From contig NC_009635.1 of the NCBI RefSeq assembly GCF_000017185.1, positions 560,563-624,562 of the forward strand: 64,000 nucleotides of DNA. The letters run 5' to 3'. Positions 1 through 64,000 of the stretch are shown here, piece after piece; positions within the stretch are counted from its first letter, which is position 1; the number at the start of each line of letters is the position of its first letter. Source of the DNA: Methanococcus aeolicus Nankai-3. GTDB taxonomy: Archaea; AGJL01; Methanococci; Methanococcales; Methanococcaceae. The translations under genes were made by a program, and so were the position numbers. The notes beneath the pieces are model-generated. The model did no database searches. It was given only the letters and a program-made list of their open reading frames with translations, and was not told the DNA's origin.

Positions 1-402
1 TCAAAATATGGCATAAATCAACGAGCTTTAGAGGTGCATAGATTAACACCACAAAAAATAAAAAATTTAAGAGGCGGTGAAAATTATGCTAAATATTTTA
101 GACAGGATAATGAATTTATAGAGTTTTGCCAAGATTGTAATACTTTAGTAGCACACAATATCACTTTTGAACTTAGATATTTAGGAGATATGGTAACTTT
201 TGATAATCATATTTGCACAATGGCACAAAATAAACATATAGTAAGAGCTGTCGATATTAGGGGCGGGTTGAAACCTCCAAAACTTATTGAGGCGTGTAAT
301 CATTATGGGATAGATTTTGATGAAGAACAATATCATAGTGCCATTTACGATGTAACAAAAACATTAGAAGTTTTAAATTGTATGGATAACCTAACTTTAT
401 AA
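1..402 (+). CDS. DnaQ/DEDD-type 3'-5' exonuclease-like protein, 5' end outside window
   Basis: The frame is open from base 1, and the residues before the first in-frame start (GTG at 34), NQRALEVHRLT, look like ordinary exonuclease sequence, so the true start lies upstream of the window. Visible motifs are VAHNITFELRYL (ExoII-like, with His-Asn and an acidic residue) and YHSAIYDVTKTLEVL near the C-terminus (ExoIII-like His-x-x-x-Asp). Such domains remove nucleotides from DNA or RNA 3' ends and occur alone or fused to polymerases or helicases. The missing N-terminus would hold the first catalytic DxE. The 190 bases after the stop hold no gene I can recognise. Confidence 0.6.
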   Translation, partial: SKYGINQRALEVHRLTPQKIKNLRGGENYAKYFRQDNEFIEFCQDCNTLVAHNITFELRYLGDMVTFDNHICTMAQNKHIVRAVDIRGGLKPPKLIEACNHYGIDFDEEQYHSAIYDVTKTLEVLNCMDNLTL

Positions 403-591
403 AATTAAATGCAAGAAGCTACAAACAGAAAGGGGAGGAATACGCTACAAAGTGTGAAATTCTAACTTTTTGATGATAAAATACATCTATAGTTTATCAA
501 ACTTATATGAGTAAAATCGCTCATTCATCAAGTCAATCGTTAGATGATGAAAGATAAAAATAATAATAAAAATAATAAAAATATAAATATA

Positions 592-1509
592 TTAAATATT
601 CAACATTCTTTCAATTGATTTTTTTGCCTGTTCAATGACCTCTTCATCAAGGGTTATTTCATATTCTTCATTGATTAAACATTTTTCTACTTTTTCAAGT
701 GTCATTTGTTTCATCGGGTCACAAATAGCATCTTTTCTAAGCGGTATCAATTTTTTTGTTTTACCTGCCTTTTTTAATTCATGGTTTAACCTAACTATCA
801 TATCGCATTCTGTTCCTATTATTATTTCTTCTGCTGGAGTTTCCAGTACAAATTTAACCATTCCGCCTGTGCTCAATACGGCATCGGCCAAATCTTGAAC
901 CTCAGGGGCACATTCTGGGTGTGCTATGCATACAGCATTAGGATATTGTTTTTTCGCGGCTATAACATCTTCTTTTTTAAATTTCTGATGAACATAACAA
1001 CCTCCATCTTTTGGGATGCAGATTATTTCTTTATCTGTTCTTTTACTTACAAAATATCCTAAATTATTGTCTGGTCCAAATAATATTTTATCCTCTTCAA
1101 ATGAATTTATTACTTTATCCGCATTTGCAGATGTGCAAGTTGAGTCAGCTATTGCCTTTGCAGAAGCAAGGGTATTTACATAAATTACAACTTTTGCATT
1201 AGGGTGTTCTTTTTTTGCATCCAATATGATTTTTGGAGGTAATTGGTGTGCCATTGGACATTCTACATCCTTAATCTCAGGAATTAAAACTTTTTTATCC
1301 TTATTTAATATTTTTGCAGTTTCAGCCATAAAATCTACGCCACAAAATACAATAATATCCGCAGTGGTTTCTTTGGCAATAATACATAATTCCAATGAAT
1401 CCCCCACAAAATCAGCAATATTTTGAATTTCTTCTGGCTGATAATTATGTGCTAATATTATAGCATTTTTTTCTTTTTTGATTGTGTTTATTCTTTCTAT
1501 TATATCCAT
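592..1509 (-). CDS. nadA: Quinolinate synthase NadA
   Basis: NadA condenses iminoaspartate with dihydroxyacetone phosphate to quinolinate, the first committed intermediate of NAD synthesis, using a [4Fe-4S] cluster in the cytoplasm. The 305-residue product carries the N-terminal LAHNYQ motif, FVGDSLEL, and cysteines in ECPMA, HPECAPEV and CDPMKQMT that match the three cluster ligands of the family. I chose ATG at 1509 because GTGAGG lies just upstream as a ribosome site; a GTG at 1521 inside that site would add four residues. The next gene upstream on the same strand is a ThiF-like protein about 60 bases away. The iminoaspartate-producing enzyme is not in view. Confidence 0.95.
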   Translation of the reverse strand: MDIIERINTIKKEKNAIILAHNYQPEEIQNIADFVGDSLELCIIAKETTADIIVFCGVDFMAETAKILNKDKKVLIPEIKDVECPMAHQLPPKIILDAKKEHPNAKVVIYVNTLASAKAIADSTCTSANADKVINSFEEDKILFGPDNNLGYFVSKRTDKEIICIPKDGGCYVHQKFKKEDVIAAKKQYPNAVCIAHPECAPEVQDLADAVLSTGGMVKFVLETPAEEIIIGTECDMIVRLNHELKKAGKTKKLIPLRKDAICDPMKQMTLEKVEKCLINEEYEITLDEEVIEQAKKSIERMLNI

Positions 1510-1570
1510 ATTATTCCTCACTAAATTGTTTAAATATTAATCGTAATATAATTATTTCAGTTATTTTTTA

Positions 1571-2191
1571 TTATTTATTAATTTTATTTATTATTTTTAA
1601 GCACTCAATAATCATTTTTTTAGATATTTCATCCAATATATATGGGGTTATGGGAGCTCCGTCTCTAATATACCTACCTGTGCCAACCACAATGTGCCCT
1701 TCATTTTCTATATTCACATAATTTACAGGGCCATCAGAGTAAATGGCATCTCCAACTTTTACAGTTTCCTCTATGCCAAATACTCCATTTGTCCCTATTG
1801 TTTTTATGTTGTTTTTTTCGCAATGCTTTATAATTGCTTCTCTGATGGGAGTGGTATCTCCTCCAGCTATGCAAATAATTGCAACATCTCCTTTTATCGA
1901 TTGAACGGTTTCAATAGTTATATTTTCACAAACTGCTACGACTTTATCACTGAAAAAGTCTTCGGCAAATTTTGCCTTATTTTCTCCAATTTTTGCCCCA
2001 TATTTTCTATGGATTATATCATTTTTAGCAATATTGGCACCATCATATGCAAATATTTGGAGGGGTCCTCCCCTATGGACTTCGATTAAATCCATTATTA
2101 CTCTGATGCCCAATCTTCCACAGCCAATAACCGATACTGTGCCTTTTGGAACAAGTTTTTTTTCTAATTCTGTTATATTTTCATTAACCAT
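1571..2191 (-). CDS. ThiF/HesA-fold NAD- or nucleotide-binding protein, possible HcgE
   Basis: The protein of about 206 residues has an early Rossmann glycine motif (VSVIGCGRLGIRV), a D-G-A-N-I stretch and NDIIHRKYGAKIGENKA, typical of the ThiF/MoeB/E1 adenylating fold. No CxxC zinc pairs are seen, unlike MoeB. Its size and HRKYGA-like region recall HcgE, which adenylates guanylylpyridinol during synthesis of the iron-guanylylpyridinol cofactor of [Fe]-hydrogenase, but this is a recollection of the family and not a search result. The start at 2191 is taken because TGATTATT precedes that ATG; another ATG lies at 2200. It could form an operon with nadA downstream. Confidence 0.6.
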   Translation of the reverse strand: MVNENITELEKKLVPKGTVSVIGCGRLGIRVIMDLIEVHRGGPLQIFAYDGANIAKNDIIHRKYGAKIGENKAKFAEDFFSDKVVAVCENITIETVQSIKGDVAIICIAGGDTTPIREAIIKHCEKNNIKTIGTNGVFGIEETVKVGDAIYSDGPVNYVNIENEGHIVVGTGRYIRDGAPITPYILDEISKKMIIECLKIINKINK

Positions 2192-2314
2192 AATAATCAT
2201 TATTGGTTTATTGTATGACTATATTATAATCATTACTAGTTTATATTATTTATAGGTTTATATATTATATACTATGTATATTAATGCCACAGATTTATTA
2301 TATATTATTTTTTA

Positions 2315-3352
2315 CTATTTTTCATAATTATAATTATAATTATAATTATATGCATTTAAAAGCCCAACACAGCCTGTAATCATGACATCTCCCCCAGGAT
2401 ATACATATTCCCCATACTCCTTAAATAATGCCCTATTTGGGCCAGATATTAGTATCTTTTCAGGATTTATTCCCCCTACAACTGTTGCACCATGGCCCCT
2501 ATCATTGAATATTTCTTCATTGGTGAGTGTGCCATTTATCATCTTATTAACTATTTTGTTTAATTTTACGGGCGTTAATAATCTTGTATGGTGCTCAAAT
2601 AATGCTTTTATTTTTCCATCTTTTATACTAACTCCCAAGGTGTGCCCATTTCCAATATCTAAACCAACAAATTCATTTATATCGTTTTCTTTCGCATAAT
2701 GAAGTATGCCACATATCGATGCAACTTTACTATCCATTACAAATCCGCTGTGTCCACTATTTTTTAGATATTGTATAATACTATTAAATCTTGAAAATTG
2801 ATTTAATTGCTCTGTTTCTTGTTTAAAAATATATTCAAACGGATTATCTGTTATTTGCAATAATTCTTTGAAATAATTAAATCGTGTAATTCTATCACTT
2901 TGTCCTTTTACAAAACCATGGTCTTGACATCCAACACATACAAAATCAGGACGGAACTCTTCCCCAAATTCTTTAAATATATTTTCTAACATTTCAAAAT
3001 TTAAATCGCCGAATATAATATTTGGATTATCTATTTTATCCTTTATTATTATTCCCCTTCTTCTTACGACATCTAAATCATCTCTAATTGTAGGAGCCGC
3101 ATTTTTAGATATTTCTATTTTATATCCTTGTTCTTGGAGCTCCGAGATTGCCCTATTTACAGGACCTCCTCCCATAATACTACCATCAATTTTTAAATCC
3201 TCATTTGTATTTTTTATTTTATTTGCAATAATACTTGTTGGAGATGGAAGTATAAGTTTAATGGCATTTTCTATATTATTTTTATTTTTTTCAGTGTTAA
3301 AATAAATTATATCCTGAGTCCCTTTTCCAATATCAATACATAATATATTCAT
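2315..3352 (-). CDS. DUF1786 (COG4012) ASKHA-fold protein
   Basis: The 345-residue cytoplasmic protein starts with an actin/Hsp70-like phosphate-1 motif (ILCIDIGKGTQDI) and has a second such loop (FVGLDIGNGHTLGV) near residue 230, with CVGCQDHGF between them. This matches the uncharacterised archaeal DUF1786 family; its biochemical role is unknown to me. The ribosome site GAGGCGG precedes the ATG. The last residues are an Asn-Tyr alternation (NYNYNYNYE) encoded by a short tandem repeat of ATAATT at about 2326-2352, which looks like recent slippage at the 3' end. It lies in the same direction as the ThiF-like gene and the glycosyltransferase. Confidence 0.75.
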   Translation of the reverse strand: MNILCIDIGKGTQDIIYFNTEKNKNNIENAIKLILPSPTSIIANKIKNTNEDLKIDGSIMGGGPVNRAISELQEQGYKIEISKNAAPTIRDDLDVVRRRGIIIKDKIDNPNIIFGDLNFEMLENIFKEFGEEFRPDFVCVGCQDHGFVKGQSDRITRFNYFKELLQITDNPFEYIFKQETEQLNQFSRFNSIIQYLKNSGHSGFVMDSKVASICGILHYAKENDINEFVGLDIGNGHTLGVSIKDGKIKALFEHHTRLLTPVKLNKIVNKMINGTLTNEEIFNDRGHGATVVGGINPEKILISGPNRALFKEYGEYVYPGGDVMITGCVGLLNAYNYNYNYNYEK

Positions 3353-3370
3353 TTAACCGCCTCTTTTACC

Positions 3371-4102
3371 CTATTTATTATGTAATATAAATTTTGCAAC
3401 TTCTTTAACAACATCTATTATTTTTTTTGTAGTGATATATGATATAGCATTGGGATGGTATTCAATGGAAATATATTCTTCAACAATCTTTGCCTTTCTT
3501 TTTGCTAATTGAAGGGCAACTAAATGCTCTACACTATAACCATCTCCAAAATACATATCATTCAAAAAATCCCCCTTGATAATCCTAAATCCACTTTGTA
3601 TGTCTTTAAATATATGAAAGTTTAAAGCATAAATTGACACCATAACAGACATAAAAACACTTGCAAGATAATTTGAAATAATTCTATAAAATGGTATATG
3701 TTTATATCGCCTAATGCCAAAAACTGCATCAGCATCTTTTTTCTTTAATTTTTCAAACATTGGCAGTATATCTTTGGGTTTATGTTGGTAGTCCCCATCA
3801 ATGTAGCAAATATATTTATATCCTTTTTCCAGAGCAAATTTAGTCCCCTGTTCTAAAGCCTTCGCCTTTCCTTCATTTGTGCTTTTAAATATGGTATATA
3901 TTTTAACATTATTATTTTTGTTTTTATTGTTATTATTACTTGTTGTTTTATCAATATATTCTTTGACGATTCGTTTTGTATTGTCCGTAGAACCATCATC
4001 TACAACTATTGAATCAAGATTTAAATTAGATAATTCACTTAGAACTTTTAATATATTTTTCTCCTCATTATATGCAGGTATAACCACAATTAAATTTTTC
4101 AT
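3371..4102 (-). CDS. Family 2 glycosyltransferase (dolichyl-phosphate mannose synthase-like)
   Basis: A GT-A fold enzyme of 243 residues that transfers a sugar from a nucleotide donor, probably to a polyprenyl phosphate. The N-terminus has VVIPAYNEEKNI and IVVDDGSTDNT, then YIDGDYQHKPKD with the metal-binding D-x-D around residue 100, and an IQSGFRI segment in the C-terminal half, all typical of DPM1-like enzymes. There is no long C-terminal membrane domain, only a hydrophobic stretch near residues 150-165. Residues about 53-67 are an Asn/Lys-rich insert (TSNNNNKNKNNN) that most relatives would lack. It starts 19 bases before the DUF1786 gene. The acceptor is unknown. Confidence 0.85.
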   Translation of the reverse strand: MKNLIVVIPAYNEEKNILKVLSELSNLNLDSIVVDDGSTDNTKRIVKEYIDKTTSNNNNKNKNNNVKIYTIFKSTNEGKAKALEQGTKFALEKGYKYICYIDGDYQHKPKDILPMFEKLKKKDADAVFGIRRYKHIPFYRIISNYLASVFMSVMVSIYALNFHIFKDIQSGFRIIKGDFLNDMYFGDGYSVEHLVALQLAKRKAKIVEEYISIEYHPNAISYITTKKIIDVVKEVAKFILHNK

Positions 4103-4159
4103 GCTTAATCCTCAAAATAGCTATTTATATATTGATAAAAAGAATTATAAAATAAGATT

Positions 4160-4286
4160 ATAGTAAATTCAATAACTGTCCATTATCTGTCCTAAATCAT
4201 TGGAATATTTCTCTGTTGCTGTATCGCCATAAGAGATTTTATATCCTTCAACTAATGGTACTGGAAATTGTTCGAAAATTGACTAT
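4160..4286 (-). repeat. Dispersed repeat copy 1 (inverted-terminal repeat family)
   Basis: On the minus strand this reads from an ATAGTCAATTTTCGAACA-type end to an ATTGAATTTACTAT-type end, the two termini of the family found eight more times in the window. It lies upstream of the glycosyltransferase start and downstream of the secreted protein gene. It has no coding capacity. Confidence 0.7.
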
Positions 4287-4379
4287 ATATTTGCATAATT
4301 ATTTGATAAATCGCAATTGATTAATATCATTAAAGATCCGAAATATTAAGGAAAAAACTTTTAAGTAAAATATACATAA

Positions 4380-5054
4380 TCACTTAATATCGTAAAGGAA
4401 TATTATCGTTATTGCAACAATTGCCCCCATTATAAGCCCCATTACTATATACCACATATTATTACTTGATGCGCCGTTTTCAATATTTGTAATATTTTTT
4501 GACAGATTGTTATCTTTGTTAATATTTGTGGTTATATTTTCGAAACTTGATGTATTGGGGGAGCTCCCATTTTCAATATTTTTAATTATTGTGTTGTTTA
4601 TTGTATTATTTTCAATTTCAATTGATTCATTATTTATGGTAGTTTCTGAATTGGGGGCCATATTGGATTTATCTGTTATATTTATAATATTGTAAATCAT
4701 AATTTTACTAACTAATGAATTATTTAAATAATATCTTAATGATACCACTATTTTATAATTATCCAATTTTTTACCAGTAATTATTCCAGTAAGGTTTCCT
4801 GTTGCAGTATTTTCCACATATGGCATATATATAGAACTATTATTGAAATCAACATTATCGGCTTTTGCCGTTAAACTAAAATTAGTAAATGGTTCCAAAT
4901 TACTAATATTATAATTAACATAAATTATATCAAGATAAACAATACCATCATTAGTCATTTTTCCATAACCAACATCTATTTGCTCATGGCCATATGACAT
5001 AGTTAAGATTAAACTAAATAATAATCCATATAGTACATATTGTCGTTTTTTCAT
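4380..5054 (-). CDS. Secreted, membrane-anchored protein of unknown function
   Basis: Not recognised as a named family. The 224-residue product has a signal peptide (Lys-Lys-Arg then a hydrophobic run to about residue 22), an extracellular domain of about 110 residues with several Asn-x-Ser/Thr sites, a long Asn/Thr/Glu/Ser-rich linker (residues about 130-195) and a C-terminal membrane helix (MWYIVMGLIMGAIVAITII) ending in DIK. The layout is that of a surface protein tethered at its C-terminus with the linker spanning the cell wall layer, probably N-glycosylated. GTGATATT before the ATG is a normal ribosome site. It lies between a repeat and a hairpin-containing gap, so it is probably transcribed alone. 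Confidence 0.7.
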   Translation of the reverse strand: MKKRQYVLYGLLFSLILTMSYGHEQIDVGYGKMTNDGIVYLDIIYVNYNISNLEPFTNFSLTAKADNVDFNNSSIYMPYVENTATGNLTGIITGKKLDNYKIVVSLRYYLNNSLVSKIMIYNIINITDKSNMAPNSETTINNESIEIENNTINNTIIKNIENGSSPNTSSFENITTNINKDNNLSKNITNIENGASSNNMWYIVMGLIMGAIVAITIIFLYDIK

Positions 5055-5127
5055 AATATCACTTGCGCATATATATGCAATAAAAAATATATGGTGTGTT
5101 TAGGGCTCTTTATGATACTCCGCCGAG

Positions 5128-5160
5128 ATTAAATAAAAACTCGAAGAGTTTTTATTTAAT
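5128..5160. terminator. Perfect 15-bp hairpin with GAA loop
   Basis: ATTAAATAAAAACTC is followed by GAA and its exact reverse complement. It lies in the gap between the 60-residue MinD-linked gene and the secreted protein gene, both on the minus strand. It could end transcription or be one of the three-base-loop hairpins that recur between genes in this window. Confidence 0.5.
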
Positions 5161-5311
5161 TATTCGTATGATGGGCCAGGGCGAATTAATATGCTAAATT
5201 CTTATAACTGCAATGAACAACCGTTTTGAATGTACATAATTAAATATATCATTTGATATCATATGGATGCCACATATAATTTATGTTATTAATGTTGATT
5301 TATTATATCGT

Positions 5312-5494
5312 TTAATTCCTGCCTTTAATTCTTCCTATTCTTTCATTTAACTTTTGCACTTCTTCCCTTGTGAGTTTTGTAGAGCATTTTATGGAATTTA
5401 ATTCATTCTTCAACTGAATTACTTTACAAAACAATATCCCATTTATTATTAAGCTAATAATTGCCATGCCCAAGGCTAAGGTTGCATCTATCAT
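5312..5494 (-). CDS. Small membrane protein coupled to minD
   Basis: A 60-residue protein with one N-terminal membrane helix (about residues 5-27, ending before KVIQLKNELN) and a charged, probably coiled-coil C-terminal half (LTREEVQKLNERIGRIKG). Its ATG overlaps the last codons of minD by four bases, so the two are probably translationally coupled. I know no family name. The context suggests a membrane partner of the MinD-like ATPase, which itself ends in a membrane-binding helix; that role is inference. The frame overlap argues that it is a real gene despite its size. Confidence 0.65.
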   Translation of the reverse strand: MIDATLALGMAIISLIINGILFCKVIQLKNELNSIKCSTKLTREEVQKLNERIGRIKGRN

Positions 5495-6273
5495 TTTTTT
5501 CCACCAAACAATCCTTTAATGAATTTTTTAACCAATGATTTTTCCTCGGTTTTTTTAGGGACATATTCTTTTCCCGTTAGTTTTGCAGCAATTTGCATTA
5601 TTGCCTGTGAAGCGGGTGAATCGGGGTATTTTAACACAATTGGCTCACCAAACGCAGCACTTCTTCTTATATTGGGGTCTTCTGGAATAATACCCAATAT
5701 TGGGACTTCGAGTATGGTTTCAATAGCTTTTGAGCTTAATTCCGTATCCTCCAATGAAGCCCTATTAATTATGGCTCCAAGTATGTTAGTTTCAAATCGT
5801 TTTGAAATTGCCACTACCTTTAAGGCATCAGAAATAGAAGATATTTCAGGATTTACTAACAATATAAGATGTTCAGCAGCCGATATTGCAGTTAATGCCT
5901 CTTTACCAATTCCCGCTGGGCAATCTAATATCATAATGTCACACATTCCATACAATTTCGTTAAAACATCTGCTAATCTTTCAGGTTTTGCCTTTCTAAA
6001 TGCATCCAATGAAATCCCAGCAGGAACAACCTTAACACCATTGGGGCCATCATAAATTGCATCCATAATATCGGCACGACCTGCTAAAACATCATTCAAA
6101 GTTATTGATTTTCCATCTAATCCCATGACAAGCTCTAGGTTTGCCATAGCAATATCCAAATCAAGTACAATTACATCTTTTCCAAATTTTGTTAATGCAA
6201 CAGATAAATTTGCCGATGTGGTGGTCTTACCAGTTCCTCCTTTACCTGATGCTATTGCAATAGTTATTGCCAT
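5491..6273 (-). CDS. minD: MinD-family ATPase
   Basis: A ParA/MinD P-loop ATPase of 260 residues. It has the deviant Walker A SGKGGTGKTTT at the N-terminus, VLDLDIAMANLELVMG, and ILDCPAGIG as Walker B. The C-terminus KSLVKKFIKGLFGGKK is an amphipathic, basic helix of the kind that anchors MinD to membrane when ATP-bound. Archaeal MinD proteins act in positioning of surface structures or cell polarity rather than with a MinE ring. ATG at 6273 is preferred because GGGTGA sits eight bases upstream; a GTG at 6282 lies within that site. The start overlaps the end of the SepSecS gene by 32 bases, and the stop overlaps a small membrane protein gene. Confidence 0.9.
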   Translation of the reverse strand: MAITIAIASGKGGTGKTTTSANLSVALTKFGKDVIVLDLDIAMANLELVMGLDGKSITLNDVLAGRADIMDAIYDGPNGVKVVPAGISLDAFRKAKPERLADVLTKLYGMCDIMILDCPAGIGKEALTAISAAEHLILLVNPEISSISDALKVVAISKRFETNILGAIINRASLEDTELSSKAIETILEVPILGIIPEDPNIRRSAAFGEPIVLKYPDSPASQAIMQIAAKLTGKEYVPKKTEEKSLVKKFIKGLFGGKK

Positions 6274-7675
6274 TCTTTTCACCCGACATTATATTCTTAT
6301 TTTTGGCCATACTATATTTTAATTTATCAACTGCATTAATTATGTCTTTATTTTTAATGCCAATAGCCGCGTTCATTACAACATAATCGTATGGGAAATT
6401 TCCCAAATAACAATTTCCAAATTTATCGGAGCTCCTAACTCCCCTCGGACCGGTGATTCTTAAATTATATAATTTACCTGCTATTTCAACAGGGTCTGAA
6501 TTCGTAGTAATGCATATAGATAATGGACTATCAATATTTAAAACTTTGTTATTGGTATTATTGGCAAGTTCGACTAGTAGGTCATGCAATAATTTTCTAC
6601 TTTCTTTCTGCTGTTTCATAAGTTCTTTATAGTTATTTAGTCCAATTGATAACAATGAAACTAGCGTATTCACTATCGGGGTTGCACATGCTCGTCCAGG
6701 ATATGTTTTTGATATTTCATTTATGAATTCTTTATCTTTTGAATAAATTATTCCCCCTCCAATCGGAGTTAATAAATTTTTATCGGAAGAACTTATAACG
6801 GCATCTACCCGATATTTAAATGCCTTTTTTAATCTATCAATATAATATTGATTTTGAATGGCATAGGCACCATTAATAATATGGGGAATATTATATTCTT
6901 CACAAATCTTTGCTATTTCTACGATATCATCACTTTTCCGAGGGGGGAAGAAGGTTAAAGTGCTTAATACACAAGGTATTTCTTTTTTATTATTTATATT
7001 ATATTTAGTAGTATAAATATTGCTGTCCCCATATTTATCATTTTTATTTATTTCTTTTTTTATGGCATTTTCGATATCTTCAACAGGAACGAAGACAGAT
7101 TCACCGTCTTCGGATAGAACCGTTTCAACCAATCTCATTTTTAATCCTGAAAAAGATACGGCTTTTATTGGGCTTTTATGTGCTGCGTATGGATAAATTA
7201 CAGTATTACAACCATATTTTTTTCTTAATGCACTTAAACATAATGATATAGACATGCCTGTTGCTATGGGGGTGGCTATTGCTGAAACATTTAGCCCCAA
7301 TTTTTTTAAGAAACTTGTTAATATGCTATTGGTTAATGAATACATCACACTTGCACCAGGTGCTTTTGGCTGTGGATCGATTAAATTTCCACTTCTTCCC
7401 ACCCCATGACAAAAACCAGAAACTAATCTATTGTGGATATTTGAAGAGGTTCTAGCCTCCCGCTCCCCTATTCTTATAGATTTTGGGTCTTTATCTGTAT
7501 CCATTAAAGATAGTAATTTTAAAAAAAGTTCTATCTCTTCATCACTCATTGCCTGTTTGGGAATTACTCTATGATTAAAAATATCTTCAATATTTTTTAA
7601 ATTATCATTTAATACGAGTTTTCCCCTATTTTCCATATTTTTTGGAATTATTCCACTAATATTTAAATCAATCAT
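6242..7675 (-). CDS. spcS: O-phosphoseryl-tRNA(Sec) selenium transferase (SepSecS)
   Basis: This PLP enzyme converts phosphoserine on tRNA(Sec) to selenocysteine using selenophosphate, the last step of the archaeal/eukaryotic route. The 477-residue product has the P-loop region with GEREARTSS, CHGVGRSGNLIDPQPKAPGAS for phosphate and tRNA recognition, and SSSDKNLLTPIGG with the PLP lysine near residue 299. An Asn/Lys/Tyr-rich insert at about 210-232 makes it longer than usual. Its presence agrees with the selenocysteine-containing FdhA 30 kb away. The ribosome site is weak. The 3' end overlaps minD, an unrelated gene, by 32 bases. Confidence 0.93.
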   Translation of the reverse strand: MIDLNISGIIPKNMENRGKLVLNDNLKNIEDIFNHRVIPKQAMSDEEIELFLKLLSLMDTDKDPKSIRIGEREARTSSNIHNRLVSGFCHGVGRSGNLIDPQPKAPGASVMYSLTNSILTSFLKKLGLNVSAIATPIATGMSISLCLSALRKKYGCNTVIYPYAAHKSPIKAVSFSGLKMRLVETVLSEDGESVFVPVEDIENAIKKEINKNDKYGDSNIYTTKYNINNKKEIPCVLSTLTFFPPRKSDDIVEIAKICEEYNIPHIINGAYAIQNQYYIDRLKKAFKYRVDAVISSSDKNLLTPIGGGIIYSKDKEFINEISKTYPGRACATPIVNTLVSLLSIGLNNYKELMKQQKESRKLLHDLLVELANNTNNKVLNIDSPLSICITTNSDPVEIAGKLYNLRITGPRGVRSSDKFGNCYLGNFPYDYVVMNAAIGIKNKDIINAVDKLKYSMAKNKNIMSGEKNGNNYCNSIR

Positions 7676-7852
7676 ATTAACATCATCATATTATATCATA
7701 TATTTTATATTTAATGAATATATACATTATTAAATATTGTGTAATATTATTTTATTATTTATTATTTATTATTTATACCTTATAATTTATATTATTATAT
7801 ATTTTATAATTATATATAAATTAAATAAAACACCACCAAAATAAGGGATATT

Positions 7853-8644
7853 ATGAAAATAGCAATAACTGGAAAAGGAGGAGTTGGAAAAACATTTATT
7901 TCTGCCACATTATCAAGATTATTTGAAAAGGACAATTATAATGTGGTGGCTGTTGATGCCGACCCAGATATGAATTTAGCATGTGCATTAGGTATTGATG
8001 AAGAGATAATTCCACTATCAAAAATGGACGATTTAATTGAGGAGAGGACTGGGGCAAAAGTCGGAGAATATGGGAGCGTATTCAAAATAAATCCTATGGT
8101 ATCAGATATTGTTGAAAAATATGGCTACACGGTAAATGATGCAAATATCAATTTAATAGTTATGGGAACTATTGAAAAAGGCGGAGATGGCTGTGTATGT
8201 CCTGCATCCGTACTACTGAGGAGATTACTGAGACATCTAATTTTAAAAACCGACGAAGTTGTTATATTGGACATGGAAGCAGGAATTGAACATTTAGGTA
8301 GAAAAACTACTGAAAATGTTGATTTAATGATTGTAGTCGTAGAGCCATCCAAAAAATCACTTCTTACGGCAAACAGAATTAAAAAACTTGCAAAAGATAT
8401 TGGAGTATCAAATTTATACTGCATAGTAAATAAAATAAAAAATAATGAGGAAAAAAAGCAATTTGAAAAAATATTTAATGAACAGGTAAATATTCCTATT
8501 TTGGGCTATATCCCCTACAGCAATGAAGTTTCAAAATGTGATTTGCAGGGAGCTCCACTTAATTTAAATTCCGAAGTAGGTAAAGATATCAAAAAAATAT
8601 ACGATAAAATTAAAAAAATAAAAAATAATAACACAGAGGAATAA
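7853..8644 (+). CDS. cooC: CooC-type nickel-insertion ATPase for CO dehydrogenase
   Basis: A MinD-like ATPase of 263 residues with Walker A TGKGGVGKT, Walker B-like VVILDMEAGIEHLG and the CooC metal-binding C-x-C (DGCVCPAS) around residue 122. CooC dimers bind nickel through the two C-x-C motifs and load it into the C-cluster of carbon monoxide dehydrogenase. GGGATATT precedes the ATG, and an AT-rich 177-base gap upstream, divergent from SepSecS, holds its promoter. The CODH/acetyl-CoA synthase genes are not in the window. The next gene begins three bases after its stop, so the two form an operon. Confidence 0.88.
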   Translation: MKIAITGKGGVGKTFISATLSRLFEKDNYNVVAVDADPDMNLACALGIDEEIIPLSKMDDLIEERTGAKVGEYGSVFKINPMVSDIVEKYGYTVNDANINLIVMGTIEKGGDGCVCPASVLLRRLLRHLILKTDEVVILDMEAGIEHLGRKTTENVDLMIVVVEPSKKSLLTANRIKKLAKDIGVSNLYCIVNKIKNNEEKKQFEKIFNEQVNIPILGYIPYSNEVSKCDLQGAPLNLNSEVGKDIKKIYDKIKKIKNNNTEE

Positions 8645-8646
8645 AA

Positions 8647-9639
8647 ATGGACATAACAACATTGACAAAATTAGCCATTCCTATTTTAATTATTATTGTA
8701 TATACTGTAAATTTAATTAAAGGTATGCAACAACCCAAATTAAACAACGGCATTATTATATCCTTGTTATTATTAAATATGGCAATAATTTTGTCAATGT
8801 TTTTTATAAATACTACAAATTTAATTATGATTTCAATTATTTTAACTTCATTAATTTCTTCCCTATTGTTGTTAAATAAAAATATATTTGAATTGGCCGT
8901 AAAAATTTTAAAAATGGATTTGCAATGGGACGATATTGTTCATAGAACGGTATTTCCTATGTCTTTATATATTTTTATAAATCCTATTATTTATTTTACA
9001 ATGAATGGAAATTTGGCCATTTTTTTAAATGGGGCATTAGACGCTATTTTTAATTTAATAAATATATTGGGATTTCAATTGTTATTATTTATTTTTGCAT
9101 TTATGGGTATAGGTTTTGGAACTCGCAGAAGCTTAAAACAATGTATAAATAGGTTGGGCGTGGGAGCTCCCAAAATTTTATATATAATATTTGGATTGGT
9201 TGGCATATTTATTATTAATTTTTTGGTGTGGGAGCTCCCAATATACCTCACTGATTTAATGTCCTCCCAAATAAAAAATACCGTTGTAAATGCGCTAATT
9301 AACCAGTCTTCTAATGTGGAGTCCGCCGTTCAGGCTATGAAAGAAGCTATTCCCTCACTGTATGAAGTAATAATAATGGTTATTGTGGTTGGTGTTAGTG
9401 AGGAGCTCCTTTTTAGGGGAGCTCTCCAACCAAGATTTGGTAATTTATATACAAGTTTATTATTTTCGGTGTTGCATTTCCAATATTTATCAATTTTGGC
9501 ATTTGTAAATGTGTTTTTAATAAGTTATTTATTTGGGATTATTAAAAATAGGACAAATACTTCCACCACCATATTAATACACATGATTTATGATTTTATA
9601 GCTTTTGGGGGACTATATTTATTGTATAATATAATATAA
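8647..9639 (+). CDS. CPBP (CAAX/Abi) family membrane metalloprotease
   Basis: A 330-residue multi-pass membrane protein with about eight helices. The catalytic motifs are in the C-terminal third: SEELLFRG (EExxxR), FSVLHF (FxxxH) and IHMIYDF (HxxxD/N), the signature of CPBP glutamic-type intramembrane proteases. Family members process prenylated proteins or bacteriocin precursors; the archaeal substrate is unknown. It starts three bases after cooC, so it is co-transcribed, but I see no functional link to nickel insertion. Four GGAGCTCC-like palindromes fall inside the gene. The stop codon lies within a TATAA tandem repeat. Confidence 0.85.
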   Translation: MDITTLTKLAIPILIIIVYTVNLIKGMQQPKLNNGIIISLLLLNMAIILSMFFINTTNLIMISIILTSLISSLLLLNKNIFELAVKILKMDLQWDDIVHRTVFPMSLYIFINPIIYFTMNGNLAIFLNGALDAIFNLINILGFQLLLFIFAFMGIGFGTRRSLKQCINRLGVGAPKILYIIFGLVGIFIINFLVWELPIYLTDLMSSQIKNTVVNALINQSSNVESAVQAMKEAIPSLYEVIIMVIVVGVSEELLFRGALQPRFGNLYTSLLFSVLHFQYLSILAFVNVFLISYLFGIIKNRTNTSTTILIHMIYDFIAFGGLYLLYNII

Positions 9640-9671
9640 TATAATATAATATAATATAATATAATATAATA
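9625..9671. repeat. TATAA pentanucleotide tandem repeat
   Basis: About nine copies of TATAA run from the last codons of the CPBP protease gene into the gap before dadD. The repeat fixes the C-terminal residues (YNII) and resembles repeated TATA boxes, but it lies between convergent genes. Confidence 0.8.
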
Positions 9672-9708
9672 AAGAATAAAAATTAGAATAAAAAAGAAAA
9701 AATAAAAA

Positions 9709-10995
9709 TTATTCATCGGAATTATTTAATAATTTATTGTATGATTTTTCGGCATTTTCATAAACTTTTTCTTCATTAATATTTACCATTTTTCCATTAT
9801 TTAATACAATTTCCCCGTCAATTATAACCATATCTACAACCCCATTAAAGGAATAAACCAAATGGGAATAAATATTTTCATTTGGTATTAAATAAGGCTT
9901 ATTTATGTCTATTATAACAACATCGGCAAGAGCTCCCTCCACCAACTCACCGGCATTTAAACCTAAGGCGTTAGCTCCGTTTTTTGTGGCAAATTCAAAG
10001 GATTGAGATGCACTAACCACAGTAGGATTTAACGAATTTCCCTTATGAATAAGTGATGCCATTTTTATTTCTTCAAATAAATTTAAATTGTTATTACTAC
10101 CACAACCATCTGTTCCCAAAGTTATTAATACGGTATTTTCCATTAATTTAGGAATTGGGGCTATACCAGATGCTAATTTTAAATTACTTATTGGATTATG
10201 CGATATGGCAATATTTTTATTTTTAATTATTTCAATTTCTTTATTGGATAGATGGACATTGTGGGCAGATATTACTTTTACACCGTTAAAAAATCCAAAT
10301 GAATCCAAATATTCAAAAGGTCTTTTATTAGTCATTTCTTCTACGGTTTTTATCTCATCAATAGTTTCATTTAAATGTATATGTAGTGGAACATTGTATT
10401 TTTTTGCCAAATTATGGGATTCTTGTAGGAGCTCCATAGAACAGGTATATGGTGCATGTGGCGATACAGTTGGATTTATTTTTGGATTATTTAATTTTTG
10501 TATATTTTCAACAGTATTGACTGTTTCTTTTAATTCATTTTCCCTTTTCTCTTCGTCAAATAAATCAATCATTCCATAGCCCAAATATGCCCTAATTCCT
10601 GTTTCTTGAACTCCCTTTATAATTCCATTCATATAAAAATACATATCGTTGAATGTGGTTGTTCCGCTTTTAATCATTTCCATACATCCAAGCATTGTTG
10701 CATCATAAACAATTTTTTCATTTAGATTTGCCTCCATTTTCCAAATATAATTATTTAACCAGTCCATTAATGGCAAATCATCAGCAACTCCCCTAAATAA
10801 TGTCATTGGTGTATGTGTGTGGGTATTTACTAATCCGGGAATTATTATTTTATTTTTTCCATCTATTATTTTTAAGTCCTTTCTGTTTAGGTTTTCCTTT
10901 TGTATTAGGTTTTTTCCTATTTTTTTTATCTTATTTTTTTCAATTAGAATGTCTTGAACTTTGTTATTTATGGTGGCATCTTGAATTAATATCAT
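9709..10995 (-). CDS. dadD: 5'-deoxyadenosine / S-adenosylhomocysteine deaminase (DadD-like)
   Basis: An amidohydrolase of 428 residues of the MtaD/DadD group that deaminates 5'-deoxyadenosine, S-adenosylhomocysteine and methylthioadenosine, feeding purine and methionine salvage in methanogens rich in radical-SAM enzymes. Metal ligands are seen in NTHTHTPMT near residue 58, HIHLNE near 205, SAHNVH near 242 and GTDGCGSNN near 293. The length and the first beta-sandwich strands match the family. GTGATATT precedes the ATG. It converges on the CPBP gene. Which adenosyl substrate is preferred cannot be told from sequence. Confidence 0.88.
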   Translation of the reverse strand: MILIQDATINNKVQDILIEKNKIKKIGKNLIQKENLNRKDLKIIDGKNKIIIPGLVNTHTHTPMTLFRGVADDLPLMDWLNNYIWKMEANLNEKIVYDATMLGCMEMIKSGTTTFNDMYFYMNGIIKGVQETGIRAYLGYGMIDLFDEEKRENELKETVNTVENIQKLNNPKINPTVSPHAPYTCSMELLQESHNLAKKYNVPLHIHLNETIDEIKTVEEMTNKRPFEYLDSFGFFNGVKVISAHNVHLSNKEIEIIKNKNIAISHNPISNLKLASGIAPIPKLMENTVLITLGTDGCGSNNNLNLFEEIKMASLIHKGNSLNPTVVSASQSFEFATKNGANALGLNAGELVEGALADVVIIDINKPYLIPNENIYSHLVYSFNGVVDMVIIDGEIVLNNGKMVNINEEKVYENAEKSYNKLLNNSDE

Positions 10996-11060
10996 AATAT
11001 CACTTTTTTATTTTAATTTATTTTTAAATATAATTAGATTATATAAATTATATATTAACA

Positions 11061-12485
11061 TTAACATATCGTTGTTCTGGTTCTTACACTGCCCCCACCA
11101 TCTCCTACTGGAACACTTTGACCTCCTTTACCACAATAGCCAATACTTAATTTAAATTCATTTGTAATGGCATCAATATTATGTAATATATCTAATATCT
11201 CCCCGCTTAATCCAGCATCTCGTAGTGGTGTGGTTAATTCTCCTTTTTCTATCATAAAAGCCTCAACAGAATTAAATTGGAACAATCCTTTTCCTGTATC
11301 TACCTGACCTCCTCTTGAACCTTTTAAATATATTCCATCTTTGGTATCTTGAAGGAGCTCCTCAAAATCCCAGTCCATAGGTTTTATGTAGGTGTTGCTC
11401 ATTCTTACAATAGGTTTGTTTAATCCCTGAGCCCTACCGTTGCCTGTTAGTTCCATATCCATTCTTCCCGCAGTTTCTCGCGAATGTAAATATCCTTTTA
11501 ATACTCCATTTTCGATTATTGTAGTTTTTTGCCCCTTCACTCCTTCGCTATCATATTTGTAGTATCCAAATGAATTATCAATATTTGGATTATCAATAAC
11601 GCTAACAATTTCACTACCTACAACTTCTCCAATTTTATCTTTAAATACGCTATCATTTTGTAATACCAAATCAGCCTCCGAAGCATGTCCCACAGCCTCA
11701 TGGATAAATACTCCTGCAAGATCTGGGTCTAATACTACATTAAACTCTCCCTTTGGACATTGTTTCGCTGTTAATAATCTTAGCGCTCTTTCTTTTGCAT
11801 TTGTTGATAATTTTATTATTTTATCATAATTTATTACCTCAAAGCCATCGCCCCCTATTCTTTCAGAAGCATATTGTAGATTATTACTATTATTATTTCC
11901 TGACGCAACAGCAGTCATATACATAAATACCTTTGTTCTGTCTGATTCTATCTTTGTTCCTTCGCTACTCATAAATAATGAATACCCTGTGGCGTCGGAG
12001 TAAGATACCGATGTAGATACTATTTTATTACTGCCATTTGTGTTTGTAGTATTTTCATCAATCAAATTTTTATGGGATTCCAATAAATATTCCTTTTTTT
12101 CTTCTGTGGATATATCTTTCGGATTTATTTTAATATCTGATTTAATATAATCGGTATTCGTTGGAGTTTCTTTTAAAATAACTTTCTTTTTTGATTCATT
12201 ATTTGCTATTTTGGCAACTTTATAGGCTTTCTGTATTAATTCTTTTATTTCCTTTAAATCTGTTGTATCAGCAGTTGCATAACCCCAACCATTTTCATAA
12301 AGCATCCTAACACAAACTCCCGATGACATTCCAGAGGATACTTCCTCAATTGTGCCATCTTTTAGTGTTATATGATTAGACTCGCCGTAGTTTAATCTAA
12401 TATCGCAGTAAGTTCCTAAATCTATTAAATCCTCCAATTTTTCCAAATCCCCATTAGGGAATTCATATTCTTTTATTTGTTCCAA
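11061..12485 (-). CDS. tldD: TldD-family metalloprotease
   Basis: A 474-residue TldD/PmbA-family protein. The zinc site HEAVGH (HExxxH) followed by ASEAD lies near residue 264, as in TldD and not in PmbA, which lacks it. The family degrades unfolded or leader peptides with its partner; no partner gene is in view. The start is TTG at 12485 because GGTGAGATA lies directly upstream. Two Asn-rich inserts (near residues 144-152 and about 196-202) are typical of this genome's low-complexity additions. It is divergent from purT, with a 137-base gap that holds both promoters. Confidence 0.9.
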   Translation of the reverse strand: MEQIKEYEFPNGDLEKLEDLIDLGTYCDIRLNYGESNHITLKDGTIEEVSSGMSSGVCVRMLYENGWGYATADTTDLKEIKELIQKAYKVAKIANNESKKKVILKETPTNTDYIKSDIKINPKDISTEEKKEYLLESHKNLIDENTTNTNGSNKIVSTSVSYSDATGYSLFMSSEGTKIESDRTKVFMYMTAVASGNNNSNNLQYASERIGGDGFEVINYDKIIKLSTNAKERALRLLTAKQCPKGEFNVVLDPDLAGVFIHEAVGHASEADLVLQNDSVFKDKIGEVVGSEIVSVIDNPNIDNSFGYYKYDSEGVKGQKTTIIENGVLKGYLHSRETAGRMDMELTGNGRAQGLNKPIVRMSNTYIKPMDWDFEELLQDTKDGIYLKGSRGGQVDTGKGLFQFNSVEAFMIEKGELTTPLRDAGLSGEILDILHNIDAITNEFKLSIGYCGKGGQSVPVGDGGGSVRTRTTIC

Positions 12486-12622
12486 TATCTCACCATAAAT
12501 ACTAAATTATTAATAATATAAATTATATTATATTAGTAATTACAATAGTATAATATCATTATTATATTATTCTATTTTTTAGTATTCTATTTATATTGTT
12601 AGTATAATCAGGTGGTGAAAAT

Positions 12623-13798
12623 ATGTTGTTAGGAACTCCTCTTTTTTCGAATGGAACAAAAATACTACTATTAGGTAGTGGTGAATTAGGAAAAGAAGTA
12701 ATAATAGAAGCTCAGCGATTAGGTATAGAATGTGTTGCCGTTGATAGCTATGATAATGCCCCTGCAATGCAAGTTGCACATAGAAGTTATGTAATAGATA
12801 TGAAAGATGGAGATGCTTTAAAGGCAATTTTGGAAAAGGAAGTTCCAGACTATATTATACCAGAAATAGAAGCCATAAATACAGATATACTCATAGAGAT
12901 GGAAGAATTTGGACATCAAGTTGTACCTACGGCAAATGCCGCAAAAATAACAATGGATAGGGAAGGAATAAGAAGATTAGCTTCCGAACAATTAAACATA
13001 CCCACAGCAAAATATGAATTTGCGGAATCGTTGGAAGAATTAAAAAAAGCTGTAAAAAAAATAGGAGCTCCCTGTATCGTAAAGCCAATAATGTCGTCAT
13101 CTGGAAAGGGACAAAGCACAGTTAAAAGTGAAAAAGACGAGGATATAGAATATGCATGGAATTATGCCCAAGCGGGAGCAAGGGGCATAGGTAAAAAGGT
13201 AATAGTTGAAGAATTTATTAACTTTGATTATGAAATAACGCTGCTCACAGCAAGAACTGCTCACGGAACAGTGTATTGCCCACCAATTGGACACATTCAA
13301 GATGGGGGTGACTATATTGAAAGTTGGCAACCTCATCCTATGAGTGAGGAAATGATAAAAAAAGCCCAGGAGATGGCAAATAAAATAACCACAGTATTGG
13401 GTGGAAACGGCATATTTGGTGTAGAGTTATTTATTAGGGGGGACGAAGTAATATTTAGCGAAGTATCTCCGCGACCACATGATACTGGAATGGTTACAAT
13501 GATTACCCAAAATATGAGTGAATTTGAAATACATTTAAGAAGTATATTGGGGCTTCCTGTGGATATTCAATTAATTACAGCAGGTGCAAGTAGTGTTATT
13601 AAATCAAAAATACATAAATATGCACCACAATATGACATCTCCGATGCTGTGAAAGTTCCAAATACAAAATTAAGAATTTTCGGAAAACCACTCGCAAAAG
13701 TAGGTAGAAGAATGGGAGTTGCGTTGGCATCTGCAAATACAGTTGAAGAAGCACGAAAAAATGCTAAAAAATGTGCCAATGGAGTAATTATTAGATAA
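12623..13798 (+). CDS. purT: Formate-dependent glycinamide ribonucleotide transformylase PurT
   Basis: An ATP-grasp enzyme of 391 residues that uses formate and ATP to formylate GAR in purine synthesis, the route expected in an organism lacking formyl-tetrahydrofolate. The N-terminal nucleotide fold shows [13 protein letters not shown]; the ATP-grasp core has [15 protein letters not shown] and [24 protein letters not shown], highly characteristic of PurT. GGTGGTGAAAAT precedes the ATG. Formate for the reaction could come from FdhAB acting in reverse, an inference from the formate genes at 35-40 kb. Confidence 0.95.
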
Positions 13799-13856
13799 TA
13801 TTGATATCAGCATGCATACATAAGGAATATAATATAAATAAAATGTAAAATATATT

Positions 13857-14552
13857 TTATAATATCTTTATTTTTTCATTTATTAAATAAAATACAGTTA
13901 ATGCCCATAAAATCATTATAATTATTGCCTCTTTTTTTTCAAATTTATAATCCATAATCGGAGCAAATGGGCGAACTCCTGCTGGTGTAAGGCTATCTCC
14001 AACTATATGGGATAAATAGCCCAATGCAATAGGGACAATATAAAATTCCATTCCATTATAATTCAAAAGAACTATTTTAGAAACTATTAAATGCACCAAC
14101 AAAGCCACAAAAACACATATTGGGACAACCCTCCCAAGTAATTTATTATTTGTAATCATTACCAAAGCCAATAAACCTGCAAGAGTTGGAGATAATGCCG
14201 ACAATTTATATGTTATAAATCCCAAAATAGAGGATACTATACCCATACAATAAATAGTATGGGTAAATCCCCTGTGGTTTGAGTGATTTGGTATTAAATA
14301 AACTAACAATACAGCAACAGCACCAACAAAAAAACCAATATCAAAATATTCTGGCTTAAATAAATAGGTTAAAACTGATATTAATGTTAATCCTCCTGCT
14401 AAATATAGCCCCCTATCCACTATATCGGATTTTACATCGTGATCTAAATCTGGATATAGGGCTCCTGCCACCAATAAAAAAATTTGTTCAGGAGCTCCCA
14501 AAAATGGCAACCCAAAAATTATTCCAAATATTGTATGTCCTTTCCAATTCAT
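13857..14552 (-). CDS. YdjM/DUF457-type membrane-bound metal-dependent hydrolase
   Basis: The 231-residue protein begins MNWKGHTIFG, has an ALYPDLDHD motif near residue 36 and HSNHRGFTHT near residue 95, and LGYLSHIVGDSLTPAGV in the last third. These His/Asp motifs between six or so membrane helices match the LexA-binding, inner-membrane hydrolase family (DUF457), whose substrate is unknown. The ATG at 14552 is preferred because GTGATATT precedes it; an upstream ATG would add a Lys-rich, unlikely N-terminus. It converges on purT and is divergent from the NAD kinase fusion. Confidence 0.75.
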   Translation of the reverse strand: MNWKGHTIFGIIFGLPFLGAPEQIFLLVAGALYPDLDHDVKSDIVDRGLYLAGGLTLISVLTYLFKPEYFDIGFFVGAVAVLLVYLIPNHSNHRGFTHTIYCMGIVSSILGFITYKLSALSPTLAGLLALVMITNNKLLGRVVPICVFVALLVHLIVSKIVLLNYNGMEFYIVPIALGYLSHIVGDSLTPAGVRPFAPIMDYKFEKKEAIIIMILWALTVFYLINEKIKIL

Positions 14553-14633
14553 AATATCACATTTACCATATTTTTTATTTTTTTTAATAATTTTATCAAT
14601 TATATATAATGGTTTTATCATATAATATCATAT

Positions 14634-14807
14634 ATAGTCAATCTTCGAACAATTTCCTGTAATGCATAGTTAAAGAATATAAAATCTCTATTGCATTACA
14701 ACAACAGAGAAATTCGTTTACAAAAGCTATGCTTTTGTATAAAATCCTAAAAGGATTTTATACTCAAAATTGGGACAAACAATGGACAGTTATTGAAGAT
14801 TAACTAT
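14634..14807 (+). repeat. Dispersed repeat copy 2
   Basis: Starts with ATAGTCAATCTTCGAACA and ends with TTGAAGATTAACTATA. The interior holds two adjacent three-base-loop hairpins (14719-14739 and 14740-14760). The right end lies only 15 bases before the NAD kinase ATG and so carries part of its leader. Confidence 0.8.
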
Positions 14808-14822
14808 AATATTGGTGAAAAA

Positions 14823-16532
14823 ATGGATATGATAACTATTGCTATGAATATTGCTAAAAACATTGAAAAAGGAGTTAAACCCCTAATCGGCTGGGAGAAA
14901 GGCACCGAAATAGTCAAAATCGGAGCAGATGGAACTCCAACAAAAAGAATTGACTTAATAGCCGAAGATATTGCCATAAATTCCATCGAAAAACAATGTA
15001 GTGCTATTTTAATAAGCGAAGAAATAGGACATAAACAAATAGGAGATAATCCCAAATATGTTATTGTATTGGACCCAATTGATGGAACATATAATGCTTT
15101 AAACGATATACCAATATATTCCGTTTCTATTGCCATATGCAAATTAAATGATAGAAATATTGATGAATTAACCATAAATGATTTGGAAGTGGGAGTTGTA
15201 AGGAACATATCTACGGGAGAGGTATATTTTGCCAAAAAAGGTAGCGGGGCTTTTGTATTTAAAAATAATATTCAAAAAAGAATATATACTTCAAAAATCA
15301 CTAATTTAAGCGATGCTTCGGTTGGAGTTTTTGCCTACGGCCTAACAACCAATACCTTAGATTTTATTAAAGATAGAAGAGTAAAAAGAATAAGAATATT
15401 TGGTTCCGCAGCTTTGGAGCTATGTTTTGTTGCTCGTGGCTCATTAGATGCCTTTATAAATGTAAATGAAACCACTCGTTTATGCGATATTGCGGGAGGT
15501 TTTGTAGTTCTTAAAGAGGCAGGAGGCATAATCTCCGACAGAGACGGAAGAATTATAAATATGCCCCTTAATATTAATGCAAAAAATTCATTTATATGCT
15601 CCAATGATAAATTACATAAAAAATTTGTATCAATATTTGGAAATAAATGGAAATTAAAGCCCACAAAATTTGGAATAGTATCAAGAGCCGATAAAAAAGA
15701 GGCTATTGAGTTGGTGTATGAAATTATAAATTATCTTGATTCAAAAAATATAGATTATGAATTAGAACAGGATATTTACAATAAAATATATAATACAAAT
15801 AATAACAATATTGAAAATAAAGACAAATATTTAATGAAAGATGTTTCAGAAATATCACATATGATATCAATAGGAGGAGATGGGACCGTATTAAGGACAT
15901 CGCGAATTGTAGAAGGTAATGAAATACCAATAATTACAGTAAATAAGGGGACCGTTGGATTTTTGGCGGAATTTGATGTGGAGGGTATATTTGATATTAT
16001 AGAAGACATAATAAATGGAGATTATGAAATTGAAAAAAGAACCAAATGTTCGGGACATATAAAATATAAAGATAACAATCAAAAAACACTCCCCAGTGCC
16101 CTTAATGAATTGGTAATAACTACAAAAAGCCCTGCAAAAATGATACAATTTGAAGTTTATGTAAATGGAAATTTTGTAGAAGAGATAAGGGCAGATGGTC
16201 TTATAATATCCACCCCCACAGGTTCTACGGCATATTCTCTTAGTGCAGGGGGACCAATAGTAGAGCCCCAAGTTGATGGCTTTGTGATAGTTCCAATATG
16301 TCCATTTAAATTATTTTCAAGACCCATTGTTGTAAATGGGAGCTCCGAGATAAAAATAAAAATTATAAAAAAGGAAACGCTAGTTGCCGTAGATGGGACG
16401 ATAGAAGGCGAATTAAAAAAAGGAGACGAAATAATTTTAAGAAAATCCGATTCATACACATATTTTGTAAAAGGAAGAAACTTTTACGAAACACTTAGAA
16501 AATTAAGTGTAATTGATGGAGGAGCTAGATAA
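14823..16532 (+). CDS. nadK: Bifunctional inositol-phosphatase-like NADP phosphatase / NAD kinase
   Basis: A fusion of 569 residues. Residues 1 to about 260 are an inositol monophosphatase fold with LDPIDGTYNALND and TRLCDIAGG metal-binding motifs; residues about 280-569 are an NAD kinase with GGDGTVLRT and NKGTVGFLAEF. The same fusion is known in Methanocaldococcus jannaschii, where it both makes and removes the 2'-phosphate of NADP. ATG at 14823 follows GGTGAAAAA. A TTG at 14793 would place the N-terminus inside the dispersed repeat and is rejected. An Asn-rich stretch (TNNNNIENKDK) sits near the kinase start. Confidence 0.93.
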   Translation: MDMITIAMNIAKNIEKGVKPLIGWEKGTEIVKIGADGTPTKRIDLIAEDIAINSIEKQCSAILISEEIGHKQIGDNPKYVIVLDPIDGTYNALNDIPIYSVSIAICKLNDRNIDELTINDLEVGVVRNISTGEVYFAKKGSGAFVFKNNIQKRIYTSKITNLSDASVGVFAYGLTTNTLDFIKDRRVKRIRIFGSAALELCFVARGSLDAFINVNETTRLCDIAGGFVVLKEAGGIISDRDGRIINMPLNINAKNSFICSNDKLHKKFVSIFGNKWKLKPTKFGIVSRADKKEAIELVYEIINYLDSKNIDYELEQDIYNKIYNTNNNNIENKDKYLMKDVSEISHMISIGGDGTVLRTSRIVEGNEIPIITVNKGTVGFLAEFDVEGIFDIIEDIINGDYEIEKRTKCSGHIKYKDNNQKTLPSALNELVITTKSPAKMIQFEVYVNGNFVEEIRADGLIISTPTGSTAYSLSAGGPIVEPQVDGFVIVPICPFKLFSRPIVVNGSSEIKIKIIKKETLVAVDGTIEGELKKGDEIILRKSDSYTYFVKGRNFYETLRKLSVIDGGAR

Positions 16533-16603
16533 TTAATTTTATAGGGCTCTTTATAATATATTTATAATAAAATATATTTATAATAACTATAAATATATAG
16601 ATA

Positions 16604-17143
16604 TTATTTTAACTCTTCAACATTTACAAGGGCAATTAATTCTACTCCAATTTCTTTTAAATTTTCTTTTGCCCCTTCATTTCTATCCACAATTACAAAT
16701 ACTTTATCCACAATGCCACCATTTTCTCTAACCTCCTGTATTGCTTTTATAACACTTCCACCCGTTGTAGTAACATCCTCCACCATAATTACGGTATCTC
16801 CATTATTTAATGTCCCTTCTATTTTAGATTTAGTTCCGTAGTCTTTTGCTTTTTTTCTTATAATTATTAAATCTTTTTCAGTTTCAAGAGATACTGCTGT
16901 GGCTATTGAAACAGAGCCCAACTCTACTCCTGCTATTTTTAAATTTGGATTTTTTTTGTCTTCTTCGATGTAAATATTTATTAATTGTGCAACAGTCTTT
17001 AAAATCTTTGGATTTGTGGTTGCCTTTTTGATATTTACATAATAATTACTTTTTTTTCCAGATGCTAAGGTAAAATCCCCAAACTGCACACATTCGACTT
17101 CTTTTAATAATTTTATTAGTTTATCTTTTAATTTATTTTTCAT
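16604..17143 (-). CDS. pyrE: Orotate phosphoribosyltransferase PyrE
   Basis: A type I phosphoribosyltransferase of 179 residues that joins orotate to PRPP to give orotidine monophosphate in pyrimidine synthesis. The N-terminal FGDFTLASGKKSNYYVN and the PRPP loop VIMVEDVTTTGGS near residue 120 are diagnostic. The start is ATG at 17143, preceded by GGGTGAAATT; a TTG at 17155 is rejected. It converges with the NAD kinase fusion. Other pyrimidine genes here are limited to carA at 23 kb. Confidence 0.94.
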   Translation of the reverse strand: MKNKLKDKLIKLLKEVECVQFGDFTLASGKKSNYYVNIKKATTNPKILKTVAQLINIYIEEDKKNPNLKIAGVELGSVSIATAVSLETEKDLIIIRKKAKDYGTKSKIEGTLNNGDTVIMVEDVTTTGGSVIKAIQEVRENGGIVDKVFVIVDRNEGAKENLKEIGVELIALVNVEELK

Positions 17144-17335
17144 AATTTCACCCAAAAAATATCTAAAATAATATATAAATATATAAATTATTATATTGTA
17201 TATAATATCGTATATAATATATTAAATAAATATTCTATACCAATATTTATATTATGCTGTAATATCCTTATTTATATCCCATATATTGGGGGGATTTATT
17301 ATTATGATTATTATTATATTAAAATAGGTGATTAT

Positions 17336-18649
17336 TTGAAAAAACTAATATTGCTACTTTTGTGCATCTCATTAGCCTCAAACTATGCTATTGATGCCAT
17401 TAATCCAGTTATAATAGTGAATAAAGACAGTCCAGATGCAAATTATGCCAATATATTAATGAATGAAATATATTCATACAGAACCGTTGAAATTATTGAT
17501 GGAAATATTGCAAACATAACTGAAAATATATATTACTCAATTCCATCAACGGGTGAGTTTAATATTAATACTGATAATGGCATAATATATGCTCAATTTA
17601 ATATCGAAAATGACAATAATATAAAATATAAACAAATCAAATATAGCGAAATATTAAACAGCCCAAAAATAAACGAAAATGTAAATTTTTTAGGGAATGA
17701 ATATACTGTGCTGGATTACAATAACGATGAAATAATACTTTCAAAGGAAATTAAAGACATAACAACAAATGAATCTTTTGAATATAGTGGATATAACATA
17801 ATATTAAAAGCACTATCCATGGATAATTCAGAATTACTTATAGACATATTAAAAGACAATAATTCAATAGACTCTAATGTAAAAATACATATTAACGAAC
17901 TATATACTGTTAAAAACTCCAATTTGTCAATATATTATGATAATATTACAAAATATACAAAAGAATACGGATTTTCGTTTAAATTATATGATAGTATTAA
18001 ATTAGTTGATGGCGAATCGTTTGTATTAGATAATAATTATGGCGTACATATTGATAACAACGAAATAACGCTGGAATACCGTAATCCCGAAGATATTCAA
18101 ACGAATTTTGAAATAATGAATTATAAATTAAAATCAGTAAATATTAAAAATGGAATAGCGATATTTAATATATTATACAACAATAATTATGAAATAAATA
18201 AAGATACCGTAGATGGAACAGAACATATTGGAAATAACTTATATCTTCTTAAAAAGGATGATAAATTAACCATATATAAAAATGGAAAAGAATACCAAAA
18301 TCTAACAGATTATTTTGGTTCAGAAGTTGCAGTAGATGGAGGGGAGCTCCTAAAAACTAAAAGTGATTTAATATTAATTGGCGGTCCAGTATCAAATAAT
18401 GCCACTAAAAAAATAGAAAATCTATTAAAAATAAGCATAACAAATGAAAACCCCGGAGCTAACACTGGAATAATTCAAAAAATAGAAAACCCATACAATC
18501 CAGAATATAATATTTTCGTTTTAGCAGGTTCTGATAGATTTGGAACAAAAGCAGCAGTTTTAGCAGTATCCGAAGGATTGTATAAAAATGAAGATACTAT
18601 GATTGTTAAATTAAATAATGATAATACAATTACAAAAATTAATAATTAA
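17336..18649 (+). CDS. S-layer-like secreted protein
   Basis: The 437-residue product starts with a signal peptide (KKLILLLLCISLASNYAID). The C-terminal part, LILIGGPVSNNATKK near residue 340 and IFVLAGSDRFGTKAAVLAV near 400, matches the C-terminal domain of Methanococcales S-layer proteins. The middle is rich in Asn and Ile with many N-glycosylation sites. It is shorter than a main S-layer protein, so it may be a minor surface paralogue. TTG at 17336 is used as start, with AGGTGATTAT in front. It converges on rqcH, and the gap after it holds a hairpin terminator. Confidence 0.75.
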   Translation: MKKLILLLLCISLASNYAIDAINPVIIVNKDSPDANYANILMNEIYSYRTVEIIDGNIANITENIYYSIPSTGEFNINTDNGIIYAQFNIENDNNIKYKQIKYSEILNSPKINENVNFLGNEYTVLDYNNDEIILSKEIKDITTNESFEYSGYNIILKALSMDNSELLIDILKDNNSIDSNVKIHINELYTVKNSNLSIYYDNITKYTKEYGFSFKLYDSIKLVDGESFVLDNNYGVHIDNNEITLEYRNPEDIQTNFEIMNYKLKSVNIKNGIAIFNILYNNNYEINKDTVDGTEHIGNNLYLLKKDDKLTIYKNGKEYQNLTDYFGSEVAVDGGELLKTKSDLILIGGPVSNNATKKIENLLKISITNENPGANTGIIQKIENPYNPEYNIFVLAGSDRFGTKAAVLAVSEGLYKNEDTMIVKLNNDNTITKINN

Positions 18650-18731
18650 AATATTTATAAGATTATTTAATGAAATAAGTCGATGCAACAAAATTATAAA
18701 GGAGCTCCCTAAAATATAAAAAGATATAAAA

Positions 18732-18752
18732 GTAAAAACCGAAGGTTTTTAC
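18732..18752. terminator. Hairpin with GAA loop then T-run, between convergent genes
   Basis: GTAAAAACC, GAA, GGTTTTTAC is a perfect 9-bp inverted repeat followed by ATTTTTTT on the plus strand. It is well placed to end transcription of the S-layer-like gene and, read the other way, of rqcH. Confidence 0.55.
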
Positions 18753-18779
18753 ATTTTTTTATATATTTATTATTTTTAT

Positions 18780-20840
18780 TTATTTTTTTATATCGCTTTC
18801 TCCCGGTGGAAGCACTTTTAATATGTCCTCGTCATCAATAGAATATTCTTTAAATTCATTTTTAAGTTCTTTTATCAATTCTCCTTTTTTCTTTTTAGCA
18901 GGTTTTATCAGCACATATTTTTTAAAGTTCTTAACGGTTTCAGATGGTGCCGTAGTTATCCTATCCTCTCCATCATATTCAATTATACCAATTCCAAGGT
19001 CAAGAATGGCACTTCTTATGAAATTCCTCTTTCCCCTAACCATAAATGCCCCTTTTGAAAGATATTCCCCACTTTCCGCAGTTTTGGATATTTGGTCAGG
19101 TTTTACCCAATAAACATCGGCACTACCAAGCCCCAATTTCCAAGCTTTTGAGTGAGATACGGCATATTTTGCTGTTTCGCTTATTAAATGGTTTCTTTCT
19201 TCTTCCGATAGCTCTTCAATTGTTTTATTGCCTTTTGATTTATCAACTTTTATAACTGTAAAGGGAGCTCCTGCCATTTGAGTATGGAATACAATATCGT
19301 CTTTTTCGGTATATCTTTTTATTAATGATTCATTTGTTGAAGCATCTTTACCCGCAATAACAAGATAATCATTAATAACAGTCCATTTGAATTTTTCATA
19401 CCATTTTCTTTTCTTTCTTTCCTTTTTAACCATCGTGGTTTCTTCTTTTTCTTTCAGCGTTTCCATTTCTGATTCTTCCTGTATTTTTAATTTTTTAAGT
19501 TTCTTTTCAGAAATCTCTATTGCCGTATGAACTCCTTTTATTTTATGCTTAAATTTTTTGGATTTTCCATAATAATTATCAGCATTTTCAAAAGCATTTT
19601 TTCGTATATCCAATATTACATTTTTTGTTATGGGAGCTCCGTCCCCATAATCCACAGTTAAATTTAATATTATTTCTCCGTTTTTCTCATTTATGGATAC
19701 AATTTTGCCCAATATAGGATTATCTTTATTTTGCTTAACTATTTTCTTAATTTCTTTCCATTCCAATTTTTCCCGTGCCGATATTATGGTATTTAATATT
19801 TCATCTACCATAGCATAGTTGGCATAAATCAAATCTCCTTTTAATTTATTTTCTATATCCTGTTTCTCATATTTCTTTAAGGATTCAATTTGACTATTTA
19901 ATATTCTTTCCTGCCTATTTACCATTTTTTGGATTTTGGTTTCCTGTTTTTTGATTTCTGTTTTTAATATAAATATTGAAAAATAATCGTCCATTGCGGT
20001 TAAAAAGTTATCATAATATTTTTTATCATAATTTGCATATTTCAATAGTTCAATCGGCGAAATAGAAAAATATTTATCATCTTTTAGCACAATATGTGGC
20101 TTTTTCTCATTAAATACTTTATCAAAAAATAATTTTGTCCCATCATATAATTTGTTTATCCCCTCATCTGTTGGATTTTTGATATTTTTATCCATATTTG
20201 ATAAATTACATATTTCTTCGGCATAAATTCCAGCAAGTCCAAATATCCGGGATATTATTCTTACACATTCGGCATCTCTATTTTCCTCTTTTTTAAATTC
20301 CTCATTAAATATGTTTTGAGCTACGGCATATTTTAAATTAAATGGTGTTAAATCCCTTTGTGGTGGAAATTTATATATTTCTTTTGGAACTATTTTTCTA
20401 GTGCTCCATCTTTCTATTTTTAATGGCAATATAATTGTATTTTCTTTATCCAATAAAATTACATTTCCGTCCCCAAATAGCTCTATAACTAATATATATT
20501 CTATTTCATTCCATTGAAATTTAATTTTAATAATCCTATCAAAATTATGCTGTTCAACGGATACAATTTTTATGTTTTTAAGATGCTTTCTAAGTAGCAT
20601 GGCAAAAGATGGAGGATTTCGTGGTTTATCTCTGCTGTATTCTGTAAGTGTAATATATTTATGTTTTCCAACTCCGACTACAATTTCTCGCGTCCCAATT
20701 TCAGGAATATGGATTTTTAAAATTAATTCTTTTCCCTGTTGAGAATTTACTAAAAATGCTTTATCAAGCTTTCCGTTTATAATCTGTTGGAGCTCCTGCA
20801 CTGCAACAAATATATCTACATTAGTTAATTCTGTTTTCAT
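18780..20840 (-). CDS. rqcH: RqcH/NEMF-family ribosome quality control protein
   Basis: A 686-residue NFACT protein. The N-terminal NFACT-N domain has RNPPSFAMLLRKHL and HNFDRIIKI with the Asp-Arg pair that recruits tRNA in tail synthesis; a long coiled coil spans about residues 300-340 and 430-480; the NFACT-R domain follows with YLVIAGKDASTNE and FHTQMAGAPFTVIK. Such proteins bind stalled 50S subunits and add alanine tails to the arrested chain. ATG at 20840 is preferred since GGTGAAATT precedes it; an upstream start would add a hydrophobic stretch. It is divergent from the ATP-grasp ligase. Confidence 0.92.
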   Translation of the reverse strand: MKTELTNVDIFVAVQELQQIINGKLDKAFLVNSQQGKELILKIHIPEIGTREIVVGVGKHKYITLTEYSRDKPRNPPSFAMLLRKHLKNIKIVSVEQHNFDRIIKIKFQWNEIEYILVIELFGDGNVILLDKENTIILPLKIERWSTRKIVPKEIYKFPPQRDLTPFNLKYAVAQNIFNEEFKKEENRDAECVRIISRIFGLAGIYAEEICNLSNMDKNIKNPTDEGINKLYDGTKLFFDKVFNEKKPHIVLKDDKYFSISPIELLKYANYDKKYYDNFLTAMDDYFSIFILKTEIKKQETKIQKMVNRQERILNSQIESLKKYEKQDIENKLKGDLIYANYAMVDEILNTIISAREKLEWKEIKKIVKQNKDNPILGKIVSINEKNGEIILNLTVDYGDGAPITKNVILDIRKNAFENADNYYGKSKKFKHKIKGVHTAIEISEKKLKKLKIQEESEMETLKEKEETTMVKKERKKRKWYEKFKWTVINDYLVIAGKDASTNESLIKRYTEKDDIVFHTQMAGAPFTVIKVDKSKGNKTIEELSEEERNHLISETAKYAVSHSKAWKLGLGSADVYWVKPDQISKTAESGEYLSKGAFMVRGKRNFIRSAILDLGIGIIEYDGEDRITTAPSETVKNFKKYVLIKPAKKKKGELIKELKNEFKEYSIDDEDILKVLPPGESDIKK

Positions 20841-21000
20841 AATTTCACCGAAATAAAATAATATAATAAAGCATAATAACATAATATATAACATAATAAA
20901 ATATGATATATATAGTAAATAAGTAATAATATATTGTATATAACATAGATATATTTAATGATATAAAAATTAAATTAATAGTAGCTATAATCGTGAAAAA

Positions 21001-21882
21001 ATGAAAATAGGAATTATTACAGAAGAAAGGGACTGGATTACCTGTTCGTTGGAACGAGTTTTAATTAAAAGGGATATTACTCCGATATATATAAAACCTT
21101 CCAAAATAGTTTCATTTACTGGAATGGACATAAAATTTAAATGTAATAATGAAAATCTATTAAAATTAAATTGTGCTTTTGTTAGGGACCTCGGTGATGG
21201 GACTGATTATTATAGATTTGATGCCCTAAAATATTTGGGGGAAGTTATGCCGTTGATAAATCCAGCAGAAGGACTGGAAAATGCAGGAAATAAATATAAA
21301 ACTTCAATGATTTTGGATAAAAACAACATACCACACCCTAAAACCATCATTACAGAAGATTTAGATAAAGCACTAATGTGGTCAGAAAAATTTAAAGATT
21401 GTGTCGTAAAACCAATATTTGGCAATAGAGGGAAAGGCATTATTAGATTGGGAAATAAACCAATAATTAATAAAATAAATCTATTAAAAGAATTTAAGAA
21501 AAAATACGGCTTATTTTATATTCAGGAATTTATACGAAATCCAAATAATGTATATAGAGATATAAGGGCATTTGTTATTGGAGATAAGGTTGTTTCTGCA
21601 ATGTATAGGACCTCAAATAATTGGCTAACCAACATACACCAGCAGGGAACTGGAAAACCTTGCGAAATTACACCAGAAATCGAAGAATTAGCGATTAAAG
21701 CAAAAGATTCTATGGGGCTTATATATGGTGGTGTGGATTTGATGGAAAGTAAAGATGGGCTAAAAGTAATAGAAGTTAATGGAGCTCCCTCATGGGAAAC
21801 TCTTTCGAAAGTTTCAAATGTAAATGTCACTGAAAAATTAATAGATTTCGTGTTGAATAATGTTAAAGATAGATATTATTAA
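21001..21882 (+). CDS. RimK-type ATP-grasp glutamate ligase (MptN or CofF group)
   Basis: A 293-residue ATP-grasp enzyme. The central part shows CVVKPIFGNRGKGI (phosphate loop), IQEFIRNPNNVYRDIRAFVIG and YGGVDLMESKDGLKVIEVNGAP with the magnesium-binding Glu-x-Asn. This is the RimK-like group that in methanogens adds glutamate to tetrahydromethanopterin (MptN) or to coenzyme F420 (CofF); sequence alone does not let me decide. The start is ATG at 21001 after a weak GTGAAAAA site. Downstream lies a partial dispersed repeat. Confidence 0.82.
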   Translation: MKIGIITEERDWITCSLERVLIKRDITPIYIKPSKIVSFTGMDIKFKCNNENLLKLNCAFVRDLGDGTDYYRFDALKYLGEVMPLINPAEGLENAGNKYKTSMILDKNNIPHPKTIITEDLDKALMWSEKFKDCVVKPIFGNRGKGIIRLGNKPIINKINLLKEFKKKYGLFYIQEFIRNPNNVYRDIRAFVIGDKVVSAMYRTSNNWLTNIHQQGTGKPCEITPEIEELAIKAKDSMGLIYGGVDLMESKDGLKVIEVNGAPSWETLSKVSNVNVTEKLIDFVLNNVKDRYY

Positions 21883-21896
21883 CAAACCCGTAAATA

Positions 21897-21983
21897 TATT
21901 TCTCTGTTGTTGTATCGTAATAAAAGATATATTATATACACACCTTAACTATACGATACGGGAAATTGTTCGAAGATTGATGA
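21897..21983 (-). repeat. Dispersed repeat copy 3, partial
   Basis: On the minus strand it begins with the TCAATCTTCGAACAATTTCC end of the family and includes the TCTCTGTTGTTGTATCG segment also found in copy 1. The opposite terminus (GACAGTTATTGAAGATTAACTAT) is missing, so this copy is truncated. Confidence 0.6.
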
Positions 21984-22172
21984 AGAGTGATTATATTACG
22001 CCATGCCCTGCCTTAGCAAAGTCCATACCATAGCGCTTCCTCCATAATGACCTTCGCCACCAATTTTTCTGAAATATTTAGTTTATTGATATATAATTTT
22101 TGATTTCCTGCATCAAAAAACCACCATATTATATTGGCCCAAAACATCCACATTTAATTTTTTAGTTTTTAT

Positions 22173-22616
22173 TTAATAAATTTTTAGTTCAAATTGGCAA
22201 AATTCGTCCCCCAATCCTGCACAGTGAGTTTCTATCGCTTGAACTTTTTTATTAAAAATTTTTTCCAAGCATCCTGCAATCAATCCTCCTTCAAAATGAC
22301 ATAATGTTTCCCCACATTCTGGCAATCCGTTACAACATATACATTCATTAACTCTAATTTGCAATGGATTTTCTCCGACTATCTCTAACATTCCTATTTT
22401 GTGATCCTTGCAAAATATAATAACCTCTTCGACAGTTTTTGGATTCAATTCATGCCCCAATTTTTTGCCCGCTTCATAAACTATTTCATAATGTTCTTTC
22501 CCTACTGATTTTTTCAAATCCATAAATCTAACTAACCTAAAAACTGTAATATCTATATTCCTACCGAACTCTTTTCTATGTGATGTTGAAAGCTGGTTTA
22601 TATCATATTTTGGCAT
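22173..22616 (-). CDS. V4R-domain protein
   Basis: A 147-residue protein of the 4-vinyl-reductase (V4R) small-molecule-binding family. The C-terminal half has a cluster of cysteines (ECICCNGLPECGETLC) followed by FEGGLIAGCLEKIF and THCAGLGDEFCQFEL, typical of V4R proteins in methanogens. These may bind a hydrophobic ligand, tetrapyrrole or metal. GTGATAAC precedes the ATG. It lies downstream of carA on the same strand, separated by about 170 bases with a GGTTTTTAAAAACC palindrome at 22736-22749, so co-transcription is doubtful. Confidence 0.8.
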   Translation of the reverse strand: MPKYDINQLSTSHRKEFGRNIDITVFRLVRFMDLKKSVGKEHYEIVYEAGKKLGHELNPKTVEEVIIFCKDHKIGMLEIVGENPLQIRVNECICCNGLPECGETLCHFEGGLIAGCLEKIFNKKVQAIETHCAGLGDEFCQFELKIY

Positions 22617-22784
22617 GTTATCACACTATACTGGTTTTAATGATGTATCGCGCCATTATATAGTTATCGCAAATATATAATGGTATCGTTTTTTTAATAG
22701 TGTAAAAAATAATAATATAAATTATAAAAAAAAACGGTTTTTAAAAACCCAATATTCATAAAAAAATATTATTAAAAAATATTA

Positions 22785-23846
22785 TTATTTATTATTTTGT
22801 CCCAATTTAATAAATTCGTCAAACAAAAACATGGCATCATGAGGTCCAGGAGCTGCCTCCGGGTGATATTGAACACATAGTAAATTATCTCCTTTAAGTC
22901 CTTCCACAGTATTATCATTTAGATTTATCGAATTAATACTAATTCCTTCTTTTGATATGTTTTCTGATGCATATCCATGATTCTGAGATGTTATATATAC
23001 TAATCCATTTTCTTCCACTGGCTGGTTTCCTCCCCTATGTCCAAACTTCATTTTATAAGTTTTTCCACCCAATGCTAAGGATATAATTTGATGTCCTAAA
23101 CAAATTCCTGTAATTGGTATTTTTCCAAGGAGCTCCTTTACAATATTTACAGTATCTTCCATATTATCTGGGTCGCCGGGACCATTTGATACCAGTACAA
23201 AATTAGCACCATAATTTAATATTTCCTTAGCAGGGGTATTATATGGCACCTGTATCACAGTGCAATTTCTTTCCAACAGGCAGTCGATTATACTTGTTTT
23301 AACTCCGCAATCAATTAAAACACATTTTGATATTTCTTTATCGTCTTCTACCTTATGGATTATTGTTTCTTTTGTAGATACATTAGGCACCAAATCAATT
23401 TCCGATAAATCTTTATGATTTTTAGCCATTTCCACATATTTATTTATGTCATTTTCGTTTATTGGTTCTGTTGAAGTTTTTAAAAGTGCCTTTACAACTC
23501 CTTTTGACCTAATTCTTTTTGTAATAAATCTTGTGTCAATATCACTTATTCCGGGAATATTGTATTCTTTTAAGAAATTATCTAATTTTTCACTGGTCAT
23601 ATCTTTTACAACAAATCCTTCGGCTTTTATTCCATCAGATTCGAACCATTCTTCATCTACTCCATAGTTTCCTTCCAATGGATAAGTCATTGTTATTATT
23701 TGACCACTATATGATGGGTCTGTTAGAATTTCCACATATCCGGTCATACAGGTATTAAATACTAATTCTCCTAAAACTTCGCCTTCTGCACCGAATCCTT
23801 TTCCTTTTAAAAATGTCCCGTCTTCTAAAACTAATATTCCATACAT
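22785..23846 (-). CDS. carA: Carbamoyl-phosphate synthase small subunit CarA
   Basis: The glutaminase subunit (353 residues) supplies ammonia to CarB for carbamoyl phosphate used in pyrimidines and arginine. The N-terminal domain begins [15 protein letters not shown]; the class I amidotransferase half has NGPGDPDN, the nucleophile elbow GICLGHQI and [11 protein letters not shown] with the catalytic His-Glu. ATG at 23846 follows GGTGGATTAT; a TTG upstream is rejected. carB is not adjacent. It is divergent from serA across a gap that holds a dispersed repeat. Confidence 0.95.
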
Positions 23847-23914
23847 ATAATCCACCAAAAAATTGTATAATAAATATAAAATTTATAAAATTATAAATTA
23901 GTATAAAAAACCAT

Positions 23915-24041
23915 ATAGTCAATCTTCGAACAATTTTCCGTACCGCATAGTTGAAGAATAATATATAATATATAAAATCTCTTTGAGATTTTACTTAATA
24001 ATTTGAGACGGATAAGGAACAGTTATTGAAGATTAACTATA
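23915..24041 (+). repeat. Dispersed repeat copy 4
   Basis: Ends match the family (ATAGTCAATCTTCGAACA at left, TTGAAGATTAACTAT at right). The interior has a perfect three-base-loop hairpin at 23973-23993 (TAAAATCTC, TTT, GAGATTTTA). It lies in the divergent gap between carA and serA; the rest of that gap up to 24274 is AT-rich promoter sequence in which I see no gene. Confidence 0.8.
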
Positions 24042-24274
24042 ATTATAAATATATTAAATATATAATATGTCCAAATGTTATTTTATTACATTATATAATA
24101 CTATTTATCATACTATTGTTTTTATATTTTGTTATATATATCTACACAATAAATAATACAAAAATATATAGAATATGGTAAATCGACAAATACCATATAT
24201 ATTATTATATATTTTATTATATTATGTTAATTAATATGTCTAATCTAAAACAATTAAATTTATTAGGTGATTTT

Positions 24275-25846
24275 ATGCCAAAAATACTTATAACCGATTC
24301 AATTCATGATGATGCCGTGGAATTATTAAAACAGGCAGGAACTGTGGAAGTGGCGACAGACCTCACTGTTGAAGAATTAAAAGAAAAAATAAAGGATGCT
24401 GATGCACTTGTAATAAGAAGTGGAACAAAAGCAACAAAAGAAATAATTGATGCTGCGGATAATTTAAAAGTAATTGCTAGGGCTGGTGTTGGCGTTGATA
24501 ATGTTGATTTAACAGCAGCAACAGAAAAAGGAATTATTGTTGTTAATTCACCAGATGCTTCTTCAATTTCAGTTGCAGAATTGGCCTTGGGTTTAATGCT
24601 TTCTTCGGCAAGAAATATACCTCAGGCTACGGCATCATTAAAAAGAGGAGAATGGGACAGAAAATCATTCAAAGGTATGGAGCTCTACGGAAAAACTCTC
24701 GGTATTATTGGATTAGGTAGAATTGGACAGCAAATAGCAAAAAGAGCGGAAGCTTTTGGAATGACTGTTGTAGCTTATGACCCATATATACCTGTGGAAG
24801 TTGCTAAAAATATGGGCATCGAACTTATGGAAGTAAATGATTTATGTAAAGTTAGTGATTTTATAACTCTTCATGTTCCATTAACTCCAAAAACAAAACA
24901 TATGATCGGAAAAGAACAAATTTCATTAATGAAACCAAATACAATTATTGTAAATTGTGCAAGAGGCGGACTTATTGATGAAGAAGCCCTATATGATGCC
25001 ATAAACAATAAAAAAATAGGAGGAGCCGGACTAGATGTATTTGAGGAAGAACCACCAAAAGATAATCCATTATTAACACTTGATAAATTTATAGGGACTC
25101 CTCACCAAGGAGCTTCAACGGTAGAAGCTCAAAAAAGTGCTGGAACTGTGGTAGCTGAACAGGTTGTAAAAATATTGGCTGGAAAACCTGCGGATAATAT
25201 AGTAAATCTCCCAAGAATGCCAACAGATAAAATGAACAAATTAAATCCATATATGGCACTTGCTGAAAAAATGGGGAATATGATTATACAGCTTCTCGAT
25301 AAATCCGTTGAAAAAGTAGAATTAACATATAGTGGCGAATTAGCATCAGAGGATACAGAAATGGTAAAAAGGTCATTCTTAATGGGCTTATTATCTCCAA
25401 TATTACTTGCAGGTGTTAATTTGGTAAATGCTCCAACCATAGCCAAAAATAGAAATATAAAAATCGTAGAGGGAACACTTTCAGAGTGCGAATATGGAAG
25501 TAGCATAAAAATAAAAGCAGAAGGAAAAGAAGAATGTATATCATTGGTGGGCTCACTTGTTGAAGGAGCTCCTGTGCTCAAAGAAATAAACAACTATAAA
25601 ATAGATATAAAACCAGAAGGTATTGTTTGTGTAATTAAACATATGGATAAACCAGGAATAATAGGAAAAGCGAGCACACTATTGGGAGATTATGGAGTAA
25701 ATATTGCAGGAATGCAAGTTGGAAGACAAGAACCAGGAGGAGAAAGTGTTATGGTTCTTAATTTAGACCATGTTATCACAGAGGAAGTGATAAGTAAATT
25801 AAAAAATATTGATAATATAATAGATGCTAAAATAATTAAGTTATAA
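24275..25846 (+). CDS. serA: D-3-phosphoglycerate dehydrogenase SerA
   Basis: The 523-residue long form of the enzyme, first step of serine synthesis from 3-phosphoglycerate. The catalytic domain has [11 protein letters not shown], the NAD loop [27 protein letters not shown] and GTPHQGAST with the catalytic His; after it come an intervening domain and a C-terminal ACT domain (residues about 450-523, [14 protein letters not shown]) for serine feedback. Start ATG 24275 follows AGGTGATTTT. Codon use looks like that of neighbouring genes. Confidence 0.95.
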
Positions 25847-25923
25847 TTAACAATTATTTTTAATTTTTTTATGAATATATGGGGGAGCTCCGAAATTAAT
25901 TATTTAATTATATTATTTTATTT

Positions 25924-26047
25924 ATAGTCTATCTTCGGTCTTTTTCAATAAATCGCCCCCTATTAAAGCTAAAATCTCTATATTACAAATAAATGAAGAA
26001 ATTCATAATAAGTATGACGGATAAGGGACAGTTATTGAACTTACTAT
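25924..26047 (+). repeat. Dispersed repeat copy 5
   Basis: Begins ATAGTCTATCTTCGG and ends TTATTGAACTTACTATA, with the GACGGATAAGGGACAG segment of the family near the right end. The left end belongs to a subtype with CTTCGGTCTTTTTC, shared with copy 7. It directly precedes the DMT transporter gene. Confidence 0.75.
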
Positions 26048-26096
26048 ATTTTCTACAAAATCTAAGATTTTTGAATTCCAGAGAAATGGTGGTATT

Positions 26097-26519
26097 ATTA
26101 ATGAAATAATTGCAGGACTTCTTATTGCTCTTATGTATGGCGTAGGCACATTTTTAGCAAAAATAGTTTCTGAAAAGGACCCACTATTGCAATGGATAAT
26201 TGTAAATATTTTAGGCATTATATTTTGTATATTTATTATTATAAAATACCCTCAAAAATTACAACTTCTCCAAGGAGATATTTTATTATATGGAATTGCA
26301 TCTGCAATACTGATACTACTTGGGAGCTTATTATTATATTATTCGCTACATAGTGGAAGAGCAAGTATAGTCGTAACCTTGTCTGCGATAGGTCCAGCTA
26401 TTACCATGATATTAGCCATAGTTTTTTTAAAGGAACAGGTATCTAATTTGCAGATATTTGGGATAATATTGATAATTATAGGTATTATTTTTATTTCAAT
26501 GAATTCATACAAAATTTAA
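26097..26519 (+). CDS. EamA-domain (DMT superfamily) transporter, single domain
   Basis: A small membrane protein with about five helices and one EamA repeat, ending FLKEQVSNLQIFGIILIIIGI, typical of drug/metabolite transporters that pair as dimers. The first ATG in frame (26133) falls inside helix 1. The frame is open upstream and INEIIAGLLIALMYGVG completes that helix; GGTGGTATT then sits directly before an in-frame ATT at 26097, giving about 140 residues, the normal size. The start codon may therefore be ATT, or the native start may have been lost near the repeat ending at 26047. The substrate is unknown. The 3' end overlaps the nuclease gene by four bases. Confidence 0.7.
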   Translation: MNEIIAGLLIALMYGVGTFLAKIVSEKDPLLQWIIVNILGIIFCIFIIIKYPQKLQLLQGDILLYGIASAILILLGSLLLYYSLHSGRASIVVTLSAIGPAITMILAIVFLKEQVSNLQIFGIILIIIGIIFISMNSYKI

Positions 26520-27094
26520 TTATTACTCCAATTCCACAATCCAATTTTACTATCTTTTGCTTTTTGCTCATGCTCTAAAAATTTACTTTTTAATTCAAAA
26601 TTGCTAATATATACCCTAGCATAACCATTTTTTACAAGTTCTTCATTGAAATTAACATTGTCTACATAGATATATGCCAAATATCTTCCATATCTATCTT
26701 TTTTTTGTGATTTTCCATCAAATACTACTATTACTGTTTTATTATCCAACATATTTTTTGCATATTTTGTTGCCTTTTTACCCCATATTTTTAAATAAGT
26801 AATATTTGTTATTGGTCTGCCATCGCCCATAATATATTCACTAGGTTTATTTTTTATATATGTTTCAGGAGTATCCACACCCAATAGTCTTATTCTATAT
26901 TTAGTTCCATTTTTTAACATTACATCGACAGTATCTCCATCAACGACTTTTACTATTTTTCCTTCAAACTGTTCATTGGGAGTATTATAATAATTATAAT
27001 TATATTCTTTATCCGATAAACATCCTGAAATCATAGTTAGCAATAATGCCGATATTAATATAATAGCATATTTTTTAATAATATCACCGTTCAT
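26516..27094 (-). CDS. Secreted lipoprotein with staphylococcal-nuclease (thermonuclease) domain
   Basis: The 192-residue product has a signal peptide ending in a lipobox-like ISGC near residue 25 and then an SNase domain: VKVVDGDTVDVML, YRIRLLGVDTPET, KIWGKKATKYAKNM, KDRYGRYLAYIYV and VKNGYARVYI, retaining the catalytic Arg and Glu/Asp residues. It should cut nucleic acid outside the membrane. The first ATG (27094) has no ribosome site; GGTGATATT stands just before an in-frame ATT at 27079, the spacing normally seen before ATG in this genome, so initiation at ATT is possible. It converges with the EamA gene. Confidence 0.85.
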   Translation of the reverse strand: MNGDIIKKYAIILISALLLTMISGCLSDKEYNYNYYNTPNEQFEGKIVKVVDGDTVDVMLKNGTKYRIRLLGVDTPETYIKNKPSEYIMGDGRPITNITYLKIWGKKATKYAKNMLDNKTVIVVFDGKSQKKDRYGRYLAYIYVDNVNFNEELVKNGYARVYISNFELKSKFLEHEQKAKDSKIGLWNWSNN

Positions 27095-27349
27095 ATTTTA
27101 TGAATATATATTCAAAATAGAAGCATATTTATATTAGTAATATCTTATCTTATTGTCAAATGTGAGAATTATATATTACAATATTAAACAGCATACCTAA
27201 TTACATGCAATTAATATATATGCAATAAAAGGCAAAAATTGTGTCCCTAAACACACACCATATATTATATTTTATATTATATAGGTCATATATTTACTAT
27301 TCGTCCGTCATACCTTAAAAAAATAATCTATTAAATTCTGGTGAAATAG

Positions 27350-28228
27350 ATGAAAAATATGTCTTTAATATATGAATATATTGCAGAAAAATTTATAATG
27401 CTTTTCGCAATGTTTTCAAGTTTTGTCATATTGGCAATTATTGTATTTTTAATAACCAATGGATTACCAACATTTTCCACAGTTAGTCCGATTGATTTTA
27501 TATTTGGGACAAAATGGGACCCATATAATGGATTATATGGAATTTTTCCAATGATAATGGGAACCGTCCTTGTAACACTTTTAGCATTGGTTTTTGCCGT
27601 ACCCCTGGGAGTGGGTTGTGCCATATTTTTATCAGAATTAGCACCAAACTGGGCTCAAAAAATATTGCGACCGTCAATTGAAATTCTTGTGGCAATACCC
27701 TCAGTAGTATATGGATTCGTAGGTATGGTTTTACTTGTTCCATTTATAAGGGAAACCTTTAATGTAAATCCGGGGTTTAGCTGGCTTGCGGCATCTATTA
27801 TATTGGCAATTATGATAATTCCAACCATTACAGCAATATCCGAAGATGCTTTGAGTTCAGTGCCAAGAGCATTAAAAGAAGGAAGCCTTGCCCTTGGAAG
27901 CACAAGATGGCAAACAATAAAAAAAGTACTAATTCCTGCATCTATTAGTGGTATTATGTCAGGAATTATATTGGGAATGGGTAGGGCAATAGGTGAAACC
28001 ATGGCAGTTTTAATGGTTGCAGGTAATTGGGCATTGGTCCCACACTCAGTATTTGACCCAGTTAGGCCACTAACGGCACATATCGTATTAAATATTAAAG
28101 AGGCTGTCGCAGGAAGTGCCATTTATTATTCGATGTTTGCAACGGGTATGGTATTATTTATTATAATTATGATATTAAATTTATTGTCCCAATATCTTGA
28201 TAAAAAATATAGAATCAAATGGGAGTGA
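27350..28228 (+). CDS. pstC: Phosphate ABC transporter permease PstC
   Basis: A 292-residue inner-membrane permease with six helices and the EAA loop ALKEGSLALGSTRWQTIKKV near residue 180 that contacts the ATPase. It forms the phosphate channel with PstA. GGTGAAATAG precedes the ATG. The phosphate-binding protein gene pstS, usually first in the operon, is not present; the 255 bases upstream contain only AT-rich sequence and a short motif shared with 5069-5105. The stop codon coincides with the left edge of a GC-rich IS200/IS605-like relic that separates it from pstA. Confidence 0.93.
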   Translation: MKNMSLIYEYIAEKFIMLFAMFSSFVILAIIVFLITNGLPTFSTVSPIDFIFGTKWDPYNGLYGIFPMIMGTVLVTLLALVFAVPLGVGCAIFLSELAPNWAQKILRPSIEILVAIPSVVYGFVGMVLLVPFIRETFNVNPGFSWLAASIILAIMIIPTITAISEDALSSVPRALKEGSLALGSTRWQTIKKVLIPASISGIMSGIILGMGRAIGETMAVLMVAGNWALVPHSVFDPVRPLTAHIVLNIKEAVAGSAIYYSMFATGMVLFIIIMILNLLSQYLDKKYRIKWE

Positions 28229-28412
28229 ACTACTCCAACCTTACGGACGGAGCTTCCTGCTTCCGACCCGTAGTCTCCACAGGCGTCACTTCGGACTGTC
28301 CCAGCCCTAGGCTACCTTTTCTTTTCGGTAGCAATAAATATTGTGAGAATAGTTATATAAATAATCTTCGGCTTTCATCCCCCCCCTTACGGAAGGGGAC
28401 TTCTCGCCGAAA
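28225..28412 (+). mobile_element. IS200/IS605-type end or omega-RNA-like relic without transposase
   Basis: A patch of about 50% G+C in 30% surroundings. It opens with GTGAACTACTCCAACC and a CTCC/GGAG hairpin leading to GGAGCTTCCTGCTTC, and closes with a hairpin (28368-28409) with CCCCTT, ACGG, AAGGGG and GACTTCTCGCCG. These phrases are typical of sequence after tnpB genes, where the guide RNA (omega RNA) scaffold and right end lie. No tnpA or tnpB frame is present. The remaining bases to pstA (to 28568) are AT-rich with no gene. The assignment rests on remembered motifs. Confidence 0.5.
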
Positions 28413-28568
28413 CAAGTTAAATATTTTATTATTAAAATTAAAATTTTATTAACTGTATTCATTTAAAAAATAAAATGATACAAAATAATAATGCAATATA
28501 ATACAAAATAATAATACAAAAATAATGATATATCAAATATATGAATTATATTACTATAAGGTGAAACC

Positions 28569-29438
28569 TTGAATCATTCTCAAAAATCAAAAATTGAGGA
28601 AAAAATTGTATTTTCATTGCTATATCTTTTTGGACTTTCAGTGATAGGTATCTTATTCATTATTGTAGGATATTTATTTTACATGGGGGCAGGAGCATTG
28701 AATATGCAGTTCTTCTTTGGAGATGCTAACCCAATAGGTGTAATACTGGGACAAGAACGGACTTTCGATGGAATATGGAATGCAATTAAGGGAACTTTGG
28801 CTCTTGTTGCCGTATCTATTTCATTTTCAATACCTTTTGGAGTGCTTGGTGCCATATATTTACATGAATATGCATCAGATAATTATCTTACTCGATTAAT
28901 TAGATTTTCTTCGGATACTCTTGCAGGATTTCCTTCGATTGTATTCGGGCTTTTTGGATATGCAATTGCCATTAAATCAGGAATTGGTCCAAGTCTATTA
29001 ATTGGGGGTTTAACTTTATCATTTATGACATTACCAATTATTATTAGAACCACAGAAGAAGGATTAAAATCAGTTCCCCCTGGATTAAGAGAGGGTAGTT
29101 TAGCATTGGGAGCCACAAAACTACAAACAATAAAAAAAGTTGTAATTCCAACTGCATTACCTCAAATAATTACTGGTATTATATTGGGTATGGGTAGAAG
29201 TGCAGAGGAAACTGCTGCAATTATGTTCACCGCTGCAACAGCCTTTGGATTTAGTATTGATTTATTCAGTAGGGTATCAGCATTACCATTTAGTCTATAT
29301 GTTCTTGCTACGGAATACTCCAACGCCGAGGAGCTCCAACAGGCTTATGGTATTGCCTTGGTGTTGGTTGTAATGATGTTCATATTATTTGGATTTGCAA
29401 ATATCATTAAAAATAAATTTAAAATCGATAGGATGTAA
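28569..29438 (+). CDS. pstA: Phosphate ABC transporter permease PstA
   Basis: A 289-residue six-helix permease, partner of PstC, with the EAA loop [24 protein letters not shown] (last part near residue 180) and [17 protein letters not shown]. The start is TTG at 28569, supported by GGTGAAACC in front. It would normally follow pstC within a few bases; here 340 bases with an IS200/IS605-like relic intervene, so transcription from pstC must cross a structured region. The stop overlaps the region just before pstB. Confidence 0.93.
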
Positions 29439-29449
29439 TGGGTGATACA

Positions 29450-30205
29450 ATGGACACAAAAATAAAAGTAAATAACCTAAATTTATGGTATGGAGAAAAA
29501 CAGGCATTAAAAAATAATTCTATAACAATATATGATAAAAAAATAACGGCATTAATTGGACCTAGTGGTTGTGGTAAATCTACATTTTTAAGATGCCTAA
29601 ATAGAATGAATGATTTAATTCCTATTGTGAAAATAGAGGGGGAAGTATTATTAAATGGAAAAAATATATATGCCAAAGATGTTGATGTTGTGGAGCTCCG
29701 AAAAACCGTAGGTATGGTTTTCCAAAAACCAAATCCATTTCCAATGAGTATTTATGATAATGTTGCATATGGTCCAAGAATACACGGAATTAAGAAAAAA
29801 AGCGAATTGGATAAAATTGTAGAAGAATCCTTAAAAAAAGCGGCACTATGGGATGAGGTAAAAGACGATTTAAAAAAATCTGCATTAGGTTTATCGGGAG
29901 GACAGCAGCAAAGATTGTGTATTGCGAGAACAATTGCAGTTAAACCAGATGTAATATTAATGGACGAACCAACATCAGCCCTTGACCCAATATCCACATT
30001 AAAAATTGAGGATTTAATGGCAGAATTGAAAAAAGAATATACTATTGTAATTGTTACCCACAATATGCAACAGGCAAGTAGGATTTCGGATTATACGGCA
30101 TTTTTCTTAATGGGAGATATAATAGAATTCGATAAAACTGAAAAAATATTCCTTGAACCATCTGAAAAAGAAACAGAGGACTACATTAGTGGGAGATTTG
30201 GATAA
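29450..30205 (+). CDS. pstB: Phosphate ABC transporter ATPase PstB
   Basis: The 251-residue ATPase that drives PstCA. Walker [11 protein letters not shown]-loop region [21 protein letters not shown], signature LSGGQQQRL and Walker [14 protein letters not shown] are complete, followed by the switch histidine in [11 protein letters not shown] at 29450 follows GGTGATACA; the ATG at 29438 overlaps the pstA stop and leaves the ribosome site inside the gene, so it is rejected. A dispersed repeat separates it from phoU. Confidence 0.95.
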
Positions 30206-30232
30206 TTCTATATATTACATCCTATTTTATTT

Positions 30233-30362
30233 ATAGTCAATCTTCGAACAATTTTCCGTATCACATATGTTAAAGATATATAAAATCTCTTATTATGAAC
30301 AATAACAGAAAATATTTTAATAATTTGGGACGGATAAGGGACAGTTCTTGAAGATTAACTAT
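30233..30362 (+). repeat. Dispersed repeat copy 6
   Basis: Complete copy with ATAGTCAATCTTCGAACA at the left and CTTGAAGATTAACTAT at the right, containing GGGACGGATAAGGGACAG. It is inserted between pstB and phoU, which are usually adjacent. Confidence 0.8.
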
Positions 30363-30432
30363 ATATTAGATAATTAAAAAAAATAGTAAAATAAAATAAT
30401 AATAAATAATAAAAATAATATTGGTGGAATTT

Positions 30433-31107
30433 ATGGTTAGAAATGCTTATGATACCCAAATAGAAGAAATAGAGCAGGATGTAATTAAAATGGGGGAATT
30501 ATGTATTGAATCGTTGGAAAAATCAGTACAGGCATTTTTAAAATCGGATAAAGAGCTTGCTAAAAAAATTAGAGAAGGAGATAATGTCATAGATTTAATG
30601 GAAATGGAGATAGAGGAAAAATGTGTTTCAATCATGGCACTTCAACAGCCCGTAGCATCAGATTTAAGAAGACTATTGACAGTATTAAAAATAATATCAA
30701 AACTTGAAAAAATAGGAGATAATGCCTCAAAAATATCTAAAATTACATTGAGATCCAACACTAAAATGAATAAAGATAGTGAAATATTAAATGTTATGGT
30801 GCTATATCTTAAAGATATGTTAAAGGATATATTAAAGGCATATCAAGAAAAGAACGAAGAATTAGCAAGAGAAGTATATAAAAGAGATAAAAAAATAGAT
30901 AAATTATTTGAAGAATTATATGGGGAAATGATAAGGCATATTATAGAAAATCCATCTCATACATCAAAGGTAACAGAAATAATATTTGTTGGAAAATATT
31001 TGGAAAGAAACGGAAATCTAATAGCCTCAATTGGAGATAGAATAGTTTATATGATTACGGGGGAAAGAATAAAAGAAGAAGAATTCGATTATAAGCATTT
31101 TGAATAA
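30433..31107 (+). CDS. phoU: Phosphate uptake regulator PhoU
   Basis: A 224-residue all-helical protein made of two PhoU repeats, each with the metal-binding E-x-x-x-D pattern (LMEMEIEEKC near residue 57 and KLEKIGDNAS near 95; RDKKIDKLFEEL and KYLERNGNLIASIGDRI in the second repeat). PhoU represses phosphate uptake through contact with PstB. ATG at 30433 is preceded by TTGGTGGAATTT. It lies downstream of pstB but beyond a dispersed repeat, so it may have its own promoter. Confidence 0.92.
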   Translation: MVRNAYDTQIEEIEQDVIKMGELCIESLEKSVQAFLKSDKELAKKIREGDNVIDLMEMEIEEKCVSIMALQQPVASDLRRLLTVLKIISKLEKIGDNASKISKITLRSNTKMNKDSEILNVMVLYLKDMLKDILKAYQEKNEELAREVYKRDKKIDKLFEELYGEMIRHIIENPSHTSKVTEIIFVGKYLERNGNLIASIGDRIVYMITGERIKEEEFDYKHFE

Positions 31108-31259
31108 AAATAATTAATAATTAGTGTGGGTCATTTTATATATTCTTTAAATATCAATACACAATTCTATGATAAATATATTTATCCATATATAAATGAA
31201 ACTTTAAAATTTATAGGGTATGAATATTTGACCCATCCTATAAAAATAATTAATAATTA
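31104..31259. repeat. Small element with 20-base direct repeats and internal inverted repeats
   Basis: ATAAAAATAATTAATAATTA occurs at 31104-31123 and again at 31240-31259. Just inside are TGGGTCA (31127-31133) and its complement TGACCCA (31229-31235). A separate 8-bp hairpin TTTATAGG/CCTATAAA (31210-31244) could terminate phoU transcription. The layout resembles a small insertion with a target duplication, but AT-richness weakens this. Confidence 0.4.
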
Positions 31260-31287
31260 ATAATTTTTTAGAAAAAGTAATATATCA

Positions 31288-32778
31288 TTATTTTTTTCTT
31301 TTTTTCCATTCCTCAATAGGTATTGAATATTTATCTTCAATCTGTTTTCTATATAATGTATTGTAAGTGCAGAATGGTATTATCTTGTTATCCGGCAATG
31401 CGTAATGTATAATACACCTTTGAACCCTTTTAGCATCAAAATTGTATGGGTCCATAAAATGCATGCATCCAATTAAAATCGTATTAAAATGGAATTTCGA
31501 AAGGGCATTATAATCCCCCTTTAATATTTTTATTAAGGTTTCCATAAATTTTACATTTGATGGCGTTTTTGAAGAATCCACTAAATTAGGCAGTTCTTTT
31601 GTGATTTTTAAAAGTATTTTTCCTTTTTCTATATTGGATAATTCATTAGTTTTATCCTGGTGGTCATCATAAACCTCTTTAAGAAGTTCTATAAAACCTT
31701 CAACATTAAAGAATCTTGTTATAGGTATGAGCTCATCATTTTCTACAAATACATAGGTTGCAGCTCCACAGTGTTGGTGAGCTCCTAATTTTACTACTTG
31801 ACTATTTTCCCAGAGCTCGACAAACAGTGAAATTGGCACCACAAATGGCACAGGATAAAAATCATCTCTTAGAATTTCTCCGTTTGTCTGTTCCCCCACA
31901 AGTTTAATAAAATCTGGAATGGTTATTCTTTGTTCCAATCTTTTATTTTCATCAGTTCTTCCAGTGAAAGAAACTGGCTGAACATTTACATTTCTGACAA
32001 CATCTCTGTTTTTAGCTGCGAATCTTATTATATCTCCTATCTGGTCATCATTAACCCCTTTTACAAGTGTTGGAACCAAAACAACACTATTAAAATTGGC
32101 TTTTCTACAATTTTCTATAACCTTTAATTTCAAAGGTAGTAGATTTTTATTCCTTGCAATTAAATAGGGTTTTTCTGTTAAGCCATCAAATTGTAAATAA
32201 ATTGTGGATAATCCAGCTTCTTTTAATTTTTTAATATACATAATATTTTTTAATTTTATGCCGTTGGTAGCAACTTGAACATGGTTGAATCCGAACTCCC
32301 TAGCCATTTTTATTAATTTCGGTAAATCTTCCCTAATTGTTGGTTCTCCACCGGCGAATTGTATTGCAGGACAGGGGAGCTCCTCGCTTCTCAAATTAAT
32401 TATCATCTTTTTTATTTCTTCAATGGATGGTTCGTATATTTTTTTAGTTCTATTTGCATTTGCAAAACATATAGGGCAGTTTAAATTACACCTATTTGTT
32501 ACATCTAAATTTGCAAGTATGGTTGTAGATTTGTGATTTGGACATAATCCGCAGTCAAAAGGACATCCATCTTTAACCTCAGTATTTGAATTTTTTATTC
32601 CATTTCCAATATATTCATACTTATTATATTTTTCATATATTTCGCCATCATTCCAATAAATATCTCTAAATTTTCCATGTTTTGGACATTCCTTTTCTAT
32701 TATTATCCTCTTATCCTCTTCAAATATCTCTGCATTTATTTTCTTTAAACATGTAGGGCATAAAGATATGGTTTTCAA
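31288..32778 (-). CDS. tes: Radical SAM tetraether lipid synthase homologue (Tes, MJ0619-like)
   Basis: A 496-residue radical SAM enzyme with extra iron-sulfur sites. N-terminal SLCPTCLKKINAEI and CPKHGKF, then CPFDCGLCPNHKST near residue 72, and the radical SAM motif CNLNCPICFANA near 97-104, followed by FAGGEPTIRED. This cysteine pattern is that of the MJ0619 family, shown to join two archaeol molecules tail to tail into tetraether lipids, and earlier proposed as a pterin methylase. Start is TTG at 32778 with GGGGGTGATTATT in front. It is divergent from nothing close; phoU converges on it. Confidence 0.85.
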   Translation of the reverse strand: MKTISLCPTCLKKINAEIFEEDKRIIIEKECPKHGKFRDIYWNDGEIYEKYNKYEYIGNGIKNSNTEVKDGCPFDCGLCPNHKSTTILANLDVTNRCNLNCPICFANANRTKKIYEPSIEEIKKMIINLRSEELPCPAIQFAGGEPTIREDLPKLIKMAREFGFNHVQVATNGIKLKNIMYIKKLKEAGLSTIYLQFDGLTEKPYLIARNKNLLPLKLKVIENCRKANFNSVVLVPTLVKGVNDDQIGDIIRFAAKNRDVVRNVNVQPVSFTGRTDENKRLEQRITIPDFIKLVGEQTNGEILRDDFYPVPFVVPISLFVELWENSQVVKLGAHQHCGAATYVFVENDELIPITRFFNVEGFIELLKEVYDDHQDKTNELSNIEKGKILLKITKELPNLVDSSKTPSNVKFMETLIKILKGDYNALSKFHFNTILIGCMHFMDPYNFDAKRVQRCIIHYALPDNKIIPFCTYNTLYRKQIEDKYSIPIEEWKKRKK

Positions 32779-32895
32779 AATAATCACCCCCACCACATGG
32801 AATTAAAATACTAAATAATTATTACATACTAATGATTATAATAATTTTTAAGATACATGAATTATGTACATGTCATTGTGATATTTTAGTAATAT

Positions 32896-33486
32896 TTAAT
32901 CATTTCGCTCATCAATATCGTCATTGACAACTATTTTAACAGGTAAGAACGGTATCTTAATTTCTTTCTTTTTAATTTTTTTATCGAGCATTATCACTTC
33001 GTTTAATTTATTTTGGAGTCCTTTTGATAATTTTTTTACGAGCTCAGATGGAGACACCGCTGAATAAATATATGGTTTTTTACCCAACCCTTCTTTATCC
33101 AACTTTTCTCTGACTACAATTCCACTTTTATACATTTCCAAAATTGCCTCCCTAATGGTGGAAGGATATATTCCTGTTCCATGAGCTATTTCATCTACTG
33201 TGCTATTTCCATATTTTCTGAGATAAATATATATCTTAGCCTTTACTTCACTCGATAAAAGGCTTGCTAAATTATCTATTAATGATTTGTCTATGTTTTC
33301 AATGGTTTTTTTGATTACAATTGATTTATTTTTTTCCTCGTTTTTGACCTTTTCTAAAATTTCTTTTATCTCATATTCCATCTTTTTTTTATTTTTTCCG
33401 TCATCCAATTCGTTTCCCTTATTTTCTGGATTTTTCGTATTCGTATTTATGTTGTATTCATTCATTGATTTATTTTTATTGCACAT
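32896..33486 (-). CDS. Winged-helix transcriptional regulator (ArsR/TrmB-like)
   Basis: The 196-residue protein has a low-complexity Asn/Lys-rich N-terminus (to about residue 40), a charged helix, then a winged helix at residues about 75-150: SSEVKAKIYIYLRKYG, VDEIAHGTGIYPSTIREAILEM and SGIVVREKL with a wing GKKPYIYSAVSP, and a C-terminal Lys-rich helix. No ligand domain is recognisable. It is a small archaeal repressor or activator; the target may be the divergent U32 peptidase gene or its own promoter, where a long ATACAT repeat lies directly upstream. GAGGTGGTGGT precedes the ATG. Confidence 0.75.
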   Translation of the reverse strand: MCNKNKSMNEYNINTNTKNPENKGNELDDGKNKKKMEYEIKEILEKVKNEEKNKSIVIKKTIENIDKSLIDNLASLLSSEVKAKIYIYLRKYGNSTVDEIAHGTGIYPSTIREAILEMYKSGIVVREKLDKEGLGKKPYIYSAVSPSELVKKLSKGLQNKLNEVIMLDKKIKKKEIKIPFLPVKIVVNDDIDERND

Positions 33487-33506
33487 ACCACCACCTCATA
33501 TAGATA

Positions 33507-33576
<70 letters not shown>

Positions 33577-33664
33577 TGTCCTTATCCATGGGTCATAATA
33601 TAATTTTTATAATATAAATGCATGATGGTATAATGTTAATCTAAATATTTAATCCGGTGAAAAT

Positions 33665-34930
33665 ATGGTTGAATTGCTGGCACCTGCACGAGATTTAACA
33701 TGCTTAAAAACTGCCATTAATTATGGTGCAGATGCAGTTTATTGTGGTTTAAAAGAGTTAAACATGAGATTTACAGTTAAAAATTTTAATAGAGATGAAT
33801 TAAAGGAAGGAATAAAATTTGCACACGAAAATAATAAAAAAGTCTATTTATGCACAAATACCGTTGTTTATGAAAATGATTTGAAGAAATTAAATGATAT
33901 TTTTGATTTTGCCAATAGTTCAGAAGTTGATGCAGTAATAGTTAGCGATTTGGGAGCAATGGAACTGGCAAAAGAGTATGGTCTTAGAATCCATGCAAGC
34001 GTTCAAACAAATATTACTAACTCATTAACTGCTAAATTTTATTCAAAATTTGCAAAAAGGATAATTTTATCAAGGGAATTAACATTGAACCAGATAAAAG
34101 ATATTAGAAACAATTTAAAAAATAATAATGAGAATGATAATGGCAAATATAACAATAATTATTATAATTTAGAGCTCGAAGGATTTATTCACGGAGCTCT
34201 CTGTGTTGCACTAAGTGGAAGATGTTTTTTAAGCTCCTACCTATTTAACAGAAATGCAAATTGTGGGGACTGCCTTCAACCATGTAGGAGAAAATGGAAG
34301 CTAATAAATGAACATAATGATGGCACACACGAACTTATTTGTGAAGGTAAATATTTACTATCTCCAAAAGATATTTGCACAATTGAGCATGTCCCGGAGC
34401 TAATGGAGGCATTGGATAGCTTTAAAATAGAGGGCCGGGCTAAAAATGCCGACTATGTAATGAGAACCACAAAAACATACAGAGATGCAATTAATTCAGT
34501 AATTGATGGAACCTATGATGAAAAAATCCCATACTTCAAAAGGGAGCTCCAAAAAATATATAATAGAGAATATGACACAGGATTCTATTTCAGGGATTTA
34601 ACTACAAATCATGACTTCCAACATGAAAAAGAGGGGAATTTATCACCATACACAAAAATAGAAATCGGAACAGTGGTAAATTTCTATAAAAAACCAATGG
34701 TAGCGGAAATAAAGTTAATTGGAGATTTAAAAATTGGAGATAATGTATTAATAATTGGAAACAAAACAGGCTGTGTGGAAGAAACAATATCCTCAATACA
34801 AATAAATAGTAATCCAAAAGATATAGGGCAAAAGGGGCAAAATATTGGCGTAAAATTAAATAATATTGTGAGAGAACGAGACAAAGTATTTATCCTAAAA
34901 GAAAAAGAAATAGTAAATAAAGAAAATTAA
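33665..34930 (+). CDS. Peptidase U32 family protein
   Basis: A 421-residue U32 family protein: N-terminal MVELLAPARDLTCLKTAINYGADAVYCGL, the family signature FIHGALCVALSGRCFLSSY near residue 175, and cysteines in NCGDCLQPCRRKW suited to an iron-sulfur or metal site. Bacterial relatives (TrhP, RlhA, UbiU) hydroxylate RNA or quinones with prephenate, so hydroxylation rather than proteolysis is likely. An Asn-rich insert (about residues 156-170) precedes the signature. GGTGAAAAT precedes the ATG. The 205 bases before fdhB on the other strand hold no gene I can see. Confidence 0.88.
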   Translation: MVELLAPARDLTCLKTAINYGADAVYCGLKELNMRFTVKNFNRDELKEGIKFAHENNKKVYLCTNTVVYENDLKKLNDIFDFANSSEVDAVIVSDLGAMELAKEYGLRIHASVQTNITNSLTAKFYSKFAKRIILSRELTLNQIKDIRNNLKNNNENDNGKYNNNYYNLELEGFIHGALCVALSGRCFLSSYLFNRNANCGDCLQPCRRKWKLINEHNDGTHELICEGKYLLSPKDICTIEHVPELMEALDSFKIEGRAKNADYVMRTTKTYRDAINSVIDGTYDEKIPYFKRELQKIYNREYDTGFYFRDLTTNHDFQHEKEGNLSPYTKIEIGTVVNFYKKPMVAEIKLIGDLKIGDNVLIIGNKTGCVEETISSIQINSNPKDIGQKGQNIGVKLNNIVRERDKVFILKEKEIVNKEN

Positions 34931-35135
34931 AAAGATGATATTTTATGGAGCTCCAATATTTTACTATTCACTTTCAAAACTAAAATATATTAAAAATAAT
35001 ATCAATAAGAAAAAATAACATTAAATAAGAATATATTGGAAAAATTGGCAATAAAAACATATATTAAAACAAAATTATTAACAAGCATGTGGGAAATTAG
35101 AAATGAGCATAAAATAATTATAAAAAAATAAAGAA

Positions 35136-36260
35136 TTATTGGTATAAAAATGGCATGCTGTCATCTACACCAGGAATAAAGTTTGTTGTTTTTCTTATTT
35201 TTAATTGGGTCCTATGATAAATATGGGCCACTGGGATCTCTATTGGACATACATCTTCACATTGACCGCAGTTTATACAGCTAAAACTCATGTGGGATAG
35301 TCTGATACCTTGGAACATTATCGGGTCCGGTGGAATTTCCCCTTTGTCCATGTAATCTTGACTTAAAGCACACTCCTTACAGAAACATAGTGGGCAAGCA
35401 TCTCTACAACCATAGCATTTTATACATCTGCTCCAATATTCTTTCCATTTTTCGGGGGAATAGTATTTCTCTTCAAGTTGTTCCTTCTGGGCGGATTTGG
35501 CAAGACCAATCATAATTTTTTCAATTTTTCCCCTAATTTTAATACCTTTTTCAGAAGGGGTTTTAACCATAATATATCCTTCTTTTTCAGCATTTTCAAT
35601 TAATTCTTTTCCTTTTTCTGAACATGCTTCAACAAAAGTCCATCCATCTTCTGCCCCCCAGTTTCCACATGCAAGATCTGCATTTCTTGGAATTTTTAAT
35701 TCGCATCTCTGGCAGTTTTTTCTCCTTCCAAATCCTTTATCTTCTAAATCATGCATTTTAATGGCTTTATGGGTTCCATCCTTTAATTCTATTATGAATT
35801 TACCACTATCTATCTCTTCCTTGATAACATCTTCAGGATTTACGCCATAAAACATCTCAATCATTTTTCTTGCAGTAATTGGGGGAATTGTTCCACCACA
35901 ATTTAAACCTATTGTATAGATATTGTCTTTATCTATTTGCTGTCTTTTTTGGAGCTCATTTATGGCCATGGCATCACATGGTTTTACAGCTACTGCTAAT
36001 TTCAAATCATTTAAATGTTTACTTATAATATTTCCAAAGTTTGTTGGGGCACAATGTAAAGAACCGCAAGTTTCTATAAGTTCCTCTGAATTTTTTACAA
36101 GAGTGGGTATTCCATCATAAACATCCTCTCCCTTTTTTAGGGCTAAAACTCCATCAACAATTTCTTTATCCAAAAGATATTTGAATAATGCAGACACCGC
36201 CCCACCACATTCAGCATGTTTTAATATGTTTTCATCTGTTGATTGGATTAAGTATTTCAT
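35136..36260 (-). CDS. fdhB: Formate dehydrogenase beta subunit FdhB (F420-reducing)
   Basis: A 374-residue FrhB-type flavoprotein that passes electrons from FdhA to coenzyme F420 or to heterodisulfide reductase. The FrhB N-domain has [29 protein letters not shown] follows; the C-terminal part carries two [4Fe-4S] sets, [19 protein letters not shown] and [17 protein letters not shown] at 36260 follows GGTGATGACC. Gap to fdhA is under 50 bases, so they are co-transcribed; the gap has no room for a 3' SECIS, in line with one lying upstream of fdhA. Confidence 0.95.
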
Positions 36261-36307
36261 GGTCATCACCATTTCGAATATATAAAAAAATAAAAAAATT
36301 TATATGA

Positions 36308-38341
36308 TTATTGTTTATCAATTTTAACTGCACATACTTTAAATTCTGGTATCTTACAGTTTGGATCTACTGCGGTGTTAGTTAATAGGTTTGCGGCACT
36401 TTCTGCAAAGTGGAACGGCATAAATACCACTCCCTTTTTGATATTTTTAGTGACTCTTACCTTAACTTTTACTTCGCCCCTCCTAGATGAAACCTTGACA
36501 AGTTCATTATTTTTAATGTTTAATTTTTCAGCATCTTCGGGGTGTATTTCTACGAATCCCTCGTTTATCTCTGAGGTAATGTGCTTACATTTTCTCGTCA
36601 TTGTTCCTGTATGGTAGTGGAATACAATCCTTCCAGTGGTCAAAATCATCGGATATTCTTCATCTGGAAGCTCTGCGGCTTCCCCATATTCGATGGCAAA
36701 TAATTTACCTATTCCATCTGGCGTAAGGAATTTTTCAGTATGTAGTATTGGAGTTCCTTTACTATCTTCTGTTTTACATGGCCAGTGAATGCCATCTGTG
36801 CCTAATCTTCCGTAGGTAATTCCTGCATACTGTGGCGTAGCTTTTCTAATCTCATTAAATATGTCCTCATGCGAAGTATAGTTAAACATTTCGCCATATC
36901 CCATCTTTTCAGCAAGTTTTTTAATTATAATCCAGTCTTCAAGGGCCTCCCCTGGTGGATTTACTGCTTTTCTTATTTTCTGAACTCTTCTTTCAGTATT
37001 TGCAAATGTTCCGTCCTTTTCAGCCCAACACGCAGAGGGTAAAACAACATCTGCCATTTGGGCTGTTTCGGTTAGGAATATATCCTGAACAATGAGGAAA
37101 TCTAGGGATTCAAATGCATGCTCTAAATGGTTTATATCTGGGTCAGAAACCATTGGGTTTTCCCCCATTATATACAGACATTTTAATTCATCTCCGCATT
37201 TTTCAATCATTTCTGAAATTGTGAGTCCCACATCATGACTTAATTCGGTGTTCCAAAGTTCTTCGAATTTACCATATATTTCGGGGACATTTACCTTTTG
37301 GTATCCAGGATATACATTAGGTAGAGCTCCCATATCACAGGCCCCCTGAACATTGTTTTGTCCCCTCAATGGATTAACTCCGGTTCCTCTTTTTCCAATA
37401 TTTCCCGTTATAGATGATAAATTACAGCAACATTTAACATTATCTACACCATGTATGAACTGAGTCACGCCCATACAATATAATATCGATGACTTTTCAG
37501 AAGTTGCATATATTTTTGCCGCTTCCACTATTAATTCAGGTGAAACCCCACAAATCTTTGAAACATATTCGGGAGTGTATTTTTCCACAGACTTTTTTAA
37601 CTCTGCGAATCCTTTTGTCCTATTTTTTATGAATTCATTATCGATTAAATTATTCTTTATTATTACATTTATCAAACCATTTAATATGGCAGCATTTGTT
37701 CCAGGAGTTATTTGGAGAAATATGTCGGCCTGCTGGGCAGTCATCGTTTTTCTCGGGTCAACAACTATGACCTTAGTTCCGTTTTCTTTTGCCCTAATTA
37801 TTCTTCTCGCAATTATCGGATGCTGTTCAAATGTGTTTGAACCTATAATAAATATACAATTTGCTTCTTCAATATCTTCAATTGAGTTTGTCATGGCACC
37901 AGACCCAAAAGCTTCCCCAAGACCTGCAACAGTTGCAGAGTGTCAAATTCTCGCACAATGATCTATATTATTTGTTTTCATCACTGCTCTTGAAAATTTT
38001 TGGAATATATAATTATCCTCATTCGTACATCTTGCAGATGAGAAAAAACCCACTTCATCAGGAGTATATTTCTTTAATTTACTTGCAATTAAATCCAAAA
38101 CCTCTTCCCAGCTGGATTCAACAAATTGACCATCTTTTTTAATTAATGGTTTTTTTAGTCGCTCGTCACTATGAACAAATTCATGGCAGTAATTTCCTTT
38201 AATACATGTTTTTCCTTCATTTACTGGATGTCTTTTAAACGGATGAGTCCCGACGATTTTATCATCTTTTACGGTCAAATCTATTCCGCATCCGCATCCG
38301 CAGTATGGACATACTGTATGGACCATTTTAAATTCGGTCAT
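36308..38341 (-). CDS. fdhA: Formate dehydrogenase alpha subunit FdhA, selenocysteine protein
   Basis: The catalytic molybdopterin (or tungsten) subunit oxidises formate to CO2. The frame is interrupted by one TGA at 37943-37945 (codon 133) in the context HCARI-TGA-HSATVAG, exactly where formate dehydrogenases carry the metal-bound Sec or Cys, so it is read as selenocysteine and not as a stop; total about 677 residues. N-terminal CPYCGCGCGIDL and CIKGNYCHEF bind [4Fe-4S]; the molybdopterin domains follow (GSGAMTNS, GSNTFEQHP, PLRGQNNVQGACDMG). ATG at 38341 follows AGGTGGATATA. A SECIS-like hairpin lies about 90 bases upstream. SepSecS at 6-7 kb supports selenium use. Confidence 0.95.
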
Positions 38342-38427
38342 TATATCCACCTTTCTTTTAACTTATTGGATTATTTAATTTATTATATTATATTTTAGTT
38401 TTTGGGAAACTTTTGGTATTTTTTTTT

Positions 38428-38461
38428 CTATTATCTACTCCACAAGGGTTCGTAAATAATA
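38428..38461 (-). promoter_or_regulatory. Candidate archaeal SECIS element in fdhA 5' leader
   Basis: On the minus strand TATTATTTAC pairs with GTAGATAATA (10 bp, one T-G pair). Above it comes an asymmetric internal loop GAA opposite A, then a CC/GG upper stem with a five-base loop CTTGT. A GAA/A loop under a short G-C stem is the archaeal SECIS pattern, and Methanocaldococcus fdhA is known to use a 5' leader SECIS. The upper stem has only two firm pairs, one short of the usual three. Confidence 0.6.
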
Positions 38462-38614
38462 TATGGTGCCTAATTATTAATTTGATGTAATTAACTATTA
38501 TATTAAAATCAAAATAAATATTCAAAATAAATATTTAAATAAAAAGTATTTATGTATCTATGGTGACTCATATATATGTGTGTGTCGGCAAATGCTTCAT
38601 ACACATTATTTATA

Positions 38615-39067
38615 TTAACATAATTGGTTTAGACTTCCTGTATCAATATCCAATATATATCCTCGAACATCCATATTTTTTGGAATTGCTGGATGGTTTT
38701 TTATTAAATCTACTCCCTTAATGATATTATCTTCCTCAGAATCAATTTTGCCAAGCCATTGCTCTAAATTCGGAGTGAAATATGGATTTGCCCCTCTTTC
38801 AAGCATTTTATTTTTGACATCATTGACATCAACTGATTTCATTCCGCAGTCCGTATGTCCGACTACCATGATTTTATCCACATCAAGTAGGTATATGGCT
38901 ACCACAAGTGATCTCAATGTATCGTCCATTATCATATTTCCTGCATTTTTAATTACTTTGGCATCTCCTCGATCTATTCCTAGTTTTTCAGAAAGAAAAT
39001 TAACCAACCTGGTATCCATGCAACTAATAATTGCAAGTTTTTTCTTAGGCTTTGCATCGTCACTCAA
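38615..39067 (-). CDS. cab: Beta-class carbonic anhydrase
   Basis: A 150-residue enzyme interconverting CO2 and bicarbonate. Zinc ligands are visible in SCMDTRL (Cys) and GHTDCGM (His, Cys) with the Asp-Arg dyad, as in the small Cab type from Methanothermobacter. TTG at 39067 is used as the start because GGAGG precedes it. It lies between the formate transporter block and fdhA, the same order as in Methanococcus maripaludis, suggesting it handles CO2 released by formate oxidation. Confidence 0.93.
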   Translation of the reverse strand: MSDDAKPKKKLAIISCMDTRLVNFLSEKLGIDRGDAKVIKNAGNMIMDDTLRSLVVAIYLLDVDKIMVVGHTDCGMKSVDVNDVKNKMLERGANPYFTPNLEQWLGKIDSEEDNIIKGVDLIKNHPAIPKNMDVRGYILDIDTGSLNQLC

Positions 39068-39162
39068 AGTATAACCTCCAGCATATATATGGTTTTTGTG
39101 TTTATAGTATATAATTTATTGTATTACATATTATAGATTACATATTTGGACATATACATAGA

Positions 39163-39702
39163 TTAAAGCTTATTAACTCCAATTCCAAAAATTTTTGGTT
39201 TCCACAGTTTTGGTACTCCCATAAATCCAAAATATTTGTAATGTTTTGATATAACTCCATATAGTGCTATTTTATCTCCTTTTTTTACTCCCTCAGGAAG
39301 TGGAACGATAAGAAGAGATAATATTTTTCCAGTTTCGTCCTTAATTCTAATCGTAGGTTTTGGAGAAATACCATATGTTATTTTTTCCACGGTCCCCACA
39401 ACTTTAACCTGCTGGTTTAACATTTCCTTGTTAATATCGCCTATTTTAGTTGTAGATAGCTTCTTTTCATACTCGGGAATTAATTCCTGAGAAATGTTAT
39501 TGTTCATTTTTGAGATTATCAAAGGAATAATCGTCAATGCTATAATAAATGGTAATGCACATAATAATACCCATATATCTTTGGAAATTATTGTGGCCCA
39601 TATTGTTATTGCCGACCAGATTATCAAAGATAATGCGGCGGAAGGCATTGTTTTTGCATGCTTTATAACATTGTCTATATTAAATTTTTTTACCATATGC
39701 AT
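39163..39702 (-). CDS. Membrane protein with OB-fold domain in formate operon
   Basis: About 180 residues: a charged N-terminus, two membrane helices (about residues 25-70), then a soluble domain with VKVVGTVEKITYGISPKPTIRIKDETGKIL, suggestive of an OB fold. No enzyme motif is seen and I do not know a name. It overlaps the end of fdhC by 23 bases and precedes cab, and an equivalent gene is in the same place in related methanogens, so a role in formate uptake or assembly is plausible. Start at 39702 (MHMVKK) after GGTGTATCACT is chosen over an upstream alternative. Confidence 0.7.
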   Translation of the reverse strand: MHMVKKFNIDNVIKHAKTMPSAALSLIIWSAITIWATIISKDIWVLLCALPFIIALTIIPLIISKMNNNISQELIPEYEKKLSTTKIGDINKEMLNQQVKVVGTVEKITYGISPKPTIRIKDETGKILSLLIVPLPEGVKKGDKIALYGVISKHYKYFGFMGVPKLWKPKIFGIGVNKL

Positions 39703-40504
39703 AGTGATACACCATTGATACAAATATTACTGCCCCAATTATGTTTCCTATTGTAGCAGGTAACTCATTCCATAACCACCATCCTGAAAAGGACACATTT
39801 GCACCAAGCATCATTCCAGCAGGAATAAAATACATGTTTGCAACACTGTGCTCGAATCCAGATGCTACGAACGCCATTATTGGGAACCATATCATAAGGA
39901 ATTTACCAAATACACTTGTGGCACTCAAAGAGCCCATAACTGCAAGGTTAACAAGCCAATTACATCCAATACCTTTTACGAGACAGGAAAGCCATCCTAA
40001 TGCTCCGCCAGCCATGTAGGGAAGGACTTTAGCTTCAGCTATTTTAATTGCAGTTTGACCAAACGAATTAACTGCCCATTCGCCAGTTGTAGTATTAAAT
40101 GATCTAAGTGGGCCATATACCATCACTGCAACATATATTAAAGAACCTATGAGGTTTCCAAAATATACCCAAAACCAGACTTTTAAAAGCTGGAAATATG
40201 ATGCCTTTTTTTGAGATATTGCCACAGGTAATAGCATCATATCCCCAGTAACAAGTTCCATACCAGTCAATATAATTAATATAAGTCCAACCGGGAACAC
40301 TGCTGCACCTATAAGCTTTGCAATTCCTAATCCAAGATATTGGGATACTCCAGTAGAACATATTGTGCAAAGTCCTGCTCCCATGGCGATATATGCTCCT
40401 CCCATAATTCCTCTTAAAAATAATTGATTAGCTCCTAACTTTCCTTTATATCCTCCTACATTTCCTGCCAATTCAACTGTTTTATCTGGTGGGTTAAAAT
40501 CCAT
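39680..40504 (-). CDS. fdhC: Formate transporter FdhC
   Basis: A 274-residue formate/nitrite transporter (FNT) with six to seven membrane helices, bringing formate in for FdhAB. Recognisable stretches are FLRGIMGGAYIAMGAGL, TGMELVTGDMMLLPVA, GGALGWLSCLVKGIGCNWLVNLAV and GFEHSVANMYFIPAG, including the central-pore His in EHSVANM. GAGGTAATATT precedes the ATG. It heads the block fdhC-orf-cab-fdhA-fdhB. The upstream gap contains an ATGGTT/AACCAT palindrome suited to an operator. Confidence 0.95.
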   Translation of the reverse strand: MDFNPPDKTVELAGNVGGYKGKLGANQLFLRGIMGGAYIAMGAGLCTICSTGVSQYLGLGIAKLIGAAVFPVGLILIILTGMELVTGDMMLLPVAISQKKASYFQLLKVWFWVYFGNLIGSLIYVAVMVYGPLRSFNTTTGEWAVNSFGQTAIKIAEAKVLPYMAGGALGWLSCLVKGIGCNWLVNLAVMGSLSATSVFGKFLMIWFPIMAFVASGFEHSVANMYFIPAGMMLGANVSFSGWWLWNELPATIGNIIGAVIFVSMVYHYAYGKKI

Positions 40505-40570
40505 AAATATTACCTCTTCCCAAGTTTTTTTATTTTATTTATATTATTTCAATTTCACAATAAAAAAATA

Positions 40571-40584
40571 ATGGTTAAAACCAT
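40571..40584. promoter_or_regulatory. Palindrome upstream of fdhC
   Basis: ATGGTT, AA, AACCAT is a perfect inverted repeat about 67 bases before the fdhC ATG, in the expected promoter zone. No regulator is known to me for it. The rest of 40505-40831 is AT-rich leader and promoter sequence without a gene. Confidence 0.3.
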
Positions 40585-40600
40585 ATCAATTTATTGTAGT

Positions 40601-40614
40601 TTTGTGGGGCGCCA
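40601..40614 (+). repeat. Left copy of 14-bp GC-rich inverted repeat
   Basis: TTTGTGGGGCGCCA. Its exact reverse complement lies at 41116-41129, so the pair brackets the UPF0145 gene. Both contain the palindrome GGCGCC, rare in this AT-rich sequence. Confidence 0.75.
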
Positions 40615-40831
40615 ACAACACATATGGTGTTAGTATAATATATATATTCTGATTTAAATCATTTAGAAAAGTATAAATAACAGTAGTTTTTTTGACAATA
40701 TGTAATTTAAAGTAATTAAATAATATAAAAAAAGAAATTAAAAGAAATTACTCACAATAATATAAAGAAACATTGTTATTAAGTTAGATTAATTTATAAA
40801 AAAATAAAAAAAAATAATATATGGGTTTTTA

Positions 40832-41092
40832 TTAATCTACTGCCCACTGTCCTTCAATATCCTTAACAGCGGTTCCATATCCCATCAATTTTACATTATT
40901 TCCATCGTATATGGCAGTGGTTTTAAATCCAATTATGGCAATAGCCTTCATAGATTTTGCTTTTTCTTCCATTATTTTTAACAATTTATCCATATCATGG
41001 CCTTCCACGACTTCTGAAACTATATCTATATAATAAAGCTCTATTCCAGGAATTTCATTTGTAGTTGTTATCAAAAATGAATCCAATTCCAT
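40832..41092 (-). CDS. UPF0145 (YbjQ-like) protein
   Basis: A small cytoplasmic protein of 86 residues beginning MELDSFLITTTNEIPGIEL, the start characteristic of the YbjQ/UPF0145 heavy-metal-binding-domain family, with KAIAIIGFKTTAIYDGNNVKLMGYGTAV at the end. Members form pentamers and their role is unsettled. AGGTGTCATT precedes the ATG at 41092. Upstream in frame lies GC-rich repeat sequence that should not be translated. It is flanked on both sides by a 14-bp inverted repeat. Confidence 0.85.
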   Translation of the reverse strand: MELDSFLITTTNEIPGIELYYIDIVSEVVEGHDMDKLLKIMEEKAKSMKAIAIIGFKTTAIYDGNNVKLMGYGTAVKDIEGQWAVD

Positions 41093-41115
41093 AATGACAC
41101 CTCGATATGTGAATA

Positions 41116-41129
41116 TGGCGCCCCACAAA
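41116..41129 (-). repeat. Right copy of 14-bp GC-rich inverted repeat
   Basis: TGGCGCCCCACAAA, the exact complement of 40601-40614, 24 bases upstream of the UPF0145 ATG. Confidence 0.75.
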
Positions 41130-41835
41130 TCCATATAATTGTATTATTTTTCCAGTATATATATTTTTGCTTTTATCTGGCGAGTATAATCAAACCAGAT
41201 ACATTCTTTTTATATATTCTTCGAAGCCATATAAATTTGAAATATTAAATTTACTGTGGAGCTCCCAGAAATAATATGAAATAATCCTATATTCCACCAC
41301 CAATCCTTCTTCATAATTATTATATTGAAATTTTTTTAGCGGTTTATCATTCGATTTTCATAAAAATACATTATATATTTTTCTTTTCCGAATATTGCTC
41401 TACTATTTTATAAAAAAATTTTCCATTAACTATATTTACATTTAACACATTCCGCAAGAAGTCCCCTTCTGTCTTAAAAACCTTCGGTTTTTAAAAAATG
41501 AAGATTATTTACAATTGATATGATAATTTGAATTATGATAATTTAGATTATCATACTGTTAAAGCAATATGAGTAATAGTGGCTATGTATTAAATCACTT
41601 GTTAAAGAAGAGAATTTTAAGGATTATAAACATTCTTGCATGGGAATAATCCTCCTCTGGTTCTCATATAGTATGATTTACTAAAAAAATATCAATGCAT
41701 GCATCGTAAATTCGAAGATAAAAAAGTTTGAAAGAATACGCTAAATAAAATATCAACGATTACTAAGATGTCTCCGATAGTGGCTTCTAATTCGCCTAAA
41801 TTTTCATATTTATTTTCTTTAAGTGTATTAACAGC
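41130..41835. other. Gap with decayed sequence
   Basis: No intact gene. It holds one GGAGCTCC, the IS200/IS605-like relic near 41450-41495, and just downstream of the BrxL fragment on the minus strand a short frame that would read AVNTLKENKYENLGELEATI and onward. This looks like remains of a coding sequence. The rest is unassigned. Confidence 0.5.
41450..41495 (-). mobile_element. IS200/IS605-type end relic
   Basis: On the minus strand it reads AGAAGGGGACTTCTTGCGGAA, close to GGAAGGGGACTTCTCGCCGAA of the relic at 28390-28411. A three-base-loop hairpin (TTAAAAACC, TTC, GGTTTTTAA at 41474-41494) directly precedes it. No transposase is nearby. Confidence 0.35.
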
Positions 41836-42396
41836 CTATTTAACTTTTATATTTGGAATTTGTTTAGAATATTCTTTATCCATTAAGTATAATTGATATC
41901 TTATAATTTCTCTCATTTTCATAGCAGGTTTTAAACAGTATTTTTCAAATTCTTCTCTTTCAATGTCTTCTGCTTTATTCACATTAGGGAAAAGTATCTT
42001 TAAAAATCCAGTGCATAATCGTTTAATAGCCTCTATGTCTCTTGTATCTGCATTAGGTGGTATTTCCAAAATATCATCTACAACTGCCCTATACTGTATA
42101 TCATCCCTTAATCGATGCAATACTTCTGTGAAATACTCCACATTAAATGACCAACCTTCTGCTTTCAACCCTTCTTTAATTCTTGGGAGCTCCCATCCTT
42201 TAATAAATCCATGAAACCTATCTAACAATGCAGATTCTTTGAAAATGTCTGGTAGTGTTGAGAATACATTTTTATATTCATTCTGAAATTCCTTAGGAAT
42301 GTTTCCAAGTAATACCAATCCCGCATTTCCTATTCCTCGATAATCCCCTACCCTATATTCCCCAGATTCAAGGTATCCTTTTAATGCACCTTGCAA
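41836..42396 (-). pseudogene. brxL: BrxL (Lon-like BREX protein) fragment
   Basis: The 186 residues match the C-terminal half of BrxL-type AAA/Lon-like proteins: LKGYLESGEYRVGD, IGNAGLVLLGNIP, LPDIFKESALLDRFHGFIKGWELPRI and EYFTEVLHRLRDD. Full proteins are around 600-700 residues with a Walker A/B half that is absent. The frame continues upstream as YVSFPDKNE to a stop near 42430, and the only start is a TTG inside the fold, so the gene is broken. No other BREX gene (pglX, pglZ, brxC) is in the window. It indicates a former phage-defence system. Confidence 0.7.
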
Positions 42397-42498
42397 TTCA
42401 TTTTTATCAGGAAAACTTACATAATTATTTCACCATACATGTGGAAATGAGTTATAATGCTTATAATTATGATAATTTAAATTATTATTTTATGTTGA

Positions 42499-43149
42499 TT
42501 AAAATAAACGATGATGCCTAAAATATTCCAAACGCCTGAACTCTAAAATATCTTTGTAATTATCCACAAAGATTTTATTATCTACAACTGGTTTCAACTG
42601 TTCAGTTAAGCAAAAGTAATTGCCATCCATTTTAAAATATTCACTTTCTGTTTTCATCAAAAACCTTATTGGATTTTCCTTTGCTAATTTTATATATTTC
42701 CATTTATCCCATTTTTTAAAATTTTTGGTTCTCTCATGCCGTTCCATATCTAAGGAATTCTCTGGATTATCGTAAAATTCTTTAAAGCTTCTGTAAATAT
42801 CTTCCTCACCGCATTTTAAAGATATGTGATTATTTCTTATAAAGGATTTTAAAAGGGGGATTTTATAGGTTTTCGTCATTCGTGTTCTTTCCATCATATT
42901 TAAAAAATCTCCTGCAATTTCTTGGACTTCCTTTTCCTCCTTAGGGAGCTCCCCAAATTTATCTAAAAAACCCAAATAATTTCTAAATATATTGAGTTTA
43001 GAATTAATCCTGATTTTTTGATATAGGTTATTATCTATATGCCTAAACATTTCAACTCTATTAGGTTTATGTCCTAAATGCTCCTTTATTCTTTGGTATT
43101 CCTGATATACTACCTTTAATGTTTCGCAATCGTATCCCATATTAATCAT
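42499..43149 (-). CDS. C-terminal piece of defence-type DEAD/DEAH helicase, probably truncated
   Basis: A 216-residue basic protein, YQEYQRIKEHLGHKPNRVEMF near the N-terminus, LKSFIRNNHISLKCGEEDI and HERTKNFKKWDKWKYIKLAKENP later. This resembles the tail of long SSF2 helicases found in defence islands; the helicase motor (Walker A, DEAH) is missing. The ATG overlaps the stop of the MazG-like gene by eight bases, so it may be translated by coupling. It could be a deletion remnant or a stand-alone domain. Assignment is from memory of the family and uncertain. Confidence 0.5.
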   Translation of the reverse strand: MINMGYDCETLKVVYQEYQRIKEHLGHKPNRVEMFRHIDNNLYQKIRINSKLNIFRNYLGFLDKFGELPKEEKEVQEIAGDFLNMMERTRMTKTYKIPLLKSFIRNNHISLKCGEEDIYRSFKEFYDNPENSLDMERHERTKNFKKWDKWKYIKLAKENPIRFLMKTESEYFKMDGNYFCLTEQLKPVVDNKIFVDNYKDILEFRRLEYFRHHRLF

Positions 43150-43465
43150 CTCTAATTACTTCTTTTAAAATAAGTTTTTTTGAAAATCCTCCTCTTTCTT
43201 TGAATTTTTTATTTTTTACTTTTATAACCTCCTCGGAGCTCATTCTAAAATATGACATAATGGCATCACAAACTTCTAAAATGTCTGCCATTTCCTCAGA
43301 AGATGGATTTTCTTTAAACTCTTCAATTTCTTCTATTAATTTATCATATAATCGTTTTATATATTCTTCATCATTCGCAGTATATATTATTGGATTATGA
43401 CCGCTTTTTTTAATAATCTCTGGAATTTTATCCCTTATAAGTTTGTTATATGTTGTTTTTTTCAT
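43142..43465 (-). CDS. MazG-like NTP pyrophosphohydrolase (KLxRDKIPEI type)
   Basis: A 107-residue all-alpha nucleotide pyrophosphatase that starts with YNKLIRDKIPEIIKKSG and has the metal-binding pattern LIEEIEEFKENPSSEEMADILEV (E-x-x-E-E, then E-x-x-D). Similar proteins resemble phosphoribosyl-ATP pyrophosphohydrolase but serve in house-cleaning or nucleotide depletion and often sit beside helicases in defence islands. It overlaps the helicase-like piece downstream. The gene itself looks intact. Confidence 0.75.
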   Translation of the reverse strand: MKKTTYNKLIRDKIPEIIKKSGHNPIIYTANDEEYIKRLYDKLIEEIEEFKENPSSEEMADILEVCDAIMSYFRMSSEEVIKVKNKKFKERGGFSKKLILKEVIRDD

Positions 43466-43887
43466 AATATATCATCTATCCTGTTAATATTATATAATGT
43501 CAATAAATTTACAATATTTCCCAAATCCAATGGCTCAACTTATATATTACTTTGAATATTTTGCCCGGGAGCTCCTGCCAGTGTGTCAAAAATATATTTA
43601 AGTAAAGTATGTGGTGTAATATATATTACTATCTAAATATTATATTCACCATTCTATATGTATTGGTATTGATTACCAGTTAATAGGGACATATGGTTTA
43701 AAATAGAAGGCAAACTCAGGAGAGACCTAAAAGAAGAAATTAAAAGATTGTAGAAGAAAATAATTTATTAAAAAAATAGCAATAAATTATTTATAAGATT
43801 ATACGATATGGTATTATATAAATTAATATATCGGTGCATAAGTAATATTTATAATATAAAGGAGCTCCCTTAAACGGAGGAGATAAG
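43466..43887. other. Gap upstream of nifB
   Basis: AT-rich, no gene. It has two GGAGCTCC palindromes (43568 and 43861), the second next to the nifB ribosome site GGAGGAGATAAG, and a short stretch near 43700-43755 that could read KIEGKLRRDLKEEIKRL, perhaps a coding remnant. I found no GGAA-N6-TTCC operator of the nitrogen repressor NrpR. Confidence 0.5.
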
Positions 43888-44844
43888 ATGGAAACAACAG
43901 ATGAGATAGGACAGGTAACTATTAAAGATGTATATTCAACATCAGAAGAAGAAAAAGAAAGTAGAAGGTCAAAATTTGCCCATGCTACAAAAGTACATCC
44001 ATGCTATAATGAAAAATTGCACCACAAAATAGGGAGAGTGCATCTTCCAGTAGCACCAAAATGTAATATTGCATGTAGGTTTTGTAGGCGAAGTGTGGGT
44101 AGCGAATGCTGTGAAGATAGACCAGCAGTAGCTAGTCGTATAATGAAGCCATCAGAAGTTGAGGAATATATGACTGAAACACTTAAAAAAATGCCAAATT
44201 TAAAAGTTGTGGGTATTGCAGGTCCAGGAGATAGTTTATTTAATAAAGAAACTTTTGAAACTTTTGAAATTATTGATGAAAAATTTCCAGACTTAGTAAA
44301 ATGTTTATCTACAAATGGATTATTGCTTCCAAAATATGTTAAAAAAATAGCGGATTTGAATATAAAAACCATTACAACCACGGTTAACGCTATTGACCCA
44401 GAAATACTTAAAGAAATTGTAGATTGGGTATATTATGAAAAGAAAACCTACAAAGGCATTGATGGAGCAAAATTATTAATTAAAAATCAGAAGGAAGGAA
44501 TTAGAAAAGCAGATCAGGAAGGACTAGTCGTAAAAATTAACACGGTTCTTATTCCCGAATTAAATTTAAACCATGTAAAAGATATTGCAAAAGAATTTGA
44601 AGATATTGCATATTTGCAAAATGTAATCCCTCTTATACCAATGTATAAAATGGACCATTTAAGCAAACCAACCTGTGAGGAAATAAGTAAGGTAAGGGAC
44701 GAAAGCGAAGAACATTTACAACAATTTAGAGCTTGTCAGCAATGTAGGGCAGATGCCGCAGGTCTTTTAACTGAAAAGGAACATTTAGAAAATAAAAAAG
44801 GAATGAAATTAAATATTTACGATTTAAAACATTTCTCACATTAA
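43888..44844 (+). CDS. nifB: NifB, nitrogenase cofactor precursor synthase
   Basis: A 318-residue radical SAM enzyme that builds the [8Fe-9S-C] NifB-co core of the nitrogenase cofactor. The motif CNIACRFCRR supplies C59, C63 and C66; HPCYNEKLHHKIGRVHLPVAPKC precedes it and GIAGPGDSLFN follows; ACQQCRADAAGLL near the C-terminus holds the accessory cluster cysteines. It is the short archaeal form without a NifX-like domain. nifHDK are not in the window. The strong ribosome site GGAGGAG and a GGAGCTCC lie just upstream. An ACT protein gene follows 72 bases later. Confidence 0.92.
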   Translation: METTDEIGQVTIKDVYSTSEEEKESRRSKFAHATKVHPCYNEKLHHKIGRVHLPVAPKCNIACRFCRRSVGSECCEDRPAVASRIMKPSEVEEYMTETLKKMPNLKVVGIAGPGDSLFNKETFETFEIIDEKFPDLVKCLSTNGLLLPKYVKKIADLNIKTITTTVNAIDPEILKEIVDWVYYEKKTYKGIDGAKLLIKNQKEGIRKADQEGLVVKINTVLIPELNLNHVKDIAKEFEDIAYLQNVIPLIPMYKMDHLSKPTCEEISKVRDESEEHLQQFRACQQCRADAAGLLTEKEHLENKKGMKLNIYDLKHFSH

Positions 44845-44916
44845 ATATAAAATAAATATTAAAATAAACTAAAAAATATTAAAATAATATAAAATAAAAT
44901 AATCGAGTGAAAATTT

Positions 44917-45189
44917 ATGGAAAAAGTAGTAATTACAATAACCGGACAGGACAGGACAGGAATTGTGGCAAATATATCCAATATTTTAGCTAAAAACAAT
45001 GTAAATATATTAGATATTAGACAATCTATAATGGATGACTTATTTACAATGATAATGCTTGTAGATATTTCAACATCTGCAAAAAATTTTATGGACATTG
45101 AAAAGGAATTAAATGAAGCAGGTGAAGAAATAGGAGTTAAGGTAATAGCACAACATGAAAATATTTTCAAATATATGCATAGAATTTAA
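44917..45189 (+). CDS. ACT-domain protein (UPF0237)
   Basis: A 90-residue single ACT domain: VVITITGQDRTGIVANISNILAKNNVNILDI with the ligand-binding GxxD/N pattern, then a second helix and strand VKVIAQHENIFKYMHRI. UPF0237 proteins resemble GcvR and probably sense an amino acid. GAGTGAAAATTT precedes the ATG. Located after nifB on the same strand; a shared role is not established. It nearly abuts the convergent ccdA gene (two bases). Confidence 0.88.
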   Translation: MEKVVITITGQDRTGIVANISNILAKNNVNILDIRQSIMDDLFTMIMLVDISTSAKNFMDIEKELNEAGEEIGVKVIAQHENIFKYMHRI

Positions 45190-45191
45190 TG

Positions 45192-45839
45192 TTAATGAAT
45201 TAACAAATAAACCCCCAATATTATAAGCATTAGCCCAGAAATTATATTGATTATTTCAAAATTAGAAATTTTTTCAATAATTTTTTTGCCCTCCATACCT
45301 AATGTGCTTAATAATATAATGGGAAGACCATATCCCAAAGAATAAATTAACAGTGCAAAAAATCCAAATAATATATCTTCTTTTGAGGCCGTATATGTCA
45401 ATATACCGGCTAAAACTGGGTCTGCACATACATTTGCGCCAAATCCATATGATATACCCAATATAATTGAAGTTAATATTTTATATTTAAATGATGTTTT
45501 TTCATTTAATTTTTTTATAATTTTTACAAATATATTCTGTTTTGACCTAAATGAAAATCTTTTTTTTAACAATATTGTTATTCCAAATAATATTGCAATT
45601 ATCCCTGCCAAATACTTTATTTTTGAAAATCCTATCATAATTCCAAATATTGACGAAACTGCACCCAATAAACTAAAAACTATGGAAAATCCCAGAACAA
45701 AACTTAAAGATATTATAAATGCCTCGGTTTTAGATTCGGAAATTCCAAATGTGTATGCAAATACAATAGGTAATACAGTCATTACGCAAGGACCTAATGC
45801 CGTAAAAATCCCCGCAATGAATATTAAAAATAAATCCAT
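45192..45839 (-). CDS. ccdA: CcdA/DsbD-type thiol-disulfide transmembrane protein
   Basis: A 215-residue, six-helix membrane protein that carries reducing power from cytoplasmic thioredoxin to outside. The conserved half-motifs are FTALGPCVMTVLP in helix 1 and FGANVCADPVLAGIL in helix 4, providing the two redox cysteines. ATG at 45839 follows GGGTGGAAAT. Its upstream neighbour on the same strand is a thioredoxin-like lipoprotein, a natural acceptor, although a repeat-filled gap of 186 bases lies between them. Confidence 0.88.
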   Translation of the reverse strand: MDLFLIFIAGIFTALGPCVMTVLPIVFAYTFGISESKTEAFIISLSFVLGFSIVFSLLGAVSSIFGIMIGFSKIKYLAGIIAILFGITILLKKRFSFRSKQNIFVKIIKKLNEKTSFKYKILTSIILGISYGFGANVCADPVLAGILTYTASKEDILFGFFALLIYSLGYGLPIILLSTLGMEGKKIIEKISNFEIINIISGLMLIILGVYLLIH

Positions 45840-45871
45840 ATTTCCACCCATAAAATAAAAAAATTAATCTA

Positions 45872-46008
45872 TAAAATCGGAGATTTTAAATATAAAAGCT
45901 CTGCTTTTGTTCAATATCCAAAGGATATTGTATATTTTCTCCCAGAGGTCGAAAATATACATAAAATCAGGAGATTTTAAATATTTTCTCCCAGAGGTCG
46001 AAAATATA
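45872..46008. repeat. Cluster of short hairpins with duplicated 27-bp unit
   Basis: Perfect hairpins TAAAATC-GGA-GATTTTA (45872-45888), AAAAGC-TCT-GCTTTT (45894-45908) and CAATATCC-AAA-GGATATTG (45912-45930) are followed by two 27-base copies of TATTTTCTCCCAGAGGTCGA plus AAATATA at 45933-45959 and 45982-46008, each a TATTTTC/GAAAATA hairpin. It fills the gap between ccdA and the thioredoxin gene. Confidence 0.7.
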
Positions 46009-46025
46009 AAATAAAAAAATAGTAA

Positions 46026-46412
46026 TTAGTTATTGTATATCTTTTTTGCCTTTTCCTTTATTTCCTCTGGCTTGTATCCAATGGTTTTATCAACAATTTT
46101 TCCATCTTTAATATATACGATGGTAGGCAATGCCCTTACGCCATATTGATTTGCCAAATTTTGATTTTTATCTGTGTCTATTTTTATTACTTCAATTCCT
46201 TCATTTTCAAGGTCTTTTATTGTAGGTTCAAGGGCCTTACAATATCCGCACCAGTCGGCATAAAATTCAAGCATAACCGTATTGTCTGTAATATTTAAAC
46301 TTATCTCATGGTTTTCATTGTTATTTGTCCCATCTGCTGTCCCCACACATCCAGCAAATAATATCATTGAAGATAGGGAACACAATATTAACAGTTTTAT
46401 ATATTTGCTCAT
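46026..46412 (-). CDS. Thioredoxin-fold lipoprotein
   Basis: A 128-residue extracytoplasmic thioredoxin. Signal peptide with lipobox-like FAGC near residue 22, a short Asn-rich linker, then the fold with active site ADWCGYCKALEP near residue 54 and the cis-proline VRALPTIVYIKDG. It probably receives electrons from the CcdA-like protein encoded next to it and reduces surface disulfides. Start ATG 46412 follows GATGATAAA. It lies 15 bases downstream of the YwbE gene. Confidence 0.9.
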   Translation of the reverse strand: MSKYIKLLILCSLSSMILFAGCVGTADGTNNNENHEISLNITDNTVMLEFYADWCGYCKALEPTIKDLENEGIEVIKIDTDKNQNLANQYGVRALPTIVYIKDGKIVDKTIGYKPEEIKEKAKKIYNN

Positions 46413-46427
46413 TTTATCATCTAAAAT

Positions 46428-46634
46428 TTAAATATTCTCAGTTTCATATATTTTTTTAACCCTACCCACTTCGCCACCAGTTAAACGAACTTTAATTCCA
46501 TGGGGGTGCGATGGTGATTTTGTTAATATATCTTTAATTATACCTTTTGTTAATTTGCCTGATTTTTGGTCTTTTTTCAATACAATTGAAACACAACCGC
46601 CTATTTTAATATTTTTTCTTGTAGTTCCTGACAT
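46428..46634 (-). CDS. YwbE-family protein (DUF2196)
   Basis: A 68-residue basic protein: MSGTTRKNIKIGGCVSIVLKKDQKSGKLTKGIIKDILTKSPSHPHGIKVRL, matching the widespread YwbE family (first 20 residues already diagnostic with KIG-x-x-V-x-I-V-x-K-x-D-Q). It probably folds as a KOW-like barrel and its function is unknown. It sits between mmp17 and the thioredoxin lipoprotein on the same strand with short gaps, so the three may be co-transcribed. Confidence 0.85.
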   Translation of the reverse strand: MSGTTRKNIKIGGCVSIVLKKDQKSGKLTKGIIKDILTKSPSHPHGIKVRLTGGEVGRVKKIYETENI

Positions 46635-46681
46635 ATTTTTCCTTTATATATTTTTATTATCTTCCTATTTATTATATTCTA

Positions 46682-47242
46682 TTATACTTTTTCTTCCAAT
46701 TCTTTCTTTAAATCCATTGCTATTTTAACCCATTCTTCTTTATACGGTGTTTCTGATGCCATCATAACAAGACTTTTTCCATGATATGCTTTTCTAACCC
46801 GCATACCCTCAGGAAATACTCTATTCATAAAGTCCAATATCTTTAATTTAAAATCATCCTTTGCATCATGAATAACCATATCCAAATCAATATCCGAATC
46901 AGTTAGTAATTCAAATCTTGATGGTTGGTCTATTATATTTATTTTATCAAACAATTCATGGGCATAAGTTTCATCTGTTATTTTTAGCAAAGATATTGTT
47001 TTATTTGGGTCTTTTTCGTCTGGTTTTGATTCCTCCAAACTAACAATATCTCTTAATTTTATTAATTTTGATGTTGTTTTTGGGAGAGCTCCAATAATAA
47101 ATAGTGGCTCTTCTTCCATACATATCATTTTTACTTCAATTAATGATTTTCCGATTACCAAATCTTCAAGTGCAGTTTGAACTATTTTATCATATATTTT
47201 TTGGCCTGCTTCGTCTTGACATTCAACATAAATTTTAGCCAT
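46682..47242 (-). CDS. mmp17: Methanogenesis marker protein 17
   Basis: The 186-residue product begins MAKIYVECQDEAGQKIYDKI and contains ELLTDSDIDLDMVIHDAKDD and FMNRVFPEGMRVR, which I recognise as methanogenesis marker protein 17 (DUF2113). It is present in nearly all methanogens and linked with activation of methyl-coenzyme M reductase. Start ATG 47242 follows GAGTGATATC; longer starts are AT-rich and without a site. It is divergent from rlmE across a long repeat. Confidence 0.8.
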   Translation of the reverse strand: MAKIYVECQDEAGQKIYDKIVQTALEDLVIGKSLIEVKMICMEEEPLFIIGALPKTTSKLIKLRDIVSLEESKPDEKDPNKTISLLKITDETYAHELFDKINIIDQPSRFELLTDSDIDLDMVIHDAKDDFKLKILDFMNRVFPEGMRVRKAYHGKSLVMMASETPYKEEWVKIAMDLKKELEEKV

Positions 47243-47310
47243 GATATCACTCCAATTATATGTATATGTATATATGTGCATATAATTATTAATAAATTAT
47301 CTATAAATAT

Positions 47311-47648
47311 ATAGTCAATCTTTGGCCTTTTTCACTAAACCGTCTCAAAATCGCAAAGCGATTTTTACGATCGTATAAATTTTTCAGAGAAAAATTTAGA
47401 GATCCCATAATGAAAAGCTAAAATCTCTACTCCATTACCAATAAATAAAGAAATTCATTTACAAAATCTTCGATTTTGTACAAAATCCTAAAAGGATTTT
47501 GTTTACAAAAGCTATGCTTTTGTATAAAATCTCGAAGAGATTTTATTTAATAATTTCTCAAAACTCCGAAGGAGTTTTTACGACCTCAAAATTCCAGAGG
47601 AATTTTTACGATAGGATGGATAAGGGATAGTTATTGAAGATTAACTAT
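47311..47648 (+). repeat. Dispersed repeat copy 7, expanded to 338 bp
   Basis: Family ends ATAGTCAATCTTTGG and TTGAAGATTAACTATA enclose at least nine hairpins with three-base loops, for example AAAATCGC-AAA-GCGATTTT (47347-47365), TAAATTTTTC-AGA-GAAAAATTTA (47376-47398) and TACAAAATC-TTC-GATTTTGTA (47460-47480). It fills most of the divergent gap between mmp17 and rlmE; the remaining 47649-47826 is AT-rich promoter sequence for rlmE. Confidence 0.8.
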
Positions 47649-47826
47649 AAATAATACTTATTTTATACTATAATAAAATAATTTATAATAAATACTATAT
47701 TATTATTTTTAGTTGATTATATTATTATTCTTATTATTTTTCATTATTAACAATATTACATAATGTTTTTATGATATATAATATTTTTATTTAATTTAAA
47801 AATTAATCAAAATTAACTGTGATACA

Positions 47827-48636
47827 ATGGGAAAAAAAGATAAACGATGGGTAATGCAAAGAAAAAACGATTTTTACTACAAACTTGCAAAACAAAATCA
47901 TTACCGTTCAAGAGCATCATATAAATTACTTCAATTAAATGAAAAATTTGAAATAATTTACGAAGGAGATAATGTTGTGGATTTAGGTTGTGCCCCCGGT
48001 GGTTGGTTGCAAGCCTCCTATGACCTTGTGGGGGAAGATGGCTTTGTAATTGGTGTGGATTTACAAAAAGTAAAGCCATTAAGGGAAGAAAATATTGTAG
48101 CTATTCAGGGCGATATGACTAAAAAAGAAACAATAAATAAAATAATAGATTTAATGCCCTCTAAGGCTGATGTTGTAATATGCGATGCTTCACCGAATAT
48201 TAGTGGAGTTTGGGAAGTTGACCATTCTCGTTCTATTGAATTATCTTTAATGGCACTAATTGCTACAACTCATTTATTAAGAAAAAACGGTAATTTTGTG
48301 GTAAAAGTATTCCAAGGTAGTTTATTTGACCAGTATGTCCAATTATTAACAAAATACTTTAAAAAAGTCCAAACCACAAAACCTAAAGCCTCCCGTTCTG
48401 TTAGTGCCGAAGTTTATGTAATTGGAAAAAAATTTTTAGGAAAAAAATTTGATAAAAATACAGATTTTCCGATTATTAAATTAATAGAGGATAATGAATT
48501 TTTAGATAGGTATATTGAAGAAACACATGAAAAAAAAGAGGGCAATGAAACTTCTGACAATGATGAGGACAATAACAAAAACGGGCTTATGATTAAAAAA
48601 ATCAAGGAGCTCCGAGGAAAAAGAAGTAAATTATAA
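47827..48636 (+). CDS. rlmE: 23S rRNA 2'-O-methyltransferase RlmE/FtsJ
   Basis: A 269-residue SAM-dependent methyltransferase for 2'-O-methyluridine in the ribosomal A-loop. Motifs: [18 protein letters not shown], the SAM loop [23 protein letters not shown] with the catalytic Asp, and FVVKVFQGS with the catalytic Lys of the K-D-K-E tetrad. Residues after about 205 are a charged, Asn/Glu/Lys-rich tail. GTGATACA precedes the ATG. It converges with the KH gene, 12 bases apart. Confidence 0.93.
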
Positions 48637-48648
48637 TATTTAATTAAT

Positions 48649-49209
48649 TTATTTCCAAAGTTCCAATTCTTTTCTTTTAATATCTTGCCTATGTCTTTCA
48701 AGGTATTTATACATTTTAGAGTGAGAATTTCCCCTTAATATCATATTTATGGCTTCTTTTGCTATTTGAACAGATTCATAATCTCCCAATACGGCAATTG
48801 TTTTTCCATAAACAGATACATCTGTATCAGTTAATTCTTCAATATATCTTCTGGATTTTCCACCACTTCCGATTACTCTTCCCTTTAATCTTTTGACAGC
48901 ATTATCTGAACTGGCATGTTCTGTAATATCTATTATTTCAATAATATAATCATCAGAAATTAATTTTAATGATTTTTCAGGATTAAATCCCCTGCCTATT
49001 GCCTTTATTATGTCCCTTGCTTTCCAAGTTGCCAGTGGGTCTTCCTGTTCTTTTGTGGAAAATATTGTTATTTCTCCATCTTCTTCAATATCAATTTCTA
49101 CTTTTAATTCTTTTTCTATTCTATTTTTAATTTCTCCGCCTTTTCCTACTATAACTCCAATTCTTTCTTTTGGAATTTTTAAAACTTCAACATTCATAGC
49201 TGTATCCAT
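48649..49209 (-). CDS. KH-domain RNA-binding protein (Pno1/Dim2-like)
   Basis: A 186-residue protein of two KH domains. KH1 has KERIGVIVGKGGEIKNRIEKEL (loop GKGG) near residue 15 and KH2 has GRVIGSGGKSRRYIEEL near 105, the latter matching the Pno1/Dim2 family that binds pre-40S/30S rRNA. Start ATG 49209 follows GTGATAATT. It is followed upstream on the same strand by rio1 and eif1A, an arrangement conserved in archaea that supports a role in small-subunit maturation and initiation. Confidence 0.9.
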   Translation of the reverse strand: MDTAMNVEVLKIPKERIGVIVGKGGEIKNRIEKELKVEIDIEEDGEITIFSTKEQEDPLATWKARDIIKAIGRGFNPEKSLKLISDDYIIEIIDITEHASSDNAVKRLKGRVIGSGGKSRRYIEELTDTDVSVYGKTIAVLGDYESVQIAKEAINMILRGNSHSKMYKYLERHRQDIKRKELELWK

Positions 49210-49319
49210 AATTATCACTTAAAACTATATTATTAAAATTTTTTATTTTAAAAAAATATTTGTATTATATTATACTGAGTTATAAATTAATAAAAAATAT
49301 ATAAAAATTAATATAAAAA

Positions 49320-50132
49320 TTAATATCCTATTGCTAATTCTTCTTCAATTGGTCGGAGCTCCTCCCCAGTTATATATTTAAATAATTCTTTATAATTGCA
49401 GGAAACTCCTTTTTTAATAAAGTAATTACAAACATTTTTTATATCTCTAATCAATAAAGATTTTGAAAGGGGATGCTGTATTACAACACCCTGGGAAAAG
49501 TCAATATAAACAGGCTCATTATCTTTAATCAATATATTATACTCCGATAAATCCCCATGAACAATTTGGGCATCATTGTATAATATTTTTAAATCTTCCA
49601 CAATGGTATTATATAATTTGGAGTAATCTATATCTCCATTGTAATCTTTTAATCGAGGGGCTGGAATATCTCCATCGCCCACCAATTCCATTAACATTAC
49701 ATTGTCCCGTTTTAATATTGCTTTTGAGCTATTTACATATTTATTTGCTCTTAATAGATTTCTATATTCTTTATCTACCCAGGCATGTATTATCTGTCTG
49801 GTGGAGCTCTTTCTTAAATGAAATCGTGGGTCTCCTTGGATATATTTCCACATAGTTTTAAAATCACAGGTTGAAACTCGATAAACTTTTACAGCACAAT
49901 ATTTATTATCCTTAACTGCTAAAAATACTATTGATTCCTTTCCAGAATTAATTATTCCAAGATATTCATCAACATGATTTGCATTTAAAAGTCCGAACAG
50001 TGCCAACTGGGTTTTTTTATCAAATACACTATTTTCAGTTTTGAAATCTTCCAAAAATTTCTTTTTTCTTTCAATTATTTTTTTCTGGTATTCGTTATCC
50101 AGTCGTTTTTCCTGTTTATTGGGGTTTTCCAT
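49320..50132 (-). CDS. rio1: RIO1-type serine protein kinase
   Basis: A 270-residue atypical kinase/ATPase that acts in the last steps of small ribosomal subunit maturation. The nucleotide loop is INSGKESIVFLAVKDNKYCAVKVYR (ATP-binding Lys in AVKVY), the catalytic loop VHGDLSEYNILI and the metal-binding YIDFSQGV. The STGKEA-type loop identifies the Rio1 subfamily. ATG at 50132 follows GGGGGATATT and starts 14 bases after the eif1A stop, so translation is probably coupled. Confidence 0.94.
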   Translation of the reverse strand: MENPNKQEKRLDNEYQKKIIERKKKFLEDFKTENSVFDKKTQLALFGLLNANHVDEYLGIINSGKESIVFLAVKDNKYCAVKVYRVSTCDFKTMWKYIQGDPRFHLRKSSTRQIIHAWVDKEYRNLLRANKYVNSSKAILKRDNVMLMELVGDGDIPAPRLKDYNGDIDYSKLYNTIVEDLKILYNDAQIVHGDLSEYNILIKDNEPVYIDFSQGVVIQHPLSKSLLIRDIKNVCNYFIKKGVSCNYKELFKYITGEELRPIEEELAIGY

Positions 50133-50145
50133 AATATCCCCCATT

Positions 50146-50463
50146 TTAATCATATGCTTGTTTTAAATATCCTTTTTTAGATAACCAGCTTACCTGTCCT
50201 TTTGTATATCTCCAAATAATATCACATTTCTGGTCGGATTGAACCTCCCAAGGCACTACTATTACGATATCCCCTTCTCGGACCCATATTTTTCTTTTTA
50301 ATTTTCCTGGGATTCTACCCATTCTTGTATGTCCGTCCATACATCTTACTCTTACTCTACTTGCTCCAAGCATTTGCTCTATTATTCCCAATATTTCATT
50401 GTTTTCTTCCCTTGGAGTTCTAACTCTTGTGGGTTGCTGTGGCGCCATTGGCTTCTTCTGCAA
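50146..50463 (-). CDS. eif1A: Translation initiation factor aIF1A
   Basis: A 105-residue OB-fold factor that binds the A site of the small subunit during initiation. The sequence [37 protein letters not shown] contains the OB core shared by eIF1A and IF1. The start is TTG at 50463, preceded by AGGTGATAAA; a later ATG would leave only a shorter N-terminal tail. It leads the eif1A-rio1-KH group. Confidence 0.95.
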
Positions 50464-50544
50464 TTTATCACCTATTTTTTTTATTTTATATTCATTGTTA
50501 TATTAATATGAGCTAATTAGTTTATTTTATTATTCTATATAATA

Positions 50545-50634
50545 TGTTCAAAAACTTGTTGCAAATATATTATTACCGATATTTTTAAAATTTTATTTAA
50601 TATTATGGCCCATATTGAACAAATTTTTTGAACA
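50545..50634. repeat. 90-bp element with imperfect 15-bp inverted ends
   Basis: TGTTCAAAAACTTGT at 50545-50559 and ACAAATTTTTTGAACA at 50619-50634 are inverted copies with one mismatch. The interior is AT-rich without coding. It lies in the divergent gap between eif1A and the HIT gene, possibly a miniature transposon. Confidence 0.4.
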
Positions 50635-50741
50635 CACCACAATTTGTGTTTCATAAAAAAATAATTATATACTATAATTACCATATCATTATTGTCTTAA
50701 ATATGAATGGTAGTTTATATATAAATAGTTATGGTGGAAAA

Positions 50742-51137
50742 ATGTGCATATTTTGTAAAATTGTAGATGAAGAAATACCTGCAAAAATAGTTTATGAAAC
50801 AAATACTACAATTGCCTTTTTAGATGTCAATCCAAAAACCAAGGGGCACACAATTATAATACCTAAATCTCATTATGAAACTTTTGAGGAGCTCCCTGAC
50901 AACATACTAATGGATTTAATGAAAACTATTAAAGAAGTAATAAAATTATTAAAACCATTAAATTATGAAGGATACAATATTTTAAATAATAATAAACCAA
51001 TTGCAGGTCAGGAAATTCCACATGTTCATTTTCATTTAATACCAAGATACAGCAATGAACAGGAAGAAATTATAAAAATGTCAAAATCTATAAACTGCGA
51101 TTTAGATGAAATATTATCGTGTGTTCAAAAAGATTAG
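50742..51137 (+). CDS. HIT-family nucleotide hydrolase
   Basis: A 131-residue histidine-triad protein. It begins MCIFCKIVDEEIPAKIVYE with the zinc-site cysteines C-x-x-C, has FLDVNPKTKGHTIIIPK, and the triad HVHFHLIPR near residue 100. Family members hydrolyse adenosine phosphoramidates or dinucleoside polyphosphates. ATG at 50742 follows ATGGTGGAAAA; a longer frame starting further upstream lacks a site and resembles nothing. It is transcribed alone. Confidence 0.92.
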   Translation: MCIFCKIVDEEIPAKIVYETNTTIAFLDVNPKTKGHTIIIPKSHYETFEELPDNILMDLMKTIKEVIKLLKPLNYEGYNILNNNKPIAGQEIPHVHFHLIPRYSNEQEEIIKMSKSINCDLDEILSCVQKD

Positions 51138-51438
51138 TTTTAACCGTTAGCCCATATAAACAAATGGTTTATACATATAGACCTTATTTTCTTATTTTAT
51201 AATTTATACGAGATATTAATAGCAATTATGGTTACAATATATTTATACACTAAAATATTCCAAATCATAAACTAAACAATTTTTTCGGAGCTCCCTTTCA
51301 ATTGATTATGATATTAGATTTTCTAATCAAGATATTATCATTAAAATATGTAAAAAGAAAAATATATATAAAATAAAATAACAATATTACCAAAGATATA
51401 ATTATATAGTACATTAAAAAATCTAATAGGGCGATAGA
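51138..51438. other. Gap with promoter of the corrinoid methyltransferase operon
   Basis: AT-rich, no gene. It contains one GGAGCTCC at 51287-51294 and TATA-like runs near 51360-51410 that would suit the promoter of the downstream operon. I see no clear operator. Confidence 0.5.
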
Positions 51439-52095
51439 ATGAGTGCTGAAATTTTAAATAAACTTGCAGAATCTGTTGTAAATCTAGATGAAAATGGAGC
51501 CTTGAATGCAGCGCATGATGCATTAAAAACTGGAATTCCTGCACAGGTGGCCATAATTGAAGGGTTGTGTGAAGGCATGAAATTAGTCGGTAAGAAATAT
51601 GAAGAAAAAGAGTATTTCGTTCCAGAAGTATTAATGGCCTCAAATGCCATGAATAAAGCCGTAGATGTCTTAAAACCACATGTAATAATAGATGAAGACG
51701 ATATTCCTGCTAAGATTGTAATGGGCGTAATTCAAGGAGATATTCATGAAATAGGAAAGAATATTGTAGCAATGATGACAGAAGCAGGAGGTTTTGAAAT
51801 TCATGATTTAGGTAGAAATGTACAGTGTGAAAAATTCGTAGATTATGCCATAGAAAATAACGCAGATATAATCATGATGTCTACAATGATGACAACCACA
51901 ATGTACAATATGAAAAAAGTTATTGGTATTCTGGAAGAAAAAGGTGTTAGGGATAAATTTATAGTAATGATAGGTGGAGGTCCGGTATCTTCTGCTTTTG
52001 CAAAAGAAATAGGTGCAGATGCATATACTGAAAATGCTAACGAAGCGTTAAATGTTGCCAAAGAACTCTATAAAAAACGAAATAATGGACAATAA
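51439..52095 (+). CDS. Corrinoid methyl-carrier protein (MtaC/MtbC type)
   Basis: A 218-residue protein with an N-terminal four-helix cap (residues about 1-90) and a B12-binding Rossmann domain. GDIHEIGKNI supplies the base-off histidine H103, and SxMMTTT and GGGPVSSAFAKEIGAD complete the corrinoid site. In methylotrophic methanogens and acetogens such proteins shuttle a methyl group from a substrate-specific to an acceptor methyltransferase. It leads a five-gene run with three UroD-family methyltransferases and an activator. Which substrate is used is unknown. GGGCGATAGA precedes the ATG. Confidence 0.93.
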   Translation: MSAEILNKLAESVVNLDENGALNAAHDALKTGIPAQVAIIEGLCEGMKLVGKKYEEKEYFVPEVLMASNAMNKAVDVLKPHVIIDEDDIPAKIVMGVIQGDIHEIGKNIVAMMTEAGGFEIHDLGRNVQCEKFVDYAIENNADIIMMSTMMTTTMYNMKKVIGILEEKGVRDKFIVMIGGGPVSSAFAKEIGADAYTENANEALNVAKELYKKRNNGQ

Positions 52096-52109
52096 ATAGG
52101 TGAAAAAAA

Positions 52110-53117
52110 ATGACTCCAAAAGAAAGACTTTTAGGGGCAATTACTGGAAGCGGTATTGATAGAATACCTGCGGCCCCACTTATTGGAAACTTTGCTGGAA
52201 GAATGGCAGGGTATACCGTAAATGAAATTGCAAAAGATGGAACTAAATTGGCTAAATCCTTAGAATACACATACAACATGATTAAACCAGATTTGGTAAC
52301 AATATTAACGGATTTAAGTATAGAAGCTGAGGCCATGGGTTGTGAATTGGAGTATTTTGATAATGATGTCCCAGTAGTTAAAAGGCATGTATCACTCGAT
52401 GAGATATCCATTCCGAATCCTGAAAAAGACGGAAGAATGCCCGAATTTTTAAAATGTATTGAGCATCTTGTGGAAAAAATTGGAAATGAAGTATTTATTG
52501 GAATGTGTGTCCCAGGACCATTTACAATAACGGGAAATGTTCACGGAGCAGAGAGTATGATGATGGATTTGGTAATGAATCCAGATGTTGTTAAAGAGGA
52601 AATAAAACTGGCAACAGAAACCTCAAAATTATTTATAAATGCATGCATGGATAGGGGAGCGATACCTTTAATTTGTGATCCAATAGCATCTGGTTCATTA
52701 ATAAGCCCGAAATTTTATGAGGAGTTTGCACTAAATCCCTCCAAAGAGATTGTAGATGAAATACACAAACGTGGATTACCAGCAGTATTGCATATTTGTG
52801 GGGACTCAAATCCAATACATGACCTTATGGCTGAAACCGGGGCAGATTTTTTAAGTGTTGATGCCAATGTTAATTTAAAAGAAATGAAAGAGAAAGTAGG
52901 TAAAAAAGTAGGTATAATTGGAAATATAGATCCTGGAAGCACCATATACCTTGGAAGTAAGGAAGAAGTCATTAATGAATGCAAAAAGGCAATAGAATAC
53001 GCATCAGACAATCCAAAAGGATTTATTCTTGCATCGGGTTGTGAAATACCATTAGAATCTAAGAAAGAAAATGTAAAGGCAATAGTTGAAGCATCAGAAG
53101 TCTATGGAAAAATCTAG
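52110..53117 (+). CDS. UroD-family corrinoid methyltransferase 1 (MtaA/MtbA-like)
   Basis: A 335-residue TIM-barrel protein beginning MTPKERLLGAITGSGIDRIP. The zinc site H-x-C-xn-C is intact: H228 and C230 in LHICGDSNP and C311 in ASGCEIP, as in coenzyme M methyltransferases MtaA and MtbA. Of the three paralogues it is closest in size and sequence to these, so it is the best candidate for moving the methyl from corrinoid to coenzyme M or another thiol. GGTGAAAAAA precedes the ATG, 14 bases after the corrinoid gene. Confidence 0.9.
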   Translation: MTPKERLLGAITGSGIDRIPAAPLIGNFAGRMAGYTVNEIAKDGTKLAKSLEYTYNMIKPDLVTILTDLSIEAEAMGCELEYFDNDVPVVKRHVSLDEISIPNPEKDGRMPEFLKCIEHLVEKIGNEVFIGMCVPGPFTITGNVHGAESMMMDLVMNPDVVKEEIKLATETSKLFINACMDRGAIPLICDPIASGSLISPKFYEEFALNPSKEIVDEIHKRGLPAVLHICGDSNPIHDLMAETGADFLSVDANVNLKEMKEKVGKKVGIIGNIDPGSTIYLGSKEEVINECKKAIEYASDNPKGFILASGCEIPLESKKENVKAIVEASEVYGKI

Positions 53118-53201
53118 TAAAAATCCGATAAATATTAAGATGTTATTTAACAATACCAACAATTTTAACCATATTTTTTTAAAGATGGATTGGGTGTTTT
53201 T

Positions 53202-54005
53202 ATGACGCCAAAAGAAAGAATTGATAGTGTCCTTGATGGGGGGACCAATATTCCCTCCGTCCCAATAATAAGCCCATATTTTTTAAATCTTTCATTAAAC
53301 AAAGACAAAGAACTGTTTAATTTTCATTTAAATTTATATGAGAGATATAAACCAGATTTAATCACATTAATACATGAAAATGTAAGTTTAGAAATTGAAA
53401 CTTTAAAAATACTGGGAAGGAAAATAAAAGATACATATATAACTGTTGCTTTGGACTGTCCAATATCTTACCTATCTGCAATTGACGATAACTTCATGAT
53501 AAATCTTTATTTAAAAAAAGAAGAAATTCATTCAAAAATGGACAATTATGTGGAATATCTCAAAGAAAATATTGGAATAATTATAGAAAATGAAGGAATT
53601 CCATTTTTAGGAGACCCCACTGCTCCATTCATTGGACCAAAGATGTATGAAGAGTTTGGAATACCCTATTTAAAAAAAATATTTAGATTTATAAAATCTT
53701 ACGGAGCTCCGGTATTTTTACATATATGTGGCGAATTAACTCCAATTATTGACCAGTTGAAAAAATTGGATATCGATGTTTTAAGTTTTGAAGATAGTTT
53801 GGGTGTTGTAGGAGCTCTTGACTGTGTATTGATGGGAAATATAAAGCCTAAGGATATGCTGAATGATTGCATAGACTCTAAAATAAATCAGGTTATAAAA
53901 AATAAGGGAAAACAGCACATAATAGCGACAGGTTGTGAGTTGCTTCCCAATACTCCCGAAAAAAACATTATTAAATTAATTAACTCGAGGGTGGATTATG
54001 ATTGA
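53202..54005 (+). CDS. UroD-family methyltransferase 2, compact form
   Basis: A 267-residue paralogue, about 60 shorter than the first, starting MTPKERIDSVLDGGTNIPSVP. The zinc motif is kept (FLHICGELTP and IATGCELLP), while the segments between the early barrel strands are shortened. It might be a substrate:corrinoid methyltransferase, since the operon has no MtaB, MttB or MtrH-type protein for that step. ATG at 53202 follows TTGGGTGTTTT. Its end overlaps the next gene by eight bases. Confidence 0.82.
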   Translation: MTPKERIDSVLDGGTNIPSVPIISPYFLNLSLNKDKELFNFHLNLYERYKPDLITLIHENVSLEIETLKILGRKIKDTYITVALDCPISYLSAIDDNFMINLYLKKEEIHSKMDNYVEYLKENIGIIIENEGIPFLGDPTAPFIGPKMYEEFGIPYLKKIFRFIKSYGAPVFLHICGELTPIIDQLKKLDIDVLSFEDSLGVVGALDCVLMGNIKPKDMLNDCIDSKINQVIKNKGKQHIIATGCELLPNTPEKNIIKLINSRVDYD

Positions 54006-54942
54006 CATTGAAGAAGAAGTTAAAAATAGAACTTTGATAGCACCAATGGGTGGGTGTTATATTGCAAAACTTTATGGATGCGGTAAGAAGCACCATTTTT
54101 GTAGAAATGGGGAAATTTTTGGTAAAGCACTTTGTAAGGCAAAGGAACATTTTGGCCATGATATTATCCATCTTTCCTCAGATATATATGTTGAAGTGGA
54201 AGCCATGGGATTGTACGATTGGAGCTGTATATCTGAGGGCTATGGGAAGATGGATGAAGATTTTGATTTGGATAGTTTAACGATTGATTTAGATGGTGGG
54301 AGAATTCCCGAATACAGAAAGGCAATTGAATACTGCAACTCAAAAAATAATACGGCATTTGTAAGCGTAAGTGCCCCATTTACTCTTGCAGCAATTCTGA
54401 GAGGCATTGATAGATTTATGATAGATTTAATAAAAAATGAAAAATTTGCTAAGGATTTGATTAAAAAAACTACAGAGATATCCAAAATTGTTATAGAAGA
54501 TATAAATGAGATTGCACACCCTTTTGTTGTTGATGCGGTGTCATCTTCCTCCCTTATTAGTCCAGAATTTTATAGAAAATTTGCTTTTAAACCGATAAAA
54601 AAAGTAATGAAGGCATGTGATTTTCCCATCTTACACATGTGTGGAGACATAAACCCAATATTAGATGATGTTAAAAAAACAGGAACAAAAATTATAAGCT
54701 TTGATGATAATTTAGATATTTCTAAAGCCTTTGAGGCATTTAAAGACTTAATTGTTTTTGGAAATATTGACCCTTCAATGATGTATTATTCAAAAGTAGA
54801 TAAAGTAGAAATGGAAGTAAAGAAATGTATGGAAGCTAAGGGTGGTGATTTCATATTGTCCACTGGATGTAGCCTCCCAGTGGGAGCTCCAAAGAAAAAT
54901 TTAGAGGCGTTAGTGCATTATGGGGGGTGTTATGATGTATAA
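53998..54942 (+). CDS. UroD-family methyltransferase 3
   Basis: A 314-residue paralogue. It lacks the usual MTPKER start and instead has a Cys/His-rich N-terminus (APMGGCYIAKLYGCGKKHHFC). The C-terminal zinc site is intact: ILHMCGDINP and LSTGCSLPVGAP. The sequence is clearly diverged from the other two copies, which suggests a different partner or substrate. Its start ATGATTGA overlaps the stop of the preceding gene, and its own end overlaps the activator start, so translation is coupled through the run. Confidence 0.85.
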   Translation: MIDIEEEVKNRTLIAPMGGCYIAKLYGCGKKHHFCRNGEIFGKALCKAKEHFGHDIIHLSSDIYVEVEAMGLYDWSCISEGYGKMDEDFDLDSLTIDLDGGRIPEYRKAIEYCNSKNNTAFVSVSAPFTLAAILRGIDRFMIDLIKNEKFAKDLIKKTTEISKIVIEDINEIAHPFVVDAVSSSSLISPEFYRKFAFKPIKKVMKACDFPILHMCGDINPILDDVKKTGTKIISFDDNLDISKAFEAFKDLIVFGNIDPSMMYYSKVDKVEMEVKKCMEAKGGDFILSTGCSLPVGAPKKNLEALVHYGGCYDV

Positions 54943-56665
54943 TATTACATACATAAAAGAGGATGGAACTAAAAAATCAATTAAAGTTAAAGAAGGAACC
55001 ACAATACTTGAAGGAGCGATAAAAGCGGGAGTTTATATTGATGCTCCATGTGGAACGGGGAAATGTGGTAAGTGTAAAGTTTTAGTGGAGAAAGGTTTAG
55101 AAAATATTGATAAGGATAGTATTGTGGAAGATGAGTATGCACTGGCATGTGTGGCAAAAGTTTATGGGGACATATCAATTAATGTTCCAAATTTCCAAGG
55201 TGTGGTTTGTAAGGATATCACCAACGAAGTTGGTGAGCTACAAACTCGAAGAGTTTGTTCAATTACCGAACAATGTAAAGGTGAGCTACAAAATCTCGAG
55301 GGATTTCATCCGATGTCTTTAAACCCCGATATTGGAATAAATAAAATTACTACAACAGTATTGGAATCATCTAACTATAACCTAACATTAGATGCAATAA
55401 ATAAGCTTAATTCTATGAAGTTATCGGACGAAGTAACTTTAATATTAAAGGGAGATAATGTCGTTAATGTAGAAAAAGATTTTTCTGGAATTTATGGGCT
55501 TTCAATTGATATTGGGACTACATCTGTTGTTGTATATCTTGTTGATATTTCTAAAGGTATTGTTTTAGATAATATTTCTTTTTTAAATCCTCAGAGGCAG
55601 TTTGGGGCAGATGTTGTTTCAAGAATAGCATACAACAACGGAATTTTACTGCAAAAAACACTTATAACTGAATTAAACGATTCTATATCAAAATTATGTT
55701 CAAACAATAACATAAAAATGGATAATATTTATGAAGTTAGTGTGGTAGGAAACACTGCTATGATACACTTCTTTTATGGAATAGTCCCAAAAAATCTTGC
55801 AACCCATCCTTATGTTCCAACATTTAAAAACTCACCATATCTTCCTGCAAAAGAGTTGGGGCTAAACCTAAGAAACGCATACATTTACACACTTCCGATA
55901 ATAGGAGGTTATGTTGGGGCAGACACAGTTGGAGCAATTTTATCATCTGAAATGCATAAAAAAGATGATATAAGTCTCCTTATAGATATTGGCACAAATG
56001 GGGAAATTGTTTTAGGGAATAAAGAAAAGTTATTAACCTGTTCATGTGCAGCAGGTCCTGCATTTGAGGGTGTCAGCATAGAGCATGGGACAAATGCTAG
56101 AGAGGGGGCAGTATGTAGAGTAAAAATAGATGAAAATAACATATACTATGAGACCATAGGAAATAAAACGCCCCCTATTGGAATATGCGGGTCTGGAATA
56201 ATAGATATTGTAGCTGAATTTTTAAAATCCGGATTAATTAATAAAACCGGTAGATTTACTGGAGAACATAAAAACTTAAAGGAAAATAAATTTATCATTG
56301 AAGATTCTATTTATTTCACACAGGGCGATATTAGGGAAGTACAGCTTGCAAAAGGGGCAATATATGCAGGAATAAAAATTCTCTGTTATGAATATGGAAT
56401 AAGTATGGAAGATATATCTAATGTATATGTTACTGGAGCATTTGGATGTCATATCGATGTTGAAAATGCAAAGATTATCGGACTTTTACCGGATTTGGAT
56501 AATATATTGAGTATTGATAATGCTGCTGGAAGGGGGACTATAATGGCTTTACTATCTAAAAAAATTAGAAATGAAGCCGATAAGTTGGCAAAAAATACGA
56601 AATATATTGAATTAAGTAGTCATGATAATTTTGAAAGTGAGTTCATATCTGCCCTTGGGTTTTAA
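54935..56665 (+). CDS. Ferredoxin-ASKHA reductive activator of corrinoid proteins (DUF4445)
   Basis: A 576-residue protein that restores inactive Co(II) corrinoid to Co(I) with ATP. Residues 1 to about 90 are a plant-type [2Fe-2S] domain (PCGTGKCGKC and ALAC, pattern C-x4-C-x2-C-xn-C); a linker to about 190 precedes the ASKHA ATPase with YGLSIDIGTTSVVVYL, VVGNTAMIHFFYG, LLIDIGTNGEIVLG and GICGSGIIDIVAE. This design is that of bacterial RACo-type activators; methanogen RamA has C-terminal [4Fe-4S] clusters instead. ATG at 54935 is favoured over 54932 by spacing from GGGGGGTG. It closes the operon. Confidence 0.9.
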   Translation: MYNITYIKEDGTKKSIKVKEGTTILEGAIKAGVYIDAPCGTGKCGKCKVLVEKGLENIDKDSIVEDEYALACVAKVYGDISINVPNFQGVVCKDITNEVGELQTRRVCSITEQCKGELQNLEGFHPMSLNPDIGINKITTTVLESSNYNLTLDAINKLNSMKLSDEVTLILKGDNVVNVEKDFSGIYGLSIDIGTTSVVVYLVDISKGIVLDNISFLNPQRQFGADVVSRIAYNNGILLQKTLITELNDSISKLCSNNNIKMDNIYEVSVVGNTAMIHFFYGIVPKNLATHPYVPTFKNSPYLPAKELGLNLRNAYIYTLPIIGGYVGADTVGAILSSEMHKKDDISLLIDIGTNGEIVLGNKEKLLTCSCAAGPAFEGVSIEHGTNAREGAVCRVKIDENNIYYETIGNKTPPIGICGSGIIDIVAEFLKSGLINKTGRFTGEHKNLKENKFIIEDSIYFTQGDIREVQLAKGAIYAGIKILCYEYGISMEDISNVYVTGAFGCHIDVENAKIIGLLPDLDNILSIDNAAGRGTIMALLSKKIRNEADKLAKNTKYIELSSHDNFESEFISALGF

Positions 56666-56704
56666 CCATTATATTTTTATACACTCTTTTATTCACGAAT
56701 CCTT

Positions 56705-56792
56705 CGGCAGAAAGCCCATGACTCCGTAGTGAGCGAAGCTCACGAAGGGCTATAAAATCCTTCGGATTTTGTTCAATTAGTCGTGGGAGTAA
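56705..56792 (+). mobile_element. IS200/IS605-type end relic with nested hairpins
   Basis: CCCATGACT (56714-56722) pairs with AGTCGTGGG (56779-56787), a form common at ends of IS200/IS605 elements. Inside are GTGAGC-GAA-GCTCAC (56729-56743) and AAAATCC-TTC-GGATTTT (56754-56770). No transposase frame is present. It lies in the gap after the corrinoid operon; the rest of 56666-56966 is AT-rich with no gene. Confidence 0.45.
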
Positions 56793-56966
56793 TACAGATT
56801 ATATATTATCTTATAGGTTTTATCCCAATTATAGTAGTTATTAGAAAAAGAGTGGAAACTAATTTATCGTCATTAACTGGGCATCTCAAAGAAGCTCTTA
56901 TAAAAAAATAAAAATTAAGGGCATTTAATATTAATTTAATATATATTAATGTATTATCATATCTAC

Positions 56967-57806
56967 TTATTTTAAATATTTTGGCGTAGCTAAAAATACA
57001 CCAATGTGAACATCTTCGTCATAATAAATTGTATCTATTTCCTTTAATTTTTCTTTTATTTCTTCCCTGTCGGATTCTAATGGGTTGTATTTTTTCGATG
57101 CCACTGTAAAATTCCAAAATCCGCTGGGGTATGTTGGAATAGTACATACCAATGGTTTGATAATTCCAAATCCTGCTTCTTTTAAGTAATTTCCAACATC
57201 TTTTATTAAATCTGTATTAAATAATGGGCTCTCTGTCTGCTGAACCATTATACCATCATCGGTAAGACATTTAAATACATTTTTATAGAATTCTTCTTCA
57301 AATAATCCTTTTGCAGGTCCAACTGGGTCAGGGCAATCCACCAATATTACATCATATTTCTTTTCTGTTTCGGCTACATATTTAATTCCATCAGTGAATA
57401 ATGTATTTACCTTTGGATTATCAATTTCACAGCTTAATTTTGGCATGTGTTCTTTACAGGCTTCAACAACCTTTTCATCGAGCTCCACAAAATCAATGGA
57501 TTCTACTGATGGGTGTTTTACAACTTCCCGAACTGTTCCGCCATCTCCACCACCTATAACAAGAACGGTTTTAGGATTTGGGTGAGTAAATAGTGCTGGG
57601 TGACTTATTAATTCGTGATATATAAATTCGTCTCTTTCTGTGGTTTGATAGGTATTGTCCAATATAAGAACTTTTCCAAAATCATAGGTATCTATAATTT
57701 GGATTTCTTGAAATTCTGATTTTCCCGTATAAAGCACATCCTTTACTTTTGTGGATAATTTAAGACTTTTTGTTTGATATTCTGAATACCATAAATCAAA
57801 TTTCAT
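56967..57806 (-). CDS. speE: Spermidine synthase SpeE
   Basis: A 279-residue aminopropyltransferase moving the aminopropyl group of decarboxylated SAM to putrescine or agmatine. The N-terminal beta domain ends with GKVLILDNTYQTTERDEFIYHE, then the Rossmann motif VLVIGGGDGGTVREV and the active-site loop VILVDCPDPVGPAKGLF. GAGGGAGGATT precedes the ATG. It follows pdaD and speD in the same direction, giving arginine to agmatine to spermidine in one cluster, though a short dispersed repeat lies between speD and speE. Confidence 0.94.
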   Translation of the reverse strand: MKFDLWYSEYQTKSLKLSTKVKDVLYTGKSEFQEIQIIDTYDFGKVLILDNTYQTTERDEFIYHELISHPALFTHPNPKTVLVIGGGDGGTVREVVKHPSVESIDFVELDEKVVEACKEHMPKLSCEIDNPKVNTLFTDGIKYVAETEKKYDVILVDCPDPVGPAKGLFEEEFYKNVFKCLTDDGIMVQQTESPLFNTDLIKDVGNYLKEAGFGIIKPLVCTIPTYPSGFWNFTVASKKYNPLESDREEIKEKLKEIDTIYYDEDVHIGVFLATPKYLK

Positions 57807-57848
57807 AATCCTCCCTCTTAAATTTGATACTCCTCTAATTTTAGAATT

Positions 57849-57915
57849 ATAGTCAATCTTGGTCTTTTTATTTAATAATAAGCCGGATAAGGGACAATTA
57901 TTGAAGATTAACTAT
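57849..57915 (+). repeat. Dispersed repeat copy 8, shortest form (67 bp)
   Basis: The two family ends (ATAGTCAATCTTGG and TTGAAGATTAACTATA) with only GCCGGATAAGGGACAA between. This appears to be the minimal element. A GGAGCTCC palindrome follows seven bases later. Confidence 0.75.
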
Positions 57916-57960
57916 ATAAGGGGAGCTCCTTAATTATTAACTTACTTAAAAATAATAAAT

Positions 57961-58314
57961 TTATTCTACCATACTTCCTCTTTTTATATCTATTATATCA
58001 AATTTAGCAGGTTTTAAAAAATCCCTTATTGCCGGAATAGCATCTTCTGGATTTACATGCTCTCCACAGGTAAATATATCCATTGCCGCATATCCTATTT
58101 CTGGCCATGTGTGGATACTAATATGACTTTCCGCAAGAACTGCAACTCCCGTAACTCCTTGTGGCGAAAATTTATGGGTTCTTATGCAAATAAGTGTTGC
58201 CCCGCATGAATTGGTGGCATCCTCCAACATTTTTTCTACCCCTGCCTGATTGTCTAATGCCTGTTTATCACAATCCCAGAGCTCCATTATTAGATGTTTT
58301 CCCAGATGTTTCAA
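57961..58314 (-). CDS. speD: S-adenosylmethionine decarboxylase proenzyme
   Basis: A 117-residue pyruvoyl enzyme of the small prokaryotic class. The self-cleavage site is [12 protein letters not shown] near residue 62, where the serine after the glutamate becomes the pyruvoyl group. [10 protein letters not shown] and the catalytic cysteine follow. It provides the aminopropyl donor to SpeE downstream. Start is TTG at 58314, preceded by AGGTGAGATTAT. pdaD lies 54 bases upstream. Confidence 0.95.
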
Positions 58315-58368
58315 ATAATCTCACCTTTTTTCTTTTTATATATTTTATTGTATATTTTATATTGTATA

Positions 58369-58866
58369 TTATTTATACCACAGTGCAACAGCTGCAAAGG
58401 CACAGCCAATATTTTCCACAGTGCATTCAGATGCTAAGGATATGATTTTATCAATTTCCCAGCCTCTCATTTCAAATCCTGTCTTTGCCATTTCTCTTAC
58501 AGTATCTTCTGTTTCTTTTTTTCCACCGATTGCACTATATTCCATTATTAAACCGCATAATTCCTTATCCTTCGGTATTGCCACAGAAACTGCTGCTGAT
58601 ACGGTTTCGCCTTTTATATCGCTTGTTTTATATCCGTATGCCGTAGGAACTAATGAACCCATCGGAATATCTGGTAATGGAACTACCTCTGCTTTTGGTG
58701 GCATAATACTACTAATTTTAATTAAATTTACATTACATATTCCTGCATCCAAAAGAGCCATATCAAAAGCATTTAATGGATTATTTGTATCTCCCTTTCC
58801 TGCAACAAGGGAAATTGTATTTGGAGCCTTATATGGGGAATGAATTGGACTTATATTATCGTTCAA
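58369..58866 (-). CDS. pdaD: Pyruvoyl-dependent arginine decarboxylase PdaD
   Basis: A 165-residue self-cleaving enzyme producing agmatine from arginine, the archaeal entry to polyamines. KISSIMPP near residue 51 holds the Ser-Ser cleavage site; [22 protein letters not shown] and [12 protein letters not shown] are family blocks. TTG at 58866 with GAGGTG six bases upstream gives [13 protein letters not shown], which lines up with family starts; a GTG at 58875 overlaps the ribosome site. It heads pdaD-speD-speE. Confidence 0.95.
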
Positions 58867-59115
58867 AAAAAACACCTCTATTATTTTTTTTAGTTTTTTA
58901 GTTTTTTTAGTTGGTTTTCACTGTATATTTTATGTTTCGTTATACTTCTTTATTTAAATTATTTATAGATGGTTAAAATTTAAAACTTATTAATAAAATA
59001 ATATAAAATACTTCAAATACTACATATTAATAATATATAAAATATTCGGTTATGGCAAATACAATATACAAATAAAAAATATTAATAAAAAATAAACAAT
59101 TATTTCCGTGATATT

Positions 59116-60708
59116 GTGAAAATACTTATAATTACTGGAAAACAGGCATATTCAAAAGTAAAAGATGCCGTAAAAAAATATAATTTTATAGATGTTCATG
59201 AGGCAACCGTATCAATTGCAGCATTTTTAACACCAAATATGATTATAAAAGAAATTAAAATGCTTGAAAATATAAAAAATGATAAATTATGCAATATTTA
59301 TGATTATATATTAATTACCGGATTAGTTAGGCATGATTTAAGCAAAGTATATGATGAAACCAACATATTATGTTATAAATCTACCAGAGAGGCATCGGAT
59401 ATCCCATTATTAATTGATAATTTAAATGAAATATCGTTATCTACTACGGATTATGCAGATAATCAAATAACAAAATTCGTAAAAATGAAGGCAGAACAGG
59501 AAATTAACGAAATAGAATTAACACCAATAATAGACAATGATGGAAAAGAAAATATAATTATAGGAAATTTAAAAGTTGGCAATAGATATCCCATGAGAGT
59601 ATTGGGGGAAATTATACATACACCTTGGCTAAGCGATAAGGAATTAGAAGAAAAAATAACATATTACCTAAATAGTGGGGCAGATATGATTGATTTAGGT
59701 ATGATTAGCAATGAAAATCATTCTAATGAATTAAAAAGAATAATAAATATAGCAAGAGATTTAACAGATAAACCAATTAGTGTAGATACCCTTAACACCA
59801 AAGAACTAATAACTGCCATAAAGTTGGGCGTAGATATGATATTAAGTGTAGATGGCGGAAATTCTGAGGAATTAATCCCCTATTTAAAGGATAGTAATAC
59901 CACAGCAGTAGTTTTGCCAACAAACTATAAATTAAATTCAGTTCCCGAAACAATTGACAATAAAATAAATCAATTGGAAAAAAACATAAAAAAATTAATG
60001 GACAATGACATACAGGTTGTAGCCGACCCAATATTAGAACCAATTAACAATAATGGTTGCAATTTTACGGAAAGTATTATTGCCTGTAAATTATTTAAGG
60101 AAAAAAATAATATTCCAATGTTCTTTGGAGTGGGAAATGTATCGGAATTATTTGATGCCGATAGCAACGGAGTAAATGCAACCCTCACGGCAATAGGTTC
60201 TGAAATCGGGGCAAATATATTATTTACGCCAGAAGCCTCTGGTAAATGCAAATACTCTATTAAAGAGTTAAAAATAGCTTCAAAGATGATGTTTTTAGCA
60301 AAAAAAAGAAAATCGCTTCCAAAAGATGTGGGATTTGATTCAATAAATTATAAAGATAAAAAATTTGATGAACTAATTACATTTAAAAATTATAACAATA
60401 TTCCCATAATTGAAGCAAAAGAAAATAATAAACAGATTTTAGACGAAGGAAGCTTTAAAATAGAACTTGATAGAAAAAATAAACAAATAATTGCCATATA
60501 TTTTGATAGGAGAAAAACACCCCAATTAATTATTAAAGGGAGCTCCTCAAAAGAAATTTATGACACTGCATTAGAACATAATCTTATTAAAAAAATAGAC
60601 CACGCATCATATTTTGGTAGGGAGCTCCAAAAAGCAGAAATCGCCTTAAAGATTGGAAAAAAATATAATCAAGATTTTGAATTGTTTTATAATGAATTTT
60701 GGAAATAA
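59116..60708 (+). CDS. Dihydropteroate synthase-like protein (MJ0107 type)
   Basis: A 530-residue archaeal protein. Residues about 170-400 resemble a DHPS TIM barrel (GADMIDLGMISNENHS, KPISVDTLNTKELITAIKLGVDMILSVDGG), flanked by an N-terminal domain beginning KILIITGKQAYSKV and a C-terminal domain. In methanogens this family is a candidate for joining the pterin and aryl parts of methanopterin; that role is not proven here. The start is GTG at 59116 with CCGTGATATT in front. The 240-base gap upstream is AT-rich promoter sequence. Confidence 0.85.
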   Translation: MKILIITGKQAYSKVKDAVKKYNFIDVHEATVSIAAFLTPNMIIKEIKMLENIKNDKLCNIYDYILITGLVRHDLSKVYDETNILCYKSTREASDIPLLIDNLNEISLSTTDYADNQITKFVKMKAEQEINEIELTPIIDNDGKENIIIGNLKVGNRYPMRVLGEIIHTPWLSDKELEEKITYYLNSGADMIDLGMISNENHSNELKRIINIARDLTDKPISVDTLNTKELITAIKLGVDMILSVDGGNSEELIPYLKDSNTTAVVLPTNYKLNSVPETIDNKINQLEKNIKKLMDNDIQVVADPILEPINNNGCNFTESIIACKLFKEKNNIPMFFGVGNVSELFDADSNGVNATLTAIGSEIGANILFTPEASGKCKYSIKELKIASKMMFLAKKRKSLPKDVGFDSINYKDKKFDELITFKNYNNIPIIEAKENNKQILDEGSFKIELDRKNKQIIAIYFDRRKTPQLIIKGSSSKEIYDTALEHNLIKKIDHASYFGRELQKAEIALKIGKKYNQDFELFYNEFWK

Positions 60709-60748
60709 CTTTTAAAAAATAAAAAAAATAAGAAAATAAATAATTTAT

Positions 60749-61204
60749 TTATTCTACCAATAACCTTGCGGTTTCTGGTGAGTATCTCCATTTTGCAGGT
60801 AATACTTTTGTGTTTCTGTAATATTTTACCAATCTTCTTATTTTGGATTCCGTTAATTGTAATCCTCTTTTAGAGTGAATATCTTTTGTATTCTCTTCTA
60901 AGTGGTTTCTTAAGTTAATGGCCTTTTTCATTAGATTGAATAAATCTTCTGGTATTTCAGGATAAACATTGTTATCTTTCATAATTTGAGCTACTGATTT
61001 TCCAGTAACTAATTTTACATCAGGAATTCCATAGGAATCTCTCAAAATTAATCCAATCATTGCGGATTGTTTTCCTTCTTTTGCCATTTTAACTATTACT
61101 TCTTCGGTCTCCTCAGCGGTTATGTTTGCCCATGCAGGAACTTCTGTTCTTAATGGTCTTGTTGAACCGGAGGAACCTCTTTTTCCAGAGTGTAATCTTG
61201 CCAT
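60749..61204 (-). CDS. rpsO: 30S ribosomal protein S15 (uS15)
   Basis: The archaeal-type S15 of 151 residues, [19 protein letters not shown] at the N-terminus and the conserved RNA-binding part [20 protein letters not shown] and [16 protein letters not shown] at the C-terminus. It binds 16S rRNA helix 22 early in 30S assembly. ATG at 61204 follows AAGGTGTATAGT. A dispersed repeat lies directly upstream, within the likely promoter region. Confidence 0.97.
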
Positions 61205-61238
61205 ACTATACACCTTTTTATTTTTTTGGTTTTTATTG

Positions 61239-61368
61239 TAGTTAATCTTCGGACTGTTCCACTAACTCATTTCCACTTATTTAACGCCATATAAATTTCC
61301 ATTGGAAAATTTAGAGATTGTAAAATCAAAATAGAACAAATAAGGGACAGTTCTTGAAGATTAACTAT
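61239..61368 (+). repeat. Dispersed repeat copy 9
   Basis: Left end TAGTTAATCTTCGGACTG, right end CTTGAAGATTAACTATA with AAATAAGGGACAG before it. The left end is a near-perfect inverse of the right end. It lies 35 bases upstream of the rpsO ATG and downstream of trmI. Confidence 0.75.
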
Positions 61369-61485
61369 ATGCCGATGATTCCCAGCTCTTCAAGCTTTAC
61401 GACTAAATAGGATATGGGAATATAATATATAAATGTTTTGTATATGGTATATAGGGGAGCTCCTAACCTCCCACATTTATTATTT

Positions 61486-62361
61486 TTATAGTTGTTCCTG
61501 TTCCTGCTCTGGTTCTTGTTGTGGTCTAACTCTCGCCACTGTGATATATCCTGTATGTCCCACCATTCTCGTAGATGGTCTAACTCCTTTTTCTGAAATA
61601 TCCATATTTCTAACAATACATTCAACAGTTAAAATATCTAAAAATCCTCGTTCTTTTAAAGCTTCAACTCCTTTTTTAGCCTGTTCGATATAAGGAACAT
61701 ACATAGCTATTCTTCCTTTTGAAGGATTTAAAGCTTTTTTAGCATGTTCTACTACATTCCACGGGTCAGGCATATCTAAAACCAATACATCAATATTGGT
61801 TTCTTCAATTCCTTCGGTTATATCCCCTATTTTTTGAATTACATTACATAATCCGCTTTCTTTTATTTCGTTTGTTTCTATTATTTCTTCTTTTTCGCTT
61901 TCGGTTTGTTCCTCTTCATCAATTCCAATTATTTTTTGGTTTTCTTTCACTGCCCCCACAATTTCTAAATTTGTTCTTGCTATTTTTGCAGCATCTGCTC
62001 TTTTTTCATAGGTAATTACTTTACCATTTTTACCAACGGCATTTGCTAAATATATCGTTAAAGCTGCGGAGCCTGTTCCGGCTTCTACCACTGTCTCCCC
62101 GTCCTCTATACCGCAATATGCTATTATCATACCAATATCTTTTGGCAACAGCGTAGTTACACTTCTTTTCATTTTCTTAATAATATCGTAGGTTGTTGGC
62201 TCGACTAAATAAAATTCGTGGCCATTGTGGGACTTTATTGCTGTTCCTAATGGTTTATCCGATATATTAATTACGCCCAAATCATTTCCAAACTCATTTA
62301 CTTTGTTTTTTAATAAATATTTTTTTTCTCTTTCGTCAATTATTAATTTTTTAGTTTTCAA
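61486..62361 (-). CDS. trmI: tRNA (adenine-N1)-methyltransferase TrmI
   Basis: A 291-residue methyltransferase for m1A57/58 in tRNA. HEFYLVEPTTYDIIKKMKRS leads into the SAM motif VVEAGTGSAALTIYLA, and VLVLDMPDPWNVV plus TRMVGHTGYITVARVRP complete the family pattern. An acidic insert of about 30 residues (EEEQTESEKEEIIE, near residues 148-170) and a Glu/Gln tail (QEPEQEQEQ) are unusual. The start TTG at 62361 overlaps the stop of rnhB (TTGA) and uses the GGTGG site inside rnhB, so translation is coupled. Confidence 0.92.
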   Translation of the reverse strand: MKTKKLIIDEREKKYLLKNKVNEFGNDLGVINISDKPLGTAIKSHNGHEFYLVEPTTYDIIKKMKRSVTTLLPKDIGMIIAYCGIEDGETVVEAGTGSAALTIYLANAVGKNGKVITYEKRADAAKIARTNLEIVGAVKENQKIIGIDEEEQTESEKEEIIETNEIKESGLCNVIQKIGDITEGIEETNIDVLVLDMPDPWNVVEHAKKALNPSKGRIAMYVPYIEQAKKGVEALKERGFLDILTVECIVRNMDISEKGVRPSTRMVGHTGYITVARVRPQQEPEQEQEQL

Positions 62362-63191
62362 AATTCCACCAGTTTAGTTTGTTTTAATTCTATATTGGTT
62401 TTAATGCGTTTTGAATCTTTAATTTTATCTACGGTATTTTTATCTTCAATTTTTTTTAATAATTTTTTTGAAGTATTCCAACTTTTTCTTGCAATTTCAG
62501 GGAGCTCCCTGTTTTTTTCAACATAATTTGCCAAATATTTTTGTGTTATTTTATCACTTGGATAGCCACTACCAATCTCACCATATATCTTTTTATATTC
62601 TTCTATTTTTCTATCTCTTATTACTTTCGCAATTATCGATGCAGCTGAAACAATTTTATAATTTTCGTCGGCCTTATGTTCGGCTATAATTTTAATATTA
62701 TTTTCGTCATTTACTATTAATTTAGATTTTATTTGATTTGCAAATGCCTTTTCATTGCTACTACAAGCATCAATATATATTTCTATTTGCGGAGTGGCTG
62801 TTTGAATTTTACTATTTTCCTTATAATTCGGATATTCTTCCTTTAAAACAGAATTTATTAATTTAGTGAAAGCCATTAATTCTATTTTATTTAAATTTAT
62901 GGTATTCATTAATTTATCAATAGTTTTTGCTTCAAGAATTTCATATCTTACATCATAATTATTTATAATCATCTCAAATAGCTCTTCTCGTCTATTTTTA
63001 CTATGTTTTTTACTATCTTTAATATCCAACTTTTCAAAGTTTTTTAGGTCTTGCCCTTTAATTTTTACCAATGCAATAACCATAGGTCCCAAAACAGGAC
63101 CCCTACCAGCTTCATCTAATCCAATTATTAGTTTATTATTATCATTCATTGTATCAATATTATCCTTATCAATATTATCATTATCATTCAT
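62358..63191 (-). CDS. rnhB: Ribonuclease HII
   Basis: A 277-residue RNase H2 that removes ribonucleotides from DNA and RNA primers. IIGLDEAGRGPVLGPMV carries the first Asp-Glu, IYIDACSSNE the next Asp, and HKADENYKIVSAASIIAKVIRD the last. The first 14 residues (MNDNDNIDKDNIDT) arise from a duplication of the start region, since GATACAATGAATGATAAT occurs both at 63191 and 42 bases later. CGTGATACA before 63191 makes it the likely start; the second ATG at 63149 may be ancestral. It is followed by trmI with overlap. Confidence 0.93.
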   Translation of the reverse strand: MNDNDNIDKDNIDTMNDNNKLIIGLDEAGRGPVLGPMVIALVKIKGQDLKNFEKLDIKDSKKHSKNRREELFEMIINNYDVRYEILEAKTIDKLMNTINLNKIELMAFTKLINSVLKEEYPNYKENSKIQTATPQIEIYIDACSSNEKAFANQIKSKLIVNDENNIKIIAEHKADENYKIVSAASIIAKVIRDRKIEEYKKIYGEIGSGYPSDKITQKYLANYVEKNRELPEIARKSWNTSKKLLKKIEDKNTVDKIKDSKRIKTNIELKQTKLVEF

Positions 63192-63253
63192 TGTATCACG
63201 GAATATTATATATACTTTAAACTACTTATTATATTTGCAGTTGATTATATGAT

Positions 63254-63336
63254 ACTGTGGAGACAGTCCCACCTATAAGGCGACCGTATTGAGATGCCAT
63301 CAGGTTTCAGTGAATATACGATTTTCCAAAGGTGGG
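63254..63336. ncRNA. Candidate structured RNA between rnhB and eno
   Basis: An island of about 47% G+C in AT-rich DNA. It has a hairpin ACTGT-GGAG-ACAGT, then a domain closed by CCCACCT (63268-63274) and AGGTGGG (63330-63336), an internal loop of about ten bases each side, and an upper stem CGTAT/ATACG with a GA-rich apical part including CTGA and TGATGG when read on the minus strand. This recalls an H/ACA-like guide RNA or a leader structure, but no clear ACA box is seen and the strand is undecided. Confidence 0.35.
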
Positions 63337-63439
63337 TATATTTTATGTCTTAATCTAAATATTATATTGCTATTCTCTAAATTATTACAATTATTGTTAT
63401 TATGTACGCTTTTTTTTATTTTATACACCCAATATTTAA

Positions 63440-64000
<561 letters not shown>

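Follow-up and report, generated by a model that had tools for sequence, protein, structure and literature searches.

A five-gene corrinoid methyl-transfer operon occupies positions 51439-56665 on the plus strand of the window, the whole 64,000-nucleotide stretch of the genome of the hydrogen-using methanogen Methanococcus aeolicus Nankai-3 that was analysed, and all five genes proposed in the initial annotation are confirmed. The first gene encodes CP, a corrinoid (B12-binding) methyl carrier of 218 amino acids (51439-52095) that combines B12-binding_2 and B12-binding domains (PF02607 and PF02310), contains the GDIHEIGKNI motif and scores under every substrate-specific corrinoid-protein cut-off in NCBIfam. 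It is followed by three UroD-fold (PF01208) methyltransferases, namely U1 (335 amino acids, 52110-53117; PF01208 E 2e-73), the short U2 (267 amino acids, 53202-54005) and U3 (314 amino acids, 53998-54942), and by a RACo-type reductive activator of 577 amino acids (54932-56665), for which 54932 is the best choice of start, not 54920. Successive genes are spaced by +14, +84, -8 and -11 bp, therefore the overlap of starts and stops that had been claimed is present at two of the four junctions (-8 and -11 bp).

Alignment with MtaA reveals that the His-Cys-Cys zinc ligands are intact in all three UroD proteins, as previously stated (H228/C230/C311 in U1, H174/C176/C245 in U2 and H213/C215/C291 in U3), and that each also carries an acid at the position of the MtaA glutamate. 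The best solved-structure match of U1 is MtaA (4ay7, E 4e-33). U2 lacks about 65 residues of its N-terminal half, but despite this shortening its AlphaFold model is a confident barrel (pLDDT 91), and its best PDB fold match is MtaA (4ay8). The activator consists of a [2Fe-2S] domain and an ASKHA ATPase (Fer2, Raco_middle and RACo_C_ter), and its best PDB match is RACo (3zyy, E 1e-87), which agrees with the RACo design recognised earlier. The view that the UroD proteins are not true uroporphyrinogen decarboxylases is also upheld, as their best score against HemE is 81.5 bits compared to a cut-off of 303 and the zinc triad is present. The genome encodes no PF01208 protein other than U1, U2 and U3 and consequently has no HemE. 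An Rfam scan of the window gave no matches.

The search for the same gene order in other genomes, which the initial annotation had proposed, detected the five-gene cassette in only two further genomes among 36 Methanococcales. In both, every gene of the operon has its counterpart, with 76-95% protein identity, which excludes a chance assembly. An apparent in-frame selenocysteine codon in the activator of one genome (G033), and stops in three others (G015-G017), proved to be readthrough beyond the true stop, the reading frames being intact. With one relative (L047), the operon shares a plus-strand segment at 51305-56693 that extends about 134 bp into the promoter and 28 bp into the 3' flank and displays 92.3% nucleotide identity; the similarity is confined exactly to this segment, with sharp ends and none outside. 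The cassette proteins are 90-95% identical to those of this relative, compared to a background of about 68%. The cassette has thus recently moved between methanogens as one unit. A plasmid search recovered no near relatives, only remote UroD proteins. While the cassette occurs in three of the 36 genomes and Sdm in six, none has both; this mutual exclusion is not significant, as only about 0.5 genomes with both would be expected by chance.

The operon had been regarded as one of unknown substrate. However, the 'mlp gene clusters' described by Kountz & Balskus in 2023 are of this type, are tied to methyl-selenium and methyl-sulfur metabolism and are carried by Methanococcus, Methanothermococcus and Methanotorris (PMC10418091). 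In phylogenetic trees the three methanogen copies form a separate deep branch, apart from the Sdm and the bacterial clusters, and the operon proteins also form a third branch in the CP and RACo trees. Judged by these trees, the cassette is a third lineage, distinct from both the Sdm and the bacterial clusters, and the earlier suggestion of a transfer from bacteria is not borne out, the transfer on record being the recent one between methanogens. U1, U2 and U3 are all located on the Mlp2 side of the UroD tree. U1 is nearest to Mlp2-type enzymes (31-37% identity), yet it falls outside both Mlp2 clades, whereas U2 and U3 have no close relative outside the three cassettes, the best outside matches of U3 being Mlp2-type proteins of about 30% identity. 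In an AU test, placement within the Mlp3/MtaA (SCMT) clade was rejected for U1 (p 0.013) and U3 (p 0.017), but not for U2 (p 0.125).

The promoter contains two operator-like palindromes. The first, ATTAGATTTTCTAAT, lies at 51313-51327, 126 to 112 bp upstream of the CP gene, and includes the T-N11-A LysR-type box TTAGATTTTCTAA; the second, ATTAAAAAATCTAAT, differs at one position and lies at 51413-51427, 26 bp upstream of the CP gene start. Copies of the ATTAAAAAATCTAAT type are found in all three cassettes, at -26, -26 and -23, and ATTAGATTTTCTAAT is also exact in G033, at -125. Within the M. aeolicus genome ATTAGATTTTCTAAT occurs exactly three times, once before the operon, twice before the gene for a double-cubane cluster protein (identified by its PDB match to 6eno/7yyl, E 6e-97) and nowhere else. 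Across the 36 genomes it has 37 exact matches, compared to two for the reversed control. It precedes the double-cubane gene exactly in nine genomes and with one mismatch in G033 and G035, the selenium-free hdrA of vhcDGAB-hdrA-fwdB operons in G007 and G014, and the TusA gene in G034, and further matches precede genes for ModA- and PhnD-like binding proteins of transporters. In G015, the layout of which matches that of M. maripaludis, there is a one-mismatch site before the selenium-free hdrA and a two-mismatch site between frc and vhc, the region that is bound by HrsM. The sdm promoters have two-mismatch copies or none. In four Methanococcus genomes the palindrome is also found, without mismatch, in front of a proteasome gene, therefore either some sites have no link to selenium or the regulon is broader.

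The double-cubane family has been listed as selenium-linked and is often found inside such clusters (PMC10418091). Selenium depletion in M. maripaludis raises the gene types that follow the palindrome, and sdm expression increases by 5.6-7.8 log2 (PMC11097638). The operon thus shares an operator-like site with selenium-regulated gene types, as would be expected within an HrsM-type regulon. The palindrome is a putative operator by its pattern and neighbourhood, and HrsM is the regulator that we infer to match it; the literature searched contained no published operator motif for selenium control in Methanococcales. The substrates considered initially (methylthio, methoxy or similar) left out selenium, to which the promoter evidence points.

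Based on sequence evidence, the operon is probably a selenium-scavenging, selenium-starvation-induced Se-demethylation system that resembles SdmABC and the type 1 mlp clusters, constitutes a separate lineage and does not serve methylotrophy. Upon selenium shortage, a LysR-type (HrsM-like) regulator would act differently at the two palindromes, so that the operon is expressed. RACo would spend ATP to hold the CP corrinoid as Co(I), and at least one zinc UroD would bind a methylated selenium compound, with dimethylselenide, methylselenol and Se-methylselenocysteine as candidate donors, through its soft His-Cys-Cys zinc; that at least one UroD protein must act on the methyl donor supports what had been inferred initially for one of the paralogues. 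The methyl group would then pass to CP, the selenide set free would serve SelD and selenocysteine, and another of the three UroD enzymes may hand it on to a thiol acceptor such as sulfide, homocysteine or CoM. The host makes selenocysteine, since the same window encodes SepSecS (6314-7651, minus strand; TIGR03531 E 6e-161; G000:C1:566876-568213), not adjacent to the operon. In addition, the genome has tRNA-Sec and a SelD gene that contains an in-frame TGA, and such traits are those expected of hosts in the selenium group of type 1 mlp gene clusters. Selenium machinery is present in all 36 Methanococcales, however, so co-occurrence cannot distinguish selenium from sulfur. The operon shares its kinds of gene and its His-Cys-Cys sites with the mlp clusters, among which an Mlp2 methylates selenide with a low Km, and deletion of sdmC abolishes dimethylselenide use (PMC10418091). 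The UroD proteins of the cassette appear from the trees not to be orthologues of the Mlp2 and Mlp3 enzymes with tested chemistry, which counts against a selenium function.

The same zinc sites would fit a methyl-sulfur salvage system, in which methanethiol, dimethylsulfide or methylthio compounds are demethylated to recover sulfide or methyl groups. Such a role has been proposed for the 'non-selenium' minority of mlp clusters, which occur together with MarHDK-like nitrogenase homologues. An extra nitrogenase-like HDK island is present in exactly the three cassette genomes and one other of the 36, its proteins are 98-99% identical between two of these genomes, and U1 lies closest to bacterial Mlp2 enzymes the clusters of which hold Cys/Met-metabolism and methionine-uptake-like genes. 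Nevertheless, coupling to MarHDK is disfavoured, as the HDK proteins score 45 bits against MarDK (9fmg) but 77-80 bits against nitrogenase or DPOR, and the island is not near the operon and lacks the palindrome. With the promoter linking the operon to selenium-linked genes, methyl-sulfur salvage seems unlikely. It is still less probable that the operon feeds methyl groups to coenzyme M and on to methane as a methylotrophic or methyl-reducing side pathway, even though CoM is abundant in the host and U1 is distantly related to CoM methyltransferases (TIGR01463, 204 bits). U1, U3 and U2 reach 195, 124 and 89 bits against the PRK06252 cut-off of 244, which all four scored Mlp3 proteins from other clusters pass (311-493 bits); moreover, the operon has no MtaB, MttB or MtmB gene, and growth on methylated substrates is not known for Methanococcales (PMC10418091). 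No operon protein is of CoM-methyltransferase grade, and hence the transfer to CoM suggested initially has no support from homology. A role on substrates unrelated to selenium or sulfur, such as O-methyl, N-methyl or halomethyl compounds, is the most improbable, since, although the UroD fold also occurs in O-demethylases and in the chloromethane enzyme CdmB (PMC13222342; 9rui), similarity to CdmB is so marginal (E 3e-4) that a chloromethane system was rejected, the regulatory context is selenium-linked, and His-Cys-Cys ligands at all three zinc sites, tied to sulfur and selenium rather than oxygen in PMC10418091, also make the methoxy substrates proposed earlier unlikely.

Returning to selenium salvage, the general kind of the operon is already known, and what is new is a separate lineage without the usual CoM-type enzyme, its recent transfer and a putative DNA switch that selenium-stress genes have as well. 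On balance we lean towards a mobile third-lineage cassette that combines CP with three Mlp2-side zinc enzymes and no CoM-methyltransferase-like member, brings its own selenium operator and joins the host selenium regulon on arrival; throughout Methanococcales, the selenium regulator would then act at the T-N11-A palindrome and control the operon, the double-cubane protein and the selenium-free isoenzymes as a single regulon. These findings suggest that corrinoid demethylation as a means of selenium scavenging spreads by horizontal transfer among methanogens, and that it can run without the CoM-methyltransferase-like enzyme present in the other clusters inspected. They also provide a candidate for the operator sequence through which selenium control may act in Methanococcales, and turn an operon of 'unknown substrate' into a sharply testable system by way of selenium depletion, named donors and a 15-bp operator.

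The best-studied relative of the operon is SdmABC, which functions in dimethylselenide use. Similarly to SdmABC of Methanococcus voltae and M. maripaludis (MMJJ_01650-70, PMC11097638), the operon combines a corrinoid protein with UroD enzymes in a Methanococcales host, under putative selenium-linked regulation. However, its CP is only 46% and its RACo 36-43% identical to the Sdm counterparts, the proteins are not orthologous to SdmA, SdmB and SdmC, being separate lineages in the CP, RACo and UroD trees, and the gene order differs from the Mlp2-Mlp3-RACo-CobW-MFS-Mlp1 order of Methanococcus sdm-type clusters. With a corrinoid protein, a RACo-type activator and several His-Cys-Cys UroD enzymes clustered together, and no H4folate methyltransferase, the operon resembles the type 1 mlp gene clusters, but unlike these it lacks Mlp1, CobW and transporter genes, and no Mlp3 was identified in it, U1 and U3 being rejected from that clade and all three UroD proteins remaining under the PRK06252 cut-off. 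U1-U3 share the fold and the zinc triad of the soluble CoM methyltransferases MtaA, MtbA and MtsA, whereas the last zinc cysteine is embedded in [ST]GC[ES] instead of PGCG, and none of the operon proteins reaches the MtaA, MtbA, PRK06252 or TIGR01463 cut-offs. The resemblance to the CdmBCA chloromethane system (PMC13222342) is limited to the pairing of a corrinoid protein with a UroD-fold enzyme. Finally, the activator has the full-length [2Fe-2S] and ASKHA architecture of RACo/AcsV activators (3zyy), while differing from AcsV in its score of 400 bits against the NF040756 cut-off of 800 and in its context, which is free of CO dehydrogenase.

The five co-directional genes at 51439-56665 (+) are spaced by +14, +84, -8 and -11 bp and, according to Pfam, encode a two-domain corrinoid protein (CP), three UroD-fold methyltransferases (U1, U2 and U3, each PF01208) and a reductive activator with Fer2/Raco_middle/RACo_C_ter domains (RACo). 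The corrinoid methyltransfer operon proposed in the initial annotation is real. Alignment with MtaA revealed that all three UroDs retain His-x-Cys ... Cys and an acid at the position of the MtaA Glu. U1, U2 and U3 are the only PF01208 proteins in the whole M. aeolicus genome. The N-terminal half of U2 is short by some 65 residues, yet the AlphaFold model of the protein is a confident barrel (pLDDT 91, pTM 0.89, 34-row alignment) with MtaA 4ay8 as best PDB match.

The earlier description of the substrate as unknown was too open, since operons of this kind are already known and are linked mostly to methyl-selenium. Type 1 mlp gene clusters, found in >100 genera, combine a corrinoid protein and a RACo-type activator with two or three Mlps of the UroD type that carry His-Cys-Cys zinc, and among methanogens occur only in Methanococcus, Methanothermococcus and Methanotorris (Kountz & Balskus, PMC10418091). 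Most mlp clusters are tied to methyl-selenium, the support being selenide methylation by one Mlp2, and studies of Methanococcus voltae SdmABC and dimethylselenide are also cited (PMC10418091). Furthermore, the M. maripaludis sdm operon rises 5.6-7.8 log2 under selenium depletion (PMC11097638).

The order CP-U1-U2-U3-RACo recurs identically in 3 of 36 Methanococcales genomes (M. aeolicus, G033 and G035), each time in a different neighbourhood. Between 51305 and 56693 the G033 DNA shares 92.3% identity, and beyond that span it cannot be aligned; the G033 operon proteins are 90-95% identical to those of M. aeolicus, against a background median of 68% and maximum of 76% (13 other window genes). 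For G035 the values are 76-87% against a median of 67%, with one background gene at 85%. The cassette thus moved between methanogen genera as a unit, its own promoter included; its ultimate origin may or may not be bacterial. Directly 3' of the transferred segment, a short repeat (56690-56800) folds strongly (z -3.6). The genome has four weaker partial copies of it, and the copies were not seen to adjoin any complete transposase gene.

The transferred promoter contains ATTAGATTTTCTAAT, a palindrome (51313..51327); its core TTAGATTTTCTAA has the T-N11-A layout of LysR-type regulator boxes. A one-mismatch copy (51413..51427), 26 bp before the corrinoid gene, is kept in all three cassettes. The M. 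aeolicus genome holds three exact copies, one at the operon and two, 111 bp apart, directly before the gene for a 372-aa double-cubane cluster protein (best solved match 6eno/7yyl, E 6e-97), which adjoins a BadF-type ATPase gene (L188:5628-7888; G000:C1:1407627-1409887), followed by a phosphate-type binding protein gene. One-mismatch palindromes also precede the double-cubane genes of G033 and G035. ABC transporter binding-protein genes of the same type in M. aeolicus and G033 follow one-mismatch palindromes (L190:2131, L138:4127) and are candidates for a selenium-regulated transporter.

Across the 36 genomes there are 37 exact palindromes, almost all intergenic, whereas the reversed pattern occurs only twice. 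In nine genomes exact palindromes stand before double-cubane genes, and in two Methanocaldococcus-like genomes before hdrA and the vhcDGAB-hdrA-fwdB block; others precede TusA, ModA-like and PhnD-like binding protein genes, and a TIM-barrel/PP-loop gene pair. This uncharacterised pair (L162:6858-8430, L230:7561-9056 and L225:10075-11573; 'LLGVCVRIKN' in the TIM-barrel protein), which several genomes carry directly behind the palindrome, adjoins apgM and in some genomes SepSecS, and comprises candidate selenium genes. The proteasome alpha gene has an exact palindrome ~130-150 bp upstream in four Methanococcus genomes (L204, L205, L206, L207), either by inherited chance or as part of a wider regulon.

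The selenium-depletion set of M. maripaludis comprises frc, vhcDGAB, hdrA, fwdB, sdm, TusAD and ModA/PhnU/PgtC-type transporters (PMC11097638), and the LysR-type regulator HrsM binds between frc and vhc in that species. In G015, whose gene layout matches the M. maripaludis description, hdrA has a one-mismatch palindrome 58 bp ahead of it, and a two-mismatch one falls between vhc and frc. The sdm promoters have two-mismatch palindromes only, or none. The palindrome and the genes that share it form the chief new argument for placing the operon in the selenium response. M. aeolicus also possesses SepSecS for selenocysteine synthesis (6314-7651, 44 kb from the operon in the same window), SelD, whose reading frame contains a TGA, and tRNA-Sec; essentially all 36 genomes have this machinery, so it alone does not discriminate.

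In the proposed mechanism, RACo would reduce the corrinoid, a zinc UroD enzyme would accept the methyl group from a methylated selenium compound, the freed selenide would become available to SelD, and a second UroD enzyme would pass the methyl group to a thiol acceptor. Reduction of the corrinoid and the final methyl transfer follow from the protein families, and we infer the selenium substrate from regulation and relatives. Less probably, the operon might instead serve methyl-sulfur metabolism. A nitrogenase-like HDK island is present in the three cassette genomes and, of the other 33, only in G034; because some sulfur-type mlp clusters co-occur with MarHDK, the island was compared with MarDK. 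Its subunits match nitrogenase or DPOR at least as closely as MarDK, so that by best match the island is not MarDK-like, and it sits elsewhere in the genome, without the palindrome. The island (L168:6743-15498, G000:C1:525742-534497; L169, L170, L171) further encodes an ABC transporter of the NikBC type, a SAM methyltransferase and a permease with a Gate domain, and its HDK proteins are 98-99% identical between M. aeolicus and G033.

The activator family and Mlp proteins are present in the same nine of the 36 genomes, six of which follow the arrangement of the Sdm type, CP-Mlp2-Mlp3-RACo-CobW-MFS-Mlp1. A frameshift in G015 splits the corrinoid gene that precedes a lone Mlp2-type gene, presumably MMJJ_16960 (L050:5346-6013). 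Conserved Mlp motifs were used to scan 84,980 species genomes, a set from which genomes near the window were apparently left out; such a scan reaches only motif-bearing relatives. It gave 26 bacterial loci, of which many are arranged as CP-Mlp2-Mlp3-RACo-...-Mlp1; U1 is at most 37% identical to their proteins. Mlp1/2/3 names were given here by length and gene order and from the description of SdmB/C as Mlp2, rather than by direct comparison with the C. ljungdahlii proteins. Phylogeny placed the three-methanogen cassette on its own branch in each of the CP, RACo and UroD trees, beside Sdm/Clostridium and Desulfosporosinus/Anaerosolibacter/Calditrichales branches.

AU tests place U1 and U3 outside the Mlp3/MtaA clade (p 0.013 and 0.017) but do not reject U2 from it (p 0.125), so U2 may be a fast-evolving Mlp3 by origin. 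With the CoM methyltransferase model PRK06252 (cut-off 244 bits), U1, U3 and U2 score 195, 124 and 89 bits, whereas all four Mlp3 proteins scored pass at 311-493 bits. Because no member could be shown to be Mlp3, the cassette is described as a variant working like type 1 mlp clusters and is not filed as a strict type 1 MGC. It shares with these clusters the corrinoid protein, the RACo-type activator and several His-Cys-Cys UroDs, and it ends at RACo, whereas the Sdm-type clusters continue beyond it with CobW, MFS and Mlp1.
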